Positions 1 to 64,000 of a DNA stretch of 64,000 nt are shown here, piece by piece. The stretch is taken from positions 552,001 through 616,000 of the forward strand of contig NZ_CP129016.1 in NCBI RefSeq assembly GCF_020524085.2, read 5' to 3'. The position numbers and the translations under genes were made by a program. Below the pieces are notes generated by a model. That model saw only the letters and a list, made by a program, of their open reading frames with translations. It was not told the origin of the DNA and made no database searches. Each line of letters begins with the position of its first letter. The first letter of the stretch is position 1. Source of the stretch: Halobacillus litoralis (GTDB lineage: Bacteria; Bacillota; Bacilli; Bacillales; Halobacillaceae).

Positions 1-647
1 CCGTCATTCACTTTCGCTTCCGGAGATAATTTTTCAAATCCGCCTGCTGAGTTGGTTAAGGCCGCTAGGAAAAGAAAAGATTCCCCTTCCCAGGCTTTAT
101 CATCATATTCGATCCGCATTGGATAACTACTATGCTGGGTCAAGGTTTTCATCCCTTCCATCATATACGCAAGTGGACCAAATTTCGTTTTTTGTTCAGG
201 TGTCACTTCATATGTCGCTTCAGCAAGGGATCCCGCTGCTACAATATTCACAAAATATTGGTCATTGAACTTCCCAATATCCACAGATTTGGTCTGATCA
301 GAACGGAGAACATCAATAGCCTCCTCAACCTTGAGTGGAATATCAAGAGCTCTTGCAAAATCGTTGACTGTACCCAGTGGAATGATTCCCAAATGCGGTC
401 GGTGACTTTCGTCTACCATCCCATTGATTGTCTCATGGAGGGTACCATCTCCCCCCATAGAAACGACGAGATCGAATTCGTCTCTGCAGGCGTTCTGGCA
501 ATACTTTGTGGCATCCAGCTCTTTTTCTGTTTGAGAAACTTCCACTTCGTATCCTTTTTCCGATAAAATGTGCTCGATTTGTTCAACATGATCGACGGCT
601 TCCTCTTTTCCAGAAGAAGGATTAACGATCAACATAGCCTTTTTCAT
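1..647 (-). CDS. Diacylglycerol/lipid kinase family protein (3' part outside window)
   Basis: The reading frame starts at an ATG at 645-647 behind an AGGAGA ribosome binding site and runs off the left edge, so about 215 N-terminal residues are visible. It begins MKKAMLIVNPSSGK and carries the nucleotide-binding motif GGDGTLHE near residue 67, followed by GIIPLGTVNDFARAL. These are hallmarks of the DagK/YegS/BmrU family, cytosolic or membrane-associated kinases that phosphorylate diacylglycerol or related lipids with ATP. The exact lipid substrate cannot be told from this part. The next gene on the same strand (GNAT) ends 26 bp upstream of it, so the two may be co-transcribed. Confidence 0.85.
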   Translation of the reverse strand, partial: MKKAMLIVNPSSGKEEAVDHVEQIEHILSEKGYEVEVSQTEKELDATKYCQNACRDEFDLVVSMGGDGTLHETINGMVDESHRPHLGIIPLGTVNDFARALDIPLKVEEAIDVLRSDQTKSVDIGKFNDQYFVNIVAAGSLAEATYEVTPEQKTKFGPLAYMMEGMKTLTQHSSYPMRIEYDDKAWEGESFLFLAALTNSAGGFEKLSPEAKVND

Positions 648-673
648 TCTATTTCTCCTCTCCAAAACATCCT

Positions 674-1132
674 TTATCCTTCCGACTGGTATTCATAAAG
701 GGTGCTGACAGAAGAAAAGCCGATTTTGCGGATGAATTCACTTATCCCATTCTGATGTGGCCTGAGACTTACCTGGATAGCTTTCGCATCCTTCTCATAC
801 ATCCACTTGATCAGTTCAGCACACAAGTCTGTGCCTATACCTTCTCGTCTGTAAAATTCATCCACAAACACTTCCCGGACATATCCATACACATCTTCTT
901 CCCCATGGGACTCGATGATGCCAAGGACATATCCGATCATTCTTCCATTCATATCAGCAACTAGTAGTTTCTGTGTCGGGTTCTTTGCTAAAAAATGATC
1001 GGCCGCCCAGTACTTACGATCCCTCAATTCTTCATTAGTCAGCATCTCAGAACTGGTTACGTGAAGAAAGTCGATGCTGTACCTTGTAAAATGCATCAAG
1101 TCTTTTTCCTCAGGTTCCCTTATTTCCACCAT
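674..1132 (-). CDS. GNAT family N-acetyltransferase
   Basis: A 152-residue protein with the GNAT acetyl-CoA fold. The central segment GYVREVFVDEFYRREGIG is the beta4/motif A region with the pyrophosphate-binding R-x-x-G-x-G type loop, followed by a helix and the C-terminal IRKIGFSSVSTLYEYQ, typical of single-domain acetyltransferases. It transfers an acetyl group from acetyl-CoA to an amine; the substrate is unknown. It lies 14 bp downstream of another small GNAT-like gene and 26 bp upstream of the lipid kinase, all on the minus strand, which suggests one transcript. Confidence 0.8.
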   Translation of the reverse strand: MVEIREPEEKDLMHFTRYSIDFLHVTSSEMLTNEELRDRKYWAADHFLAKNPTQKLLVADMNGRMIGYVLGIIESHGEEDVYGYVREVFVDEFYRREGIGTDLCAELIKWMYEKDAKAIQVSLRPHQNGISEFIRKIGFSSVSTLYEYQSEG

Positions 1133-1146
1133 CAGAAACTCCTCCT

Positions 1147-1422
1147 CTAAGCTTTTAACACCACTTGATATTCCGGTGTATTTTCAATAACTTCCCGGGC
1201 GAAGGAGCAGACCGGGTCAATTTTCAATTTATGTTTACGTGCATAGTTCACAGCATAATCAATCAATTCCCCGCCCAAACCCTGTTCACGTTCAGAGGGT
1301 GCAACGAAAGTGCTTGTGATGACCATAGTATTGTCATTTTCTTCAAATAAAACCTGTGCTTTAGGATCGTGTTCCTCTCCTATAAAAAACGTCCCTTGTT
1401 TCTCTTGGATTTCTTGCTCCAC
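1147..1422 (-). CDS. Small GNAT-like protein (YjdJ/GTNAT family)
   Basis: A 91-residue protein resembling the short acetyltransferase-like family of YjdJ in Bacillus. It contains VITSTFVAPSEREQGLGG, a compact acetyl-CoA binding loop, and ends with KIDPVCSFAREVIENTPEY, the conserved C-P-x-C/S-x-F-A-R-like tail of these mini-GNATs. Members are about 90-100 residues, so this is full length. Biological substrates are not known. A GGAGAG ribosome binding site precedes the ATG. It heads the small minus-strand cluster with the larger GNAT and the lipid kinase. Confidence 0.8.
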   Translation of the reverse strand: MEQEIQEKQGTFFIGEEHDPKAQVLFEENDNTMVITSTFVAPSEREQGLGGELIDYAVNYARKHKLKIDPVCSFAREVIENTPEYQVVLKA

Positions 1423-1539
1423 AACAATCTCTCCTTTCCCTATAAAGGATACCCTTTCATCGTTAAGAAAAACATGAGCTTGCGGAGGTGAAGGCTGGTG
1501 ATGGTATGAATGAAGTGCTTGGCAGCGATCATGAGGTAG

Positions 1540-1587
1540 TCGACAATGTTATTTAGATATTCGACACCATTAATTAAGTATTCGACA
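1540..1587. repeat. Three TCGACA direct repeats with 21-bp period
   Basis: TCGACA occurs at 1540-1545, 1561-1566 and 1582-1587, exactly 21 bp apart, with AT-rich spacers (two further copies of the pattern T-A-T-T-C-G-A-C-A). The block lies in the 250-bp gap between cstA and the small GNAT. Spacing of two helical turns suits a protein-binding array, but nothing identifies the binder. Confidence 0.5.
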
Positions 1588-1635
1588 TACTACCAGAGAT
1601 GCTCATCCCCATCCCTAGGTGCCCATAGACAAAAA

Positions 1636-1668
1636 AAGAGCACCTACTTTGAAAAAGTAGGTGCTCTT
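1636..1668 (-). terminator. Rho-independent terminator of cstA
   Basis: A 15-bp perfect stem (1636-1650 with 1654-1668, loop GAA) followed on the minus strand by a run of seven T residues. It begins a few bases after the cstA stop codon. Confidence 0.9.
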
Positions 1669-1673
1669 TAACA

Positions 1674-3116
1674 TTAGGCAGTTTGTTTCAGATCTTCCTC
1701 TAATGGAATGTCCTTCTGTAATCCGCGGCGGGCGGCAATGATGAAGGCTGTGACAACCGCAACGGTACCGATGGCTGCAACGACGTAGGAAACATTCAGT
1801 GATAATCCGAATCCGATTGGTGCATTCAGAATATAGGTGAATGTCGCCATCGTCATAAAGGTCGCTGGAACGGCAGCGATGAAGTAGTTTTTACGCGACA
1901 GGAACAAGTACATCGCTCCTACCCAGAGCGCGATGACGGCTGTTGATTGGTTTGCCCAGGAGAAGTATCTCCATAGCAACGTAAAATCAATGCGGGTCAG
2001 CGCAAATGAGATGACGAACAATGGAAGAGCAATCCATACACGACTCATAATCTTCTTTTGTGGAATTTTAATATAGTCAGCAATAATCATACGCGCGCTT
2101 CGGAAAGCTGTATCTCCGGATGTGATTGGCAGTACGATGACACCAAGCACAGCAAGTGTACCACCGACAGCACCTAGCATAGCTACGGAAACTTCACTAA
2201 CCACAGCTGCTGGTCCACCGCTTGCAAGGATTTCATTCAATCCTGCAGAACCATTGAACAAGCTCATGGCTGCAGCTGCCCAAATCATAGCAATAATTCC
2301 TTCTGCAATCATCATCCCGTAGAAAATACGACGGCCTTGTTTTTCCTGTTGTGTCGTTCTTGAGATGATAGGGGTTTGTGTTGCGTGAAAGCCTGACAGG
2401 GCACCACAAGAAATCGTTAGGAACAACAGTGGGAAAATCGGTGCGTTATCCGGGTGCATATTGGTAAAGGTCAATTCTGGGATTGGTGCACCTGTTACGA
2501 CAAGTGAGACCCCGACTCCAATCGCACTGATGAGTAGAAGGGCACCAAAAATCGGATAAAACCGTCCGATGATTTTATCAATCGGAAGCATCGTCGCTAA
2601 CAAATAGTAAGCAAAAATCACAAGTAGAATGACAGGAAGAGCAAGCCAGCTGCTTGTCATGTTGTGCAAAAGATCTGCAGGTGCTGTAACGAATACAGTT
2701 CCTACTAGGACAAGCAAAAGAATAGCAAACGCGTTGACGACGTGCTTCATGACTTTCCCTAAAAACTTCCCTGCAAGCTCAGGCAGGTGGGCGCCACGGT
2801 TCCTAATGGATATCATTCCTGTCAAATAATCGTGGACAGCTCCGGCAAAAATGGCTCCAAGTACAATCCATAGGAAAGCGACGGGACCATATAAAGCACC
2901 AAGGATCGGACCGAAAATAGGACCTACCCCCGCGATATTCAGGAGTTGGATTAAAGCATTCTTTTTTTCTCCCATCGGCAGGTAATCCACACCATCACCA
3001 TGAGAATAAGCAGGCGTTTCACGTCCTGTGTTGACGCCGAACGTTTTTTCAACATATTTACCGTACGTAAGATAACCGATAATTAAAAGTGCAATACTCA
3101 CTAAAAAAGTAATCAT
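1674..3116 (-). CDS. cstA: Carbon starvation protein A family transporter (CstA/BtsT-like)
   Basis: A 480-residue polytopic membrane protein with about 13-14 hydrophobic segments. The N-terminal GDGVDYLPM and N-I-A-G-V-G-P-I-F-G-P-I segments and TSGDTAFRSARMIIAD near residue 335 are characteristic of the CstA family. E. coli members (CstA, BtsT) are about 700 residues and import peptides or pyruvate; the shorter form here is usual in Firmicutes. It lies downstream of a LytT/LytS pair on the same strand. In E. coli the related BtsS/BtsR system controls the CstA-like pyruvate importer BtsT, so pyruvate or peptide uptake is the likely role. A perfect cre site lies just upstream, which implies repression by CcpA in good carbon sources. 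Confidence 0.9.
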   Translation of the reverse strand: MITFLVSIALLIIGYLTYGKYVEKTFGVNTGRETPAYSHGDGVDYLPMGEKKNALIQLLNIAGVGPIFGPILGALYGPVAFLWIVLGAIFAGAVHDYLTGMISIRNRGAHLPELAGKFLGKVMKHVVNAFAILLLVLVGTVFVTAPADLLHNMTSSWLALPVILLVIFAYYLLATMLPIDKIIGRFYPIFGALLLISAIGVGVSLVVTGAPIPELTFTNMHPDNAPIFPLLFLTISCGALSGFHATQTPIISRTTQQEKQGRRIFYGMMIAEGIIAMIWAAAAMSLFNGSAGLNEILASGGPAAVVSEVSVAMLGAVGGTLAVLGVIVLPITSGDTAFRSARMIIADYIKIPQKKIMSRVWIALPLFVISFALTRIDFTLLWRYFSWANQSTAVIALWVGAMYLFLSRKNYFIAAVPATFMTMATFTYILNAPIGFGLSLNVSYVVAAIGTVAVVTAFIIAARRGLQKDIPLEEDLKQTA

Positions 3117-3143
3117 TCTATATCCTCCCTTTCACGTCTTTTC

Positions 3144-3157
3144 TGTAATCGCTTACA
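3144..3157. promoter_or_regulatory. cre site (CcpA operator) upstream of cstA
   Basis: TGTAATCGCTTACA matches the Bacillus cre consensus TGWAANCGNTNWCA at every position on both strands and lies 28 bp upstream of the cstA ATG, where bound CcpA would block transcription. A weaker copy with two mismatches lies at 3170-3183. Confidence 0.75.
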
Positions 3158-3259
3158 CACAATATATCAAGAGAACGCTTACAAAAGCGCGATTCTTGAT
3201 TAACATGTCAGGATTGATGTCCAAGATGTCGTGAAAGTGGATTGAAATACAAAGGGAAA

Positions 3260-3988
3260 TTACAACTCGAGCTTCTTTCGTAAGTCCTTCACATAGTTAC
3301 GACTGACAGAAAGCTTTTCCTCTGTTTGCTGCAGTTCCAACTGATAGGCCCCATTAAACCACGGAGTTAATCGATGCACGTAATCGAGGTTCACAAGATA
3401 ACTTTTATGAATGCGGAAAAAAGAGAAGCCTTGCAGCCGCTTCTCCACATCTTTGAGCGCATCTTTCGTTTCATAGACCTTTTTTTTGCCGACGATTTTT
3501 GTAATCCGATCCTCTCTGTGTACGTACATAATTTCAGAAGGGTCCAGATATTCAATCGTCTCCTCCACTTCAACTGCCAACTTGGTAGGAGAATTGGAGG
3601 GCTTTACGTCTATCGGCTTCATTTTCTTCTCTATTCTTTCCACGGTTTCACTTAACTGTTCCTCATCAAAAGGTTTGAGTAGGTAATCGATGGCCTTCTG
3701 ACGAAATGCTTCGACCGCAAAGTCTGGATACGCGGTCGCAAACACGATCTCAGGAACCTTCTTGAGTTCTTGTACCGCTTTTGCTACCGCCATTCCATCC
3801 ATCTTCGGCATTTCCACATCAAGAAACAGAACATCCGGCTGAAGCTTCAACGTCTGCATGACTGCTTCATCCCCTGAGCCTGCTTCCCCTACAACTTCTA
3901 TACTCTCGTAAGGTTTTAATAAAAAATTCAATTCTTCTCGGCTGAATCGCTCATCATCAACGATGATCACCGTGATTTTTTCATTCAT
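3260..3988 (-). CDS. lytT: LytTR response regulator (LytT/LytR-like)
   Basis: A 242-residue response regulator. The receiver domain (about 1-120) has the acidic pair D11-D12, the phospho-acceptor D57 in FLDVEMPKMDG and a conserved lysine in YLLKPFD. The LytTR DNA-binding domain fills about 140-240 (YLDPSEIMYVHREDRITKI, FFRIHKSYLVNLDYV, LSVSRNYVKDLRKKL). Its ATG overlaps the end of the kinase reading frame by 4 bp, so the pair is translationally coupled. The nearest downstream gene is cstA, the probable target by analogy with BtsSR-BtsT in E. coli and LytST targets in Bacillus. Confidence 0.92.
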   Translation of the reverse strand: MNEKITVIIVDDERFSREELNFLLKPYESIEVVGEAGSGDEAVMQTLKLQPDVLFLDVEMPKMDGMAVAKAVQELKKVPEIVFATAYPDFAVEAFRQKAIDYLLKPFDEEQLSETVERIEKKMKPIDVKPSNSPTKLAVEVEETIEYLDPSEIMYVHREDRITKIVGKKKVYETKDALKDVEKRLQGFSFFRIHKSYLVNLDYVHRLTPWFNGAYQLELQQTEEKLSVSRNYVKDLRKKLEL

Positions 3989-5731
3989 GACCCTGTCTCC
4001 TTTTCATGAAGAGGGACCGTAAATACAATGGTTGTCCCCTGTCCTTGTTCGCTCTTAATTTGTAGTTTCGCACTCTCTCCGTGCATGTATTCTAAACGTT
4101 TGTTAACGTTATATAACCCGTATCCCGTCCCTTCCTCAGAGGCGACCGACTGTACTCCCAATGTGCGCAACCTCATAGGTTCAATGCCTTTCCCCGTTAT
4201 CTGCCACGCTGATCTTGACGTGATCACCATCTCTACGGACACTAATCGTAATTTCCGCTCCCCCTTCCTGGTCTTTGATTCCATGCTTAATGCTGTTTTC
4301 GACCAGGGGCTGTAAGGTTAAAGGAGCGATGCGTACGGATAATGCGGAATCATCCACATCATAATGGACATGAAGGCGATCAACGAAACGCGTCTCTTCG
4401 ATGAGAAGATAGGACTTTACATGTTTTAACTCTTCTTTCAAAGACGTCCACGTTTTGGTGGTCGCCCCAAGGTTTTGCCTGAAGAACTTGGAAAGCGCTA
4501 TAAGCAGCGCCCTTGCTCGGTCAGGTTCCGTACGGGTCAACGAAACGATGACATTCAACGAATTGAATAAAAAATGCGGATTGACTTGTGCCTGCAAGGC
4601 CTTCACTTCTGCTTCCCGTGCGAGCTCTTGAGCTTTTTCAGCATCAGCAAGCTCAAGCTGCTGACTAAGGAGAGCACTTAACCCCTGAATCAATTCCAAA
4701 AGAACATTCGAGATTTCTTTTTGTGATGAAACGTAAAACTTCAGGGTTCCGACCACTTCTTGCCGTTTCTTCAATGGAACGATGACGGCTGCCCCCAAGG
4801 GACAGTCTGTCTGTTGGCATTGAATCTCTTCATGACTGACTACGACACGCTCTCCTGTTTCAATGACATCACGAGTGGCGTCGGTTTGAATCGGCTCTCC
4901 CGCCTTATGATGGTCATCAGCCTGTCCGACATGCGCAAGTATTCTTTGTTTATCTGTCATGGAGATCGCACTCACCTGGACTTCCCCATAAATAATTCGG
5001 CACGCCTTTTCTGCAGAATCCATCGTCAGCCCTTTTCGCAGATATGAAACCGTTGATTCTGCCAATTTTAGCGCTTTTTGCGCCTGCAAAGCTCCAACCT
5101 TCTCTTCTTCATGAAGAACATTTCGAATGATTAGTAAGAACAATGCGGAACCGACTCCATTGGCTACAATCATGGGCGCACCGATCTCCTGGACAAGAGC
5201 CCATGCACGCGGAAATGGATCAGAGATAAGAAGGATGATGCCCATCTGAACCATCTCCGCAAGGGCTCCCACAAATAAAGCCGTCTTCAGTTTCAAAGGC
5301 TCCTCTTTTTTATGGAAGTAACCTGCGATGATTCCTGCTACCACAGCAGATATTCCGCAGGCGGCCCCAGTGAACCCTCCAAGGGAAAAACGATGCAATC
5401 CGGCAATGACCCCAGCCCCTATACCAATGCGGTACCCTCCGAAAAGACCGGCCGCCACGATTCCAACGACTCTGGAGTTCGCCAATGCTTCCGATTCGAC
5501 AAGATTATAAGCCCAGCGTCCATAATCAAAGGAGCTTGTGTCATAAGTGATGCCTGTATATGTACCAATGATTCCGAACAAACCAAAAAAAGCGATCGCC
5601 ATGTACCGCTGACGTTGGTCCAGCTTTTTTTGATCAATCAACTCCCGAAAAAAACGGAAACGAGTAATAATAAAAGCGACCGTTACAATAATCCCGAGTC
5701 TTTCAAGCATCGGAAGAAACAACTCAAACAT
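3985..5731 (-). pseudogene. lytS: LytS-type sensor histidine kinase, frameshifted in the ATP-binding domain
   Basis: The N-terminal frame (5731 to 4181) encodes a 5TM-Lyt membrane sensor (about 1-190), a GAF-like domain (about 225-360), the His-kinase H-box QAQVNPHFLFNSLN and the N-box LVENSIKHGI. It stops abruptly after VADNGERH. The next frame continues with GKGIEPMRL and then TGYGLYNVNKRLEYMHG, the G2 box and C-terminus. Removing one base from the G4 run (C4 at 4192-4195 on the plus strand) restores DNGKGIEP without a gap. The break falls in the essential G1 box, so the protein would be inactive if the change is real. A homopolymer sequencing error is equally possible. The restored gene would be about 580 residues, normal for LytS. 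Confidence 0.85.
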
Positions 5732-5797
5732 AATCCCACTTCCTTTTTCATACCTCTAATTATTCTTGCAGATAGGCTTTTTCACCTTTGGGTACCC

Positions 5798-5886
5798 GGG
5801 TTCGTTTCCTTATTGAGCGTCAGGGGTGGTTGGGAAGCTGCGCGACTCCCAACCACCCCATTTGAAATAAGAGAGAAACGAACCCC
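5798..5886. repeat. Interspersed palindromic repeat, subtype B, internally deleted (copy R1)
   Basis: An 89-bp element bounded by GGGTTCGTTT and AAACGAACCCC, with the inverted arms GGGGTGGTTGGGA and TCCCAACCACCCC around a short centre. Read on the minus strand it aligns with both ends of the larger copy at 41055-41240 but lacks its core. It lies in the 517-bp gap upstream of lytS. Confidence 0.75.
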
Positions 5887-5937
5887 TTACCGACAAGGAT
5901 TGTCTCCCACTATCCTTGTCATATAAGTGAAGAGCAG

Positions 5938-6090
5938 TCTATATCAAGCTTTTACGCTAGGAATAACCGTCAGGGTGATTCCATTTACTCAATGAAAGCT
6001 GAGTGTAAATCATATGGTTTCGAGAGACTCACATGGTAAAGGGGCACAAACATCTCGAAATCGATTCTTACCAACCCTGCCCTATAAGTT
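5938..6090. repeat. Interspersed repeat, subtype A, core-less derivative (copy R1b)
   Basis: The ends TTTCGAGA (6018-6025) and TCTCGAAA (6053-6060) and their flanks (TATCAAGCTTT on the left, CGATTCTT and CCTGCC on the right) match the flanks of the full copy near 31735-32030. The GC-rich core between the ends is missing. The remainder of the 5732-6248 gap shows no convincing gene. Confidence 0.55.
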
Positions 6091-6248
6091 GAATAGCGGT
6101 TTATGTTTATTGTAGCATGGGCGGTTTGTTTCGATACACAGAATGAAGGGTGGAGATGAAATCCCCTCATTCAAGCAAAATCCTAATTGAAAACATTAGG
6201 GAAACGTCAGAATTTTTTGATACACTAAGAAGAAAATGAGGTGATAGG

Positions 6249-7031
6249 ATGACAACAAAAATAGCAATCATTCAAATGGATATCGTCTTCGGTAACCCTG
6301 AAGAGAACCGGAGATATGCACAGGAGAAAATAAGAGAAGCGGCCGCACAAGGAAGCGAGGTCATCTTGTTACCTGAATTGTGGACGACAGGTTATGATCT
6401 CTCCCGTTTTGAAGAAATAGCAGAAACACTTGAGGGGCCGACGCATCAGCTCTTAATTTCTCTAGCCCATGAACTCAAGGTCACCATTGCGGGTTCCATC
6501 GCTGAAGAAGAAAACGGCAAGTTCTATAATACCTTCGTTGCCTATGACGCGAAAGGTGAGCGGCTGTTCAACTACAGGAAAGCTCATTTGTTCCGCTTGA
6601 TGAATGAAGAAAAGTTTTTAGAATCAGGTAATCAAAAAGGAAATTTCCACCTTGAAGATGTACCGGTGGCGGGTGTCATTTGTTATGATATCCGCTTCCC
6701 GGAATGGATGAGAACGCATATGCTTGATGGTTCGCGCGGGTTGTTTGTCGTAGCTGAATGGCCTAAACCCCGGGTGGAGCATTGGCGTAATCTCTTGATC
6801 AGCCGAGCCATTGAAAATCAATGCTTCGTGATCGCCTGCAACCGTGTAGGTGCTGATCAAAACAATGAGTTCGGAGGTCATTCTATCGTTGTGGACCCGT
6901 GGGGCAACGTAGTGGCTGAAGGTGGTTTTGGGGAAGAAATTGTGTATGCTGATATTGACTTCACGGCTGTGGAGGCAATCCGGAAACAGATCCCTATTTT
7001 TCAGGATCGACGTCCGGATTTGTATGAATGA
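6249..7031 (+). CDS. mtnU: Carbon-nitrogen hydrolase, MtnU-like omega-amidase
   Basis: A 260-residue nitrilase-superfamily amidohydrolase with the complete catalytic triad: E43 in LLPELWTTGYD, K111 in YRKAHLF and C145 in GVICYDIRFPEW. It is closest in pattern to Bacillus MtnU (YkrU), the omega-amidase that hydrolyses alpha-ketoglutaramate or the related product made when glutamine is the amino donor for MtnE in methionine salvage. An aminotransferase of the MtnE type lies 2.7 kb downstream on the same strand, with nos and a reductase on the opposite strand in between. A GAGGTGATAGG site precedes the ATG. The cytosolic enzyme has normal length. Confidence 0.85.
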   Translation: MTTKIAIIQMDIVFGNPEENRRYAQEKIREAAAQGSEVILLPELWTTGYDLSRFEEIAETLEGPTHQLLISLAHELKVTIAGSIAEEENGKFYNTFVAYDAKGERLFNYRKAHLFRLMNEEKFLESGNQKGNFHLEDVPVAGVICYDIRFPEWMRTHMLDGSRGLFVVAEWPKPRVEHWRNLLISRAIENQCFVIACNRVGADQNNEFGGHSIVVDPWGNVVAEGGFGEEIVYADIDFTAVEAIRKQIPIFQDRRPDLYE

Positions 7032-7079
7032 GTTCTTAAACCATTGTATACCGATGAATATATCTGAATAAGAAAATGA

Positions 7080-7118
7080 AAAAAATCCTTCCAAATCAAT
7101 CGGAAGGATTTTTTTCAT
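7080..7118. terminator. Bidirectional terminator between mtnU and nos
   Basis: The stem AAAAATCCTTCC pairs with GGAAGGATTTTT around AAATCAATC. T-runs on both sides let it serve mtnU (+) and nos (-). The nos stop codon lies in the loop. Confidence 0.85.
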
Positions 7119-8187
7119 AGGCCGGAGTTTGATAGAAATAGTTGGGTGTGTCCATCCGGTTTTCATAGGCCGAATGAAAGATGTGGGTCGTTGCTGGCGA
7201 AACGGGCGGGATGAGCCATGTCCAGTCACCCGTGACCTCACGGCCGCACGACTGTTCTTTTTTCTCGAACTGATGGAACTGTTGGGCAGCTGTATGATGA
7301 TCGACAAGACTTACCCCATCGGATTGATAAGAAAACAGCACAGCCTGATTAAGCTCAATTAAGGCTCGGTCCTTCCACAAGGAAGAATTTCGTTTCGTAT
7401 CAAGACCCATGGCTTCCGCGACCACTGGTAAAAGGTCATACCGAAAGTCATCAGCTAGGTTACGGGCCCCGATTTCTGTCTCCATATAAAAGCCATTAAA
7501 TGGGGCGGCCGTATAATCGATTCCACCGATTTCAAGACGCATATCAGAAATCACAGGGACCGCATACCACCGTAAACCTAAGTCTTCAAACCAAGTGAAT
7601 TCCGGATGACGCAAGCGAACTTGCTTCACCTTTTCAGATGGAATATCATACCACACAGGCTCGCGCCCATCCATTTGGACGACAAGAGGCAATACATCAA
7701 ACGACGTGCCTTCCCCTCTCCATCCGAGCTTCTGACATTCCTTCGTAAACGCAACAGAAGCCGGGTCTCCTGTCACAGTTCCGTTTTCTTCATAACCAGC
7801 ATATCGAATCAATTGATGATTCCAAAGCCGTACTTCCCTCTCCGAGGTTTTAGGCTTAAAAATGGTAATCGTCGATCGGATACGCCCATCATTCGTAGCA
7901 TAATCCAAATGATCGAGGAGTGCATTGCGCATGCCCTCTTCTGTATTGACATGCCTGGCATCAAAGACCTTCAAGCTATTCCAGAAAAGACGTCCGATGC
8001 AGCGGTTGCTGTTCCGCCAGGCGACTTTGGCGCCATATTCAAGCTCATCATAGGTGTGCGTATAGCTTCCCGTTTCAACAATTTCCCGTTCGATTTCTTT
8101 GAGTCTCTCATCTGTACCAGAAAGCTGTTGCTCCTGATGGTATTGGCGAATGAATGCTTCCGCCTTTTTATATAAATCTGTATTCAC
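7096..8187 (-). CDS. nos: Nitric oxide synthase oxygenase
   Basis: A 363-residue bacterial NOS oxygenase domain without a reductase domain. The heme thiolate is C63 in [13 protein letters not shown]. The substrate-binding segment [17 protein letters not shown], containing the arginine-binding glutamate, and the C-terminal [16 protein letters not shown], which contacts the heme and pterin, are all present. The enzyme oxidises L-arginine to citrulline and NO using electrons from general flavoproteins. In Bacillus, NO protects against oxidative stress and antibiotics. An FAD-dependent disulfide reductase gene lies 66 bp upstream on the same strand. The start follows an AGGAGGATTC site. Confidence 0.95.
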
Positions 8188-8253
8188 AGCATGAATCCTC
8201 CTGTATGGTGCTTCATTACTATCGTACCATACATAAAGACCTTCCTACACGAT

Positions 8254-9591
8254 TCAGTCTGCTTTACGGGCTGCCTGCTGTACAGGATCCCACACACTGT
8301 TATAAGGAGGTGCGTAGGCGAGATCCAAGTCTTCTAATTCATCGATCGACATTTCATGGAATAAAGCAGTAGCCAAGACATCGATACGTTTATCAACTCC
8401 TTGCCCGCCTATGATTTGAGCGCCAAGCAACTGACCGGTTCGTTCATGATAAACGATTTTCAATGTCATCGGATTTTCCTTGGAGTAATAGCCGGCGGCA
8501 TGGGTGGATTCTATCGTAATTTTTTTACAAGGAATCCTTTCCTTCTTTGCCTCCCGTTCAGAAAGACCGGTGCGCGCAAGGGTTAAATCGAAGAATTTCA
8601 ATATCGACGTGCCCACGATTCCTCGGAACGACCTTCTTCGATCAATCATATTCAGTCCCGCGACTTGCCCTTGTTTATTGGCATGCGTGCCTAAAGGGAT
8701 ATAATCATCCTTTTTCTTAACCCGGTGAAACTGGGTCGCACAATCCCCGGCAGCATAGATATCCAGTATGCTTGTCTCCATAAAAGCATTCACGGCGATC
8801 GCGTCGTTCATCCCTTTGTAAACACCCGTATGTTTCATGAAGGATGTATTAGGTGTCACTCCAACGGCGACAAGAACAAGATCGGATTTATATTCTCCTT
8901 GATCCGTGATGACGGAATGGACATGCTGATCCCCTTTGAATCCTTCAACCGATTCCCCAAGATGTAGTTCCACACCGTTCCGTTCGGCCTCTGCATGGAC
9001 AAGCTCTCCCATATCCTCATCGAAAATTTTCGCCAGTTGAGGTCCGCGGTCGATCAATCGTACGTTCTTTCCAATCGAAACAAAGCTTTCGGCCATTTCG
9101 AGCCCTATGTATCCGCCACCGATAATGGTCACATGTTCCTTCTCCCTTGAAGTCGCAGCCATGATCTCCTTTATATCAGGAATTGTTTTTAATGTATAAA
9201 TACCTTCAAGCTCCCGTCCTTCCCAGGGGGGCATGACAGGTGCTGCACCGGAAGCCACAAGCAGACGATCATAAGACAACTCAAACCCCTGACCCTCGTG
9301 ATTTTTTCCGTAAACGACTTTGTGATCACAATCCACTTCCGTTACCGTGTGGTAGGTTCGGACATCAATGCCATATTTTTCGCGAAATGTCTCAGGGTCA
9401 CGCGCGATCAGGTCTTCGGTAGCCTCGACATCCCCGCTCAATACATACGGCAGGCCACATTGCCCATAAGAGGTGATTCCTCCTTTTTCCAACACAGTAA
9501 TGGAATGCCCCTCACTATTCCTTACTATTTGCATAGCTGCACTCATCCCGGCAGCATCTCCTCCGATAATAACGACATTCATTCCACTCAC
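8254..9591 (-). CDS. CoA-disulfide reductase-like FAD/NAD(P)H oxidoreductase
   Basis: A 445-residue two-dinucleotide-domain flavoprotein. The FAD-binding GGDAAGMSAA sits near the N-terminus, the active cysteine in GQCGLPYVLSG near residue 45, the NAD(P)H-binding GGGYIGLEMAES around 160-170 and the FAD motif YAAGDCA near 285. The dimerisation domain ends YAPPYNSVWDPVQQAA. A single active-site Cys is typical of CoA-disulfide reductase, which reduces the low-molecular-weight thiol disulfide CoAS-SCoA; NADH oxidases or polysulfide reductases of this family are alternatives. It is immediately upstream of nos on the same strand, so it could be co-expressed in a redox-stress role. Confidence 0.85.
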   Translation of the reverse strand: MSGMNVVIIGGDAAGMSAAMQIVRNSEGHSITVLEKGGITSYGQCGLPYVLSGDVEATEDLIARDPETFREKYGIDVRTYHTVTEVDCDHKVVYGKNHEGQGFELSYDRLLVASGAAPVMPPWEGRELEGIYTLKTIPDIKEIMAATSREKEHVTIIGGGYIGLEMAESFVSIGKNVRLIDRGPQLAKIFDEDMGELVHAEAERNGVELHLGESVEGFKGDQHVHSVITDQGEYKSDLVLVAVGVTPNTSFMKHTGVYKGMNDAIAVNAFMETSILDIYAAGDCATQFHRVKKKDDYIPLGTHANKQGQVAGLNMIDRRRSFRGIVGTSILKFFDLTLARTGLSEREAKKERIPCKKITIESTHAAGYYSKENPMTLKIVYHERTGQLLGAQIIGGQGVDKRIDVLATALFHEMSIDELEDLDLAYAPPYNSVWDPVQQAARKAD

Positions 9592-9718
9592 TCCTTTTAC
9601 GTACCTTCTATTCTCTTATTCTTTGCCTATATGGTTCCCACTCAAACTTCTCTCATGTTAAACTAACGATATTATCTTTTTGTACGACTTTTCAAAAAAA
9701 TCATTCGAGGTGAAGGAC

Positions 9719-10891
9719 ATGAAGCAATTCCAAACATCCCAAGCCATCCAGCGGCTTCCGGACCAATTTTTCGCAACTATGATTGATAAATTAAACCTAT
9801 ATAAAAAACGTGGATATGACACCTTGAACTTGGGACAGGGAAACCCTGATCAACCCACTCCCTCCCACATCGTCGAGTCACTAAAGGAGGCGGCAGAAAA
9901 CCCGGATTTCCACAAATATCCTCCCTTCCACGGATATGAGTTCTTAAAAGAAGCGGTGGCTGAATTTTACAAGCGTGAATATGATGTGGACATTGATCCT
10001 GAAACAGAAGTCGCCATTATGCCTGGCAGCAAAACAGGTCTCGTTGAGCTCAGCCAGTGCTTCCTTGATCCAGGGGATGTCGCGCTTGTTCCCGACCCCG
10101 GCTACCCGGATTACTGGTCCGGCATTGAAATGGTCGGCGCAGAAATGAAGTCCATGCCCCTTCGCGAAGAGAATGGATTTTTGCCTGACTACGGAGAAAT
10201 TGATGAAGAGAGCTGGGAAAAAGCAAAGCTCATGTTCTTAAACTACCCCAATAATCCGACGGGAGCTATGGCTGACGAGGACTTCTTTGTGGAAACCATC
10301 CAAGAAGCAGAAAAGCACGATGTTTGTGTCGTTCACGACTTCGCCTATGGGGCGATCGGGTTTGATGAAAACAAGCCGCTCAGCTTTATGCAATTCGAAG
10401 GTGCAAAAAATGTCGGTGTTGAAGTTTATACGATGTCTAAAACATACAATATGGCCGGCTGGCGTGTCGCTTTCGCTGTCGGTAATCCCAGCGTTATTCA
10501 CGCACTGGAAGTCATTCAGGACCACTATTTCTGCAGTATTTTCGGCGGATTGCAAAAAGCATCAGCTACTGCCTTACTAAGTTCACAACAATGTGTCACA
10601 GAACTTGCTGAAACCTATGAAAAAAGACGTGACCTTCTCGTCCATGGGTTAGAAGAAGCGGGATATCATGTGGCTCCCTGCCAGGGTTCTTTCTTTACTT
10701 GGCTGCAAGTACCTGAAGGCTATACATCCCAAGGCTTTGCGGATGATTTATTGGAAGAGACAGGTTTATTCGTCGCCCCAGGGATCGGATTCGGTAAGCA
10801 TGGAGAAGGATATGTGCGCATCGGATTAAACAATTCGGAAGAAACATTGCGCGATGCGGTAGAACGATTTAAATCATTTAAACAGAAGTAA
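9719..10891 (+). CDS. mtnE: Methionine-salvage aminotransferase, MtnE-like (PLP-dependent)
   Basis: A class I/II aminotransferase of about 390 residues. NLGQGNPDQPTPSHIV, MPGSKTGLVELSQCFLDPGD, NYPNNPTGAMA and the PLP lysine in TMSKTYNMAGWR follow the Bacillus MtnE (YkrV) pattern closely. MtnE converts 2-keto-4-methylthiobutyrate to methionine. The ATG at 9719 is preferred over 9680 because GAGGTGAAGG lies just upstream and homologs begin at MKQFQ. It shares this neighbourhood with the MtnU-like gene at 6249, but the other salvage genes are not in the window. Confidence 0.85.
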   Translation: MKQFQTSQAIQRLPDQFFATMIDKLNLYKKRGYDTLNLGQGNPDQPTPSHIVESLKEAAENPDFHKYPPFHGYEFLKEAVAEFYKREYDVDIDPETEVAIMPGSKTGLVELSQCFLDPGDVALVPDPGYPDYWSGIEMVGAEMKSMPLREENGFLPDYGEIDEESWEKAKLMFLNYPNNPTGAMADEDFFVETIQEAEKHDVCVVHDFAYGAIGFDENKPLSFMQFEGAKNVGVEVYTMSKTYNMAGWRVAFAVGNPSVIHALEVIQDHYFCSIFGGLQKASATALLSSQQCVTELAETYEKRRDLLVHGLEEAGYHVAPCQGSFFTWLQVPEGYTSQGFADDLLEETGLFVAPGIGFGKHGEGYVRIGLNNSEETLRDAVERFKSFKQK

Positions 10892-10899
10892 GATCAAGG

Positions 10900-10935
10900 A
10901 CAGCACCTTCAACCTCGAAGGTGCTGTTTTTATTT
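10900..10935 (+). terminator. Terminator of mtnE
   Basis: The stem ACAGCACCTTC pairs with GAAGGTGCTGT around AACCTC and is followed by a T-rich tail, 8 bp after the stop codon. Confidence 0.9.
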
Positions 10936-11123
10936 TCTCACTATAACAACCGCATGCATAAATCCAGACCATCAGTATAAACGTGTATCAAACGCCTTCT
11001 CCTGTCGAAACAAGTCTGTTTATCGGACAATTTTTATGAAAATAATCATTGAATACATATTCAAAATGTATTTTAATTATCTTATACAAATTTCCTACAA
11101 CGACTATACAGGAGGGGTTCACA

Positions 11124-11327
11124 ATGTATGCACTGATCAGGAAAGATGATCGCTTATTAGAAGTATTAAAAGACCCTATTGATCGTAGAGACAGGGTTTT
11201 CCACCAGAAAAAAGAAGCTGTGAAGTATGCTGAAAAATTGAATGGATATATACAATCCGGCCCAAAATGGGAAGTTCAGGAATATCTCATACATGAACGA
11301 AAAAAAAGCAGAAGCTCCATCTGTTAA
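11124..11327 (+). CDS. Small hypothetical protein, 67 residues
   Basis: The product begins MYALIRKDDRLLEVLKDP and is highly charged (Lys, Arg and Glu rich) with no membrane segment. An AGGAGGGG site 7 bp upstream of the ATG fixes the start. I do not recognise the family. It is monocistronic: a terminator hairpin overlaps its stop codon. Upstream (11046-11068) the AT-rich inverted repeat AATACAT-N7-ATGTATT could be a regulator site. Confidence 0.6.
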   Translation: MYALIRKDDRLLEVLKDPIDRRDRVFHQKKEAVKYAEKLNGYIQSGPKWEVQEYLIHERKKSRSSIC

Positions 11328-11346
11328 GCTTCTGCTTCTGCTTTTT
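11307..11346. terminator. Bidirectional terminator between small ORF and aldehyde dehydrogenase
   Basis: The hairpin AAGCAGAAGC with GCTTCTGCTT is flanked by an A-run on the left and a T-run on the right, so it can stop convergent transcripts from both sides. Confidence 0.8.
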
Positions 11347-11363
11347 CTCATTCTTATTTCAAT

Positions 11364-12818
11364 TTAAAAAGGAAACTCACGATAACCATTCATCACGCCG
11401 ATCCATTTCACTGTTGTAAATTTATCCAATGCCCATTCGCCGCCGAAACGGCCGAGGCCGGATTCTTTTTCACCACCAAAAGCCACGTGTGGTTCATCAT
11501 TCACGGACTGATCATTCACATGAATCATACCCGTCTCCACACGTTTGGCAACTTCTACCCCACGATGGACATCACGAGTGAATACAGAACCGCTCAATCC
11601 ATATGGAGAACTGTTCGCTGCTTGAATCGCTTCTTGTTCTGATGAAACTTTGATCACAGAAGCAACAGGGCCGAAGACTTCATTTTTCGCTATCGGCATA
11701 TCGCTCGTTACACCCGTCAACACGGTCGGCTGCATGACACTGCCATCCGTCTCTCCACCGGTGAGTATTTCAGCACCTCGACCGACACTTTCTTTCACAT
11801 CCTCCTGAATCCGTTCAATGGCATCCTTGTTGATGAGAGGCCCAATGACGGTATCCTTCTCAGACGGGTCGCCGGCTTTCAAGCTCTCTACTTTCTCTTT
11901 AAATTTCTCGATGAACGTATCATATACACTTTCATCCACGATGATTCTGTTCAACGACATGCAAATCTGCCCCTGGTGCAAGAACTTCCCGAAAGCTGCC
12001 GCTTCTACCGCTTGATCGATATCCGCATCTTCAAGGACGATCATAGCATTATTACCGCCAAGCTCTAGAGCTGTCTCCTTAATATATTTTCCGGCGAGTT
12101 CACCGATATGGCTGCCCACTTCCGTCGATCCTGTAAAGGAAATCAGCTTCGCCGCAGGATGTTTCACAAAAGCATCTCCGATTTCTGATCCTCGACCTAC
12201 AACCACATTAATTACACCCTCAGGGAACCCTGCTTCTTCGAACAGATCGGCAATGAACAACCCTGACGTAACCGGTGCATCAGACGCCGGCTTTACGACC
12301 ACAGTATTCCCTGTCGCCACCGCAGGAGCGATGGATCTCATCGCTAAATGGAAAGGGAAATTCCAAGGCCCGATGACGCCGATGACACCCTTAGGCGAAC
12401 GGTACACACGGTTTTCCTTTCATGGAGTGTTGGACGGTAAAATCTGCCCGCTCATCCGTGTTGGGAAACTGGCTGATTCCCGGATGATGCCGACGGCCGC
12501 CTGCAATTCCACCTCTGCTTTAACAAGGGTGCTGCCCGCTTCTTTCACGAGCCAATCAATAATCTCATCTTTCCTCTCTTGCACGATTTTCAACAATTGA
12601 TCAAAGTACGCCTGCTTTTTGGCAGGGAGCGTCGTCATCCACGACTCCTGAGCATTTACAGCAGCCTCATAAGCTTCATTAAGATCCTCTTCATTTGCAG
12701 ATGGAATCGAAGCAATCGTTTGCTGAGTATAAGGATTGACATTATCTACATATTTCTCACTGGAACCGCTTCTCCACTGACCATTGATATATTGTTTAGT
12801 AAATGTTTGCGGACTCAT
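11364..12818 (-). pseudogene. Aldehyde dehydrogenase, broken by a stop and a frameshift
   Basis: The N-terminal frame (12818-12420) has YINGQWRSGSSEKYVDNVNPYT and ends SGQILPSNTP before TGA. The C-terminal frame (12407-11364) resumes at VYRSPKGVIGVIGPWNFPFHL and contains SFTGSTEVG, the general base E in ALELGGNNA and the catalytic Cys in HQGQICMSLNRI. Together they form a normal ALDH of about 485 residues. At the junction the expected PGKENRVYR would need both TGA changed to GGA and one added base around 12405-12420, so there are two lesions within 15 bp. The internal ATG overlapping the stop is in the wrong frame for restart. It is probably a real pseudogene or a local sequence error. The substrate class (benzaldehyde/vanillin-type) is uncertain. 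Confidence 0.85.
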
Positions 12819-12885
12819 TCCAAAACCTCCATTCGGAAACTTTACACAAAGCTATCATTCCCGGTTAAAGAGGAATCGAAACGAT

Positions 12886-13329
12886 TTATACCTCCATCAG
12901 CATATCCACGTGCGGAATACCATCCTCAAGGTACACCTCAGAAACTTCCTTGAATCCAAAAGAACCGTAGAAATGGCGCAGATGCTCCTGGCCGTGTAAC
13001 CAGATGTGATTGACCTTGTAGTCTTTTTTCAGCACTTCAATCGCTCGGTCCATCACTTGACGTGCATATCCGCCCCCTCGATTTTCCTTTTTGACAAGGA
13101 CGCGGCCGATACTGTGATACTTCTCCCCTTCATCTGGGGGAACAATCCGGCAGTAGGCCACCATCTCTCCTTCTTTCTCCATCCATATATGTAGACTACC
13201 TTCATCTCTGCCATCAACTTCAGGATAAGGACACTCCTGTTCAACTACAAAAACTTCCACCCTTGTCTTTAAAATCTCGTACAATTCCTGCTTTGATAAT
13301 TCGGCAAACGTTTTATGTACCCACTCCAT
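12886..13329 (-). CDS. GNAT family N-acetyltransferase (ElaA-like)
   Basis: A 147-residue protein beginning MEWVHKTFAELSKQELYEIL and continuing RVEVFVVEQECPYPEVDGRD, the signature of the ElaA/YjcF-type GNAT group. The acetyl-CoA loop is RVLVKKENRGGGYARQVM and the C-terminus KEVSEVYLEDGIPHVDMLM. The substrate is unknown. It is oriented with the broken aldehyde dehydrogenase 67 bp downstream. Confidence 0.85.
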   Translation of the reverse strand: MEWVHKTFAELSKQELYEILKTRVEVFVVEQECPYPEVDGRDEGSLHIWMEKEGEMVAYCRIVPPDEGEKYHSIGRVLVKKENRGGGYARQVMDRAIEVLKKDYKVNHIWLHGQEHLRHFYGSFGFKEVSEVYLEDGIPHVDMLMEV

Positions 13330-13586
13330 GCTGATTCCCCTTTACTCATGATTATCTTTTAAATATACTTCAACGTTCGAAAACTGACAAAGCCTCGGTT
13401 TATGAACCCAAACGATATTACAACCACAATTTATTCATACCTAATCACTTTAAGGAGGGCAACTCCAACCTCACAGGTATATTTATCGTAATGAAAGTTT
13501 TTGTAGAAAAATATCATATTTTCGTTTTATTGATTCTGACGAAGGGGAAACTACGATTACCAATCTTACAAGAAAGGAGGAGCATT

Positions 13587-14960
13587 ATGTTCTTAAAGTT
13601 ATTACCTGTATCGATACAGAAATATGCGAAAATGTCTAAACGGCAGCGAAAACACGAAATGCAGATGACCTTATGGTACATGCCTTTTTTCTATATATTA
13701 ATGTCCATATTTTTTGTTGTGGTCACTCTGTTGTTGGATCTCGTTTTTCAAATCGAACAGTACACGTTTGAATTTTTCCGAATCAATGCAGAAATCACCC
13801 GAATGCTGGTCAGTACACTCATAGGTGGAATCCTGACACTGAGCGCTTTCACATTGAACTCCTTGCTTGTCGTCTTGACGACATTTAGTGGTCAGTTCTC
13901 CCCGCGGATGCTCCTCAACTTTGTGTCAGACCGCAGGACGCAGCACGCGCTAGGGATTTTTAATGGGAATTTCGTCTATGTGCTGCTCGTCTTCCTGTTT
14001 ATCGGAAACACGAGGCACGAATTTTTCGTAGCGGTGCCGATCGTCACGATTTTCCTCGCCTTTACATCCGCTGTTACGTTCATTTATTTTATCAACCACG
14101 CAACAACCTGGATGCAAGTACACAACATCACCGATACGATGAAGCATTCGTCCGAGCAAATCATTAACCAAACCCTGAGAAAAGATCTTGAACAGTTCCG
14201 GACAGAGGAACCAGGAGACTTGATGGAAGCTGAGCGTTCGAAGGCAAAACCTGTTGGAGCCATTAAATCGGGGTACATCCAGCTTGTGAATTACAGGAAG
14301 ATGATTGAAGAAGCAAGAAAAGATGAGATCATCATCCAATTCCATGCTCAAGTGGGAGATTATATTTTAAAGAACAACCAATTGATCAGCTACTGGGGAC
14401 CTGGTGCTGAAAACGTTGATGAAGAAAAATATTGCAAGATGATCATTATTGATTATAAAGAAACAGAACTTCAAGACATCCAAATGGGCATGCACAAACT
14501 AGCCGAAATTGCGATCAAATCACTAGGAAACGACGACCCGAAAACCGCAACGAACACCATCCATCAGATGGCCGAGTTGATGCTTACCGTAGAGGATTAC
14601 ATTACCTTTACTCCTTACTTGATGGATAATGATAAACAGGTCCGAGTCGTTCTTCAATCCGAATCGTTTGAATCCTATATCTACCGTGGTTTTGGATATA
14701 TTCGTCATTACGCTCGTGACAATCATCTCATCATAACCGAGCTCGTAGATTCCATGGGGATGGTGGCCGAATCGATCGACAGGTCCAAGCACCAAATGCT
14801 ATGGGAATTTGCGTGCAACACCATCGACCATATTGAAACAGAAGTCATTTACCAGCTGGATAAAACCTTCTTGTTGGAAGCACTGGAGAGATTATCAAAT
14901 GTGACAGGCAACAAACTTGATTATTACGCTATCCATCGCAGGTTCTACCCTGTAGATTAA
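13587..14960 (+). CDS. DUF2254 family membrane protein
   Basis: A protein of about 457 residues with hydrophobic segments near 25-45, 80-105, 130-150 and 165-190, followed by a long soluble C-terminal half. LVSTLIGGILTLSAFTLNSLLVVLTTFSGQFSPR and the later HATTWMQV and AEIAIKSLGNDDP motifs are typical of DUF2254, a widespread inner-membrane family of unknown function. The ATG at 13587 is chosen because AAAGGAGG lies just upstream; an upstream in-frame ATG at 13491 has no such site. The flanking 256-bp gap upstream shows no other gene. Confidence 0.8.
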   Translation: MFLKLLPVSIQKYAKMSKRQRKHEMQMTLWYMPFFYILMSIFFVVVTLLLDLVFQIEQYTFEFFRINAEITRMLVSTLIGGILTLSAFTLNSLLVVLTTFSGQFSPRMLLNFVSDRRTQHALGIFNGNFVYVLLVFLFIGNTRHEFFVAVPIVTIFLAFTSAVTFIYFINHATTWMQVHNITDTMKHSSEQIINQTLRKDLEQFRTEEPGDLMEAERSKAKPVGAIKSGYIQLVNYRKMIEEARKDEIIIQFHAQVGDYILKNNQLISYWGPGAENVDEEKYCKMIIIDYKETELQDIQMGMHKLAEIAIKSLGNDDPKTATNTIHQMAELMLTVEDYITFTPYLMDNDKQVRVVLQSESFESYIYRGFGYIRHYARDNHLIITELVDSMGMVAESIDRSKHQMLWEFACNTIDHIETEVIYQLDKTFLLEALERLSNVTGNKLDYYAIHRRFYPVD

Positions 14961-15052
14961 TATCAGTTCATTGAAAAAAGTAGATGATTTTGAATGAGGA
15001 AAGATCTTGAGAAGAGTCATAGTCTCCTTTATTCAGGTTAAACCTAAAAGGA

Positions 15053-15108
15053 TTGACAAGACTCTTCATCTTTCATATGTTATATATATGAACATATAAT
15101 CATATATA
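15053..15108 (+). promoter_or_regulatory. Promoter with overlapping ArsR/SmtB-like operator of the CDF exporter
   Basis: TTGACA (15053-15058), a 17-bp spacer and TATGTT (15076-15081) form a sigma-A promoter. The inverted repeat ATATATGA-N8-TCATATAT (15084-15107) covers the likely start point and resembles metal-sensing ArsR/CzrA operators. A second, overlapping inverted repeat ATATGTT-N9-AACATAT lies at 15075-15097. Metal-dependent repression is inferred. Confidence 0.65.
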
Positions 15109-15122
15109 AAAGGGGTGAGCGC

Positions 15123-16004
15123 ATGGGACATCATCACCACCATCATATCGATTCAACAACCGGTAAAATTAAAACCGCTTTTTTCCTGAATTTATTTTTT
15201 ACAATTATTGAATTGATCGGTGGTTTATTAACAAATAGTATGGCCATTCTTTCCGATGCTTTACACGACCTTGGGGATTCTCTTTCTCTCGGGCTCGCCT
15301 GGTTTTTACAGAAGTTTTCGCGTAAAGAACAATCGGATCATTTTTCATTCGGATATCGGCGGTTCTCGCTTTTAGCGGCTTTGATCAACAGCGTAGTACT
15401 GATTGTTGGGTCTGTCTTTATTTTGACCGAGGCTGTCCCTCGGCTCTTGAACCCCGAGCAGCCGAACGCAGGAGGAATGATCGCTCTTTCCATCTTAGGA
15501 ATTCTCGTTAACGGTGCAGCTGTTTTCCGGCTCAAAGGTGGAGACTCTATGAACCAGAAAGTCATGACCTGGCACCTTCTTGAGGATGTTCTAGGTTGGG
15601 TAGCCGTCCTTGTGGTCAGTATCGTCATGTTGTTTTTTGATGTGCCGATTTTGGATCCAATCGCTTCGATTGGTATTACCTTATTTATTTTATATAATGT
15701 GGTGAAAAATCTTATCCAGACGATGCGCCTCTTTCTCGAAGGTGTGCCATCGGGGGTTGACCTTGAGGTGCTTTCACGAAAAATTAACAATTTGACTGAT
15801 GTTCAATCCACTCATCACACCCACCTCTGGTCAATGGATGGAGAAAATCATGCCTTTTCCACTCACATCGTCGTGCGGGCAGAAGCAACAAAGGAAGAGA
15901 TATGCAAAGTGAAAGAAGAGGTCAAAGAAATCTTACATCCTATTTCACTTGAGCACATCACTCTGGAAATCGAATATGAAGACGAACCTTGTTCCCTTCA
16001 ATAA
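15123..16004 (+). CDS. Cation diffusion facilitator family metal exporter (CzcD/ZitB-like)
   Basis: A 293-residue antiporter with six membrane segments. It has AILSDALHDLGDSLSLG (the H-x-x-x-D metal site of TM2) and the matching TM5 site HLLEDVLGWVAV. The cytosolic C-terminal domain has THHTHLWSMDGENHAFSTHIVV. It exports Zn(II), Co(II) or Cd(II) in exchange for protons. The native N-terminus is MGHHHHHHID, a six-histidine run before TM1 that may bind metal. GGGGTGAG precedes the ATG. The palindromic operator at the promoter supports control by a metal-sensing repressor encoded elsewhere. Confidence 0.92.
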   Translation: MGHHHHHHIDSTTGKIKTAFFLNLFFTIIELIGGLLTNSMAILSDALHDLGDSLSLGLAWFLQKFSRKEQSDHFSFGYRRFSLLAALINSVVLIVGSVFILTEAVPRLLNPEQPNAGGMIALSILGILVNGAAVFRLKGGDSMNQKVMTWHLLEDVLGWVAVLVVSIVMLFFDVPILDPIASIGITLFILYNVVKNLIQTMRLFLEGVPSGVDLEVLSRKINNLTDVQSTHHTHLWSMDGENHAFSTHIVVRAEATKEEICKVKEEVKEILHPISLEHITLEIEYEDEPCSLQ

Positions 16005-16041
16005 AAAAGTGGCCAGCCTAAAGCTGACCACTTTTTTCCTT
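16003..16041. terminator. Bidirectional terminator between CDF gene and stress protein gene
   Basis: An A-run, the stem GTGGCCAGC with GCTGACCAC (one mismatch) and a T-run lie between two convergent genes. Confidence 0.75.
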
Positions 16042-16467
16042 TTACAAATCAAGACGTTCAGGTGTGTCTTGCCCTTGATTCATATAGCGTATATTTTCAG
16101 GCATGATTTCAAGCACCACATACTCAGGGTCCTCTTTGCCATCGAACCATCGATCCATGTGGTCATTCCATAACTTGTCTTTAATATCCTGGTCTTCACG
16201 AATCTTCGCCTGTCCTTCGACTTCTAAATACGAATCCCCATAGCCTTCCCCTTCGTATCCGAGAAGGATATGAACATGTGGGTTTGCGTCAATTTCATCT
16301 GCTTTATGTGTTTCTCTGTTCGTTGGTGTGTAGAAAGTGAAATCATCATCGTTCCAAAAAGTCATATACCGCGAATGAGGTTTATTATTTTTCACTGTGG
16401 CAAGCGTACCAACTTTATGTTGCTCCATGACTTTGTGGATCTTCTTTTTCAATTCTTCTTGATTCAA
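16042..16467 (-). CDS. Pyridoxamine 5'-phosphate oxidase-like general stress protein (YdaG/GS26-like)
   Basis: A 141-residue split-barrel flavin-binding protein: KVGTLATVKNNKPHSRYMTFWNDDDFTFYTPTNRETHK, then LLGYEGEGYGDSYLEVEGQAKI. It matches the Bacillus general stress protein 26 (YdaG) type, which belongs to the pyridoxamine-phosphate-oxidase fold; its reaction is not established. A good sigma-B promoter lies about 45 bp upstream, which supports a role in general stress. AAAGGAG precedes the start codon. Confidence 0.85.
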   Translation of the reverse strand: MNQEELKKKIHKVMEQHKVGTLATVKNNKPHSRYMTFWNDDDFTFYTPTNRETHKADEIDANPHVHILLGYEGEGYGDSYLEVEGQAKIREDQDIKDKLWNDHMDRWFDGKEDPEYVVLEIMPENIRYMNQGQDTPERLDL

Positions 16468-16510
16468 TGGAAAGCTCCTTTCCGTAATCCAATCTTTTTA
16501 CAATTTCAGT

Positions 16511-16535
16511 TTTCCCCGAAAAATGGGAGATAAAC
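16511..16535 (-). promoter_or_regulatory. Sigma-B-type promoter of the YdaG-like gene
   Basis: Read on the minus strand: GTTTAT, 13-bp spacer, GGGAAA, against the sigma-B consensus GTTTAA-N12-15-GGGWAW. Only one base differs. Confidence 0.65.
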
Positions 16536-16675
16536 CCTTCGATGCCCATTGACAGATCCGGGTATGCTAATGATATCTTCGACACATTGTCATTCTTTTT
16601 TCATAAATATACCAAGAAGTGACACGCGTTACCCGTTACACTATTCATAGATCTGTTTTTCAGGAGGAAAACGTT

Positions 16676-17524
16676 ATGCTATGGAAAAAATGGGCGCCGA
16701 TCTTGATGGGCTCCCTACTGATTGGCCTGCTCTTTTTTATGATCAACTCTAGACCCGGAAGTTCCGAACCTGTGGATCGCGAAGACATTGTACCCACCCT
16801 ATTCATACATGGCTATAAAGGTGGACCGCGAAGCTTCGAAACGATGATGGACCGGATGCAGAACTTACAATGGGGACAGAAGCATATGACGGTTTATGTC
16901 TCCAGCCGTGGAGACCTCACTATCCAAGGTGATTTTGATGAAACGCCCAATCCGTTCATCCAAGTGCTTTTTGAAAACAATCGTGCAAGTATCTATAATC
17001 AGACCCATTGGCTTTCAGAAATCATGCGGCGGTTAAAAGCCGATTACAATATCCAACAAGTGAACCTCGTCGGTCATTCGATGGGAGGTCTCGCATCAGT
17101 CAATTATTTACTGAGCGATCATCACTATTCTGTTCCTCGAGTAGAGAAACTGTCCGTCATTGCAAGCCCTTTTAAAGGCATTGAAAAAGAAGGCTACTTC
17201 GCATCCAATTACGGAGCAGCAACAACTGACCTTCGGCCGAATTCTGAAGCTTTAAAACAGATGTTGCAAAACAAAGATCAGTTCCCGAATGATGTGGATG
17301 TATTCGCTATAGCTGGTGTGATCAATAGCAATGACTCTGAATCCAAGCATTGGGACGGTCTTGTCCATGCCTCAAGTGTAAGTGGACTGGAAGAGATCGT
17401 CCCCTTTGGGAAGTATGAGGAAAAGCGCCTCTACAACCCACTGGCCACACATTCCGGACTGCACGAACTAGAAGAAGTCGACCAACTACTCAAAGAATTC
17501 CTCTGGACTGAGGAAGGCGAATAA
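16676..17524 (+). CDS. Alpha/beta hydrolase, DUF915 family, membrane-anchored or secreted
   Basis: A protein of about 282 residues starting MLWKKWAPILMGSLLIGLLFF, a signal anchor, then VPTLFIHGYKGGPRSFETM (oxyanion region) and the nucleophile elbow VGHSMGGLASVNY with Ser near residue 130. An aspartate and the LATHSGLHE histidine segment complete the triad. This pattern matches the DUF915 lipase-like family of Firmicutes cell-surface hydrolases. A CAGGAGG site fixes the start at 16676. The substrate is unknown. Confidence 0.85.
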   Translation: MLWKKWAPILMGSLLIGLLFFMINSRPGSSEPVDREDIVPTLFIHGYKGGPRSFETMMDRMQNLQWGQKHMTVYVSSRGDLTIQGDFDETPNPFIQVLFENNRASIYNQTHWLSEIMRRLKADYNIQQVNLVGHSMGGLASVNYLLSDHHYSVPRVEKLSVIASPFKGIEKEGYFASNYGAATTDLRPNSEALKQMLQNKDQFPNDVDVFAIAGVINSNDSESKHWDGLVHASSVSGLEEIVPFGKYEEKRLYNPLATHSGLHELEEVDQLLKEFLWTEEGE

Positions 17525-17529
17525 ATGGA

Positions 17530-17597
17530 GTGACCAAGTCATACATTTATTTACATTTGTGGATTTTTAAGGTGTACCAGGTCATACATTTATTTCC
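17530..17597 (+). repeat. Direct repeat pair containing ACCAGGTCATACATTTATTT
   Basis: Two 25-26 bp units, at 17530-17554 and 17572-17597, share GTCATACATTTATTT and the preceding ACCA(A/G). They start immediately after the stop codon of the hydrolase gene. Related ACCAGGTCAT segments follow the stop codons of nrdB and pbuX. Confidence 0.6.
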
Positions 17598-17636
17598 AAA
17601 ACAAAAGCACCCACTCTCCGGGTGCTTTTGTTTTTT
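17598..17636. terminator. Bidirectional terminator, hydrolase / methyltransferase
   Basis: CAAAAGCACCC pairs with GGGTGCTTTTG around ACTCTCC, with an A-run upstream and a T-run downstream between convergent genes. Confidence 0.9.
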
Positions 17637-18315
17637 ATTGTTTTTCGAAGATGAAGATCCACATGAAGGTTAAGGCTTGTTTTAATTCTTCATCCAGCTC
17701 CGCGGTGTGATGGTCTTCCACCCCGCGTTTGTAGACTCCTTGACCTTCTACATAGGTCCATCCAGTTTCTTCTGCCATTTTTTGAAGCTCCCACGGCATC
17801 ATCGTATTACAAATAACTTCTTCTCCATATACCCTGCGATAACTATTGATACGTGGCATCGCTGTAGGTCCAAGTAGGCCGACACATAAACGGCCTCCTG
17901 GTTTCAAGATCCGCTTCATCTCTTCCAGACCCTTGTACGGGACTTCTGTCCATTCGAGTGAATTGATCGCCATCGCCGCATCAAAAGATTCGCCCTCAAA
18001 CGGCAGGTCTGTCAAATCCCCTTGAACAAATGAGATCCGCTCATCATTCACTCGCTCATTGGCGCGCATCACCATGTCCTCTGACAAATCGAGCCCCGTG
18101 ACGTCAAAACCTGCTTTGTAAAGCAGATACGAACCATAACCATCTCCGCACCCTAAATCAGCGACCTTCCCTTTCGATATATGCTTTGTCATAAAAGGAA
18201 TGATTGTGCACCTGCTTCCATCATCCCACATCTCTCTACTTTTTGAATTCCACATTTCAGCACGATCATTCCATTGCTTCTCCGCTTCTTTATGCCAATT
18301 AAACGTTTGTGCCAC
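17635..18315 (-). CDS. Class I SAM-dependent methyltransferase
   Basis: A 226-residue protein with the SAM-binding motif I VADLGCGDGYGSYLL near residue 55, then LDLSEDM, the acidic motif FVQGDLTDLPFEGESFDAAMAINSLEW and LKPGGRLCVGLLGP. It belongs to the Methyltransf_11 group. A ubiquinone/menaquinone-like or small-molecule substrate cannot be assigned. It is transcribed away from the ribonucleotide reductase region and shares a 510-bp upstream gap with it. Confidence 0.85.
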   Translation of the reverse strand: MAQTFNWHKEAEKQWNDRAEMWNSKSREMWDDGSRCTIIPFMTKHISKGKVADLGCGDGYGSYLLYKAGFDVTGLDLSEDMVMRANERVNDERISFVQGDLTDLPFEGESFDAAMAINSLEWTEVPYKGLEEMKRILKPGGRLCVGLLGPTAMPRINSYRRVYGEEVICNTMMPWELQKMAEETGWTYVEGQGVYKRGVEDHHTAELDEELKQALTFMWIFIFEKQ

Positions 18316-18411
18316 ACCCTCATCCCTTTCAAATAAATTTCCTATCCTCTATTATAGCGGATCATAGCAGGGATGATAGCTCTATTCTTGTCGAACCCGA
18401 TAAAAAAGAGT

Positions 18412-18440
18412 TGCATGATCTTCCCTACAGCGTTATGATA
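18412..18440 (+). promoter_or_regulatory. Predicted promoter for the nrd riboswitch transcript
   Basis: TTGCAT (18412-18417), a 17-bp spacer and TATGAT (18435-18440) lie about 60 bp upstream of the cobalamin riboswitch. Confidence 0.5.
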
Positions 18441-18499
18441 GAAACACAATATAAGCTAATTCAAATTAAAATAAACACTATATATAGTATCTACGAATA

Positions 18500-18645
18500 G
18501 AAGATGCCACAAGGCTTAATAGGGAATCCGGTTAAAATCCGGAGCTGCCCCCGCAACTGTCATCACTCGCGAAATGGACATTCCACTGTGCTTTGCACGG
18601 GAAGGACCAGAGTAAGATCGAGTGTCAGCCAGGAGACCTGTCTTC
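18500..18645 (+). promoter_or_regulatory. Cobalamin riboswitch controlling the nrd operon
   Basis: Conserved aptamer blocks appear in order: GATGCCAC, AGGGAATCCGGTTAAAATCCGG, GCTGCCCCCGCAACTGT (B12-box region), CCACTG, CACGGGAAGG and GTCAGCCAGGAGACCTG. The leader then has a strong terminator before the first gene. Binding of cobalamin should favour that terminator and switch off the downstream class I ribonucleotide reductase. This fits a cell that can use a B12-dependent reductase encoded elsewhere. Confidence 0.93.
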
Positions 18646-18733
18646 GTTCGTCGCAGTTTCAACTTCTTCGGGGATTGAGAAGATGAAGCGATGGAACGAA
18701 GACTCTCGTGTCTTCTCTTCGTTTCATGGTTTC

Positions 18734-18772
18734 ATCCGCTCAATTTTCATTGAGCGGATTTTTTTATTTTTC
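18734..18772 (+). terminator. Riboswitch-controlled terminator in the nrd leader
   Basis: ATCCGCTCAAT pairs with ATTGAGCGGAT around TTTC and is followed by TTTTTTT. It lies 90 bp after the aptamer and 55 bp before the first nrd gene, as expected for an expression platform acting by termination. Confidence 0.85.
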
Positions 18773-18826
18773 CGAACCCGTGACACTTAACGAACATACA
18801 CCTTCATTTTCAAGGAGTGAAAAAGA

Positions 18827-21040
18827 ATGGAAACCATAACGAGAAGCAAGTCCTGGCCAGAGAGAATTAAACATTGGGAAGCAGACTTCCCCCATTTGAA
18901 TGTCCAACGACTTATTGATAAGTCCCCCGACCTTAAGAATGACAAACATGCAGTCATATTAGAATGTTTGGCGGAAATCGATGAAACGAGCCCGGATTGG
19001 ACGTATGTAGCGAGTCGGATCCATTTGGAGGACATGTATGAAGAGTCCGCGCACAATCGATCCACACCTGGACCTTATGAGGACTTCTACGGACTGATCC
19101 AAACGTTGGTCGAAAAGAATATTTACAGCAAGAATCTCCTTACATACTACACCAAAAAGGAGATTGAAGAATTGGAGTCCTGCATCGCACCTGATCGCGA
19201 TCATCTCTTCACATATATTGGATTGAAGACTTTAAGCGACCGCTACCTTGCCAAAAGCAAAGCTAAAGAAGTTTATGAACTTCCACAAGAACGTTTCATG
19301 ATCATCGCTATGGTATTAATGGCGGAAGAAAAAGGATCGAAGCGCCTTCCTCTTATCAAAGAAGCGTATTGGGCACTGAGTCATTTGTACATGACTGTCG
19401 CTACCCCTACCCTCGCCAATGCTGGAAAAAGATATGGACAGCTTAGTTCCTGTTTCATCGACACCATCGATGATTCCCTACAGTCGATTTATGATACCAA
19501 TACCGACATCGCCAACCTGAGTAAGCACGGAGGAGGTATCGGGGTGTACCTAGGAAAAATCAGAAGCCGTGGAAGTGACATCCGTGGATTCAAAGGTGTC
19601 TCATCAGGAATTCTCCCATGGATGAAACAGCTCAACAACACGGCTGTCAGCGTGGATCAACTGGGGCAGCGTCAGGGAGCGGTCGCTGTATACTTAGATG
19701 TATGGCATAAAGATATCTTCCCTTTCCTGGACAGCCGGTTGAATAACGGGGATGAACGCCAGCGAACTCACGACCTTTTCACAGGAGTATCCATCCCCGA
19801 CCTCTTTATGGAGGCAGTGGAAAACCGTGAGGACTGGTATTTATTCGACCCTCACGAAATCCGCACCGTCATGGGCTACTCACTGGAAGACTACTTTGAT
19901 GAAAAGAAAGGGGCAGGATCCTTCCGGGAGAAATATGCCGCCTGCGTCGCCCATCCTGACCTTTCTAAGGAGAAAGTGCCTGCGATCGAAATTATGAAGC
20001 GCATCATGATTGGTCAGCTTGAAACAGGGACACCGTATATGTTTTACAGGGATGAAGTCAATCGCATGAATCCGAACAGCCACGCGGGTATGGTTTATTG
20101 CAGCAACCTTTGTACAGAAATCACCCAGAACCAAAAGCCGACCATCCAGGATGAACAATACGTGGAAGACGGTAAAATCATTTCCGTGAAGACACCAGGG
20201 GATTTCGTTGTTTGTAACTTGTCGAGCATCAATCTCGGTCGTGCCGTCACGAATGGCGTCCTGAAGCGCTTGATTTCAATTCAAGTTCGTATGCTGGATA
20301 ACGTCATCGACCGAAATACCATTCCCGTTTTACAAGCACAACTCACGAACCAATCTTACCGTGGGGTTGGGCTCGGTACCTTCGGGTGGGCCCACCTTCT
20401 GGCCAAAAAGAAGATCGACTGGGAATCAGAGGAAGCGCTAGACTATACGAAGGAAGTATATGAAGCCGTAGCCTATCATGCCATTGAAGCAAGTTCAGAT
20501 TTAGCTGCTGAAAAAGGAAGCTACCCTCTATTCGAAGGGTCAGACTGGCAGACGGGAGGATTTTTCATTAAACGAACGTTTGACCAAGAAGGCACGTGGA
20601 ACTGGAAAGTCTTGCAGCACAAGGTGTCCAAGAATGGAATGAGAAATGGATACTTGATGGCTGTGGCACCGAACTCAAGTACATCTCTTATCGCAGGTAG
20701 CACAGCCAGTATTGATCCGATATTTAAAAAGTTTTATTCCGAAGAGAAAAAAGATTACAAGATTCCTGTCACCGCACCTGAGTTAACTCATGAAACCTAT
20801 GGGTATTACCCATCCGCCTACGATGTCGACCAGCACGCATCTATCAGGCAGAACAGCATTCGGCAAAAATTCATCGATCAATCCGTCTCGTTTAACCTCT
20901 ATGTACGGAACAACATCCAGGCGAAAGAGCTCTTGGATTTGCACTTATCCGCATGGAAACACGGATTGAAAACGACCTACTATACACGATCAACATCCAG
21001 CCAAGGAGAATTTGATGATTGTGAAGTTTGTTCATCGTAA
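18827..21040 (+). CDS. nrdA: Class I ribonucleoside-diphosphate reductase, large (alpha) subunit
   Basis: A 737-residue catalytic subunit. It has the redox cysteine in YGQLSSCFIDT, the radical site N-x-C-x-E in SNLCTEI, the second redox cysteine in VVCNLSSINL, the C-terminal tyrosines in KTTYYTRS and the tail C-x-x-C in DDCEVCSS that receives electrons from thioredoxin or glutaredoxin. It makes dNDPs from NDPs with the oxygen-dependent beta subunit encoded 17 bp downstream. AAGGAGTG precedes the ATG. It is controlled by a cobalamin riboswitch although the enzyme needs no B12. Naming as nrdA or nrdE depends on subclass, which I cannot settle by eye. Confidence 0.93.
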   Translation: METITRSKSWPERIKHWEADFPHLNVQRLIDKSPDLKNDKHAVILECLAEIDETSPDWTYVASRIHLEDMYEESAHNRSTPGPYEDFYGLIQTLVEKNIYSKNLLTYYTKKEIEELESCIAPDRDHLFTYIGLKTLSDRYLAKSKAKEVYELPQERFMIIAMVLMAEEKGSKRLPLIKEAYWALSHLYMTVATPTLANAGKRYGQLSSCFIDTIDDSLQSIYDTNTDIANLSKHGGGIGVYLGKIRSRGSDIRGFKGVSSGILPWMKQLNNTAVSVDQLGQRQGAVAVYLDVWHKDIFPFLDSRLNNGDERQRTHDLFTGVSIPDLFMEAVENREDWYLFDPHEIRTVMGYSLEDYFDEKKGAGSFREKYAACVAHPDLSKEKVPAIEIMKRIMIGQLETGTPYMFYRDEVNRMNPNSHAGMVYCSNLCTEITQNQKPTIQDEQYVEDGKIISVKTPGDFVVCNLSSINLGRAVTNGVLKRLISIQVRMLDNVIDRNTIPVLQAQLTNQSYRGVGLGTFGWAHLLAKKKIDWESEEALDYTKEVYEAVAYHAIEASSDLAAEKGSYPLFEGSDWQTGGFFIKRTFDQEGTWNWKVLQHKVSKNGMRNGYLMAVAPNSSTSLIAGSTASIDPIFKKFYSEEKKDYKIPVTAPELTHETYGYYPSAYDVDQHASIRQNSIRQKFIDQSVSFNLYVRNNIQAKELLDLHLSAWKHGLKTTYYTRSTSSQGEFDDCEVCSS

Positions 21041-21057
21041 AAAGGAGGAACTTCAAC

Positions 21058-22098
21058 ATGACGTTATCGATACAAAAAAGAAAGCTCGTCGATTATGAAG
21101 CACCAAATGCCTCGACAGGCGTGATTAACGGTAAAAGTTCGAACATCTTAAATTGGGATAATACCCGCTACTCATGGGCCTATCCGATGTATAAGACAAT
21201 GCTCTCTAATTTTTGGATCCCTAATGAAATCAACATGAGCAACGACTTGAAACAGTGGCCCGATCTCTCAGAGCAGGAGCAGACCGCATTCAAGAAAATC
21301 ATCGGACTGCTCGCTTTCTTGGATTCCATCCAAACCGATTATTCAGGAAAAATCGCGGACTACCTGACCGATTCGAGTCTCTCTGCCTTAATGCAAGTGC
21401 TCGCTTTTCAGGAAGTTGTCCATAACCAATCCTACTCTTACGTTCTCTCCACGCTCGTCGATCAAGGAGAACAGGAGAAAATTTTTGAATACTGGAAACA
21501 TGATGAAGTACTCAAAGAACGCAACACTTTTATTACCGATGGATACCAGGCCTTCGGTAATGATCCTTCCGTGGACAGTTTTCTGAAGTCCATGGTTTAT
21601 GATGTCGTACTTGAGGGCCTCTTCTTTTATGCCGGCTTTGCCTTTTTCTATAATCTAGCCAGGAATCAGAAAATGGTCTCGACAAGTACGATGATCAACT
21701 ACATCAATCGAGATGAACAAATCCATGTCAGCTTGTTTGGACATATATTTAACGAAACCTTAAACGAAAACCCAGAGTTGGATCCTGACTACTACCGGAC
21801 GTTCGTGACCAATACGTTCAAAAAAGCGGCTGATTTAGAAATCAAATGGGCACGCCACCTGATTGGGGATCAATTCCCAGGTATTCCGATCCAAGACCTG
21901 GAAGACTATATCTGTTACATCGCCAACAAACGCTGCAGATTGCTGGGGGCAGAAAAGCCGTTCCCTTCCTATACAGAAAACCCATTGAAATGGATCCGTG
22001 CCTACCAGGAAGTCGATGAAGGAAAATCAGACTTCTTCGAACAAAAATCACGTCAGTACACCAAAGTATCCGAAACCAACGGCTTCGACGACCTATGA
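21058..22098 (+). CDS. nrdB: Class I ribonucleoside-diphosphate reductase, small (beta) subunit
   Basis: A 346-residue ferritin-like radical generator. Metal ligands are D89 in FLDSIQ, E119 and H122 in FQEVVHNQ, a glutamate in VLEGLFF, and E and H in NRDEQIHVSLF. Y126 in NQSYSYV corresponds to the E. coli tyrosyl radical Y122, so it looks like an active tyrosyl-radical type rather than class Ic. It starts at the ATG behind AAAAGGAGG. It is in an operon with the alpha subunit and ends before a strong terminator; no nrdI is seen next to it. Confidence 0.93.
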   Translation: MTLSIQKRKLVDYEAPNASTGVINGKSSNILNWDNTRYSWAYPMYKTMLSNFWIPNEINMSNDLKQWPDLSEQEQTAFKKIIGLLAFLDSIQTDYSGKIADYLTDSSLSALMQVLAFQEVVHNQSYSYVLSTLVDQGEQEKIFEYWKHDEVLKERNTFITDGYQAFGNDPSVDSFLKSMVYDVVLEGLFFYAGFAFFYNLARNQKMVSTSTMINYINRDEQIHVSLFGHIFNETLNENPELDPDYYRTFVTNTFKKAADLEIKWARHLIGDQFPGIPIQDLEDYICYIANKRCRLLGAEKPFPSYTENPLKWIRAYQEVDEGKSDFFEQKSRQYTKVSETNGFDDL

Positions 22099-22123
22099 TA
22101 CCACGATATACCAAATAACACCT

Positions 22124-22162
22124 GACCAGGTCATCCATATTCTGGATGACCTGGTCTTTTCT
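22124..22162 (+). terminator. Terminator of the nrd operon
   Basis: GACCAGGTCATCCA pairs perfectly with TGGATGACCTGGTC around TATTC and is followed by TTTTCT. Confidence 0.9.
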
Positions 22163-22185
22163 CATCACCAAAGAAAGCGCTTTTA

Positions 22186-22202
22186 TGTCACCTTTTCTGA
22201 CA
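22186..22202. promoter_or_regulatory. TnrA/GlnR box, upstream site
   Basis: TGTCA-N7-TGACA matches the consensus TGTNAN7TNACA exactly. It is centred about 60 bp before the predicted transcription start of glnK-amtB, where TnrA could activate under nitrogen limitation. Confidence 0.75.
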
Positions 22203-22219
22203 TAATATCAAAAAGTGTA

Positions 22220-22248
22220 TTGATTTTTCAGAATATTTATTTTATAGT
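22220..22248 (+). promoter_or_regulatory. Promoter of glnK-amtB
   Basis: TTGATT (22220-22225), a 17-bp spacer and TATAGT (22243-22248) lie between two TnrA/GlnR boxes. Confidence 0.65.
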
Positions 22249-22271
22249 TAGATTTAATTACTTACTCGTTG

Positions 22272-22288
22272 TGTAAGGAAACCTAACA
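22272..22288. promoter_or_regulatory. TnrA/GlnR box, downstream site
   Basis: TGTAA-N7-TAACA is a perfect TGTNAN7TNACA match lying about 17 bp after the predicted start point, just before the glnK ribosome binding site. That position suits repression by GlnR or TnrA. Confidence 0.75.
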
Positions 22289-22312
22289 CAACGATAAAGG
22301 AGGACTATAGTC

Positions 22313-22654
22313 ATGAAGAAAGTGGAGGCAATCATCCGTCCTGAAGCATTCCAGGATTTAAGGCAGAGCCTTGATGAACTAGGCGTGAAAGGACTGACGG
22401 TTTCTGAAGTTGCCGGATGCGGACAACAAAAAGGCTAGGAAGGAATCTTCAGGGGCAACCGGTTTGAAATTAAGCTCTATCCCAAGGTAAAGGTAGAAAT
22501 GGTCGTGGAGAACAGCGAATTAGGATCCGTGATTGATGTCATCATCAATACATGTGCCACAGATGAAGTCGGTGACGGGAAGATCTTCGTATCTACCATC
22601 GATGAAGTATTCCGCATTCGAACAGGAGAAACTGGCAAGCAAGCACTAATCTAA
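22313..22654 (+). pseudogene. glnK: Nitrogen regulatory protein PII, amber stop in the T-loop
   Basis: The frame encodes a 113-codon PII protein: MKKVEAIIRPEAFQDLRQSL at the start, FRGNRFEIKLYPKVKVEMVV in the middle and EVGDGKIFVSTIDEVFRIRTGE near the end. Codon 42, between CGQQKG and EGIFRG, is TAG (22436-22438). This position is normally Tyr, His or another residue in the T-loop that binds AmtB. The nucleotide-binding TGxxGDGKIF motif reads TDEVGDGKIF, a second deviation. The frame is otherwise open to a normal end. If the stop is real, only 41 residues would be made and AmtB would lose its regulator. A single-base error is the alternative. It sits 29 bp upstream of amtB. Confidence 0.85.
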
Positions 22655-22683
22655 TACATTATTTCGAAAGGAAGAATGAATAT

Positions 22684-24093
22684 ATGAGAAAAATCGTTCC
22701 TTTGTTCTTATTCGCACTCCTTGGATTCCCGGTTGTTGCAAGCGCTGAAACAGCGATATCTGCAGAAGCTGTTCTGCAGTCCGTCGACATGGTTTGGGTC
22801 ATGATTGCCGCTTTCTTAGTATTCTTCATGCACGCAGGCTTCGCCATGGTCGAATCTGGATTCACTCGTTCAAAGAATGCCTTGAACATCCTGATGAAGA
22901 ACTTCATGACGATGTCCATCGCTGCCGTCCTTTATTTTGTCGTTGGTTACGGTATTATGTTTGGTACTTCTGGCGGGGGCATCATTGGAATTGATGGGTT
23001 CCTTCTAAGCGGTCAAGAAGACCAAATCGGGTTCTTCGTGTTTCAAGCGGTGTTCGCTGCCACGTGTGCAACGATCATTTCCGGTGCTGTGGCAGAACGG
23101 ATGAAACTTGGCTCCTATCTTCTACTTACGGTGGTTATGACAGGCTTCATTTATCCTGTTGTAGGTCACTGGGTTTGGGGTGGAGGATGGCTATCCGAGC
23201 TCGGTTTTGTTGATTTTGCAGGCTCCACAGTCGTTCACTTAACAGGTGCACTAGGTGCTATCGTCACTGTGATGTTCTTAGGACCACGTCTTGGGAAATA
23301 CAGTGGCAAGAAAGTAAACGTTATTCCAGGTCATAACATCCCTTTAGGGGCTCTTGGTGTCTTCATCCTTTGGTTCGGCTGGTTCGGATTTAACGGCGGA
23401 AGTACACTGGCGGCCGATCCGTCTCTTGTTCCATCCGTTATCGCAACCACTCTGTTGTCTGCTTCAGCAGGAATCATTAGCTCCGCCTTCTATTCTTACG
23501 CAAAGTTCAAACGCATTGACGCTTCCCTTACGTTAAATGGGGCTCTCGCGGGCTTAGTAGGAATCACAGCAGGAACAGCCAACGTTTCCTTAATCGGGGC
23601 TCTTGCCATAGGTTTGATCGCTGGTATCATCTTAGTAGAATCCGTTCAGTTTCTTGATCGAGTTGTTCGCATTGATGACCCCGTCGGCGCTATCGCTGTT
23701 CACGGAATCTGCGGCATCTGGGGTACAATCGCTGTTGGACTTTTCGCTGTTGAAGGTGGTCTCTTCTACGGTGGTGGCGCAGGTCTTCTTGGCATTCAGG
23801 CCATCGGCGTCCTTTCTGTCATCGCTTGGACGGCGCTCACAACAGCAGTCGTTGTATTTATCGTTAAAAGTACGGTCGGCATCCGCGTTTCAAGACAAGA
23901 AGAAATATCCGGTCTCGACTTCTCCGAACACGGATCTCAGGCCTACGAAACAAGCCGTGGTATTTTCAACGAAAACATCAACCCAAGCACAGACGGCGAT
24001 TTCGGTGTCGGATTACTCCACAGACTCGACGGTTTGAATTCTGAGTCTCAACCAAAGACAAAAGCACCTACAGAGACAAAGACAGCACAATAA
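22684..24093 (+). CDS. amtB: Ammonium transporter
   Basis: A 469-residue Amt/Rh channel with an N-terminal signal-like segment and 11 membrane helices. Signature pieces are FFMHAGFAMVESGFTRSKN, VVGHWVWGGGWLSELGFVDFAGSTVVHLTGALGA, WFGWFGFNGGS and DPVGAIAVHGICGIWGTIAVG, which carry the twin pore histidines. It takes up ammonium under nitrogen limitation. It follows the PII gene in the usual glnK-amtB order, and the TnrA/GlnR boxes upstream support nitrogen control. The cytosolic C-terminal tail (about 60 residues) is hydrophilic, with repeated Thr-Lys. Confidence 0.95.
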   Translation: MRKIVPLFLFALLGFPVVASAETAISAEAVLQSVDMVWVMIAAFLVFFMHAGFAMVESGFTRSKNALNILMKNFMTMSIAAVLYFVVGYGIMFGTSGGGIIGIDGFLLSGQEDQIGFFVFQAVFAATCATIISGAVAERMKLGSYLLLTVVMTGFIYPVVGHWVWGGGWLSELGFVDFAGSTVVHLTGALGAIVTVMFLGPRLGKYSGKKVNVIPGHNIPLGALGVFILWFGWFGFNGGSTLAADPSLVPSVIATTLLSASAGIISSAFYSYAKFKRIDASLTLNGALAGLVGITAGTANVSLIGALAIGLIAGIILVESVQFLDRVVRIDDPVGAIAVHGICGIWGTIAVGLFAVEGGLFYGGGAGLLGIQAIGVLSVIAWTALTTAVVVFIVKSTVGIRVSRQEEISGLDFSEHGSQAYETSRGIFNENINPSTDGDFGVGLLHRLDGLNSESQPKTKAPTETKTAQ

Positions 24094-24148
24094 TATCTAC
24101 CGCGGATTCACCTTGGTTCCCCCTACTATTCCAAGGTCAATCATATAA

Positions 24149-24189
24149 AAAAACTCCGGCTCACCTTAGAGGTGAGCCGGAGTTTTTTA
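24149..24189 (+). terminator. Terminator of glnK-amtB
   Basis: ACTCCGGCTCACC pairs with GGTGAGCCGGAGT around TTAGA and is followed by TTTTTT. Confidence 0.93.
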
Positions 24190-24208
24190 GTTCCTTCTGT
24201 CTATTTTA

Positions 24209-24222
24209 CGAACACACGTTCT
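24209..24222. promoter_or_regulatory. LexA (SOS) box upstream of the holin-like toxin
   Basis: CGAACACACGTTCT fits the Bacillus LexA consensus CGAACRNRYGTTYC except at the last base. It overlaps a plausible -35 region (TTCTTA, 17-bp spacer, TATCCT at about 24242-24247) and lies 90 bp before the toxin ATG. Confidence 0.75.
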
Positions 24223-24311
24223 TATTTTTCGCAAAATATGGTATCCTTGTAGATAGATACCGTTCTCTATTTGAAGATAAAGACTGTGGTAGAAAGGGTG
24301 TGAGGCCATCG

Positions 24312-24407
24312 ATGAGCACATATGAATCCCTTATGATCATGTTAGCGTTCGGAACGTTCATCATTACGCTCCTTGCGCTCATCATAAAAATGAATAATAA
24401 AAAATAG
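24312..24407 (+). CDS. Putative holin-like type I toxin, 31 residues
   Basis: The peptide begins MSTYESLMIMLAFGTFIITL and ends with a Lys/Asn-rich cytosolic tail. It is a single membrane span and fits the putative holin-like toxin family (Hol_Tox), related in layout to TxpA and BsrG of Bacillus. Such peptides damage the membrane or cell envelope. An AAAGGGTGTGAGG segment precedes the ATG. Upstream is a LexA box. A 10-base stretch of the 5' leader, GATACCGTTC (24256-24265), is perfectly complementary to GAACGGTATC in the 3' UTR (24447-24456), allowing the mRNA ends to pair. A predicted antisense RNA converges on its 3' end. Confidence 0.82.
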   Translation: MSTYESLMIMLAFGTFIITLLALIIKMNNKK

Positions 24408-24486
24408 ACCTTCACATGTAGTGAAGGCCCAGTATCCATGATTTGCGAACGGTATCAGGGCGACAGTTGCAGCTGTCGCCGTTTCA
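24400..24486 (-). ncRNA. Predicted antisense RNA antitoxin to the holin-like toxin
   Basis: On the minus strand an extended -10 element TGCTATAAT (TATAAT at 24492-24497) predicts a start near 24486. About 85 nt later a hairpin CCTTCAC-N5-GTGAAGG followed by TCTATTTTTTATT forms a terminator around 24400-24425. The RNA would be complementary to the end of the toxin coding region and its whole 3' UTR, as in TxpA/RatA and BsrG/SR4. On the plus strand the GGCGACAG/CTGTCGCC hairpin (24460-24480) with a T-rich tail is the likely toxin mRNA terminator. Confidence 0.7.
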
Positions 24487-24604
24487 CTTTTATTATAGCA
24501 TAAATCCCCGATAACTGAAGAGGAAGCTCTGTTATTCTTCATAACGGTAACTGGCATATATCGACAGAATGATCCAGGTTCCACGTGAAACATTTTCCAT
24601 CCCA

Positions 24605-25558
24605 TTAATCACTCTCGGGTATGATTCGTTGGGGTTTATGTACACCCCGCCACGCAAAAACGATCAGCCACGAAAAGAGTAAAGCAGAAAAGAACCCATA
24701 CGGCGGAATGGTCGCAAGCATGCCCACACTACTCAAGCGGCCGATACTCAACCCTTTCCACAACGCACTACCTACGATACTGAATCCCATAAAGCTCGTC
24801 AAAATCAACGCTGTTTGTACCCATGGCTTAAACTCAACAGATAACCAAAACCACCACAGGCACATCCAGACAAGCAAAAATGAAAAGATGACGACAGAAA
24901 GTATGATGGCTTCCGTTCCATACAAGAGACTGAAGAAACCGATTACTGGACTGACGAGAACCGCGATCACTAAAAAACGGTAAGGAAGGTCGATTTGCTT
25001 TTTGTGCTTAACTGCCATCTCTTTTCGATACCGACCAAAGAAACCGGTAATCACTGCCAATAAAAAGACGACCCCATGAAAGAACAAAGCCAATACAATC
25101 CATTCCCGCATCGAGAGTGAACCGAAATTTTTTATAGGGAGGCGGGAGAAAAATAGGAAAAGACCAGCGATCGCTAAATAAAGAAAGCCGGCATCAATGC
25201 TCAACTCCTCCACCCTTGCCCCTTGACGCAGAAGAAAGCGCCAAACGCCTCCCACTGCCACAGATAATGTATAAATAAACCAAATCAATCCCCAAACCGC
25301 CGCTTCCCAACCTGCCTGCATGGATAAAGAAAGCACACCTGATACGGAAAAAGGGAGCAAACATAAGAGACACTGCCACAGCCAATGAGCCGCTCGGTTT
25401 TCACGAGAATCTTTGACTGCTTCTTCAAGTAAAAGTGGAACGAGGACAAACAAACTGAACCCTATCGAAAATTCCAGCCACTCAATAGAAAAGGAGAATT
25501 TCCATATCAGCCACAAGAAAAATCCCGCAACAGCAAGCCAACGTCCAGGTCTTTGCAT
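24605..25558 (-). CDS. yndJ: YndJ family membrane protein
   Basis: A protein of about 317 residues and nearly all hydrophobic, with some nine predicted membrane segments. It includes LEFSIGFSLFVLVPLLLEEA, GRYRKEMAVKHKKQIDLPYR and the late ATIPPYGFFSALLFSW. It resembles the N-terminal membrane part of Bacillus YndJ, a protein of unknown function. The start at 25558 (MQRPGRW) is chosen for its GGAGGGG site; an earlier in-frame codon at 25600 lacks one. It is monocistronic and faces away from the sigma factor gene. Confidence 0.7.
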   Translation of the reverse strand: MQRPGRWLAVAGFFLWLIWKFSFSIEWLEFSIGFSLFVLVPLLLEEAVKDSRENRAAHWLWQCLLCLLPFSVSGVLSLSMQAGWEAAVWGLIWFIYTLSVAVGGVWRFLLRQGARVEELSIDAGFLYLAIAGLFLFFSRLPIKNFGSLSMREWIVLALFFHGVVFLLAVITGFFGRYRKEMAVKHKKQIDLPYRFLVIAVLVSPVIGFFSLLYGTEAIILSVVIFSFLLVWMCLWWFWLSVEFKPWVQTALILTSFMGFSIVGSALWKGLSIGRLSSVGMLATIPPYGFFSALLFSWLIVFAWRGVHKPQRIIPESD

Positions 25559-25714
25559 TCCAAACCCCTCCGGTAATCGTAGAGAACCGCACACAACCAC
25601 GATCCTCCCTCTTTTTTTAAAAAAGGAAAACGGTGACGTCTATCGAATACATAGTTTAAGATCTAAGAAAACAAGCAAAGCAAAAACTTATTCTCGGGGA
25701 GTGTCGTCTAACAG

Positions 25715-26296
25715 ATGAGGTGGGAAAAATTGATACGCAACCAACGCTCACAATCTACATATGAACCCGAAGAACACGGTGAGGAACAGCTGGAAGAATG
25801 GATTCAAGAATACGGCCACGATTTAAAATGGCTCGCTTATTCGTATGTAAAAGATTATGCAATTGCAGAAGATATCACTCAAGAAACGTTTATTAAAGCA
25901 TACCAGAAATATGCCAGTTTCAAAAAAGAATCTACGATAAAAACATGGTTATACAAAATCACCATTAACTTGTGTAAGGATTATTTAAAAAGCTCATACA
26001 TGAAAAGAGTCGTCAAAAAAGGCACGGAGCTATTCCGTTCCATCCCTTCAACTAAGGAGACGCCGGAAGAATTCGTGCTACAGCAGGATGAAGATGAGAC
26101 ACTGCTTGCTCATGTACTGAAACTTGAAGACAAATACAGAGAAATCATCATTTTATATTACTTTGAAGAGTTCGACATTAATGAATTGGCGAACGTGCTG
26201 AACACAAGTCCGAACACAGTAAAGACTCGTTTAAGACGCGCACGTCAACTACTGCAAGAAAGGTTAACATCGGAAGGGAGTTCCCAGAGTGAGTGA
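25715..26296 (+). CDS. ECF-type RNA polymerase sigma factor
   Basis: About 190 residues. Region 2 has WLAYSYVKDYAIAEDITQETFIKAYQKYASF and region 4 REIIILYYFEEFDINELANVLNTSPNTVKTRLRRARQLL. This is a SigX/SigW/SigM-like group IV sigma factor. The ATG at 25715 has only a distant GGGGAG. An in-frame TTG at 25730 follows GAGGTGG at ideal spacing and may be the true start. The reading frame overlaps by 8 bp with the next gene, its presumed anti-sigma factor, so both are translationally coupled. Confidence 0.9.
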   Translation: MRWEKLIRNQRSQSTYEPEEHGEEQLEEWIQEYGHDLKWLAYSYVKDYAIAEDITQETFIKAYQKYASFKKESTIKTWLYKITINLCKDYLKSSYMKRVVKKGTELFRSIPSTKETPEEFVLQQDEDETLLAHVLKLEDKYREIIILYYFEEFDINELANVLNTSPNTVKTRLRRARQLLQERLTSEGSSQSE

Positions 26297-26936
26297 TTTG
26301 ATTGATCGTAAATTAAAAAAAATGGACCAGAACGTGAAATATGATCAGGTCCCATTTGATGAAAGACATATGAAGAAGATGGTCTTGAAGTCTTCCCAGA
26401 AAAAGAAACAAAAGCAATCACACGTTGGCATGAAGACTCTCCTCATCCCAACGGCAACCATTCTCCTATTTACAGGTTGGCAACTTTCCCAAAACCAACA
26501 GCCGCCTGAAACAGCTGGTTTACTGATGACCAAAGACACCACCCCCGAACTGAAGACAGCAGCTGGAGATCCACCATCTACATTTGTAAAAGCCGATAAC
26601 TTTCAGAAGCATAAGACGTCGATGATAGTCAGGGAAACGTACGTCATTCATGAGGATGAACAGTTTTTCCAAACAGCAAAGAGAGTCACACCCAAGGAGC
26701 TAGGAGAAGTAATCGGAACCATCAACCACAAAAACCCCGGCGAGAAGTCTGACGCTTTAGAAAGTGTGACCGCTTTTCTCCCCGAAACGAAAATATACAG
26801 AATTAAGGGCGAAGAAAACGAAAACCGGATCGTTATCCGCAGCTGGAGAAGCACAGGCATAGGATCTGTAACAGCCAGTACACAGGGTTATTTTGTTTTT
26901 GAAAAAATCCAGATGAACCACAAAGAAGACAGTTGA
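26289..26936 (+). CDS. Predicted membrane anti-sigma factor
   Basis: A 215-residue protein starting with GTG inside the end of the sigma gene. It has a basic cytosolic N-terminus of about 45 residues, one membrane span (TLLIPTATILLFTGW) and an extracytoplasmic domain with alternating polar segments. No zinc-binding H-x-x-x-C-x-x-C motif is visible, so it is not a classic ZAS anti-sigma. Its position and topology indicate it holds the ECF sigma factor at the membrane until an envelope signal arrives. The family is not recognised. Confidence 0.7.
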   Translation: MSDLIDRKLKKMDQNVKYDQVPFDERHMKKMVLKSSQKKKQKQSHVGMKTLLIPTATILLFTGWQLSQNQQPPETAGLLMTKDTTPELKTAAGDPPSTFVKADNFQKHKTSMIVRETYVIHEDEQFFQTAKRVTPKELGEVIGTINHKNPGEKSDALESVTAFLPETKIYRIKGEENENRIVIRSWRSTGIGSVTASTQGYFVFEKIQMNHKEDS

Positions 26937-26946
26937 CCCCACTGAC

Positions 26947-26980
26947 GGAGAGCCACCGTTCACGGTAGTTCTCCTTTTAA
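26947..26980 (+). terminator. Terminator after the sigma/anti-sigma pair
   Basis: An imperfect stem, GGAGAGCCACCGT with ACGGTAGTTCTCC, is followed by TTTT. Confidence 0.6.
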
Positions 26981-27006
26981 TTCAGACTCACAATCGCTGA
27001 AGAACA

Positions 27007-27643
27007 CTACTCCTCATCATCCTCCAAATAACTTTTCAATCGATCCAGTGACCGATAGATATCTTCCTTGATCTTCGGATTATAAAAAACAGCCGCTGGA
27101 TGATAGAGGGGAACGACGGTATATTCCTTCTCTGTCTTTTCATACCGACCATCTTCTTCCTTCTGCACAGGTGTGCGGATCGCTTCACCAACGACATCAC
27201 TGATTTTCCCTTTGTCACCGGTCAACCGTTCGTAGGCCACCCCTCCAAGTGCGATAATGATATCAGGTTTCATTTGTTCAATTTGGTAATCGAGCAGCTT
27301 CGCATGAGCATAAATTTCTTTTTGGTTTGGTTTTCGATTGGCTTTTCGTTTGCCCCCCCATCCCCTTTTTGTTCGTCTTCACCCATTTGTAGGGCCGACT
27401 TCTCACTACACTTGTGATGTAAACATCTTCTCTTGATAAACCGAGATAGTCGAGCTGTTTATCCAGTTCATCGCCCGCCCTTCCAATAAAGGGCTCCCCC
27501 TTAACCGCTTCATTTTCACCAGGCGCTTCGCCGACGATCATGATCCTGCCACGATCGTCACCTTTTCCAAGTACGAAACCTTCTACATCATAAGGCTCTA
27601 TTCTCTTTTTCGCTTCATTTACTAAACGTTCAGGCCAATCCAT
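27007..27643 (-). pseudogene. Uracil-DNA glycosylase (family 4/5 type), frameshifted at a G7 run
   Basis: The first frame (27643-27278) has IMIVGEAPGENEAVKGEPFIGRAGDELDKQL and YITSVVRSRPYKW, the active-site region of the Fe-S/SPO1-type uracil-DNA glycosylases. It then goes out of frame. The second frame supplies KEIYAHAKLLDYQIEQMKPDIIIALGGVAYERLTG and VVPLYHPAAVFYNP, which holds the C-terminal H-P motif. Dropping one base from the run of seven C at 27353-27359 (G on the coding strand) joins them as GGKRKANRKP without a gap. The intact protein would have about 211 residues. The long homopolymer makes both slippage and sequencing error likely. Confidence 0.85.
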
Positions 27644-27731
27644 TCACTCACCCACCCTCTGTTTCTCATCATCCCATCCATCTCTTGGAATAATGACTCC
27701 CTTCATTACTTATATAGGGGGCCAATTCCTA

Positions 27732-28718
27732 TCATTTCATCTGAAACGCTAGATACGTAGTGATAAAATAGCTCACGATAATCAAAAAGGAAGGAATCAA
27801 GTAATTCCATGCGCGAGCATTTTTTCGTGTAATGCTGTAGATAATTAGTAGGATGAACACGATGGACGTCACCCCTGTGATCATGTTTGCAGGGGACGAT
27901 TCCTGTAATAGATTCCCTTTAAAATAGATAAAATCGGTAATGGCAAGAATCATCAGATTGAAGGCATTACTCCCGAGCAACGAACTAATACCAAGATTGA
28001 AATTCCTGAGCTTGAGCGCCGTCCCTACACTAACCGCATCAGGTAATGAGGTGCTGATCGCTACCAAAAAGGCACCAATAAATGATGCACCGATTCCCGT
28101 AATGACGGATATCCGCTCAGCCGTAATGGTCAGCACACTGCCAATAACCATAATGAGAAAAGCATATAAAATGAAGCGCCAAAGCACCTGCTTATATGAA
28201 AAGTCTTTGTATCGTTCATTTTGTTGTTTCACTTTTCTACCTTGGTACTCTGTTCGGTCATTGATGAACTTGGAACCAATGAAATAGAGAACCACAATGA
28301 CAATTGACGTGTAGCTAATGTGGAAGATATGAGTCGGAAGGGTCAAACTCAAACCAGCTATGACGATGAGTGTCATCAATATCACAAGCCAGCCATATAA
28401 CTTACTTTCCACAGTTGCATGTGTCAATATCTGATAGCGGCGATATACAATGTCAAAAATCGCGAGGCCCATGATGTTGAAAAGGTTACTTCCGATCAAG
28501 TTTCCTACAGCCAAGTCCGGACTGTCGATGACGATAGCCGTAACACTTGAGGTCAATTCAGGCAGCGAGATGGCAATACCAATGATCGCTCCCATGAAAG
28601 CAGAAGATGCTCTCGTTTTTTCTTTGACCGCATCACCAAATATCGCAAGCCTTGAGGCTATAAAAAAGGTTAGGATTCCTGATATAAAAAACAGAGCAAA
28701 AATGATCCAGTCGCTCAT
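27732..28718 (-). CDS. Sodium/calcium exchanger family protein (CaCA)
   Basis: A 328-residue membrane protein with about 10 helices and the two inverted alpha repeats of the CaCA superfamily: GIAISLPELTSSVTAI with NLIGSNLFNIMGLAI, and VAISTSLPDAVSVGTAL with SLLGSNAFNLMILAI. The glutamate of repeat 1 is replaced by aspartate (LPDAV) in repeat 2, a known variation. It probably exchanges Na+ or H+ for Ca2+ or K+ across the membrane. It is monocistronic. Confidence 0.88.
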   Translation of the reverse strand: MSDWIIFALFFISGILTFFIASRLAIFGDAVKEKTRASSAFMGAIIGIAISLPELTSSVTAIVIDSPDLAVGNLIGSNLFNIMGLAIFDIVYRRYQILTHATVESKLYGWLVILMTLIVIAGLSLTLPTHIFHISYTSIVIVVLYFIGSKFINDRTEYQGRKVKQQNERYKDFSYKQVLWRFILYAFLIMVIGSVLTITAERISVITGIGASFIGAFLVAISTSLPDAVSVGTALKLRNFNLGISSLLGSNAFNLMILAITDFIYFKGNLLQESSPANMITGVTSIVFILLIIYSITRKNARAWNYLIPSFLIIVSYFITTYLAFQMK

Positions 28719-28825
28719 AAAAAAACTCCTTCATCTCAACTTCAGTATGGCATTTTTCAACCATTCCCTTCCCTCACCAACGATAAACAGTAAATGACTG
28801 GAGAGCGAGCAGTATTTGCCCCTTT

Positions 28826-28868
28826 TCATACAGAAAGCTCAGCGCCTCATAAGGCGCTGAGCTTTTGC
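28826..28868 (-). terminator. Terminator of the carotenoid desaturase operon
   Basis: AAAGCTCAGCGCC pairs with GGCGCTGAGCTTT around TCATAA, directly after the desaturase stop codon. Confidence 0.8.
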
Positions 28869-28869
28869 T

Positions 28870-30381
28870 TTACTGGTGTACCGGTTCTGTTTCCCTCTCT
28901 TTAATTAAGTCCGCAGTTAACTGCCCCGATAAGGTCACCATCGGTACACCCCCGCCCGGGTGAGTCGAGCCGCCAACAAAATAGAGTCCATCATAAATTT
29001 GGCTCTTGGATGGTATCTTAAATCCACCGTTGGACTTGCGGTCAGCCGCTATCCCGTAAATGGATCCACCGTTCGGACCATACAAGGCCTCGAGATCTTC
29101 AGGAGTGAAACGGTACTCAAATTCAATCGAATCGCGCAACCCTTCCATACCCATACGCTCTAACTTATTCAACACCGTTTCCCGATAGGCATCCCAGTCA
29201 ATCGGTTTACGCTTTTTGTTTTCAAGCGGCGGAACGTGGGTCAGTACAAAAAGGTTGTCTTTCCCTTCAGGTGCTTGCGTTTCATCAGATCTTGCCGAAA
29301 TTCCGATATAAATCGTCGGATCATCCGCAGGCTTCCCTTCTTCAAAAATCTGTTTGAATTCTTTTTCCGGATCTTCAGAGAAAAGGAAGTTATGATGCTT
29401 TAAGTTTTCAAACTTGCGATCCGTTCCAAGCAATAACACCAGACCTGATACGGTCGGATCGAATTTTTTCTCAAGAGACTTCGTTTCTTTCTTCACCTTG
29501 GATGTTTGCGGCGCTAACTTCCGATATGCCGGGATCACCTCAAGGTTAGAGATGACAACATCCGCTTCGTGAATCGTTCCCTCAGCCGTTTCTACACCCA
29601 CGACACGATCACCATCCACGACAAATCGCTGGACCGGAGTATTCAATTCTACATCGATACGCAGCTCTTCCATAAGACGCCCCATACCTTCAGCAATTTT
29701 GTACATGCCACCTTTAACATAATGAATCCCAAGCCCAAGCTGAACATAGACAAGCTGATTCAAAATAGCCGGTGTTGCGTAAGGGTTCGACCCTACGTAC
29801 ATGACGAAATAATTGAACAGCTGTTCCAAATATTTGTTGTCAAAGTGCTTGTGCGTAGCTTTTGCTACCGTATTCATCGGATCCATCTGAAATAATTCAC
29901 TCAATTTATGGTGTTTCTTCAAATCTTTCAAGTCTTCAATACTATATTTATAAAAACTCTTCATACATAGTTCATACATGTCCTGACTGTAGGACAAGAA
30001 ATCTGTCAGCTTCCGGTTCGGCCTTTCGGTGACCTTGGCCATTTCTTCAAGCATATTAGGTAGATCGCTGGTTACATCGAGCTGAGTGCCATCTTCAAAA
30101 AAAGTACGCCATTGCGGTTCCACACGTTCTACCGTGATGTAGTCCTCAAGGCGGCGGTGCACACTTTCAAAAAGCTGCTCAAGGACCCAAGGCATCGTCA
30201 ATATGGATGGTCCAGTATCAAACGTGAACCCTTTCCCCTCTCTCCGGTTCAACTTTCCGCCTATGTTGCTGTTCTTTTCAATGATTTTCACATCATAACC
30301 GTCTGCGGACAGTCGAATTGCTGCCGACATACCACCTAAACCTGCTCCCACTACAACCGCCGTTTTCTTTTTCAAAGCCAT
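28870..30381 (-). CDS. Phytoene/diapophytoene desaturase family carotenoid enzyme (CrtI/CrtN-like)
   Basis: A 503-residue FAD amine-oxidase-like protein. The N-terminal dinucleotide fold AVVVGAGLGGMSAAIRLSADGYDV and GKLNRREGKGFTFDTGPSILTMP match the carotenoid desaturase family, as does the C-terminal signature YFVGGSTHPGGGVPMVTLSGQLTADLI. It could be a desaturase or a CrtNb/CrtP-like oxygenase of C30 carotenoids; sequence inspection does not decide. GGAGGTGG precedes the ATG. It is 12 bp downstream of a methyltransferase gene on the same strand, so the pair forms an operon. No phytoene or squalene synthase is in the window. Confidence 0.88.
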   Translation of the reverse strand: MALKKKTAVVVGAGLGGMSAAIRLSADGYDVKIIEKNSNIGGKLNRREGKGFTFDTGPSILTMPWVLEQLFESVHRRLEDYITVERVEPQWRTFFEDGTQLDVTSDLPNMLEEMAKVTERPNRKLTDFLSYSQDMYELCMKSFYKYSIEDLKDLKKHHKLSELFQMDPMNTVAKATHKHFDNKYLEQLFNYFVMYVGSNPYATPAILNQLVYVQLGLGIHYVKGGMYKIAEGMGRLMEELRIDVELNTPVQRFVVDGDRVVGVETAEGTIHEADVVISNLEVIPAYRKLAPQTSKVKKETKSLEKKFDPTVSGLVLLLGTDRKFENLKHHNFLFSEDPEKEFKQIFEEGKPADDPTIYIGISARSDETQAPEGKDNLFVLTHVPPLENKKRKPIDWDAYRETVLNKLERMGMEGLRDSIEFEYRFTPEDLEALYGPNGGSIYGIAADRKSNGGFKIPSKSQIYDGLYFVGGSTHPGGGVPMVTLSGQLTADLIKERETEPVHQ

Positions 30382-30393
30382 CCACCTCCAAAA

Positions 30394-30951
30394 TTAATAA
30401 ACAAAAGGAATCAGCCGGTACCTTGAACGACACCATTCCCTGTACATGCTCCCATGCTGCTCCACGAGCATCGCTTCTTCGAGCTTAATTCTATGTAGTA
30501 ATGCGATCGTCATGAAAATCCCACATATGAGTGCTGCATAAAGGTTGCCGAGTCCTGAACAAAACCCGATAATGATGAATAAAAGCCCTGTATAAAGAGG
30601 GTGCCTGAGGAGCCGATAAGGACCACTACTTACAAGTCGGTCTCCTTCTTGAACAGAGACGTTCCGTGTAAATTGATCTTTCAGATGAAGAATTCCCCAA
30701 TATCTCAGAGCTACTCCAAAGGCGTACAACACTAATCCAATCCACCAAACCCCTCTATGATGAATAATCCCAATGTTCCATTCCTGCATAAAGAGAGAAA
30801 ACACGAGAGTCACAACCACAGCCGCGAGGATCAATAGAAAAGAGCGGCGTTCATGAGAACCGCTTTCTCCTGATCGATCATTTCTGAAGATAAAAAACTC
30901 TGCCAGCCAAAAGGCCGTCACTACTAAAAACAATCCATCAAACAGGGTCAT
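30394..30951 (-). CDS. Isoprenylcysteine carboxyl methyltransferase-like membrane methyltransferase
   Basis: A 185-residue protein with about five membrane helices. It ends with the ICMT/PEMT signature: YRLLRHPLYTGLLFIIIGF, then KLEEAMLVEQHGSMYREWC, in which the RHP and EE residues bind SAM. Bacterial relatives methylate lipids or small isoprenoid acids rather than proteins. Being 12 bp upstream of a carotenoid desaturase, it may methylate a carotenoid carboxylate, but this is inference. Confidence 0.8.
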   Translation of the reverse strand: MTLFDGLFLVVTAFWLAEFFIFRNDRSGESGSHERRSFLLILAAVVVTLVFSLFMQEWNIGIIHHRGVWWIGLVLYAFGVALRYWGILHLKDQFTRNVSVQEGDRLVSSGPYRLLRHPLYTGLLFIIIGFCSGLGNLYAALICGIFMTIALLHRIKLEEAMLVEQHGSMYREWCRSRYRLIPFVY

Positions 30952-31116
30952 GGAGAACCCGCCCTTTCTGGATACTATCTTTCAGTGTTCCCTTTACAGT
31001 CTGCAGATAAACCGCAGCTACCCGCTCATTCAGAAACATCCCGCCCCTTCATCCTCTCGCAAATTTGCAGAGTTTCCATTACAATAACAACAATAATGAA
31101 AAAAGGGGGAAAGAGG

Positions 31117-31275
31117 TTGGATATTTTTTATAGTGTTTTTATCATTTCCGCTGTCATTGCCACTTTTTTTGTGATCTTCAAAAAAATCACAAAATCCACG
31201 TATTGGACCATGGCGATTGTAGGCGCCTTATACATAACCATTCTATTATTCAGTTTTTTCTATGATTTCCCTTAA
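31117..31275 (+). CDS. Small membrane protein, 52 residues
   Basis: The product has two hydrophobic spans (SVFIISAVIATFFVIF and WTMAIVGALYITILLFSFF). The TTG at 31117 is the preferred start because AAAGGGGG ends 7 bp before it; the in-frame ATG at 31096 lies ahead of that site and would read through it. Family unknown. It converges with the next gene and their stop codons overlap by 4 bp. Confidence 0.55.
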   Translation: MDIFYSVFIISAVIATFFVIFKKITKSTYWTMAIVGALYITILLFSFFYDFP

Positions 31276-31493
31276 AAATTCTTGTTTTGTTTATTGATGG
31301 CTTCTCGGATATGATAGAGTTCAGCGTACATAGCCGTCGCATAAACACTGATGATACTCAAGAACATAGAAAGGACGAAAACAGAACCATCAAGACCGAA
31401 CCCTAGAACAGACGAAAATCCGATGATCGCACCAATAATGATACCGATTCCCGTTAGAAAGATTATTTTTTGTAATGTCACTGAATAAAACAT
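31272..31493 (-). CDS. Small membrane protein, 73 residues
   Basis: It begins MFYSVTLQKIIFLTGIGIII and has two spans separated by GFGLDGS, ending with a charged tail. A GAGGTGAT site precedes the ATG. I do not recognise the family. It overlaps the convergent gene at 31117 by 4 bp. The 626-bp gap to its right carries a repeat element and a terminator and no other gene. Confidence 0.6.
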   Translation of the reverse strand: MFYSVTLQKIIFLTGIGIIIGAIIGFSSVLGFGLDGSVFVLSMFLSIISVYATAMYAELYHIREAINKQNKNF

Positions 31494-31734
31494 CGTATCA
31501 CCTCTTCCAAGTTATCTATCTGTTACTATACCCATCAGAGGCCTCGGATACACGTCACCCCTCTCCTATTCTTCGTTACTAATATTCTCCTTCCTCATAC
31601 GAAACCCTTTGTGTCCAGACAACAAATTCGTTTGCTTCCCATAAAAAATCCGACTGCTTTAAAAGGCAGCCGGACTCATCATAATTTTATTCCCCACCCT
31701 TTCACAAACAATCCCGATTGTTAAAAGAATAAAA

Positions 31735-32030
31735 CGCTCTGTATCAAGCTTTCAGGATTCTAATACCTGAGCATAGGAGTTTTATCCTTATCCCATCAAA
31801 CTAAATAGCTAATTTTTCGGGAAGTGGTTTCGAGACACTGATATGGAAAAGTGGCGGAGGGGAATGGCGAGACTCCTGCGGGAAAAAAGTGCAGGGTGAG
31901 ACCCCACAGGACGCAGTCCGAGGAGGCTCACCGCGCTCCCGCGGAAAGCGAGCTATTCCCCGCAGTCCCTATCCACTCAACAACAGTCTCGAAACTGATT
32001 CTTCAAGAGTCCTGCCATTTAGTTTAATAA
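31735..32030. repeat. Interspersed palindromic repeat, subtype A, full copy (R2)
   Basis: The core runs from TTTCGAGA (31828-31835) to TCTCGAAA (31987-31994). Inside are GGGGAATGGCGAGACTCC, TGAGACCCCACAGG, GAGGAGGCTCACCGCGC and CCCGCGGAAAGCGAG, then ATTCCCCGCAGTCCC. The halves can fold into a long GC-rich hairpin. AT-rich flanks match those of the core-less copy at 5938-6090. Confidence 0.75.
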
Positions 32031-32079
32031 CATATATAAGAAAATGGGTTATTTGGAGAGATGGATTTATATAAATAAA

Positions 32080-32113
32080 AAAGTGCAACCAAAAAGGTTG
32101 CACTTTTGTTCAT
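32080..32113 (-). terminator. Terminator of gltP
   Basis: AAAAGTGCAACC pairs with GGTTGCACTTTT around AAAAA, immediately after the gltP stop codon on the minus strand. Confidence 0.85.
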
Positions 32114-32119
32114 TATGCT

Positions 32120-33357
32120 TTATGCTTCCATACGTTTGGCATCTTCATCGATGCCGTATTTCCGTTCTGATTCAGCGACTACGACGGCACATGCTGCGTC
32201 TCCCGTAATGTTCAAGGATGTACGTAGCATATCAAGCAGACGGTCGATACCGATGATGAGCGCAATCCCTTCGACTGGCAGGGACACTTGGTTAAGAACC
32301 ATCGCAAGCATGATCAGCCCTACACTAGGAACTCCTGCGGTACCGATACTTGCAAGAACCGCTGTTAGGACAACCATGACCAGTTGCGCAAAAGAAAGGT
32401 CAGAACCGTAAACTTGTGCAATGAAAATTGTTGCTACACCCTGCATGATGGCTGTACCATCCATGTTGATGGTTGCACCCAAAGGCTGGACAAAACTACT
32501 GACAGGCTTCGGAACATTCAAGTTTTCCTGAGCTGTTTTCATGGAAATCGGTAGTGTTGAACTACTGCTTGATGTACTGAAACCGACCGTCATCGCAGGG
32601 AAGAACCCTTTGACGAACTTGATTGGATTCATTTTACCAAGGAAAGCGACAGCAGAGCCATACGTCACGACTCCATGGATGATTAATCCGAGGATAACGA
32701 CGAACATGTACATAGCCATCCCTTTCATGCCGTCGATTCCCATCGTTCCGATTGCGGAAGCAAGTAGACCGAAGGCACCATATGGAGCAAAGCGCATGAT
32801 CAAATTCACAAGGAACATCATGATTTCATTCCCTTGTTCGACAAGCTTGTAAATCCCTTCTGTCTTCTTACCAAGCATCGCAAGTGCGAAACCGATGAAG
32901 ATAGCAAAGGCAATAATTTGAAGCATGTTCCCTTCCGTCATTGCCGGATAGGGTTCGTTGGGATAATGTTTGTAAATGTTTCAACGACGCCAGGTGCTTC
33001 CTGAGCTTCATACTCTGCACCAGCAGGATTGATGTCAATATTCCCAGGCTGGAAAACGTACGCAAGGGAAATAGCGATACTGATCGCAATCGTCGTTGTA
33101 ACAAGGAAAAACGCAATGGTTTTCCCACCGATTCTACCTAATTTCTTAGGGTCACCAAGAGAAGCGGTACCTAGGGTGATAGAGAAGAACACGATTGGTA
33201 CAACTAGCATTTTAATAAGATTTAAGAATACCGTACCTAAAGGACCAAAAACAAAAGCATCTAACGTACTGAAAAGATCCGGTGCAGCTAAATGCAGACC
33301 CAAGCCTACAACAGCACCAAGAAACAAACCTATAAAAATCTTGGTTGTTAGTTTCAT
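32120..33357 (-). pseudogene. gltP: Dicarboxylate/amino acid:cation symporter (GltP/DctA family), frameshifted
   Basis: The N-terminal frame (33357-32938) encodes the first membrane helices (FLNLIKMLVVPIVFFSITLG) and stops after IIPTNPIRQ. The second frame starts MTEGNMLQIIAFAIFIGFALA and holds GFSTSSSSSTLPISMKTA, the serine-rich hairpin, and LGATINMDGTAIMQG, the substrate/Na+ motif. Adding one G at about 32944 gives TNPIRAMTEGN, the normal family sequence of about 412 residues. The ATG of the second half overlaps the TGA of the first, so coupled translation of two halves is formally possible, though a single-base deletion is more likely. It would import glutamate, aspartate or dicarboxylates. 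Confidence 0.85.
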
Positions 33358-33379
33358 GCAGTAACCTCCTACAATATTA

Positions 33380-33393
33380 TGAATGCGCTTACT
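33380..33393. promoter_or_regulatory. Possible cre site upstream of gltP
   Basis: TGAATGCGCTTACT matches 12 of 14 consensus positions of TGWAANCGNTNWCA and lies 23 bp upstream of the gltP start. Confidence 0.4.
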
Positions 33394-33580
33394 TATTATT
33401 TTGTTTAAAAAGTGAAAAAATTAAAAGACGACATGTTCCCATCCATGTCCAAAAAAGCATTAAAAAAAGACTTACTTACAATATAGGATTCGGTACCTTT
33501 GAGCCTTGTTGTGAATGTGTTACAGGCTCAACAAAGATGGTTGCAGCCAACACAGGTGTTCATGTGCTTTATAAATTATA

Positions 33581-33757
33581 TCATAGAGTGATTGAAAATT
33601 GAATAGAATTTGCTGGTAGTTTCATATACAACGATGTACCAAATGGTGCTGCATAACTTTCAATAGCCTTTGAAACCGCGTGATCCATAGTTATTGCTAG
33701 ATTATGAGAATGTTTAGAATTTATTACATATTCATGAATTCCCATATGTCCATGCAT
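33581..33757 (-). other. Possible small ORF or gene remnant, 58 residues
   Basis: An ATG-started frame on the minus strand encodes MHGHMGIHEYVINSK, later VSKAIESYAAPFGTSLYMKL. It has no ribosome binding site and a stop lies just upstream, so it may be the end of a decayed gene. Nothing else is evident in the 33358-33889 gap except a cre-like site and a terminator. Confidence 0.2.
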
Positions 33758-33777
33758 ATACTATTATCCGGTTGCAT

Positions 33778-33812
33778 AAAAAAACGGCCACCAGTTTGAC
33801 GGCCGTTTTTTA
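33778..33812 (-). terminator. Terminator of the metY fusion gene
   Basis: AAAAACGGCC pairs with GGCCGTTTTT around ACCAGTTTGAC, with a T-run on the minus strand side. Confidence 0.85.
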
Positions 33813-33889
33813 TAAAGAATCAGCTACCTTCCTGCTTCTTCTATTTCCCCGCAAAACTAACTCCCTATAACAATGAGCTCTTTTGCTTA

Positions 33890-35668
33890 TTAAATTTCAC
33901 ACGCATACGTATCGATGGATCCCCGCAACCGCTGGGCCTCTTTGTACGTACACCGGTTATGAACGACTTCAAGCCCTGCTTCACTTGCGATTTGGGCCGC
34001 CTTCGGTGCGATGACACCTTCTTGCAGCCAAAAAACGTCCGGCCGGATACCTGCTGCTTCCTTAGCAATCTCAATGGCAGCTTCCGGACTGCGGAACACT
34101 TGAACGACATCAATTTTAAATGGAATCGATTTAAGGTCTGGATACGCTTTTTCTCCAAGGACTTCTGTTTCTCTTGGATTTACGGGGACGATTTGGTATC
34201 CCATCCTCTGCATTTTTCTTGCTAGACGATGGCTTGGACGTGAAGGCTTTCCACTCAACCCTACAACCGCCAAACGTTTCGGACGCGTTCCCCCACCTTC
34301 TTGGGTTTTAGAGGAACTCAAGGCCCACTTGATCACACCTTCATCATTTTCAGTAATCGCTGTTTGTTCCGTTTCTCTTCCTGTTGCTTTCGCAATGGCA
34401 CGATCAAGGTCGTTGATCAAATCTTTGCTCGACTCAAGTCCTATGGATAAGCGGATCAATTCCTCTGTCACCCCACTGGCAGCAAGATCTTCGACAGATA
34501 ATTGCTGGTGTGTCGTGGAAGCGGGATGGATGATCAATGATTTCGCATCACCGACGTTTGCTACATGAGACCAGAGCGATACATTATTGATCACTTTTCT
34601 CCCGGATTCCCGTCCGCCTTTAATACCAAAGTTAACAATCGAACCATATCCTCCATTAAGGTAACGGTTGGCTAGTTCATGAGCGGGATGTGAGGACAAC
34701 CCCGGATACGAAACCCATTCCACATCAGGATGACCTTGTAAGTATTCCGCAATTTCATGGGCGTTGTCTCCATGCCGGGCAACACGTAAGTGCAGCGTCT
34801 CCAACCCTTGCAATAACAAGAAAGCATTCTGTGGGCTCAAACACGAACCAAAATCACGAAGCAACTGGACACGCAGCTTCGTAATATAAGCAAGCGTCCC
34901 GAAGTCTGCGGTGTAAACGATTCCGTTATAACTGCTATCAGGCTCTGTGAAAACCGGATACTTGCCGTTCCCCCAATTGAATTGTCCTCCGTCTACAACA
35001 ACTCCTCCGATGGCCGTCCCGTGGCCACCAATCCATTTCGTTGCGGAGTGAATGACGATGTCGGCTCCGTGCTCAATGGGCCGGCAAGTATAAGGGGTAG
35101 CGAATGTATTGTCGATCAGAAGGGGAAGGTCATGATCATGAGCAACAGCCGCTACTTTTTCAATATCCAGCACGTGAAGGCTTGGGTTTCCGATCGTTTC
35201 AGCGAAGACCGCTTTTGTTCGGTCTGTAATGGCTTTGCGGAAGTTTTCAGGATCCTCTGGGTCGACAAAATGAACCTTAATGCCATATCGCGGTAAAGTG
35301 TTAGCAAATAAATTGTAAGTTCCACCATAAAGGTTCGCTGCGGCAACCACTTCATCCCCGGACCCTGCAATGTTCAAAATAGATAAAGCAATGGCCGACA
35401 TCCCGGAAGCCGTCGCAACAGAAGCAACCCCACCTTCCAAGAGGGCCATCCTTTTTTCAAAAACATCCACGGTCGGATTTCCAATTCGCGAATAAATATT
35501 TCCAGGCTCATCAAGTGAAAAAAGGCTCTGGGCATGTTCTGTGTCATGAAAGACATAGGAGGTCGTTTGGTAAATCGGCACAGCACGAGAACCTGTTGTC
35601 GGATCCGGCGACTGTCCTCCGTGTAAAGAAATCGTATCTACATCATAGCTTTCAAATGAATTCGTCAT
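33890..35668 (-). CDS. metY: O-acetylhomoserine sulfhydrylase (MetY) fused to a CoA-binding domain
   Basis: 592 residues. Residues about 1-430 form a Cys/Met-metabolism PLP enzyme: TVDVFEKRMALLEGGVASVATASGMSA, DNTFATPYTCRPIEHGADIV and the PLP lysine in IHSATKWIGGHGTAIGG, with GYGSIVNFGIKGG and the ending LIRLSIGLESSKDLINDLDRA. MetY makes homocysteine from O-acetylhomoserine and sulfide. After a linker of about 25 residues, residues about 455-592 form a YccU-type CoA-binding Rossmann domain (RLAVVGLSGKPSRPSHRLA, QIVPVNPRE, DVFWLQEGVI). MetY enzymes are normally about 430 residues, so the fusion is real and in one frame. A SAM riboswitch and terminator precede it. Confidence 0.9.
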   Translation of the reverse strand: MTNSFESYDVDTISLHGGQSPDPTTGSRAVPIYQTTSYVFHDTEHAQSLFSLDEPGNIYSRIGNPTVDVFEKRMALLEGGVASVATASGMSAIALSILNIAGSGDEVVAAANLYGGTYNLFANTLPRYGIKVHFVDPEDPENFRKAITDRTKAVFAETIGNPSLHVLDIEKVAAVAHDHDLPLLIDNTFATPYTCRPIEHGADIVIHSATKWIGGHGTAIGGVVVDGGQFNWGNGKYPVFTEPDSSYNGIVYTADFGTLAYITKLRVQLLRDFGSCLSPQNAFLLLQGLETLHLRVARHGDNAHEIAEYLQGHPDVEWVSYPGLSSHPAHELANRYLNGGYGSIVNFGIKGGRESGRKVINNVSLWSHVANVGDAKSLIIHPASTTHQQLSVEDLAASGVTEELIRLSIGLESSKDLINDLDRAIAKATGRETEQTAITENDEGVIKWALSSSKTQEGGGTRPKRLAVVGLSGKPSRPSHRLARKMQRMGYQIVPVNPRETEVLGEKAYPDLKSIPFKIDVVQVFRSPEAAIEIAKEAAGIRPDVFWLQEGVIAPKAAQIASEAGLEVVHNRCTYKEAQRLRGSIDTYACEI

Positions 35669-35755
35669 GATTACTTCCTCCTCAAAAAGTTATCTATTCT
35701 TATAGAGATAGTTGGCTTTAATTGTACGAATCGTCCATGGATCTTTTTCTGAACA

Positions 35756-35790
35756 GCAAAAAACCCTCTTCCAAATAAGAAGAGGGTTTG
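35756..35790 (-). terminator. SAM riboswitch expression-platform terminator
   Basis: AAACCCTCTTC pairs with GAAGAGGGTTT around TTATTTG, followed by a T-run on the minus strand, between the riboswitch and metY. Confidence 0.9.
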
Positions 35791-35807
35791 TCATTTCAAT
35801 TCCTCCT

Positions 35808-35914
35808 CTTATCTGTCAGATCGTCATGATCTGTAGGACGTGGCACCTTTTCAAACCGATGTTTGAAGGTTGCCGGGCTTCACAGGGCCTATTCCCTCAG
35901 CCTCTCTTGATAAG
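35808..35914 (-). promoter_or_regulatory. SAM-I riboswitch (S-box) controlling metY
   Basis: On the minus strand the S-box blocks appear in order: CTTATCAAGAGAGG, CTGAGGGA, GGCCCTGTGAAGCCCGGCAACC, AAAGGTGCCACGTCCTACAG and GACAGATAAG, the first and last pairing as P1. A terminator follows. High SAM would stop transcription of the methionine gene downstream. Confidence 0.95.
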
Positions 35915-35989
35915 AGTGGTATGCAGTTGATTGATTATGTTGAGAATTATAACGAACAACAATCAGAAAAGTCAATCATTTTAGAAAAT

Positions 35990-37135
35990 TTAATTCTCCG
36001 ATTCTGTGATTGCTTTTGTCAGCTGCTCTATAATATCTTCATGGTCTTCAATCCCGATAGACAATCGAATCACATAATCATTGATGCCGATATTCTCACG
36101 TTCAGCATTCGATAACGCACGATGAGACGTACGAATAGGATAAGAAACCGTCGTTTCTACTCCCGCGAGCGTAGGAGCAATCTTCACCCATCCGAGCGAC
36201 CGGAAAAACGCCTCTATGTCAATCGAATCATTAAGCTCGATGGTCACAATAGCTCCATTCCCTCTTTCCGAAACCTTTTCAGGATAATAGACCGTGCGGA
36301 CCGCATGATGATTTTCAAGGGCTGTTGCTACTTGTTTTGCATTATAAGATTGTTTATTCATCCTAAGACCTAAAGTTTTGGCTCCGCGTTGAGTAAGCCA
36401 TGCTTCAAACGGACTGAGATTCGCACCAAACGTGACAATCTTCTGGGTAGCCGCCTGAACCAATTCCTCCTTGCCGACCAACACCCCGCACGTTACGTCA
36501 CTGTGACCTCCAATATACTTCGTCCCACTATGGACGACAAGATCGACACCATGCGTGTAGGGCTGCAATAAGTATGGGGTGGCGAATGTATTATCAACCA
36601 TCGTCTTCACATTCTTTTTACGGGCAAGAGCGACTAATCCTTCTAAATCTTCCACCCGTAAAAAAGGATTTGAGATCGATTCCGTATAGAGAAGTTTCGT
36701 TTCAGGGGTGATCGCCTCTGAAACCTCTTCCAGATTTGAAAAAGAAACCATCGTTACATCAATACCGAACGTGGCCAGCTCTTTAGTGATCAGCTTGTGT
36801 GAACCTCCATAAACATCCTCTGCGGCAACGATATGATCCCCAGGCTTTGCCACTGCAAGGATGCCTGCAAGGATGGCTGACATTCCGGATGAAGACGCCA
36901 CTCCGGCTGGTGCTTCTTCCAATTCCGCAACGGTACCCGCAAGTTCATCTGTATTGGGGTTCCTCTCTCGTGTATATAAATATGGGCTGTTTCCCTCATA
37001 ATAACTTTCCAAGTGATCTAAATCTTTAAATGTAAAAGCGGACGTCTGGTAAATCGGTGTACTCTTGCTATTCGGGACAAGACGTTGATCCGCCTTATGG
37101 TGCACGATTTTCGTATCAAAAGATGTATTCGTCAT
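35990..37135 (-). CDS. Cystathionine gamma-synthase/lyase family PLP enzyme (MetI/MccB-like)
   Basis: A 381-residue trans-sulfuration enzyme: YTRERNPNTDELAGTVAELEE, GVASSSGMSAILAGIL, VKTMVDNTFATPYLLQPYTHGVDLVVHSGTKYIGGHSD (PLP lysine in SGTKYIGG) and the ending TVSYPIRTSHRALSNAERE. It may make cystathionine from O-acetylhomoserine and cysteine or act in the reverse direction. It lies upstream of the SAM riboswitch that controls metY, so the S-box does not obviously control this gene; the leader before its ATG is only about 60 bp with no riboswitch. Confidence 0.85.
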   Translation of the reverse strand: MTNTSFDTKIVHHKADQRLVPNSKSTPIYQTSAFTFKDLDHLESYYEGNSPYLYTRERNPNTDELAGTVAELEEAPAGVASSSGMSAILAGILAVAKPGDHIVAAEDVYGGSHKLITKELATFGIDVTMVSFSNLEEVSEAITPETKLLYTESISNPFLRVEDLEGLVALARKKNVKTMVDNTFATPYLLQPYTHGVDLVVHSGTKYIGGHSDVTCGVLVGKEELVQAATQKIVTFGANLSPFEAWLTQRGAKTLGLRMNKQSYNAKQVATALENHHAVRTVYYPEKVSERGNGAIVTIELNDSIDIEAFFRSLGWVKIAPTLAGVETTVSYPIRTSHRALSNAERENIGINDYVIRLSIGIEDHEDIIEQLTKAITESEN

Positions 37136-37194
37136 CGTTCGTCTCCTCTCTCTATCACTTAATCAGAAATTATATAGAACAAGCTGGAATATTG

Positions 37195-37797
37195 TCAAAG
37201 TTTTGCGACATATTCACGGATGGCTTGAAAAATGTACCGCTCGTATCCTTTCTCATGAGGGACAAGATTTTTATGAGTCACTACTTTCTCATCACCACTA
37301 AGAATAGAGACCCCCTTCACGATTTGTTGTTTATCCGTCAAACTTTCCATATCAGCCAGTGACACAGAAATGATGTCCTTCACCTCTTCTCCGATTTTAA
37401 AGACCATGTCTTTGGTCCAAGGAAGAAGATAAATGCGGCAGATCTCCCTGTCTATGAGAGACGCCCCTTCCTTCAGTTCTTCCTTATAATCACCTTGGTG
37501 GATTAAATCGTCAGGCACCACCGTCAAACCGACTTCTTCCTCAATTTCCCTGACACCAGCCCAAAGCACATCCTCTCCCGCTTCTATATGTCCCGCAGCG
37601 GTAATATCAAGCAAACTCGGGAAGTCTTTCTTGTGATCCGCTCTTTGTTGAAGCAATACATGGGTCGTTTCAGCTTCCTTGTGGAACATCCAACAATGGA
37701 ACGTTTCGTGCCAATCCCCGTCCTTATGTACTCGCTCCCTTTCCTTAATTCCAATCGGACGCTCATGTTCATCAAAAATCGTTAACATTTCTGCCAT
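37195..37797 (-). CDS. Nudix hydrolase (isopentenyl-diphosphate isomerase-like subgroup)
   Basis: About 200 residues beginning MAEMLTIFDEHERPIGIKERERVHKDGDWHETFHCW, as in YfcD-type and IDI-like Nudix proteins. The Nudix box is GHIEAGEDVLWAGVREIEEEVGL, a complete GX5EX7REUXEEXGU. It hydrolyses a nucleoside diphosphate-linked compound; the substrate is unknown. The start at 37797 is chosen for its GGAGGAGG site, 10 codons after the first possible ATG. The metabolic gene below is 60 bp away. Confidence 0.85.
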   Translation of the reverse strand: MAEMLTIFDEHERPIGIKERERVHKDGDWHETFHCWMFHKEAETTHVLLQQRADHKKDFPSLLDITAAGHIEAGEDVLWAGVREIEEEVGLTVVPDDLIHQGDYKEELKEGASLIDREICRIYLLPWTKDMVFKIGEEVKDIISVSLADMESLTDKQQIVKGVSILSGDEKVVTHKNLVPHEKGYERYIFQAIREYVAKL

Positions 37798-37909
37798 ACG
37801 TATTCCCTCCTCCAAAAATGACCTCATAGAACAAAAATAGCTCAGAGCGTGTCACTCTGAGCCCGAAACAACCCCTGTTGTGGATATTGCTAATATTAGA
37901 ATCCTTGAT

Positions 37910-38074
37910 TTATACCATCAAAAAATCCACGGATAACGATGAAGACTCGAGAATGATTGTAGTAGCAATGATTCCAACCCCTAAACTTCTCCAATTTTTC
38001 TTCTCCTTGCTTACTCTATGGAAGTAGGTGATTCCACTAAATAATAACAAAAAAGCAGGAAGCGAAAAGAATAT
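37910..38074 (-). other. Possible small membrane protein without a standard start codon
   Basis: Right after the end of the GGDEF-EAL gene an AAGGAGG site is followed by an open frame, IFFSLPAFLLLFSGITYFHRV, then a second span GVGIIATTIIL, about 54 residues. The only codon at the right distance is ATA, so it is either a damaged gene or an artefact. Confidence 0.3.
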
Positions 38075-38089
38075 ACCTCTGCCTCCTTA

Positions 38090-40243
38090 TTAGTTACTCA
38101 CAAGACTCGCCGGAACAGGTTTACTGAAGTAATAGCCTTGATATTCATAGCAGCCTTTTTGTTTTAGGTATGCAATATGTTCACTTGTTTCCACACCTTC
38201 AGCAATGACTTGCAGGCCAAGACTTTTCGCCATACTGATGATGGCATTAACGATTGGCACCTCTTCCCCTCGGTCACCAATTTGATTGATGAATGATCGA
38301 TCGATTTTTATCGCATCTACAGGCAGACGGTTCAAATAACTGAGGGAAGAAAAACCGACACCAAAGTCATCCAAATGAATTTTGATCCCTTTTTCCCGCA
38401 AACCGTTCAATGTGTCTGTGCTACGGTCGAAATCTTGAAGGACCATCGTTTCCGTAATTTCCAGGATCAAGCTGTCAGGAGGAAGCCCTGAATCTTTGAG
38501 GGCTTTAAGAACTTTCCTTGGAAGATTCAGATCCTTAAACTGCTGAGCAGACAAGTTCACCGAAATTTTTAAATCCGGTCTATGATCTTCCACCTGCCAC
38601 CTTTTTGTTTGTTGACAGGCTTCCTTCAACACCCATTCCCCGATTTCTATAATCATCCCAGACTCTTCAGCCAGACTGATGAAATAATGGGGAGATAACA
38701 AACCGTAATCTGGATGATTCCAGCGAATGAGTGATTCGTACCCGATCACCTGCGACGTTCGCCCGCATACTTGAGGTTGATAATGAAGCTCAAACTGATT
38801 TTTATCAAGAGCATGATGGAGCGATTGCTTCAAATGGAGCTCTTCTCTCATCTGCTCACTCATCTTTTCTTCATAAACCGCATAGCGGTTTTTTCCGCTT
38901 CTCTTCGCTTTATGCATCGCTGCATCCGCATGGCGTAAAAGTGTTTCTCCACTGTAATGATCTCGGAGACGCGCCGGGGTGAACGTGACACCAATACTCA
39001 CCGTATTGTAGAACTCTTTTTCTCCAATAAGAAAAGGGCGCCTCATTGAATGTATGACGTGGTCACTGACTCCCTCTAGCTCTTCAATGCTTTGGACATG
39101 TATGAGAAGGACCAGAAATTCATCACTGCTAATCCTGGAAATCACCGCATCATGCTGAGCGAATGTCTGCCTCAAGTAACGGGAGAACTGACGGAGCAGC
39201 TCATCCCCTTTGGTATGTCCCCATGAATCATTGATCATTTTAAAATTGTCAATATCAATGAGTAAGAGAGCAATGTTGTTCTCCTTTTCATCCGTGGACT
39301 GAATCCTTTCTTCAAGGATTCCCGACAGATAGCTACGCGTGACAAGACCTGTCAAAGGATCGTATTGAGATAACATCTCAAGCTTCTTTTCCGCTTGCAT
39401 TCGGGAAAGCTCATTCGCTGTCCGATCAGCAAAAATCTGAAAAAGAGCCTTGCTTAATGGACCGCTCGTTTGTGTCCGGTTATCCATGATCGCAAGGATT
39501 CCGATCACTTCACCATCTGAGTTAAGCAAAGCTTTCCCGAGGTAACTCTCTACTCCGTACTCCTTGATTGTGATATCTTCAGGAAAAAGTCTCCCTACAT
39601 CATTAGGATAATAACATTCATGAGTCATCACTACTTGCTCACAAGGCGTGCCTTTTAACGCGTATTGCAGCCCAGAACTTATTTCCCCTTTGTGGGACAA
39701 GGAGATAGCAGTCACTTCAACCTTCGCTTCTCCAGTCAATTCTCCGACCAACACAGTGTCTACACCAAGGACAGAGGATAAATACTCAACAAGAAAATCA
39801 AAAAATTCTTGTCCATTATAGGAAAGGAAAGCATCACCGATCTCCACGACCGCTTTTTTTATGCGGCCCAACTCTTCAATGTAAGCAGCATCAGGTGCAC
39901 TCATGCCTGTGTACCCCATGATTTTTCCATCCTCATTAAAAAAAGGCGTGACGATATCCTTCACCCATTCGTACTGTCCATTGTTCAACAAACGATAATT
40001 CATATAAAAAAAATGACGATTGTCTTTCGTCATCGCAGGATGGTCCAGATATGCTATATCATCTTTATGTATGAGTTTCATTAAATCATGCCGGTTCAAA
40101 ACAGATGAATCCAGCTTCCATTGATCTTTCAACCTTTCACTCACATAGATGTTTTCTTTTTCAATATCAAAGAACCATATAGGGATGGAAAGCTGCTTAA
40201 GTGTATCCCAAGGATGTTCGATTATCCGAGCCATTCCGTTCAC
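38090..40243 (-). CDS. PAS-GAF-GGDEF-EAL c-di-GMP protein, probable phosphodiesterase
   Basis: 717 residues with no membrane span. A PAS-like sensor (about 15-120), a GAF-like domain (about 140-285), a GGDEF domain (about 290-450) and an EAL domain (about 465-717) follow in order. The cyclase signature reads SSDEF instead of GGDEF, so diguanylate cyclase activity is probably lost. The EAL signature reads ESL, but the catalytic residues remain: N in NLSAQQF, E in LEITET, DD in HLDDFGVGFSSL, K in AIKIDRSFI and E in IAEGVET. The likely activity is c-di-GMP hydrolysis tuned by the sensor domains. It is transcribed alone. Confidence 0.92.
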   Translation of the reverse strand: MNGMARIIEHPWDTLKQLSIPIWFFDIEKENIYVSERLKDQWKLDSSVLNRHDLMKLIHKDDIAYLDHPAMTKDNRHFFYMNYRLLNNGQYEWVKDIVTPFFNEDGKIMGYTGMSAPDAAYIEELGRIKKAVVEIGDAFLSYNGQEFFDFLVEYLSSVLGVDTVLVGELTGEAKVEVTAISLSHKGEISSGLQYALKGTPCEQVVMTHECYYPNDVGRLFPEDITIKEYGVESYLGKALLNSDGEVIGILAIMDNRTQTSGPLSKALFQIFADRTANELSRMQAEKKLEMLSQYDPLTGLVTRSYLSGILEERIQSTDEKENNIALLLIDIDNFKMINDSWGHTKGDELLRQFSRYLRQTFAQHDAVISRISSDEFLVLLIHVQSIEELEGVSDHVIHSMRRPFLIGEKEFYNTVSIGVTFTPARLRDHYSGETLLRHADAAMHKAKRSGKNRYAVYEEKMSEQMREELHLKQSLHHALDKNQFELHYQPQVCGRTSQVIGYESLIRWNHPDYGLLSPHYFISLAEESGMIIEIGEWVLKEACQQTKRWQVEDHRPDLKISVNLSAQQFKDLNLPRKVLKALKDSGLPPDSLILEITETMVLQDFDRSTDTLNGLREKGIKIHLDDFGVGFSSLSYLNRLPVDAIKIDRSFINQIGDRGEEVPIVNAIISMAKSLGLQVIAEGVETSEHIAYLKQKGCYEYQGYYFSKPVPASLVSN

Positions 40244-40347
40244 CTACTCTAAAAATTTTATTCTCTCCTTCCTAAATATCGGAAAATTAGAACTAAAGTT
40301 TAATCCTTTTTTCACGAGGAAAACTACCTAAAAAGGAGGAAGTTTTT

Positions 40348-40518
40348 ATGAAGCAGAAAAAACAAAGACGAGGTACTGTCGAGCAGACCAATGAAATGGC
40401 CCAAGTGTTCAACCGAAAGTTGAGCTACAACCAATCCTTCTCCCATCAAGCCGATGATGAGGAAGTCCACTCTGAAAGCGAAGCTCTCTACCACCACTAT
40501 TCCGACGATGAAGATTAA
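40348..40518 (+). CDS. Small acidic hypothetical protein, 56 residues
   Basis: MKQKKQRRGTVEQTNEMAQV at the start is basic; the end is strongly acidic and His/Tyr rich (YHHYSDDED). AAAAGGAGG lies 7 bp before the ATG and a terminator follows the stop directly, so this is a convincing single-gene unit. The size and composition would suit a spore or small structural protein, but I do not recognise it. Confidence 0.65.
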   Translation: MKQKKQRRGTVEQTNEMAQVFNRKLSYNQSFSHQADDEEVHSESEALYHHYSDDED

Positions 40519-40552
40519 GAAAGTGATCTCAAATGCGAGATCACTTTTTTAA
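40519..40552 (+). terminator. Terminator of the small acidic protein gene
   Basis: AAGTGATCTC pairs with GAGATCACTT around AAATGC, followed by TTTT. Confidence 0.9.
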
Positions 40553-40688
40553 TGCTTCCCTCCCTTAATGACCGAAAATTCTGTTATCATATGAGTGGTA
40601 CACCTACAAATCTTTACAATAATCTCCATAACTCGTGACTTTTAATATAGTTTATTAAAGAATATGCCAGGAATGTGTAAGACCCGAT

Positions 40689-40920
40689 TTTCGAGATGTT
40701 TATTGAGTACATGGGGCTGCGGGGAATGACTCGCTTTCCGCGGGGCCCCACACGAAGTGGGGTCGTTCGATGTTGACCCAGGACGTGCCGAACTTAATCG
40801 AACTTCCTCTATTCTGTTGAGCCTCCTCGGACTTCGTCTTGTGGGGTCTCACCAAGCACTCTTTTCCCGCAGGAGTCTCGCCATTCCCCTCCGCCCCTTT
40901 ACCATAAAAGGTTCTCGAAA
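40689..40920. repeat. Interspersed palindromic repeat, subtype A, with insertion (copy R3)
   Basis: The element is bounded by TTTCGAGA and TCTCGAAA and reads opposite to copy R2: GGGGCTGCGGGGAATGACTC, then GCTTTCCGCGGG. A unique insertion of about 70 bp (near 40755-40820) is followed by GAGCCTCCTCGGACTTCG, GTGGGGTCTCACC and CCCGCAGGAGTCTCGCCATT. Confidence 0.75.
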
Positions 40921-41054
40921 TTATTACTGGATAATCAACACCTACACTTATTGAAAGTGGGTAGTAATTGTCTTCATAACCAGCATTCTAAGTCTAAAAC
41001 CTTGATGGAATGCGCTTTATACAGTGATTGTGGAAAGCAATCCTTCTTGGTAGA

Positions 41055-41240
41055 GGGGGGCGTTTTTCTCTTACATCGAACGGGGTGGTTGGGAAGCTGG
41101 GAGACTCCCGCGGGAATGGATGGGCTGGAGAGACCCCGCAGAGCTTTAGCTCGAGGAGGCTCTCCGTCATCCCCGCAGGAAAGCGAGCGGCTTCCCAACC
41201 ACCCCTGACACTCAATATGGCAAACGAACCCCGGTTATCT
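41055..41240. repeat. Interspersed palindromic repeat, subtype B, full copy (R4)
   Basis: The inverted arms GGGGTGGTTGGGAAGC and GCTTCCCAACCACCCC enclose the shared core (GACTCCCGCGGGA, GAGACCCCGCAG, GAGGAGGCTCTCC, GCAGGAAAGCGAG). The right end is CAAACGAACCCC. It lies 135 bp from R3 in opposite orientation. The spacer and the remaining gap up to 41324 hold no other evident gene. Confidence 0.75.
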
Positions 41241-41324
41241 CAAAACCGAATGTTCAAGAAAATCAGGATGGAGATTTAATGAAGGAGTTTAGCACCAAAC
41301 ACCAAAAGAAAGGGTTATTTACAT

Positions 41325-42767
41325 ATGAAGAAAGGCACCAACAAGAGCAAGTGGATTTTAATCGTTGTTTCTTTGATGGTTTTAGCTATAGGAGCTTATG
41401 TTTACACAGGCAACAGCGAAGAAAAGTTGGCTTTGACTACAGATTCTAAACCCATGAGAAAAGCAAAATCGGTGGACCTCGAGGAATTCCCTCTTCAATG
41501 GCGTGAAGTTGATACATTTGAACAGGTCAATGAGTTTTATGAAGAACGCATTCACGGTTTATCAATAGCAAGGGAAAAGGGGTTAACCGTCCGACCTCAG
41601 GAATCTACTCCGATTCCTGATAAAGACGGGCGGATGCAGATCAACGAGGTGTGGCACAGCGGACCGACCATCCATGTGTTGTACAGCATCGACCTTTCTG
41701 CATTAACGAGAAAAGATGACGATGATGAAGAAGCCAAGTACCTCATTCAGCCACCATCTGTAGAGAGCGTACACATTGAATCCATGAGTGGGAGCGACAA
41801 ACAATCGTTCCAGCAGCATTCGCAACCCCTTCACCCCCGAGATACGGTTGTGTTTGAAAATCGAGTGTACGGTCTTCTACAAATTCCTCCCATTACGGAG
41901 AAATGGGGGTACAATTTTGACCCCCATGATGTTAAGGATTACGATGAAGAATTTTTGACATCACTCAGTCTGAGGATTGGTCATCGTACAGTTGAAACCG
42001 AAGCGGTGCCTGTCCGTTATGTCCACGATCGGGATGAACATGTGCTTCAAAGTTATACACCAGACGAAGTTTACTCCGATGACGTAGTCACGGTGGAGCC
42101 GACATCCGTCAATATCGGCGTTGCATCAAGCTACGTAAAAATGAAGATAGAGATAGAAGGAAGAGAACTTGGCCAGTCCGTACATGCAACCATAAAAACA
42201 GAGGAAGGTTCTGAACACCCTGTCACCCTTTATCTAAATGAGACCGGAGAAGAAAATGTATATGAGGCCTGGTTTCAACCAGTATCCGTACAAATGAAAG
42301 GAGCCGTCAGCCTTACACTTGATTCCCTCCAAATCCAGGATGCTACGCCATATTCGTTCACGGTAGATATGTCTCCTTTTAAAGAACACTCAAACGAATC
42401 TGTCGTTCTGAATGAAAAGGTGGGAGAAGCTCACAACACCAATATCATCCTTGAGCAGGTTGATTCTTTTTCCGGAACCAATATGAATCTTCAACTCAAG
42501 TATGAACCTCAAGAACCGGACCAAAAAGAAAAAGTGGTCGGGGCACAACTCGCACCGATGAACAGCCTCCAGGAAGAGCGGGAGAAATTTGTAAAGGTCG
42601 TCACCAATGAAGGCGAAACTATAGATGCTAATCTTTGGGGTCATGATAAGAGAGGAGACATCCATTTCCAGTCTCCAGAACTTAAAAACGCAAGGGAAAT
42701 CACCGTTACTGTGAATAAGATGGTGTACGCTCACAAATTGGGTCATACCTTCGACTTGAACAAATAG
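41325..42767 (+). CDS. Exported hypothetical protein, 480 residues
   Basis: It starts MKKGTNKSKWILIVVSLMVLAIG, a signal anchor, and the remaining 450 residues are extracytoplasmic, acidic and rich in beta-prone segments (for example VVTVEPTSVNIGVASSYVKM and the C-terminal NAREITVTVNKMVYAH). No catalytic motif or known repeat was found. A GAAAGGG site precedes the ATG. It is flanked by the R3/R4 repeats on the left and a terminator on the right, so it is a lone accessory gene. The acidic composition fits a surface protein of a salt-tolerant species. Function unknown. Confidence 0.7.
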   Translation: MKKGTNKSKWILIVVSLMVLAIGAYVYTGNSEEKLALTTDSKPMRKAKSVDLEEFPLQWREVDTFEQVNEFYEERIHGLSIAREKGLTVRPQESTPIPDKDGRMQINEVWHSGPTIHVLYSIDLSALTRKDDDDEEAKYLIQPPSVESVHIESMSGSDKQSFQQHSQPLHPRDTVVFENRVYGLLQIPPITEKWGYNFDPHDVKDYDEEFLTSLSLRIGHRTVETEAVPVRYVHDRDEHVLQSYTPDEVYSDDVVTVEPTSVNIGVASSYVKMKIEIEGRELGQSVHATIKTEEGSEHPVTLYLNETGEENVYEAWFQPVSVQMKGAVSLTLDSLQIQDATPYSFTVDMSPFKEHSNESVVLNEKVGEAHNTNIILEQVDSFSGTNMNLQLKYEPQEPDQKEKVVGAQLAPMNSLQEEREKFVKVVTNEGETIDANLWGHDKRGDIHFQSPELKNAREITVTVNKMVYAHKLGHTFDLNK

Positions 42768-42770
42768 GAA

Positions 42771-42806
42771 AAAGCAGAGGATAATCATTCCTCTGCTTTT
42801 TTATAT
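42771..42806. terminator. Bidirectional terminator between unknown exported protein and hydrolase
   Basis: AAAAGCAGAGGA pairs with TCCTCTGCTTTT around TAATCAT between convergent genes. Confidence 0.85.
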
Positions 42807-43565
42807 TTCTTCATGAACAAAACGGATCAATGCGTCATTGAAACGGTCATAATGGGTAGCGGGAGTCTGATGATAGGCATGTTCAATAACTTCCATTTTC
42901 ACATGAGGACAAACACTATAGTATTTAGAATGTTCATTAATCCAGAACTCTTTATTTCCATACACCAGCAACAAAGGTTGAGTCAGTCTTTCTAACCGCC
43001 CGCTGCAATCAAACGAAAGAGCACGGTTGTAATAGGTGTACCAACATTCCGGATCAGACTTCGCCATATGTTCATTCAATTCACGTTTTATTTCAGTATC
43101 TTTGAAATGTGAATGGCTGAGTAATTTGGCGAGCGTTTCCGGACTTTTATTTACCCAGTACATCCCTCCTAAAAACTCAAACCGGAGTCCGCCTGTCGCC
43201 ACCTTTGGAAAACCTCCAGCAAGAATGACCGCTTTCGTCCGTTCAGGAAAGGTAAGTGCGAATTCATGGGCAATCATCCCTCCACATGAATATCCAACGA
43301 CCACAATTTGTTCGATATTCAAATGATCGATGAGCTGGACGATCTCCCTTGCGTACATGGATACATCAGGCGCATGAGAAATCACTTCAGAATCCCCGTT
43401 CCCACTGAGATCTGGAAAGATGACACGAAACTTTCTTGCGAGGGAGTGCTGCATCTTGAATACCATCCTCCCCATTCCAGGAGGATGGATAAAAACGATG
43501 GCTTCCCCATTCCCTCGATCATCATAAAATAATTGCGCCCCGGATTTTTCTGAGAAATAAGGCAT
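42801..43565 (-). CDS. Alpha/beta hydrolase family protein
   Basis: A 254-residue cytosolic hydrolase. It has VFIHPPGMGRMVF (oxyanion loop), the nucleophile elbow VVVGYSCGGMIAHEFAL with Ser near residue 95, an acid residue region LLLVYGNKEFW and the histidine in VIEHAYHQTPATHY. It resembles the RsbQ/menH-like esterase group. The substrate is unknown and it has no operon partner. Confidence 0.85.
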   Translation of the reverse strand: MPYFSEKSGAQLFYDDRGNGEAIVFIHPPGMGRMVFKMQHSLARKFRVIFPDLSGNGDSEVISHAPDVSMYAREIVQLIDHLNIEQIVVVGYSCGGMIAHEFALTFPERTKAVILAGGFPKVATGGLRFEFLGGMYWVNKSPETLAKLLSHSHFKDTEIKRELNEHMAKSDPECWYTYYNRALSFDCSGRLERLTQPLLLVYGNKEFWINEHSKYYSVCPHVKMEVIEHAYHQTPATHYDRFNDALIRFVHEEI

Positions 43566-43720
43566 GGCTCTTCATCCCCTAACCGATCATTCATGGACCT
43601 TAGCATTCCCATAGGGACTGAAATTATGTCCATTTACCGAATATATTAAGGTTCGATTGACCTTACTCACGTGCAGGCGTAAACTAGACCTGTATCATTA
43701 TGTCCGGAAGGGGAAACAAG

Positions 43721-44299
43721 ATGAAACGTTTTCTATTACTTAGCCTATTCGCAGGAACGGTCGTCTTCTTGGCGGCTTGCGGATCGAATGAACTTGAGAA
43801 TACGCTGGATTGGGAAGTCCAGTCTTTTGAAGGAACGACACAAGAGGGAGAAAGCTTTTCCACCGATGATATGGAAGGAGAAGTGTGGCTAGCGAATTTC
43901 ATCTTTACTAACTGCAATACGGTCTGTCCGCCCATGACCCGTAATATGGTAAAAATTCAAGAGCAGTTAAAAGAAGAAAGCGTCGATGCTGAAATTGTAT
44001 CCTTCAGTGTAGATCCAACGGTGGACTCGCCTGAAGTATTAAAAGAGTTTGGCAAGAAATATGGGGTCGATCATGGCAACTGGTCGTTCATTACCGAATA
44101 TACACAAGAAGAAATTTCAAAGTTCGCTCAAGAGAGTTTCAAAACTTCTGCAGTAAAAACGGAAGGGAATGACCAGGTCATTCATGGGACAGCCTTTTAT
44201 CTGATTAATGAAGAAGGTATGGTCGTGAAGAAATATAAAGGGAACACAGAAGTCCCGTTTGAACAAATTGTTGAAGACACCAAAACCATCGCTAACTAA
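43721..44299 (+). CDS. Sco1/SenC family copper chaperone lipoprotein
   Basis: About 192 residues with a lipoprotein signal ending LAAC (Cys about 20), so it is anchored outside the membrane. The thioredoxin-like domain has the copper ligands C-x-x-x-C in NCNTVCPPMTRNM and the distal His in QVIHGTAFYLIN. The homolog in Bacillus (YpmQ/BsSco) assembles the CuA centre of cytochrome c oxidase. The ATG at 43721 follows AAGGGG and is preferred over 43700. It is monocistronic. Confidence 0.92.
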   Translation: MKRFLLLSLFAGTVVFLAACGSNELENTLDWEVQSFEGTTQEGESFSTDDMEGEVWLANFIFTNCNTVCPPMTRNMVKIQEQLKEESVDAEIVSFSVDPTVDSPEVLKEFGKKYGVDHGNWSFITEYTQEEISKFAQESFKTSAVKTEGNDQVIHGTAFYLINEEGMVVKKYKGNTEVPFEQIVEDTKTIAN

Positions 44300-44357
44300 A
44301 ACGAACCTCCCCTCCAGATAAGGAGCGGGAGGTTCTTTTAAAAAATCAGAAAACACA

Positions 44358-45260
44358 CTAATTGAAAAGGGAATTGATGAAGTTACTTAAGGATTTAAAG
44401 AAGTCCTGCACGGCATTCCGTAGGTTGTTCCAAAACCCATCGTCATTAATTAAATCCTGAATACTTCCTGTCAGGTCTTCCAACTGGTTCTGAACCTGAT
44501 CGAAGTTGATATTCAAATTTCGCATCTGATCAAACAAATCAATCAAACGCTGACGGTCTTCTTCACTCAGTTCAATGTTCAAGGATTGCAGTTGATCTTG
44601 GACGATCTGTTCCACTTCTTCGCGTGTCGCAGGATCCTGCTCAGCGATCTGCTTCTTGATTTCGGTTAAAAGTTCACTGATTTTATCCCGATCGACACCT
44701 TCCTCTTCCGCGATATCTGTTGCAATATCAAGCTCATCACTCGCGACTTTCATTCGTTCTTCATCAAGCTTCACCCCTTTAGCATCGTAAGCTTTATAGA
44801 TGCCTGTAAGCGCAGAGTGGCCACTGACTTTGACAGAGGAAGCAACAAGCACATCCGCATTCTCCACACCGGCGGTCAGCAATGCGTTTGTGTACATTTC
44901 TTTCGTTACCTGTGTTATGTTATCAGGTGTTACGATCTCAATATTCAACCCTTCTGCATTATCCTGGTGAATGATTTTGACAGATGAGTACATATTCGAA
45001 TTCGGGTTGCCCCCGATATAATTGGCAAGATCCTGGCCATTGACCGTAAACTCATCAACCTGTTCATGCTGGTTGACTTCAAGCAGATCAGACACTTCCG
45101 CTTTCTGTGCTTCAGACAAGGCTTCTCCATAAACGACGATAGGCAGACCTAACTTTTCATTAATGCCTTGGTCCCCTGTCGAAGCAGAAATGTTCAAAGG
45201 TAATGCAAACGCTGCAAACAAAACGACGATCAACATCCATAGACTGACACGTGTTTTCAT
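44358..45260 (-). CDS. DUF1002 domain exported protein
   Basis: 300 residues with an N-terminal signal peptide ending near AFALPLNISAS. The body has LGLPIVVYGEALSEAQKAEVSDLL, then VTPDNITQVTKEMYTNALLTAGVENADVLVASSVKVSGHSALTGIYKAY, the DUF1002 core. The C-terminal 100 residues are helical, with heptad-like Leu/Ile and repeated NLN/DLI. Function unknown; members are found outside the membrane in Firmicutes. AAGGGG precedes the ATG. Confidence 0.88.
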   Translation of the reverse strand: MKTRVSLWMLIVVLFAAFALPLNISASTGDQGINEKLGLPIVVYGEALSEAQKAEVSDLLEVNQHEQVDEFTVNGQDLANYIGGNPNSNMYSSVKIIHQDNAEGLNIEIVTPDNITQVTKEMYTNALLTAGVENADVLVASSVKVSGHSALTGIYKAYDAKGVKLDEERMKVASDELDIATDIAEEEGVDRDKISELLTEIKKQIAEQDPATREEVEQIVQDQLQSLNIELSEEDRQRLIDLFDQMRNLNINFDQVQNQLEDLTGSIQDLINDDGFWNNLRNAVQDFFKSLSNFINSLFN

Positions 45261-45447
45261 GTTCTCGACCCCTTGTAAAATGGTAGATTCCCCCTTACGT
45301 TATGCGGAACCTCCCATCTATTATACCCTACGCATAGATACGCGGGTTGTCATAATAGACGTACGAGGGATAGAAAAAGTTTCATACTCACCGCAACATT
45401 TCTTTTTAAAGTTATTTAATTATATGGCTGGATACTTGAAGACTTAG

Positions 45448-45541
45448 TTTCGAGACTTTTATTGAGTGGGCGGGGCTGCGGGGAATAGCTCGCTTTCCTA
45501 TCACCCCTGACTACGGCAAACGAACCACGGTTATCTCGAAA
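45448..45541. repeat. Chimeric palindromic repeat (copy R5)
   Basis: The left half (TTTCGAGA, ATTGAGTGGGCGGGGCTGCG, GGGAATAGCTCGCTTTCC) follows subtype A as in R3. The right half (CACCCCTGACTACGGCAAACG, AACCACGGTTATCTCGAAA) follows subtype B as in R4 and its flank. The core between is deleted. The 45261-45606 gap contains nothing else evident. Confidence 0.7.
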
Positions 45542-45618
45542 CGGAGTTTTCCACAACCGGGAGCTCTTACGCAACTATTTTATAGGATGGATAAACGAAA
45601 GAAAGGATGGACGTTGTT

Positions 45619-46005
45619 ATGAAGATTGCACGCCAAATCGGACTTTATGTATTTGCTATCGCTCTGTTTTACGCAGGAGTCACCCATTTCATGTATGACC
45701 ACGGCTTTGCCCGGATGCTTCCCTCCTGGGTACCACTTAAATTAATCATTGTATATGTGACAGGAATCACGGAATGGCTCCTTGCCCTTCTGCTTGTTTT
45801 TCCTCAAACGCGGAGAGCGGCTGGGTTCGCTACGGCTGCTTTTCTATTCATCGTCTGGCCTGCTAATTTTTATGCGGCTATTTATGGAATTCCAGCTCCT
45901 TGGAGCGAAGAAACAAATCAGACTGCTTTATGGATCCGCCTCCTCTTCCAACCTTTGCTTATTTGGTGGGTTCTCGCCGTTTCCAAAGATTCGAAAGAGG
46001 TGTAG
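45619..46005 (+). CDS. DoxX-like small membrane protein
   Basis: About 128 residues with four membrane helices: IGLYVFAIALFYAGVTHFM, LKLIIVYVTGITEWLLALLLVFP, GFATAAFLFIVWPANFYAAI and LLFQPLLIWWVLAVS. The layout and Y-A-G-V-x-H-F motif match the DoxX/DUF417-like family, which is of uncertain function. AAAGGATG upstream supports the ATG at 45619. It lies 45 bp upstream of the DJ-1/PfpI gene and may be co-transcribed with it. Confidence 0.75.
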   Translation: MKIARQIGLYVFAIALFYAGVTHFMYDHGFARMLPSWVPLKLIIVYVTGITEWLLALLLVFPQTRRAAGFATAAFLFIVWPANFYAAIYGIPAPWSEETNQTALWIRLLFQPLLIWWVLAVSKDSKEV

Positions 46006-46050
46006 CCATCTGATAAAATGGGGATAGTGAAAAGGACAAGGAGGTTGTAT

Positions 46051-46572
46051 ATGCGTTTAGAAGGAAAGAAAGTCATCCAACTGGTCAGTAAAGACTTTGA
46101 GGATCTTGAACTTTGGTATCCGGTTCTCCGTCTCCAGGAAGAAGGAGCAACTGTTCACCTTGTGGGTGAAAAAGCAGGTGAAGAACACCCAGGGAAATAT
46201 GGAGTCCCTGCTACTGCGGATTATGCATTTGAGGACATCAATCCAGCCGATTACGATGGAATTCTTGTACCAGGGGGATGGTCTCCCGATAAGCTCCGCC
46301 GTTTTGATAAAGTCATTGAAATGGTCCAGCACATGAATAATGAACGCAAACCAATCGGACAGATCTGTCATGCGGGCTGGGTGCTTATCTCTGCCAACAT
46401 CCTGAAAGGTCGGAAAGTGACGAGCACACCGGGAATTAAAGACGACATGATCAATGCTGGTGCAGAATGGTTCGACGAAGCAGTCGTCCAAGACGAACAC
46501 ATTGTTTCTGCCCGTCGTCCGCCTGACCTGCCTCCATATGCCAAAGCTTTCGCCGACTTACTCGCTGATTAA
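46051..46572 (+). CDS. DJ-1/PfpI family protein
   Basis: 173 residues. The nucleophile elbow is IGQICHAGWVLISAN with the conserved Cys near residue 105, preceded by YDGILVPGGWSPDKLRR with the Glu/Asp site of the family. It resembles YfkM/YraA stress proteins and bacterial deglycases or proteases of the PfpI group; activity cannot be assigned. The ATG at 46051 follows AAGGAGG. Confidence 0.9.
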   Translation: MRLEGKKVIQLVSKDFEDLELWYPVLRLQEEGATVHLVGEKAGEEHPGKYGVPATADYAFEDINPADYDGILVPGGWSPDKLRRFDKVIEMVQHMNNERKPIGQICHAGWVLISANILKGRKVTSTPGIKDDMINAGAEWFDEAVVQDEHIVSARRPPDLPPYAKAFADLLAD

Positions 46573-46574
46573 TC

Positions 46575-46612
46575 ATAGAAAAAACCAGAGCTGTAAAAGC
46601 TCTGGTTTTTTA
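46575..46612. terminator. Bidirectional terminator after the DJ-1 gene
   Basis: AAAACCAGAGCT pairs with AGCTCTGGTTTT around GTAAA. Confidence 0.9.
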
Positions 46613-47785
46613 GTGGTCTTCCGCAATCGCTTGTTTCGCAAGCATCGACACAACCGCATCATCCATGGGTGGGTTATGCAACCCCGCCCGTACATCACGG
46701 TAATATTTTTCAAAGGCATAGGCTTTGGATAACCCACGCCCCCCTGCAATTCGCATCGCTAGATCGACGACTTCATTAGCCGTATTCGTCACTGCCAGCT
46801 TGACAGCAGCAAGTTCTGACCCCATCTGTTGCCGTTCTTCTGGTTCCTCATCCCATTTTCTTGCAACTGAATATAAGAACGAATGGGCCTGCAGCAATTT
46901 CCACTCCATTTCACCAATCTTGTCTTGAATGTGAGACACTTCAGAAATTGGTGTATCCAGACTATTTGGTTGAAAGTCTTTTGCAAAAGCAATCGCATCA
47001 TTACGAGCGGCTACGGCAATTCCTAAATAACATGCTGGAATGTGCAAGAGCCATCCCTTTGGCGAGGATTTGCTCCCACTTTTCAGTTCTACAAGGTCGG
47101 ATTCCTGCAGCTCGACATCCTCCATCACAAGGTCATCACTTGCTGTCCCTCTCATCCCAAGGGTGTCCCATGTTTTATCAACAGATAACCCTGGCTGATG
47201 GCGGTCAATCAAAAACCACCCAACCGTATCCTTGTCTTCTATATAAGCTGAGACAATGTAATAATCCAAATGCTCAGCCATGGAGGTGAATGATTTTCTT
47301 CCATTTAAAATGTACACGTCTCCACGACGAACGGCTTTGGTTTCCGGTATTCCTCCCCTTGTCGGACTTCCGGTTGCTGGTTCTGTCGCAGCCCTGTTTA
47401 CCACTTTTTGTTCTGAAACAACTTCATGCACAAGGCGATCATAAGACTTCTGATCCCATAATTGTTCCTGAGAAAGTTCCATCATGATTCCCATGTGCCA
47501 TCCAATTGACAAAGCGACAGCTCCATCACCTTCTGCAATTTTTTCCTGCATCAGCAAGAATTCGTATAACGATAATCCTTCTCCACCTTCAGATTCCGGC
47601 AAGGACATCGATGGGTATTTCTCATCTTTAATGACTTTTAACGTCTCATAAGAGAAAGAAGCATCACGATCCGTTTCTGGAATATGTTTGCGCGCCTCCT
47701 CCGCGATCCGATCCGCCTTTTCAAACATTTCCTGTTGTCGGTCGTTTTTTATCAAACGGTTCCATACACCTGCCAACCCAACCAC
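46610..47785 (-). CDS. Acyl-CoA dehydrogenase family flavoprotein
   Basis: 391 residues. The N-terminal helical domain, middle beta domain (NRAATEPATGSPTRGG, ILNGRKSFTSMAEHLDYYIV, WDTLGMRGTASDDLVMEDV) and C-terminal helical domain (DLAMRIAGGRGLSKAYAFEKYYRDVRAGLHNPPMDDAV) are complete. The lack of the usual catalytic Glu context suggests it may belong to the subgroup that includes flavin-dependent monooxygenases or hydroxylases. The true substrate is unknown. A 22-bp palindrome lies about 180 bp upstream. Confidence 0.85.
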   Translation of the reverse strand: MVGLAGVWNRLIKNDRQQEMFEKADRIAEEARKHIPETDRDASFSYETLKVIKDEKYPSMSLPESEGGEGLSLYEFLLMQEKIAEGDGAVALSIGWHMGIMMELSQEQLWDQKSYDRLVHEVVSEQKVVNRAATEPATGSPTRGGIPETKAVRRGDVYILNGRKSFTSMAEHLDYYIVSAYIEDKDTVGWFLIDRHQPGLSVDKTWDTLGMRGTASDDLVMEDVELQESDLVELKSGSKSSPKGWLLHIPACYLGIAVAARNDAIAFAKDFQPNSLDTPISEVSHIQDKIGEMEWKLLQAHSFLYSVARKWDEEPEERQQMGSELAAVKLAVTNTANEVVDLAMRIAGGRGLSKAYAFEKYYRDVRAGLHNPPMDDAVVSMLAKQAIAEDH

Positions 47786-47961
47786 TCCCGATTCTTTATT
47801 ATAATTAAATCATACCTGACAACTCGGGATGAAGCCAATGCCATGCTTGTCTAATTCGTTCCCTTACAACATACCCTATGCACAAAAAATCATTCTGTAT
47901 CGGCATATGTCTTTTCGTATGTAAATGTTTTCCAGATCTCCCGTTTAACAAATAATACCCC

Positions 47962-47983
47962 CGACATTTCCCGGGAAATGTCG
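47962..47983. promoter_or_regulatory. Perfect 22-bp palindrome upstream of the acyl-CoA dehydrogenase
   Basis: CGACATTTCCC is followed directly by its exact inverse complement GGGAAATGTCG. It lies in the 264-bp gap between the acyl-CoA dehydrogenase start and the 126-residue membrane protein stop. It could be a repressor operator; the protein is unknown. Confidence 0.5.
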
Positions 47984-48049
47984 AAACAAGGTTCACCTAT
48001 TCTCTTAAACAAAAACAACAAAACTAGAAAATGCCCATCCCCCATTTTC

Positions 48050-48430
48050 TTAATATCTTTTCGCTAAAATGACCATCGTTAAAAATACCGTCACAATGTT
48101 TAACGACAACAGGATGCTGAGTAGGTCAACAGCACTTAATGTGACCACCTGCAACACAATCATAAGATGAAAGACAGCCATTATTCCCATCATGATGAAG
48201 AAAGAATAGAATACAGCCTTATGCCTAATCCACTTCATCCGTTCATCCTTCTGTTTGAACTGAGGATATAAGTAACTCATGCTGAAAGATAAAATCCCTA
48301 AAGAAACCATGGTCCACATCATAGACGGCCATTCGCCACCCATCGTCCCCACAAAAATTAAAAAACCTGCCAATAGCAAGAAAAATACTCCGATAACTTT
48401 AAAAGCGTTGGAAGTGTAATCCATCTTCAT
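48050..48430 (-). CDS. Membrane protein paired with an XRE regulator, 126 residues
   Basis: Four hydrophobic spans: FKVIGVFFLLLAGFLIFVG, PSMMWTMVSLGILSFSMSYL, FYSFFIMMGIMAVFHLMIVL and LLSILLSLNIVTVFLTMVI. Function unknown. Its ATG overlaps the stop of the upstream XRE gene by 4 bp, so the two are translationally coupled, a common arrangement for small regulator/membrane-protein pairs in Bacillus. Confidence 0.75.
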   Translation of the reverse strand: MKMDYTSNAFKVIGVFFLLLAGFLIFVGTMGGEWPSMMWTMVSLGILSFSMSYLYPQFKQKDERMKWIRHKAVFYSFFIMMGIMAVFHLMIVLQVVTLSAVDLLSILLSLNIVTVFLTMVILAKRY

Positions 48431-48633
48431 TCCCCCTCCCTTGATTCATAGATAAATAAATCTTCAATTCGAACACCAAATACTCTCGCGATCTCAAATG
48501 CAAGCGGCAAAGATGGGGAATATCTGTTTTTTTCAATGGATATAATCGTCTGACGGGATACCTGTAATATCTCAGCTAATTTGTCCTGTGATAACCCCTG
48601 ATTTTTTCTAAACTCCATAAGCCGGTTCTTCAT
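48427..48633 (-). CDS. XRE-family transcriptional regulator, 68 residues
   Basis: A helix-turn-helix domain fills the whole protein: MKNRLMEFRKNQGLSQDKLA, EILQVSRQTIISIEKNRYSPSLPLAFEIARVFGVRIEDLFIYE. This matches the small Cro/CI-like regulators of the YozG/YgzD type. GGAGGGG precedes the ATG. A 32-bp perfect palindrome 30 bp upstream is the likely binding site for autoregulation and for the divergent gene. Confidence 0.9.
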   Translation of the reverse strand: MKNRLMEFRKNQGLSQDKLAEILQVSRQTIISIEKNRYSPSLPLAFEIARVFGVRIEDLFIYESREGE

Positions 48634-48662
48634 ATTACCCCTCCAATTAGTTACAGTTTAAA

Positions 48663-48694
48663 GTAAAGTTACCTTTACGTAAAGGTAACTTTAC
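48663..48694. promoter_or_regulatory. Perfect 32-bp palindromic operator between XRE regulator and DDAH-like gene
   Basis: GTAAAGTTACCTTTAC (48663-48678) is followed without a gap by GTAAAGGTAACTTTAC, its exact inverse complement. The internal GTAAAG/CTTTAC units make it a nested set of half-sites. It lies 30 bp from the XRE ATG and 72 bp from the divergent DDAH-like ATG. Confidence 0.7.
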
Positions 48695-48766
48695 ACGTGG
48701 AATTTTTTTGTTTTATTCTCTACACTCCGGGGAAGAAAGGGGATATGAATAAAAGGAGGATCTAAC

Positions 48767-49618
48767 ATGGTCGGAACAGCTTCGGAAAACAGTGTTCAAT
48801 GTAACACCGAATATTCTCCGTTGAAAAAAGTCGTAGTCGCCAAACCTTCTTACATGAAAATTACTGACATCATCAACGAAACTCAAAAACATTACCAAAA
48901 CAAGAACATAAACATCAAAACAGCTCTCCAGCAACATGAACATTTCGTACAGGTTTTAGAAGAACACCAGATTGAAGTCATACAACTTGCAAGTCAGCCG
49001 GATCTTCATGAACAGGTGTTTACAAGAGATATCGGGTTTACCATTCATCATCGACTGTTTATCAGCTCTATGAGTGAAAAGGTACGGAAAGAGGAAACGG
49101 ATGTCCTCCAGAGCTGGGCGAGAGAGAATGACATCGAGGTAGAAGAGGACCTCCCTTCATCGATTGAAGGCGGAGATATCGTTGTAGACGGGAACACGGT
49201 TTGGGTCGGTGAAACAAAAAGGACGTCCGGTAAATCCATAAGCGAACTTCAATCACGTCTCCTTGACCTTCAGGTTATACCTGTCCCTTTGAGAGGAGAC
49301 ATCCTTCATTTGGACTGCGTATTCAACATAATCGATCAATCCACTGCAATCCTTTATCCTCCTGCTTTTACAAAAAACAGTTTGAAATCCATCTCTGCAC
49401 GATACAAAGTAATTGAAGTCACCAAAAAGGAGCAATTCACCATGGGTCCGAACGTTCTTTCCATTGGAAGCCGTAAAGTGATCAGCCTCCCTCAAAACGA
49501 ACAACTAAATACACAGTTAGAGAAATATGGGTTTCATGTGATTCCTGTAGACCTTTCAGAAATCATCAAATCCGGAGGGTCGTTCCGCTGCTGTACATTG
49601 CCATTAAAACGAACATAA
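48767..49618 (+). CDS. Dimethylarginine dimethylaminohydrolase/arginine deiminase-like protein
   Basis: 283 residues of the amidinotransferase fold: YSPLKKVVVAKPSYM, VFTRDIGFTIHHRLFIS, SIEGGDIVVDGNTVWVGETKRTS, the catalytic His in LHLDCVFNII and the nucleophilic Cys in GSFRCCTLPL at the C-terminus. Enzymes of this group hydrolyse methylarginines, arginine or agmatine, or transfer amidino groups. A DDAH role would release citrulline and methylamines and would relieve inhibition of a nitric oxide synthase; nos is in the same window but 40 kb away. AAAGGAGG precedes the ATG. Confidence 0.85.
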   Translation: MVGTASENSVQCNTEYSPLKKVVVAKPSYMKITDIINETQKHYQNKNINIKTALQQHEHFVQVLEEHQIEVIQLASQPDLHEQVFTRDIGFTIHHRLFISSMSEKVRKEETDVLQSWARENDIEVEEDLPSSIEGGDIVVDGNTVWVGETKRTSGKSISELQSRLLDLQVIPVPLRGDILHLDCVFNIIDQSTAILYPPAFTKNSLKSISARYKVIEVTKKEQFTMGPNVLSIGSRKVISLPQNEQLNTQLEKYGFHVIPVDLSEIIKSGGSFRCCTLPLKRT

Positions 49619-49619
49619 A

Positions 49620-49656
49620 GTCAGTCCGCTTCTTTTAGAGCGGGCTCTTTTTGAGT
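49620..49656 (+). terminator. Terminator of the DDAH-like gene
   Basis: An imperfect stem, AGTCCGCTTC with GAGCGGGCT, is followed by CTTTTTG. A second hairpin, GACACCAC-N7-GTGGTGTC, at 49685-49707 lies between this gene and the convergent thioesterase gene. Confidence 0.7.
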
Positions 49657-49745
49657 GGAAGAAGTTCACACAAGTATAAATAAGACACCACTAAAATGTG
49701 GTGTCTTTGCATTTGTTTATTGGTTTTCAAAACACTATATACCTA

Positions 49746-50216
49746 TCATCGAAGGGCCGGTCTGCTTTTTCGGTGTTCTCTCCTGGATGGAGCCGTTTCA
49801 AACAATTGTTTATCTTCCTCTGTCTCAGGTATGATGGGCGGCACCGGTGTCGGTCTCCCTTCGACATCTACAGCGACCATCGTTAAAAATGATTCGGTCG
49901 TCATAACCTTTTGGCCTTGAAGTAAATCATCTGCAAAGACTTTCACATACACTTCCATTGATGTACGTCCCGTGCTCGTCACACAAGCTTCTAACGTCAA
50001 TGCATCCCCTACTTTAGCTGAAGATAAAAAATCTACAGAGTCTATGGAAGCTGTGACAACTACACAGTTTGAATGCTTCATAGCAGTAAGAGCAGCAATT
50101 TCATCGATATATGAAAGGACTTTCCCTCCGAAAATAGTATCCAGGTGATTCGTATCTGGTGGCAGCACTAATCTTGTTTGAGTCATTCTAGAATAACGAA
50201 CAGGTAAAGGTTCCAT
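49746..50216 (-). CDS. Acyl-CoA thioesterase (hotdog fold, YkhA-like) under cobalamin control
   Basis: 156 residues forming one hotdog domain: MTQTRLVLPPDTNHLDTIFGGKVLSYIDEIAALTAMKHS, SVDFLSSAKVGDALTLEACV and SMEVYVKVFADD. It hydrolyses acyl-CoA to free acid and CoA; chain-length preference is not visible. The ATG at 50214-50216 sits 9 bases after AGGAGG. The start codon lies inside a predicted helix: the coding-strand TTCATGGAACC pairs perfectly with GGTTCCATGAA 69 bases upstream in the leader. A cobalamin riboswitch precedes that leader. The C-terminus is basic. Confidence 0.9.
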   Translation of the reverse strand: MEPLPVRYSRMTQTRLVLPPDTNHLDTIFGGKVLSYIDEIAALTAMKHSNCVVVTASIDSVDFLSSAKVGDALTLEACVTSTGRTSMEVYVKVFADDLLQGQKVMTTESFLTMVAVDVEGRPTPVPPIIPETEEDKQLFETAPSRREHRKSRPALR

Positions 50217-50298
50217 GAATGGTTTCCTCCTTCTTGAAAGTGAATATCCCTCAAAGGGAGAATTTACAAAGCGCATTCTCCCTTTAGTTCATGGAACC
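50209..50298 (-). promoter_or_regulatory. Start-codon-sequestering helix (expression platform) of the thioesterase riboswitch
   Basis: 11 bases at 50288-50298 pair perfectly with 11 bases at 50209-50219 that include the thioesterase ATG. Inside the loop an 11-bp hairpin forms between 50253-50263 and 50275-50285 (AAAGGGAGAAT with its complement). No T-run follows, so control at the level of translation is more likely than termination. Confidence 0.7.
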
Positions 50299-50371
50299 GT
50301 AAAAGGCTCTTGATGGATCCAATACACGTAACATCCTCCTATCTCCCGTAGGAATTCATGTTCTTCCTTAT

Positions 50372-50530
50372 GGCAGGTCTCCTGACTCAGGTTCATCAGC
50401 ACATAGCCCTTCCCATAAAAAAACAGTGGGTCATCTATGCACCTCCCCATTACAGTGGCGGGACCGCGTTGGCTTTTCACCAAACTTCCCTTTTCAGCTT
50501 CTAAGACGAAGCCACCATAAGGCGGTAAAA
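50372..50530 (-). promoter_or_regulatory. Cobalamin riboswitch upstream of the acyl-CoA thioesterase
   Basis: On the minus strand: ATGGTGGCTTCG, AAAAGGGAAGTTTGGTGAAAA, GCCAACGCGGTCCCGCC, ACTGTAATGGGGAGG, CCCACTG, ATGGGAAGG and TGAGTCAGGAGACCTGCC, the ordered conserved blocks of the AdoCbl-type aptamer. The B12 box and the final C-A-G-G-A-G-A-C-C-T-G-C-C are exact. The leader then continues for 155 bases to the thioesterase ATG. An apparent 187-residue reading frame across this RNA is a by-product of the structured sequence. Confidence 0.93.
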
Positions 50531-50564
50531 TTTTCAATAGAAAAGAGTAACTCTCTTCCCATCC

Positions 50565-50593
50565 ACTATCTCCTAAACAAACACCCATGTCAA
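50565..50593 (-). promoter_or_regulatory. Promoter of the cobalamin riboswitch transcript
   Basis: TTGACA (plus-strand 50588-50593), a 17-bp spacer and GATAGT (50565-50570) on the minus strand place the start about 25 bp upstream of the aptamer. Confidence 0.65.
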
Positions 50594-50639
50594 CACGAAC
50601 AAAACTATTAATATTGTCATCTAATTTCCTAAATAGGGG

Positions 50640-50667
50640 TTGATTACGAACAATAAACTGATATACT
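50640..50667 (+). promoter_or_regulatory. Promoter of the xpt-pbuX transcript
   Basis: TTGATT (50640-50645), a 16-bp spacer and TATACT (50662-50667) lie just upstream of the guanine riboswitch. Confidence 0.6.
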
Positions 50668-50690
50668 ATCCATATCATTCGAATATAAGT

Positions 50691-50759
50691 TTTCATATAA
50701 TCGCGGGGATAGGGCCTGCAAGTTTCTACCGGTTTACCGTAAATAGACCGACTATGAAA
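50691..50759 (+). promoter_or_regulatory. Guanine riboswitch controlling xpt-pbuX
   Basis: TTTCATATAATCGCGGGGAT, AGTTTCTACCGG, CCGTAAAT and GACCGACTATGAAA reproduce the purine aptamer closely, with TTTCATA pairing TATGAAA as P1. The C in GACTATG indicates guanine/hypoxanthine rather than adenine. Confidence 0.95.
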
Positions 50760-50817
50760 AGCAGCACAAGACACCGGGGCTTTCCTGTCCACGGTTTCAT
50801 TGTCTTTGTCTACGTCT

Positions 50818-52783
<1,966 letters not shown>

Positions 52784-52833
52784 TCCTTGACCAGGTCATA
52801 CAGATATTGGAAAATATCTCTCCTCAAACAAAA

Positions 52834-52873
52834 AAGCAGCGCGTCCATTTAGGGGATGGAACGCGCTGCTTGT
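52834..52873. terminator. Bidirectional terminator between pbuX and ytvA
   Basis: AAGCAGCGCGT and ACGCGCTGCTT form a stem around CCATTTAGGGGATGGA with a T-run on the minus-strand side. Confidence 0.88.
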
Positions 52874-52875
52874 CA

Positions 52876-53682
52876 TTATAGTTGTTCTCTTAATACTTTC
52901 AAGGCTTGTTTCACTGTGGCATATGTCTGAAGCGATAGCTCACTAAAGTCTGCGTAAGGGGCACTTTGAATGGCAAATGTTGGTTTGATACCTGTGATGA
53001 CGAGTTTCGTTCCCATCAGGTCTAACAACTGATTCATCTGATAGATGCCCATATGAACCGCTTCGTTATAAGAATGCACAGCAGACATGTCCAAGATCAA
53101 GTAATCCTCTTTCGTTTCTTTTACGTGGTGACTGACCGCTTCCAGCATCTGCTGAAGCCTGTCATCATCAATAGTCCCGACAAGCGGGAGTACTGAGATG
53201 TTATCCTGTACGGGCACAATCGGCGTCGATAACCTTTTAACCTCTGACAAATAATGCGCAATCAGTTCTTCCTGTTCCCGACGCTTTGTCACATCTTTTT
53301 GCACACCAACGAAATACACCTGATCCATCTGCTCGATGTACACCGGAAAAATATGTAATTCATTCCAGAACATCGTACCGTCCTTACGATAATTTTTTAT
53401 TTCTACTTGCACAGGCGTTTGTTTAGAAAGACCTTCACGTAGGCGTTCTACATGCTTCGGGTTCGTTTCATCCCCCTGCAGGAAGCGACAGTTACGCCCT
53501 AGAATTTCCCCACGTTCATAACCAGTCAGATCCAAAAACCCCTGATTGCAATAAATCATCGGGTTATCCTCCTGCTCTGGATCCGTTATAACGACTCCAG
53601 CACCAACATGATCGATCGCCGCTTTTATAAATTCATTCTGTTGAATCTCTTCTAATCTAGCAAACATGAGCTCTTCCGACAC
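52876..53682 (-). CDS. ytvA: Blue-light receptor YtvA (LOV-STAS)
   Basis: 268 residues. The LOV/PAS domain (about 15-130) has the photoactive Cys65 in LGRNCRFLQGDET, the FMN-adduct signature. A J-alpha linker follows (KRREQEELIAHYL) and the STAS domain (about 155-268) has LDMSAVHSYNEAVHMGIYQM and TYATVKQALKVL. In Bacillus subtilis, YtvA joins the stressosome and feeds blue light into the sigma-B pathway. A sigma-B-type promoter elsewhere in the window supports such a pathway here. Confidence 0.95.
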   Translation of the reverse strand: MSEELMFARLEEIQQNEFIKAAIDHVGAGVVITDPEQEDNPMIYCNQGFLDLTGYERGEILGRNCRFLQGDETNPKHVERLREGLSKQTPVQVEIKNYRKDGTMFWNELHIFPVYIEQMDQVYFVGVQKDVTKRREQEELIAHYLSEVKRLSTPIVPVQDNISVLPLVGTIDDDRLQQMLEAVSHHVKETKEDYLILDMSAVHSYNEAVHMGIYQMNQLLDLMGTKLVITGIKPTFAIQSAPYADFSELSLQTYATVKQALKVLREQL

Positions 53683-53762
53683 GTTAGAACATCCCCTTCA
53701 AGATTGGAATGAATTACTTTAATAATAAAATGAATTCTACCAATCATGCAAGTACCATCCTT

Positions 53763-54335
53763 TTACCATGGTAGAATCTTAAGCTCCGGCCAGCGTCTTT
53801 TCCATTTTTCAGCCTTATTCCAGTAAACTTCTTCCGGTATCAAACGCTTATTCGGTCGGATAATTCCTTGAAAAAGATCCTCTAAACCGAAAGGAGCGTA
53901 AACTTCATATTCCCCATCATTCTTCTTTCGCTTGACCCCGACAGAGGAAGCCGTCGTCGGCCAGGTATCGATGGCATCTTTGACAGATGTGTACGGTTTG
54001 ATCGACTGATTGAACTTCTCTTCATACCAAAGATGGACAAGGGCTTCGTTCGTTACATCAATAGAAAAAGGCACGTTCCTACAGTTATCATTCCATCGTT
54101 TTTCGAGATTCTTTTCTTCTTCAAGCGTGCCCGTAGAATCAAAATAAATCAAATCTGCATCCCCTATACCATAGTCAGCGGGATAACCAAATTGGTAGTT
54201 CCACACGCTTTGAGTGATTACACCAGCACCGATCCAACACTCGTTGTCAGACGACTGAGCCAATTCGAACAACGGGCGGACGTAGGGGCTCCACTCATCG
54301 ATGACCGCGACCAAATGCTTTTCTCTTTGATTCAT
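53763..54335 (-). CDS. Nucleotidyltransferase-like protein (DUF925/NTP_transf_6)
   Basis: 190 residues: CWIGAGVITQSVWNYQFGYP, DYGIGDADLIYFDSTGTLEEE with the D-x-D pair, FSIDVTNEALVHLWYEEKF, and YEVYAPFGLEDLFQGIIRPNK. This is the DUF925 family, with a nucleotidyltransferase-like fold; its substrate is not known. It overlaps the upstream LysR-type regulator by 4 bp, so they are translated together. Confidence 0.85.
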   Translation of the reverse strand: MNQREKHLVAVIDEWSPYVRPLFELAQSSDNECWIGAGVITQSVWNYQFGYPADYGIGDADLIYFDSTGTLEEEKNLEKRWNDNCRNVPFSIDVTNEALVHLWYEEKFNQSIKPYTSVKDAIDTWPTTASSVGVKRKKNDGEYEVYAPFGLEDLFQGIIRPNKRLIPEEVYWNKAEKWKRRWPELKILPW

Positions 54336-55180
54336 TCCCTCACCTCGTTTTGGATGTGATCAAGGAACGCTTCAACCTGGGGCAATGCTCTACCTCCCTG
54401 TTTCACACATGCCCAAGTTTCCCGGACTATCGCTCGCCCCTCTGCCTCTAGCGGCAAACAACTATAGGCGTCTTTTTCCTCTTTAATGATGCTTTCAGGA
54501 AGGACCGTCATTCCTAGACCCCGCTTCATCATTTGTTTGGCTGTTTCAAAATGATCCACCTTGATTGAACGTTTGACCAACATGCCGGTCCCCCGCGCCA
54601 TCCAATTTTCAATGAGCTTCTGAAAACCTGGATCACTCTTGAATTCAATCAGTGGCCGCTCTCCTTTTCCCATAGGCACGGTATCTAAGAGGAAAAGAGG
54701 ATCACTCAATAGATGGACGGATTCGTAGTCATCAATTGGTTCCCCTCTAACAATGGCAATATGAAAGGAGGAGGCGGCTTGGCGTATTTCTTCACTTACT
54801 CCTGTGACCAGATCGATCGTTACATCTGGGAATGCTTTTGTGAACGATTGCAGGACATCAGGAAGAAAATGCTGGCTGTATAAGGAAGAAGCTCCGAGCG
54901 ATAGCGTACCGGTCACTTTTCCTTCCACAAATGCCAATTTTTCTCTCAACACATCCTCCTGAGCAAGTACATGCTCTGCATGAGTCAAGACAACTTCTCC
55001 AAAAGGCGTTGGAAGCAACCCTTTCGGAGTACGGAGAAAAATCTGTCCGTCCAGGTGTTCTTCTATGTATTTCAAACGCTGTGTGATCGCTGGTTGGGAG
55101 ATTAATATGGACTTGGCCGTTTTTCGGATGGTTCTAAATTGATTCAAATTAAGCAGAAGCTGATAATCCTCAATCTTCAT
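54332..55180 (-). CDS. LysR-family transcriptional regulator
   Basis: About 282 residues. The N-terminal HTH is MKIEDYQLLLNLNQFRTIRK, TAKSILISQPAITQRLKYIEEHL, and the effector domain begins TGTLSLGASSLYSQHFLPDVL. The start at 55180 follows GGGGGGAC. It is divergent from an MFS transporter gene (104 bp away), the usual arrangement for a regulator of its neighbour. The ligand is unknown. Confidence 0.9.
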   Translation of the reverse strand: MKIEDYQLLLNLNQFRTIRKTAKSILISQPAITQRLKYIEEHLDGQIFLRTPKGLLPTPFGEVVLTHAEHVLAQEDVLREKLAFVEGKVTGTLSLGASSLYSQHFLPDVLQSFTKAFPDVTIDLVTGVSEEIRQAASSFHIAIVRGEPIDDYESVHLLSDPLFLLDTVPMGKGERPLIEFKSDPGFQKLIENWMARGTGMLVKRSIKVDHFETAKQMMKRGLGMTVLPESIIKEEKDAYSCLPLEAEGRAIVRETWACVKQGGRALPQVEAFLDHIQNEVRE

Positions 55181-55284
55181 GAACAGTCCCCCCATAAAAA
55201 TTTCTTATCACTTATAATTATAATGCAATATTATCCAAATCACTAAAAACCGAGTACGATAAATGTAGATAGAGGAGGGAAAAC

Positions 55285-56490
55285 ATGAACAAAGCGAATA
55301 CAAGAAGATTGATGAGTGGGTATTTTTTATATGAGAGTGGTCGTGCGATGTACTTCGTCCTCATCACGTGGTTTTTATATCAATGGACGGAAGATGCTTT
55401 TTACACAGGGTTGTTCGTGAGCTTTGGATTTATTCCCGGGCTTTTTTCAAACATCATTTTCGGGGTTCTGGTCGATCGAAGCAACCGAAAAAAGCTCGCT
55501 CTCCTCGCGGGTGTCATAAGCATCATCTGTTTAGTCTTATTAATAGGGACATTTTGGTTTGAGGTTGAACATCCATGGCTTATGATTGCCGCCCATATGT
55601 TCATGCAAACAGCAGGATCCTTATTCCGCCCTTCCTTACAAGCTCTTGTGGCTGAAGTATTTCCGAGAGATTCTCTTCCTCGGATCTTTTCATGGTCCGG
55701 TTCCTCTACCGTTGCTGGAAGTTTAACGGGAGCGGCTGTGGGCGGAGTGTTGGCCGGACTTGCAGCTATTGAAACCTCGTTAACTGTCGTTGTCCTTTTA
55801 TATGTGGGGGCTGCAGCCACCATTCAGATGATCCGTTACACGCCGGTCGAAAGAAATCACTCCAATGACTCTCTCACCTTTTGGGATGAGATGAAAGAAG
55901 GATTCGTTTATGTACATCAGAACCAGATGCTTTATGGATTGTTCGTCATGCTTATGCTTGGACAGCTTACCTTCCACACGACTTTGGGATTTTTAAGCGT
56001 TTATACAAGTTCACATCTAAAGCAGAGTGCGCTCGTCTACGGAATGCTGGACAGCACGTTTTCCATCGGAGGTATCCTTGCTGGACTTATCGGAACATGG
56101 TGGTGGGCAAAGTGTCAGAACCGCATCGGCACCTGGTCGCTCCTCTTAACGGCTGCAGGGCTTGCGATCGTTAGTTTCACCAATCTCGTTCCTGTGGCTT
56201 TCCTCGGCTTTCTTTTGATCGGTCTTGGTACATCGTTTGTGCGTGCTTTATTGCAGTCTGTGCAGCAAATGGCGACGGATTCCCGTTTTCATGGACGCAT
56301 GTCCAGCCTGCGCATGCTTTGCAATCAGACATCAGTCGTTGTGACCGGTCCCATTTTCGGTGTTCTTGCTTCTTCCCATGGAGCGCCTGCCGTTTTCCTC
56401 TGCCTGCTCATTCCGGTTACAGGTGGTGTCCTCTGGGCGCATATCCAATCCAAACGACCGGCATTTAAACAGATCACAAAACCGGCTTAA
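55285..56490 (+). CDS. MFS transporter
   Basis: 401 residues with 12 membrane spans. The loop FGVLVDRSNRKKLALLAG is the MFS motif A region between TM2 and TM3. The first helices include YFLYESGRAMYFVLITWFLYQW. It is of the DHA1/enterobactin-exporter-like group. It is divergent from the LysR gene at 54332, which probably regulates it. The substrate is unknown. AGAGGAGGG precedes the ATG. Confidence 0.88.
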   Translation: MNKANTRRLMSGYFLYESGRAMYFVLITWFLYQWTEDAFYTGLFVSFGFIPGLFSNIIFGVLVDRSNRKKLALLAGVISIICLVLLIGTFWFEVEHPWLMIAAHMFMQTAGSLFRPSLQALVAEVFPRDSLPRIFSWSGSSTVAGSLTGAAVGGVLAGLAAIETSLTVVVLLYVGAAATIQMIRYTPVERNHSNDSLTFWDEMKEGFVYVHQNQMLYGLFVMLMLGQLTFHTTLGFLSVYTSSHLKQSALVYGMLDSTFSIGGILAGLIGTWWWAKCQNRIGTWSLLLTAAGLAIVSFTNLVPVAFLGFLLIGLGTSFVRALLQSVQQMATDSRFHGRMSSLRMLCNQTSVVVTGPIFGVLASSHGAPAVFLCLLIPVTGGVLWAHIQSKRPAFKQITKPA

Positions 56491-56503
56491 AAATGCCCAG
56501 CAA

Positions 56504-56534
56504 AAAGGTATGCTTCTCTATGTAGGAGCATACC
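56504..56534 (+). terminator. Terminator-like hairpin after the MFS gene
   Basis: AGGTATGCT pairs with AGCATACCT around TCTCTATGTAGG; no strong T-run follows. Confidence 0.55.
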
Positions 56535-56558
56535 TCGAGTGGTGTTATTCAGCTCTGC

Positions 56559-56651
56559 TTATCTCGTCTCTTCCTTCGGTGCGCGATATACCTTCTCGAC
56601 CTCAACTCCCAGCGTCTTCAAATAGTCGACAATCTGGTCTAGTCTCTTCAT
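56559..56651 (-). CDS. Possible small protein, 30 residues
   Basis: MKRLDQIVDYLKTLGVEVEK followed by VYRAPKEETR, read on the minus strand with GAGGTG 6 bases before the ATG. The helical, charged sequence and good ribosome binding site suggest a real short gene, but the family is not recognised. It lies in the 278-bp gap between MFS and GNAT genes. Confidence 0.45.
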   Translation of the reverse strand: MKRLDQIVDYLKTLGVEVEKVYRAPKEETR

Positions 56652-56768
56652 TTTTTCACCTCAGTATATGAAATAAGATTTGGCATAGAAACACATCCAT
56701 CTTCATTACGAACGGGACTGTACAAACGTTTCAATTTTTTCTATAAAAGACGATACCCGTAGTTCCTA

Positions 56769-57242
56769 CTACTTATGCACCTTTTTAAACATTTGCACAT
56801 TTTTTATCGATATTCCTCGAATCCATTTCACCTGTTCCTTCTTAATGGCATATCCTCGCTTCTGAAAAAACGGTCTCGCGACGGCACTCGCTTCGGTCGT
56901 AAGAACCTCCACTCCTTCTTTCGCAGCCTGTTCCTCTAAAAGATGGAGCAGTTGAGTGGCTATACCTTCCCCCTGCCTATCTGCGGCTACATACAAAAAA
57001 TCGATGTGAGGTCCCACAAGGCTGGCAAAACCTATAATGCTGTCGTCAGTGTCCTTGGCGACAAGTGAGTAGGCATGAAGAAAACGTTGATGAAGAAGAG
57101 GTTGATCTTTGATCCCTTCCGCCCAAGCTGACAATTGATCTTGATTGTAAAACCGGGGGGATATATTCAAGATTGATGTTCTGACCATCCTAACCACATG
57201 GCTAAGATCTTCCTTTTGCAGTCGTTCAATGAACCAAACCAA
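56769..57242 (-). CDS. GNAT family N-acetyltransferase (YafP-like)
   Basis: 157 residues: MVWFIERLQKEDLSHVVRMVR, FASLVGPHIDFLYVAADRQGEGIATQLLHLLE (acetyl-CoA loop R/QGEGI) and ASAVARPFFQKRGYAIKKEQ. It matches the YafP-like GNAT group. Substrate unknown. GGAGAGGGAAG precedes the ATG. Confidence 0.88.
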   Translation of the reverse strand: MVWFIERLQKEDLSHVVRMVRTSILNISPRFYNQDQLSAWAEGIKDQPLLHQRFLHAYSLVAKDTDDSIIGFASLVGPHIDFLYVAADRQGEGIATQLLHLLEEQAAKEGVEVLTTEASAVARPFFQKRGYAIKKEQVKWIRGISIKNVQMFKKVHK

Positions 57243-57296
57243 ACTTCCCTCTCCCTTCTATCATAACAAAGTCCCCTCCAAATGAATGTAATGGTT

Positions 57297-58205
57297 TTAT
57301 GACAATTCATACAATTCCATGACGTGCTGTATGAAGACTTGAGCATCTTCCGTAATTTCCTCTTCATTGGATGGAGTGACAATGGAAAAGGATCGTGTTG
57401 TCGAGTGGATATAAGGAAGATTCATGATTAACTCCGCAGCGTCGGTATGTTCCACAACCGTTTTTGAAATAAAAGAAAGCCCCAGACCTTCCTTCACTCC
57501 TTGGACAACTCCATGATTGCTTCCAATCGTTATTGTCTTTTTCGGTCGGATGTTCGATGACTCCAACATATAATCCAGCATAGCTCTCGTCCCCGACCCT
57601 CCTTCACGTGTAATCCACGTATGGTCCTGTAAATCTTGAAATGTCACCTCTTTACACTTTCTCAAAGGATGAGTTTCAGGAACGATCACGACCATTTCAT
57701 CTTCCATGAATGGAATGGAACTCAATCCCTGCTCCGTCACTTTGCCCTCCACAAGTCCTAAATCAAGCTCATGCTGCTGCACTTCCCGGTTAACTCGTTT
57801 AGAATTGGCAATTCGCACCTGCAATTCAACCGCTGGGTACATGTCATCAAAGGCTTTTATAATCGATGGAATGATATACTCTCCCACCGTGTAACTCGCA
57901 CCAATATGGATTTGCCCACCTACCTGATCGTGGAATTGCTTCACTTCATTTTTGGCTTTATCCAGCAGCCCAAGGACCTGTCTCGCCCTTCGATAAACCA
58001 TCTCCCCTGTAGCTGTCACTTCGAAATGTTTCGGTGAACGATCAATTAACGACGTTTGAAAAAAACGCTCCAGATTCTTGATATGCGCACTAACTGTTGG
58101 CTGCGACAAATTCAAAAGCGTAGATGCTTTCGTGAAACTTTTTTCATCAATGGCGGTAATGTAGGTTTTCAATGCTTCTAAATCCAAAAGAACCGCTCCA
58201 ATCAT
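57297..58205 (-). CDS. LysR-family regulator, CysL/YeiE-like
   Basis: About 296-302 residues: LDLEALKTYITAIDEKSFTKASTLLNLSQPTVSAHIKNLERFF is the HTH, and the ligand domain starts QIHIGASYTVGEYIIPSII. It is closest in pattern to CysL (YwfK) and YeiE-type regulators. The first ATG is at 58205, but TTG at 58187 behind GGAGCGG gives the usual LDLEALK start and may be right. It is divergent from yeiH, 93 bp away. YeiE-type regulators sense sulfite in enterobacteria, and the neighbourhood here is sulfur-related. Confidence 0.88.
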   Translation of the reverse strand: MIGAVLLDLEALKTYITAIDEKSFTKASTLLNLSQPTVSAHIKNLERFFQTSLIDRSPKHFEVTATGEMVYRRARQVLGLLDKAKNEVKQFHDQVGGQIHIGASYTVGEYIIPSIIKAFDDMYPAVELQVRIANSKRVNREVQQHELDLGLVEGKVTEQGLSSIPFMEDEMVVIVPETHPLRKCKEVTFQDLQDHTWITREGGSGTRAMLDYMLESSNIRPKKTITIGSNHGVVQGVKEGLGLSFISKTVVEHTDAAELIMNLPYIHSTTRSFSIVTPSNEEEITEDAQVFIQHVMELYELS

Positions 58206-58298
58206 TAGTTTTTTCTATGATTAACATTATAAAGTTTTATTTTACGAATAACCACCCGGGGCGTATGATAGATAAAGGAAACAAAGGAGGTCCCATCG

Positions 58299-59291
58299 AT
58301 GAACTACACTTCTTACCAACCTCTCCTAAAAGGAATCGGATTTACAGCCATCGTTGCAGCTGTCGGATTTCTACTCGCCATGCTTCCGCTGTTGAACCAG
58401 GTCGGTCCTCTTGCGACAGCCATTCTTTTAGCCGTTTTGTACCGCCATTTTTTCGGTTATCCAGAGAGCATGCGTACGGGAATCCACTTTTCAGCAAAAA
58501 AATTATTGCGACTAGCGATTATTTTGTTCGGATTAAAATTAAATATCAACGTCATTCTTCAAGAGGGCTTCCCTCTTTTATTAAAAGGAACGATTGTCAT
58601 TGTATTTGCAATCGGACTTATGCTCTTTTTTGCCAAGCTATTTGATGCCGACCGATCGATGATGGCACTTCTCGGAATCGGAACAGGTATCTGCGGAGCA
58701 TCCGCCATTGCTGCCGTCACGCCTATTTTGAAAGCCAAAGAAGAGGACACAGCCATCAGTGCAGGTGTCATCTCCGTAGTCGGTACGTTATTCGCCATTG
58801 GATACACTCTCATCCGCCCCCTCCTACCAGTGGATGCAGAAGCTTACGGCATGTGGGCGGGAATCAGTTTGCACGAAGTGGCGAACGTTGCCCTCGCCGG
58901 AGAACCTGCTGGAGATGATGGCCTGGGAATGGCCCTTGTCGCCAAGCTTAGTCGTGTCTTTCTGCTTGTACCCTTCAGTCTGCTGTTGATCTGGTTTATG
59001 AAAAAGAAAGGAACAGAAGAAAGCCGTTCCTCCATCGCTTATCCGTGGTTCCTTGTTGGTTTCGTCCTGATGAGCTTATTTGGAAGCTTTGTGAATGGAA
59101 CCATTGTTACTATTCCTGCAGCAGCTATGCAAGCCGTCTCGTTGCTCACTTCCTTCATTTTAACGATGGCCATGGTTGGTCTCGGTCTCAGCGTAAGTTT
59201 ACATGATGTCAGACACCGGGCATTAAAACCGATGCTCTTATTAATTGTGACATCTATTTTGCTTTCGATTCTCACATACTGGATCATTTGA
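58299..59291 (+). CDS. yeiH: YeiH family putative sulfate/sulfite exporter
   Basis: 330 residues with about 10 spans. ILFGLKLNINVILQEGFPLLLKG, GIGTGICGASAIAAVTPILKAKEEDTAISAGVISVVGTLFAI and GISLHEVANVALAG are typical of the YeiH/UPF0324 family of putative sulfate exporters. AAAGGAGG precedes the ATG. It is divergent from a LysR regulator of the CysL/YeiE type. With cysteine dioxygenase 1.1 kb downstream on the same strand, export of sulfite or sulfonate products is plausible. Confidence 0.88.
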   Translation: MNYTSYQPLLKGIGFTAIVAAVGFLLAMLPLLNQVGPLATAILLAVLYRHFFGYPESMRTGIHFSAKKLLRLAIILFGLKLNINVILQEGFPLLLKGTIVIVFAIGLMLFFAKLFDADRSMMALLGIGTGICGASAIAAVTPILKAKEEDTAISAGVISVVGTLFAIGYTLIRPLLPVDAEAYGMWAGISLHEVANVALAGEPAGDDGLGMALVAKLSRVFLLVPFSLLLIWFMKKKGTEESRSSIAYPWFLVGFVLMSLFGSFVNGTIVTIPAAAMQAVSLLTSFILTMAMVGLGLSVSLHDVRHRALKPMLLLIVTSILLSILTYWII

Positions 59292-59323
59292 AAAGCCTAA
59301 GGATACCTTAGGCTTTTTTTATT
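59290..59323 (+). terminator. Terminator of yeiH
   Basis: AAAAGCCTAAGG pairs with CCTTAGGCTTTT around ATA, followed by TTT. Confidence 0.9.
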
Positions 59324-59476
59324 GGTTCGACACTTCCTGTCTAATGATCAGAATATTCGTCGAAAAAGTTTTGATTCACAGTGGTTCTGTTACGATAGAA
59401 TAGAAGATTGGAGGCTCATGCTTGTCCGTTTCCCGCATATAGTGAAGGGAGACTATATGAGGAAAGGACACGGTCT

Positions 59477-60382
59477 ATGAGTTCTTCATCGCGAATCGGA
59501 GCTTCGCTCTATGCATTCCTCTCCATAACCTTCTGGGGTGTGTCTTTCGTTTCCACCAAAGCCGTTTTAGAAAAATTGGATCCCTTTTCCCTGCTTGTCA
59601 TCCGGTTTGGAATTGGGGCGATCTTTTTATTATTGATGGTACTTCTATTCCAATACCCTTTGAAAATACATATCAAGTATCTTCCACATGTACTCATCTT
59701 AGGAGTCCTCGGCGTATTTGTTCACCAAGTGATCCAGGCGACCGCTCTGCTGACCATCCACGCATCCGATGCAGGCTGGTTGATTTCATTCTCCCCGGTG
59801 TTTACAGTCTTTCTGTCTTTTATTTTCTTGCAGGAGAAGCTTACCCTGAAGAAAATTGCTGGCATTACGATTGCCGTCACAGGTGTTTTCATGATTACAA
59901 CCCTCGGGAGCGGCCGCACCTTCAGCTTCTCCTTGAGTCTTGGTTATATTCTTATGATTGTAAGCACATTGAACTGGGCTGTCTATTCCGTTCTTTTAAA
60001 AAAATTATCCGTCCCTGTACCTTCTCTTGTCCTGACCTTTTATATGAGCACCATCGGGTTCTTTTTGACCCTTCCCTTCTTCATCAGGAACCATGGGGTG
60101 GACCAATTACGTTCACTCTCAACGGAGCACTTGGCCCACTTGCTTTTTCTTGGCATTTTTGTGTCGGCCATCGCCTACTGGTACTGGGCAAAAGCATTAG
60201 AGGTGATGCAGGCAACGCAGGTCTCTGTCTTTCTCTATTTCGAACCTTTGGCTACACTCATCGCTGCCATCATCCTGCTGAATGAAAAATTCATTGCCTC
60301 TTCCCTTTTCGGAGGTCTTTTGATCATCGCAGGTGTGATGCTCGTACAGGGAAGAATTTCATTTAGAAAACATGTGGAATAA
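59477..60382 (+). CDS. EamA/DMT family transporter
   Basis: About 301 residues with 10 spans in two EamA repeats: FLSITFWGVSFVSTKAVLEKLDP and IFLQEKLTLKKIAGITIAVTGVF; then SVFLYFEPLATLIAAIILLNE. The ATG at 59477 follows AGGAAAGGA and is preferred over the distal codon at 59408. It lies 14 bp upstream of cysteine dioxygenase and is probably co-transcribed, suggesting it moves an amino acid or a cysteine breakdown product. Confidence 0.87.
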   Translation: MSSSSRIGASLYAFLSITFWGVSFVSTKAVLEKLDPFSLLVIRFGIGAIFLLLMVLLFQYPLKIHIKYLPHVLILGVLGVFVHQVIQATALLTIHASDAGWLISFSPVFTVFLSFIFLQEKLTLKKIAGITIAVTGVFMITTLGSGRTFSFSLSLGYILMIVSTLNWAVYSVLLKKLSVPVPSLVLTFYMSTIGFFLTLPFFIRNHGVDQLRSLSTEHLAHLLFLGIFVSAIAYWYWAKALEVMQATQVSVFLYFEPLATLIAAIILLNEKFIASSLFGGLLIIAGVMLVQGRISFRKHVE

Positions 60383-60396
60383 GGAGGATTTCTACT

Positions 60397-60951
60397 ATGA
60401 AGATGAGCACACGAGTAAAGAAAGCATTCGAAAATCTTGATGACCATTGCCCCGAAACCCTGAAAAAAACATTGATTGAGCTTGAAATCACTTTAGAAGA
60501 ATTAGCTCCCTATCTAGAGGACCCTGATGGTAAGCCCTATTACCGCCAAATGATATACGAAGATGATGATGTGGAAATGATTGTCATGAATTGGGCAGAT
60601 ATTGAATGTGCGCCTCACGATCACGGGCAGTCCACAGGCTGGATCCAAGTAATGAATGGAACAACAAAGCAAACGGTTTATCAAGCCCATGGTGAATCTT
60701 TGCCTTTTCCTCTCTTCACAGAATTCAAGGAGAATGGAAGCCTCTTTTTCGCTCCTGAAAAAGGGATTCATAAAATGGGCCGAGAAGGTACAACACCACT
60801 TGTGACTCTGCACCTCTATTCTCCACCTATCCGTGGCATGCGCGTCTATGACCTTGAAACCTGTGCTGCTTGCGTCGTATCCAGTGACTGCGGAGCATGG
60901 TGGCCGGAAGAACAACGGCAGCGTTTGAAAGAAATCAAATTACAAAAATAA
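60397..60951 (+). CDS. cdo: Cysteine dioxygenase
   Basis: 184 residues of the cupin fold. The iron ligands are H74 and H76 in CAPHDHGQSTGW and H125 in GIHKMGREG. Near the end are LHLYSPPIRGMRVYD and CAACVVSSDCGAWW. The enzyme oxidises cysteine to cysteine sulfinate with O2. GGAGG lies 8-9 bases before the ATG. It follows the EamA gene closely, and upstream is the yeiH exporter with its LysR regulator, making a small cysteine/sulfite group. Confidence 0.92.
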   Translation: MKMSTRVKKAFENLDDHCPETLKKTLIELEITLEELAPYLEDPDGKPYYRQMIYEDDDVEMIVMNWADIECAPHDHGQSTGWIQVMNGTTKQTVYQAHGESLPFPLFTEFKENGSLFFAPEKGIHKMGREGTTPLVTLHLYSPPIRGMRVYDLETCAACVVSSDCGAWWPEEQRQRLKEIKLQK

Positions 60952-60954
60952 AGA

Positions 60955-60990
60955 AGGAAGTGGCTGATCCCACTTCCTTCTTTATTGGAT
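60955..60990. terminator. Bidirectional terminator between cdo and the AI-2E-family gene
   Basis: AAAGAAGGAAGTGG pairs with CCACTTCCTTCTTT around CTGATC/CC, with T and A runs on both sides. Confidence 0.9.
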
Positions 60991-62139
60991 TTTATATTGA
61001 TTTTCTTCCTCCACGAACCGGTTATATCGCTTTTGAAACCAGTAATAGAGGTGGGATACAATTACCTTCAGAATCGCGTAGCCAGGAATAGCTAAAATGA
61101 TCCCGACAATTCCAAATAAATGACCAGCCGTCAACAAAACAAAGATGATGGTGACGGGATGAATGTGCAAACTTTTCCCCATGATTTGCGGAGATATGAA
61201 CTTCCCTTCCAGCAACTGTACAATCGTCCAAACGACGACCAGTTTCACAACCATAAAAGGGGAAGTCACAATCGATATAATCAACGCAGGTGTAATCGCT
61301 ATGACCGGCCCTAAATATGGAACCACACTTGTTACACTGGCAATCGCAGCAAGTAACAAAGCATACTCCAGTCCGATAATCAGAAAGCCGATGTACATCA
61401 TAATGCCGATGCAAAAGCTGACGATGATCTGTCCTTGAATGTAAGCCGACAGTTGATGATCAATACCTTTAAATACACTGGATACTTCTGGACGGACCTT
61501 CGGCGGGAACAGTCTTATGATAAATGACGGGAGACGATACCCATCTTTCAGCAAATAAAAGAGAATGAACGGCAACGTTACAAGCGCTACGACTACGTTC
61601 GTCACGGTTGAAATAATATTCGTAATCCCTTCTACGGTCTCAGAGGCATAAGAAGAAATATAATCAGGAATCTGATTCAATATTCCATCCACGTCTTCAA
61701 ATAGATTCGTATAGTAAACAGAAAAAATCGAATTCCTCAACCATTCATCGATTGTATTAATCAAATCTTGTAAGTAACGGGGAAGCTCTTCAGCCAGACT
61801 GATCAATTGCTTCTCAAGAAATGGAATGATGAGGACCACAAGCATTGTGATGATCCCAACCAGTGCCAGGAGAGTGATCAAAATTCCCCAGATCCTTTTA
61901 ATTCTCCATGATTCAAGCAAGTTGATGATTGGCCTCAATAAATAATAGACGACAATAGAAAGTATTAACGGCAAAGCTACCGTTTTAACAAAAATTAAAA
62001 AAGGATCGAAGATGAACCCTACACTTGAAAAGACAAGGATGTTCAATCCAATCAGCAGGAGTACTCCTAAAATGAATAAAAGTTTCCGACCTCCGAAAAA
62101 GCGGATGACCGGTGTGGAATCCCAGCGGTTCATAAGCAT
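60982..62139 (-). CDS. AI-2E family transporter
   Basis: 385 residues with about eight spans. ILSIVVYYLLRPIINLLESW is at the start of the core, and SFCIGIMMYIGFLIIGLEYALLLAAIASVTSVVPYLGPVI with the later QLLEGKFISPQIMGKSLHIHPVTIIFVLL is the family signature. The name comes from E. coli TqsA. Firmicutes members may be Na+/H+ antiporters or other exporters, so the substrate is not assigned. Confidence 0.9.
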   Translation of the reverse strand: MLMNRWDSTPVIRFFGGRKLLFILGVLLLIGLNILVFSSVGFIFDPFLIFVKTVALPLILSIVVYYLLRPIINLLESWRIKRIWGILITLLALVGIITMLVVLIIPFLEKQLISLAEELPRYLQDLINTIDEWLRNSIFSVYYTNLFEDVDGILNQIPDYISSYASETVEGITNIISTVTNVVVALVTLPFILFYLLKDGYRLPSFIIRLFPPKVRPEVSSVFKGIDHQLSAYIQGQIIVSFCIGIMMYIGFLIIGLEYALLLAAIASVTSVVPYLGPVIAITPALIISIVTSPFMVVKLVVVWTIVQLLEGKFISPQIMGKSLHIHPVTIIFVLLTAGHLFGIVGIILAIPGYAILKVIVSHLYYWFQKRYNRFVEEENQYKIQ

Positions 62140-62193
62140 TTCCCCTCAAAAGCATCGTTAATCACATTCTATCACATACATTAAAAACGAACC

Positions 62194-63105
62194 TTAACTT
62201 GCTTTCTTCCCTACAAATGAACGACTTACACGTTTTTTTCTCGTGGACAAATAAACACCTGCAAAAATTACAGCAAGACCAATGATCAACTGACTTGTGA
62301 CCGGTTCACCAAGAAGCAGGTGTCCCCAGAAAAGGGCGGTCATCGGGACAAGGTATGTAACCATACTTGCAAACTCGGCACCCCCTCGATCAATCATATA
62401 ATAGAAAAGTAAGTGAGCAATTCCAGAACCAACACAACCTAAACCGATCACGCTGATTGCAAAAGTAACATTCAAATCCGTCCCTATAGAGGTAAATAGA
62501 GTCGGTTGTGTCAAAAGAATACCCATAAGACCAACCATAGTTCCCACGAGAAGGGCGATACTGGTCAGAAGAATCACATCAAATCCCCGTAGGTGCTTTC
62601 GTGTAAAGTGTGAAACAAAGCCATAGCATGAGGTTGCAAGAAGCATGGTTCCTATACCGATAAAATCATTGGATCGTACACTTCCGAACTCAAATCCAGT
62701 CAATATAAGAATGCCTATAAAGCCTATAACAATTCCAGCCCACTGCCACTTATTTAAAAGAACTGAGAAAACTAGAAAACCAATCAAACCTGTCATAATA
62801 GGGGTGGTGGCATTGAGGACAGCTGCGGTATTACTGGTCACCACTGTCTGACTTAAGGCAATCAACCCCCATGGAAGCCCAGCATTGAACACACCGACGA
62901 TCACCAATACACCCCACGGGATCGATTGGGGAAGCTGATGTTTCTTCCACTTATAAAAAACAAACGGAAGAAGAACCACAACTCCAGCAAGACACCTGAA
63001 AAAGACAGTACCCCACACCCCGGCTGTCCCGATCAACGTTTCTATAAAAACAAAAGATAATCCCCATATTAAACTTAAGGAGAGTAAAGCACCGTACAGT
63101 TTCAT
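62194..63105 (-). CDS. EamA/DMT family transporter
   Basis: 303 residues with 10 spans: LSLSLIWGLSFVFIETLIGTAGVWGTVFFRCLAGV, GLPWGLIALSQTVVTSNTAAVLNATTPIMTGLIGF, and SMVTYLVPMTALFWGHLLLGEPVTSQLIIGLAVIFAGVYLS. It resembles the YdcZ/RhaT-like drug/metabolite exporters. Substrate unknown. It lies between the AI-2E-family gene and the 5S rRNA on the same strand. Confidence 0.88.
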   Translation of the reverse strand: MKLYGALLSLSLIWGLSFVFIETLIGTAGVWGTVFFRCLAGVVVLLPFVFYKWKKHQLPQSIPWGVLVIVGVFNAGLPWGLIALSQTVVTSNTAAVLNATTPIMTGLIGFLVFSVLLNKWQWAGIVIGFIGILILTGFEFGSVRSNDFIGIGTMLLATSCYGFVSHFTRKHLRGFDVILLTSIALLVGTMVGLMGILLTQPTLFTSIGTDLNVTFAISVIGLGCVGSGIAHLLFYYMIDRGGAEFASMVTYLVPMTALFWGHLLLGEPVTSQLIIGLAVIFAGVYLSTRKKRVSRSFVGKKAS

Positions 63106-63175
63106 CGTGTTGGACCCCTTCCGTTCCTATCAATATTTCTATACTTTACCAAACCCATACGAAACGCACAATACA

Positions 63176-63212
63176 AAAATAACCCTTCAGGAATATTCCT
63201 GAAGGGTTATGA
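63176..63212 (-). terminator. Terminator of the rRNA operon
   Basis: AACCCTTCAGGAAT pairs with ATTCCTGAAGGGTT, followed by ATTTTTG on the minus strand, just after 5S. Confidence 0.92.
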
Positions 63213-63218
63213 AGTGAT

Positions 63219-63333
63219 GTGGCGGCGTCCTACTCTCACGGGGGTAAACCCGACTACCATCGGCGCTGAAGAGCTTAACTGCTGTGTTCGGCATGGGAAC
63301 AGGTGTGACCTCTTCGCCTTCACCACCACATCA
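63219..63333 (-). rRNA. 5S ribosomal RNA
   Basis: On the minus strand the sequence carries TGTGGTGGTGAAGGCGAAGA, GGTCACACCTGTTCCCATGC, CGAACACAGCAGTTAAGCTC and GTGAGAGTAGGACGCCGCC, the standard bacterial 5S. The ends pair (TGTGGTGG with CCGCCACA). Confidence 0.97.
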
Positions 63334-63423
63334 ATATAAAGTTTGAGGTGAACCCTCAAAACTGGATAAGGAAACATCTTGTTTGAAAAGCAATTGTCAT
63401 TCACGAATGATTGAAATCAGATA

Positions 63424-64000
<577 letters not shown>

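Follow-up and report, generated by a model that had tools for sequence, protein, structure and literature searches.

By sequence comparison, the cobalamin riboswitch upstream of an acyl-CoA thioesterase gene in Halobacillus litoralis has a real and conserved target, a description of which was not found in the open-licence literature searched. We think it somewhat more probable than the contrary that riboswitch and gene form a B12-repressed unit that works through a short leader ORF, a judgement that concerns the leader relay in the lineage of the window (the whole stretch of 64,000 nucleotides analysed here, whose numbering is used throughout) and not the substrate of the enzyme. Reading 5' to 3' on the minus strand from 50593 to 50209, a promoter is followed by the cobalamin aptamer, the P13 hairpin, the leader ORF, two 11-bp inverted repeats and the thioesterase start (Table 1).

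Table 1. Features of the thioesterase unit in window coordinates
Feature	Position	Strand	Basis
Promoter TTGACA-N17-GATAGT	50565..50593	-	10/12 consensus positions; same site type best in 20/41 related loci
Cobalamin riboswitch aptamer, RF00174	50355..50534	-	covariance model, 110.1 bits
Aptamer loop L5 core UCCCG, complements P13 loop	50459..50463	-	sequence and place in RF00174 alignment
P13 hairpin AACAU / UCCUA - loop CGGGAGA - UAGGA / AUGUU; proposed regulatory hairpin	50330..50362	-	comparison
Shine-Dalgarno AGGAGG of leader ORF, within P13	50335..50340	-	sequence and comparison
Leader ORF, GTG 50327-50325, 12 codons MYWIHQEPFTVP, TGA 50291-50289 within outer helix	50289..50327	-	sequence and comparison
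Outer helix 5' arm, contains leader stop codon	50288..50298	-	inverted repeat and comparison
Inner hairpin, 11-bp stem, no U-tract; full length window-specific	50253..50285	-	inverted repeat and comparison
Shine-Dalgarno AGGAGG of thioesterase	50226..50231	-	sequence
Outer helix 3' arm, covers thioesterase ATG 50216-50214	50209..50219	-	inverted repeat and comparison
Hotdog acyl-CoA thioesterase, 156 aa	49746..50216	-	PF03061, 66.6 bits; PDB 1vpm, 231.7 bits
Terminator-like stem 3' of thioesterase, seen in both orientations	49682..49707	-	consensus scan only

The RF00174 match extends over the full model (1–189; gathering score 31.5, E 1.1e-26), and the complete AdoCbl-type aptamer that an earlier note on this DNA had placed at 50372–50530 lies inside it. 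The L5 core is complementary to CGGGA in the P13 loop (50342–50348), as in a kissing loop; both loop sequences are conserved, so covariation between them cannot be counted. The promoter proposed in the earlier note was also found in its place. The region 49600–50900 has 5 promoter-like sites, against 2.5 expected by shuffling. Relatives support the call: in 20 of the 41 loci compared, out of 79 distinct leaders, the top-scoring site ahead of the aptamer consists of TTGACA and GATA(G/T)T.

The thioesterase scores well above the curated cut-off of PF03061 (20.6 bits) and below that of the YciA equivalog NF007970 (58.4 bits, cut-off 162). Its best PDB relative, 1vpm, is named acyl-CoA hydrolase and matches residues 3–156; 1vpm/3sps belong to the same protein family and differ in being a solved structure only, with an entry listing that carries no substrate or B12 information. 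An in-frame ATG at 50276 (ORF 49746–50276) was set aside as start because a Shine-Dalgarno (SD) sequence precedes 50216 and similarity to relatives begins there. A 187-aa TTG ORF at 50289–50852, which overlaps the aptamer, was also set aside.

The neighbour on the opposite strand is a purine riboswitch (50673–50774, plus strand, 82.5 bits) ahead of two ORFs that we take to encode a xanthine phosphoribosyltransferase and a purine permease. Elsewhere in the window are a SAM riboswitch (35806–35916, minus strand, 96.6 bits) and a Bacillaceae-1 sRNA (40747–40813, minus strand, 58 bits).

Distribution of the aptamer and the gene

Aptamer and gene were first seen together in relatives by a leader DNA search in 101 genomes. 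In a protein search of 397 genomes of the order, the 80 best matches (E 2.7e-53 or better, loci L034–L113) were taken as the orthologue set, a cut of our own choosing. A motif pair finds the aptamer upstream of 66 of the 80, in 17 family codes; 22 of these 66 were also run by cmscan and all match, and the remaining 44 rest on the motif pair. The 22 are the window, L047, L080 and 19 of the 20 loci of another set (in which L015 is the place of L040); the twentieth, L021, also has an RF00174 match and lies outside the 80 orthologues. The 14 orthologues that lack the aptamer by motif are likewise negative by cmscan (13 plus L065). Ten weaker homologues (L114–L123, 54–61% identity), hand-picked among the weaker matches listed, gave no aptamer by motif, five of them having also been run by cmscan. 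A class-wide sample gave a thioesterase match in 35 of 250 genomes and 28 new loci, 26 of them outside the order; by motif none of these 26 has the aptamer (19 were run by cmscan as well; ten further class-wide matches were left out). The pairing is thus widespread in a single order (66 of 80 orthologues), and this sample shows no case of it beyond that order (0 of 26).

A pattern scan of genome contigs gave eight stretches, which say nothing on frequency because the spacer allowed, 4–7 bases, leaves out the 3 that most loci have. Six of the eight are assigned to the thioesterase, five by tblastn and one, L131, which ends before the gene, as the presumed place of L021. We note that L124 (a Desulfitobacteriaceae MAG) and L129 (Desulfosporosinus) have a similar CCTACGGG...TAGGAGG element after a B12 box; next come a terminator and genes of lipoprotein-like kind, not a thioesterase. 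The P13-type hairpin may predate its link to the thioesterase.

Searches of the open-licence literature, including the portions of PMC8620254 and PMC3766115 that it supplied, gave no description of a thioesterase under a B12 riboswitch, which agrees with the earlier note's statement that none was known; subscription papers, RegPrecise and supplementary tables lie beyond this scope, and an earlier mention there is possible. The main text of PMC3766115 gives four classes of cobalamin riboswitch targets: B12 synthesis, B12 transport, cobalt transport and isozymes of B12-dependent enzymes. The present riboswitch resembles other RF00174 members in its aptamer, the same over the full length, in the complementarity of P13 loop and L5, and in the OFF logic to be expected of it; it differs in its target, an acyl-CoA thioesterase being outside the four classes of that main text, its supplementary tables aside.

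From the aptamer to the start codon

Among the 79 distinct leaders with an aptamer, 39 are loosely of the window type and 40 are not; further analysis was confined to the 38 that have TAGGAGG exactly. All 38 have the CCTACGGG...TAGGAGG hairpin, whose 3' side holds the SD sequence AGGAGG, and only L027 lacks its outer stem, which is typically AACAU or AACAC with AUGUU or GUGUU, the last pair being U-A, U-G or C-G. In 33 of the 38 an ATG or GTG 7–12 nt after AGGAGG opens a leader of 6–23 codons. In L027 (putatively Salimicrobium flavidum) the start codon behind the P13 SD is the thioesterase's own and there is no separate leader. No leader start is in range in L057 or L058, nor in Virgibacillus L128, which is outside the 38. 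L043 and L044 have AUG-UGA only; a GTG two bases further starts an ORF of 13 codons in L043 and a frame-shifted one that runs on in L044.

The leaders of the nine window-type f27 loci all have 16 codons and stop 1–2 nt before a terminator stem (f27 has a tenth aptamer-bearing locus, L090, whose leader is of the other type), and the 23-codon leaders of Salimicrobium L021, L023 and L024 end inside the terminator. Some leader residues are kept: VP-stop in the genus of the window, LE-stop together with M-x-R in f27. The synonymous fraction, computed over eight f27 leaders, is 0.267 for the frame of the ORF and 0.088 and 0.103 for the two others; since 147 of 2000 column permutations do as well and 124 of 2000 permuted alignments contain no stop codon, the coding signal is weak. 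For translation of the leader speak its place behind an SD sequence, start codons that are kept though they shift and change type, the constancy in f27 and the use of the P13 SD in L027.

The second leader type, present in 40 distinct leaders (L047, L054 and L068–L111), precedes the same gene and has a hairpin AUCUUC-UUCGGGAGUUGG-GAAGAU, a terminator of the ACCCAUCC...GAUGGGU kind and a P13 without AGGAGG. It looks like plain attenuation, perhaps in an older form.

The earlier note described an 11-bp perfect helix over the thioesterase ATG that encloses a further 11-bp hairpin. Both exist, each of 11 bp and 100% complementary (outer, 50209–50219 with 50288–50298; inner, 50253–50263 with 50275–50285), and they are the only inverted-repeat pairs in 50190–50640 at a minimum length of 9. 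Single-sequence folds only mildly beat shuffles (z -1.71, 13 of 200 as good; z -1.61, 5 of 100 as good), and the evidence therefore has to come from comparison. In 14 loci picked for leaders that end in one common register, 140 of 154 cells of the outer helix are paired in register, against 24–56% at eight other offsets, with two-sided changes at three positions (-6, -3 and +3, in L038 and L015); since these loci were picked after inspection, the pairing supports the helix and does not decide the matter. Ten representatives have 97 of 110 cells paired, against a mean of 92.4 (sd 1.5) with re-dealt arms, and 31 shuffles in 20000 do as well. For 37 loci taken without such a choice, the best duplex averages -19.0 kcal/mol for matched arms and -15.3 across lineages; L015, L041, L042 and L024 rank first for matched pairing and the window is 6 of 32, and f27, f36, L050, L010 and L019 show no preference for it. 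By these comparisons the outer helix is conserved, with modest covariation. When a ribosome is modelled on the leader stop, the thioesterase start becomes cheaper to open in 14 of 14 helix loci and 6 of 10 others, part of this gain being built in because masked bases cannot pair; in the window the gain is small (9.9 to 8.6 kcal/mol).

The inner hairpin fared differently. An alignment of the six nearest relatives (window included) has the leader and the outer helix well conserved and the inner hairpin variable; a core of about 6 bp is present in five of the six and lost in L007. It was rejected as a conserved element, the full length being absent from relatives, and is unlikely to be an intrinsic terminator, as a scan of the window leader gave no stem followed by a U-rich tail. 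A looser scan gave a 5-pair stem (50259–50247, minus strand) with the mixed tail TATTCACTTT, which was judged too weak.

An intrinsic terminator lies between leader and gene in 28 of the 38 window-type loci (a 29th candidate, in L006, overlaps the leader and was dismissed); among the 38, it is absent from the window and its five nearest relatives and from L022, L027, L041 and L042. Transcription is therefore probably controlled as well in the relatives that have it. The P13 hairpin, the leader ORF and these terminators were all absent from that note.

Routes from B12 to thioesterase expression

Sequence and comparison give an aptamer, a P13 hairpin with an L5-complementary loop, an SD sequence inside P13, an ORF, and a helix that joins the stop region of this ORF to the thioesterase AUG. 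We propose that, with adenosylcobalamin bound, L5-L13 pairing would keep P13 closed; the leader would then stay untranslated, the outer helix would keep the thioesterase start hidden, and the gene would be off. When ligand is absent P13 would open, a ribosome would translate the 12-codon leader and stop at the UGA in the helix arm, and in doing so would open the outer helix, so that initiation at the thioesterase's own SD could follow. The ribosome on the leader may, in relatives, block formation of the intrinsic terminator, either in addition or as the alternative. The gating of thioesterase translation by the riboswitch, as first proposed, keeps its two ends, an aptamer tied to the gene and a conserved start-codon helix; nothing connects this helix to the aptamer directly, the link being P13 and the leader ORF, so that the outer helix was rightly recognised and would be only the last part of the proposed relay. 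In favour of the relay, the type of output tracks the end of the leader (the terminator in f27, the overlap in Salimicrobium, the direct use of the SD in L027); against it stand the leaderless L057, L058 and L128, AUG-UGA in L043 and L044, the distance from leader stop to thioesterase start and the small modelled gain in the window.

The closest mechanism found is that of Mycobacterium tuberculosis ppe2, whose expression, according to the portion of PMC11260477 used here, needs translation of the riboswitch-controlled uORF uPPE2, and where an L5-L13 arrangement is discussed for the B12 riboswitch. In that system a P13-like hairpin with L13 masks the SD of the uORF, as AGGAGG lies inside P13 in the window, and ppe2 is expressed only if the uORF is translated, as is proposed for the thioesterase here from sequence. 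The differences are that the ppe2 uORF and gene overlap (AUGA) and reinitiation takes place, whereas in the window stop and start are 72 nt apart, and that the thioesterase has its own SD, with a start-codon helix or a terminator intervening. The thioesterase platform looks like a variant, so far as the searches show a new one, of the riboswitch-uORF kind. The M. tuberculosis pe20 Mbox (PMC12810186, in the part used) is similar in that a riboswitch directly controls a small upstream ORF; it is a magnesium sensor for which Rho-dependent termination is invoked, whereas here the terminators, present in relatives but not in the window, are intrinsic.

A switch made of RNA only, with the leader incidental, is a serious rival, though less probable than the relay as an account of the window. 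B12 would close P13 and so free the terminator in relatives, or leave the start-codon helix closed in the window; when B12 is lacking, the 3' strand of P13 would pair with the 5' arm of the terminator, or with the linker in the window, and the gene would be expressed. The strand concerned, GAGG(G/A)UGU, which uses the leader SD, can pair over at least 8 bp with the terminator 5' arm in 25 of the 28 terminator-bearing loci, and this arm is nearly invariant while its partner drifts through G-U pairs. As these are the marks of an antiterminator, many relatives probably use plain attenuation, in which the leader would be an extra or play no part; the leaderless loci named above would be at home in it. 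However, there is no terminator to free in the window or in its five nearest relatives, Salimicrobium L021, L023 and L024 have the terminator without the antiterminator pairing, and the length and stop placement of the f27 leaders, as well as L027, are left unaccounted for. A pairing of GGAGGAU with AUUCUCC in the linker is possible in the window (-9.2 kcal/mol; 29 of 300 shuffles are at least as good), but in L005, L006 and L007 this pairing is no better than shuffles (127, 204 and 80 of 300 as good); the modelled energies thus lend weak support to a swap between leader SD and linker in the window lineage.

Direct gating of the thioesterase AUG by the outer helix and inner hairpin, with no part for a leader ORF, was the version of the earlier note and is unlikely: both helices exist and dominate the fold of the region, but no pairing that links the ligand state to the outer helix was found, the inner hairpin is not kept over its whole length, and P13 with its SD sits between aptamer and outer helix. 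That the thioesterase is a bystander, the switch serving the leader peptide or an unrecognised RNA, is very improbable in spite of the conserved leader residues (VP-stop, M-x-R and LE-stop), since leaders that vary in length and sequence are followed by the same gene in 17 family codes, and in L027 the P13 SD belongs to the thioesterase.

B12 physiology and the role of the thioesterase

Ribonucleotide reductase (RNR) isozymes and uptake genes are usual cobalamin riboswitch targets in B12 shortage. A second cobalamin aptamer in the window (18485–18658, plus strand, 104 bits) lies ahead of a class I RNR alpha/beta pair (18827–22098), and the H. litoralis genome has two class II RNR matches above cut-off; a class I RNR under an aptamer beside the B12-dependent class II enzyme is the known logic of B12-independent isozymes. 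Downstream of the third aptamer of the genome (L001, G000:C1:2774123-2774301) are a lipoprotein-like ORF of 135 aa and a protein of 171 aa that matches an ECF S-component family below the cut-off; these genes possibly serve B12 uptake. As these two aptamers precede such usual targets, an OFF switch is likely for the thioesterase too.

The genome also has two PF01642 mutase-family genes and, by profile search, no CbiC match; from this one missing family, H. litoralis probably depends on outside B12. Together with the class II RNR matches, this gene content fits the B12/propionyl-CoA rationale, in which the enzyme may relieve an overload of propionyl- or methylmalonyl-CoA: with B12 scarce and B12-dependent acyl-CoA mutases stalled, it would free CoA from the accumulating acyl-CoAs. 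Co-occurrence with the mutase says little, since PF01642 is present in 337 of the 397 genomes. The four orthologue genomes without PF01642 (G116, listed as negative, and G198, G223 and G312, read as negative from not being among the listed positives) all lack the aptamer and, being of one genus code, count as a single event; ten genomes with the mutase, among the 80 orthologue genomes, likewise lack it.

Taken more widely, and with clearly less than even confidence, we suggest that in one order a B12 riboswitch licenses a leader-ORF ribosome as the switching device; that its outputs are a leader stop placed at a terminator, a leader running into one, a start-codon helix opened at the leader stop, as in the window, or direct fusion to the gene; and that the thioesterase is a new target class for CoA rescue when B12-dependent mutases stall. 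If this is true, acyl-CoA hydrolysis would join the jobs switched on in B12 shortage, this group of thioesterases would gain a testable physiological role, and there would be a riboswitch-to-leader-ORF relay outside Mycobacterium, the source of both precedents found. The differing outputs in close relatives would allow study of how a riboswitch moves between transcriptional and translational control.
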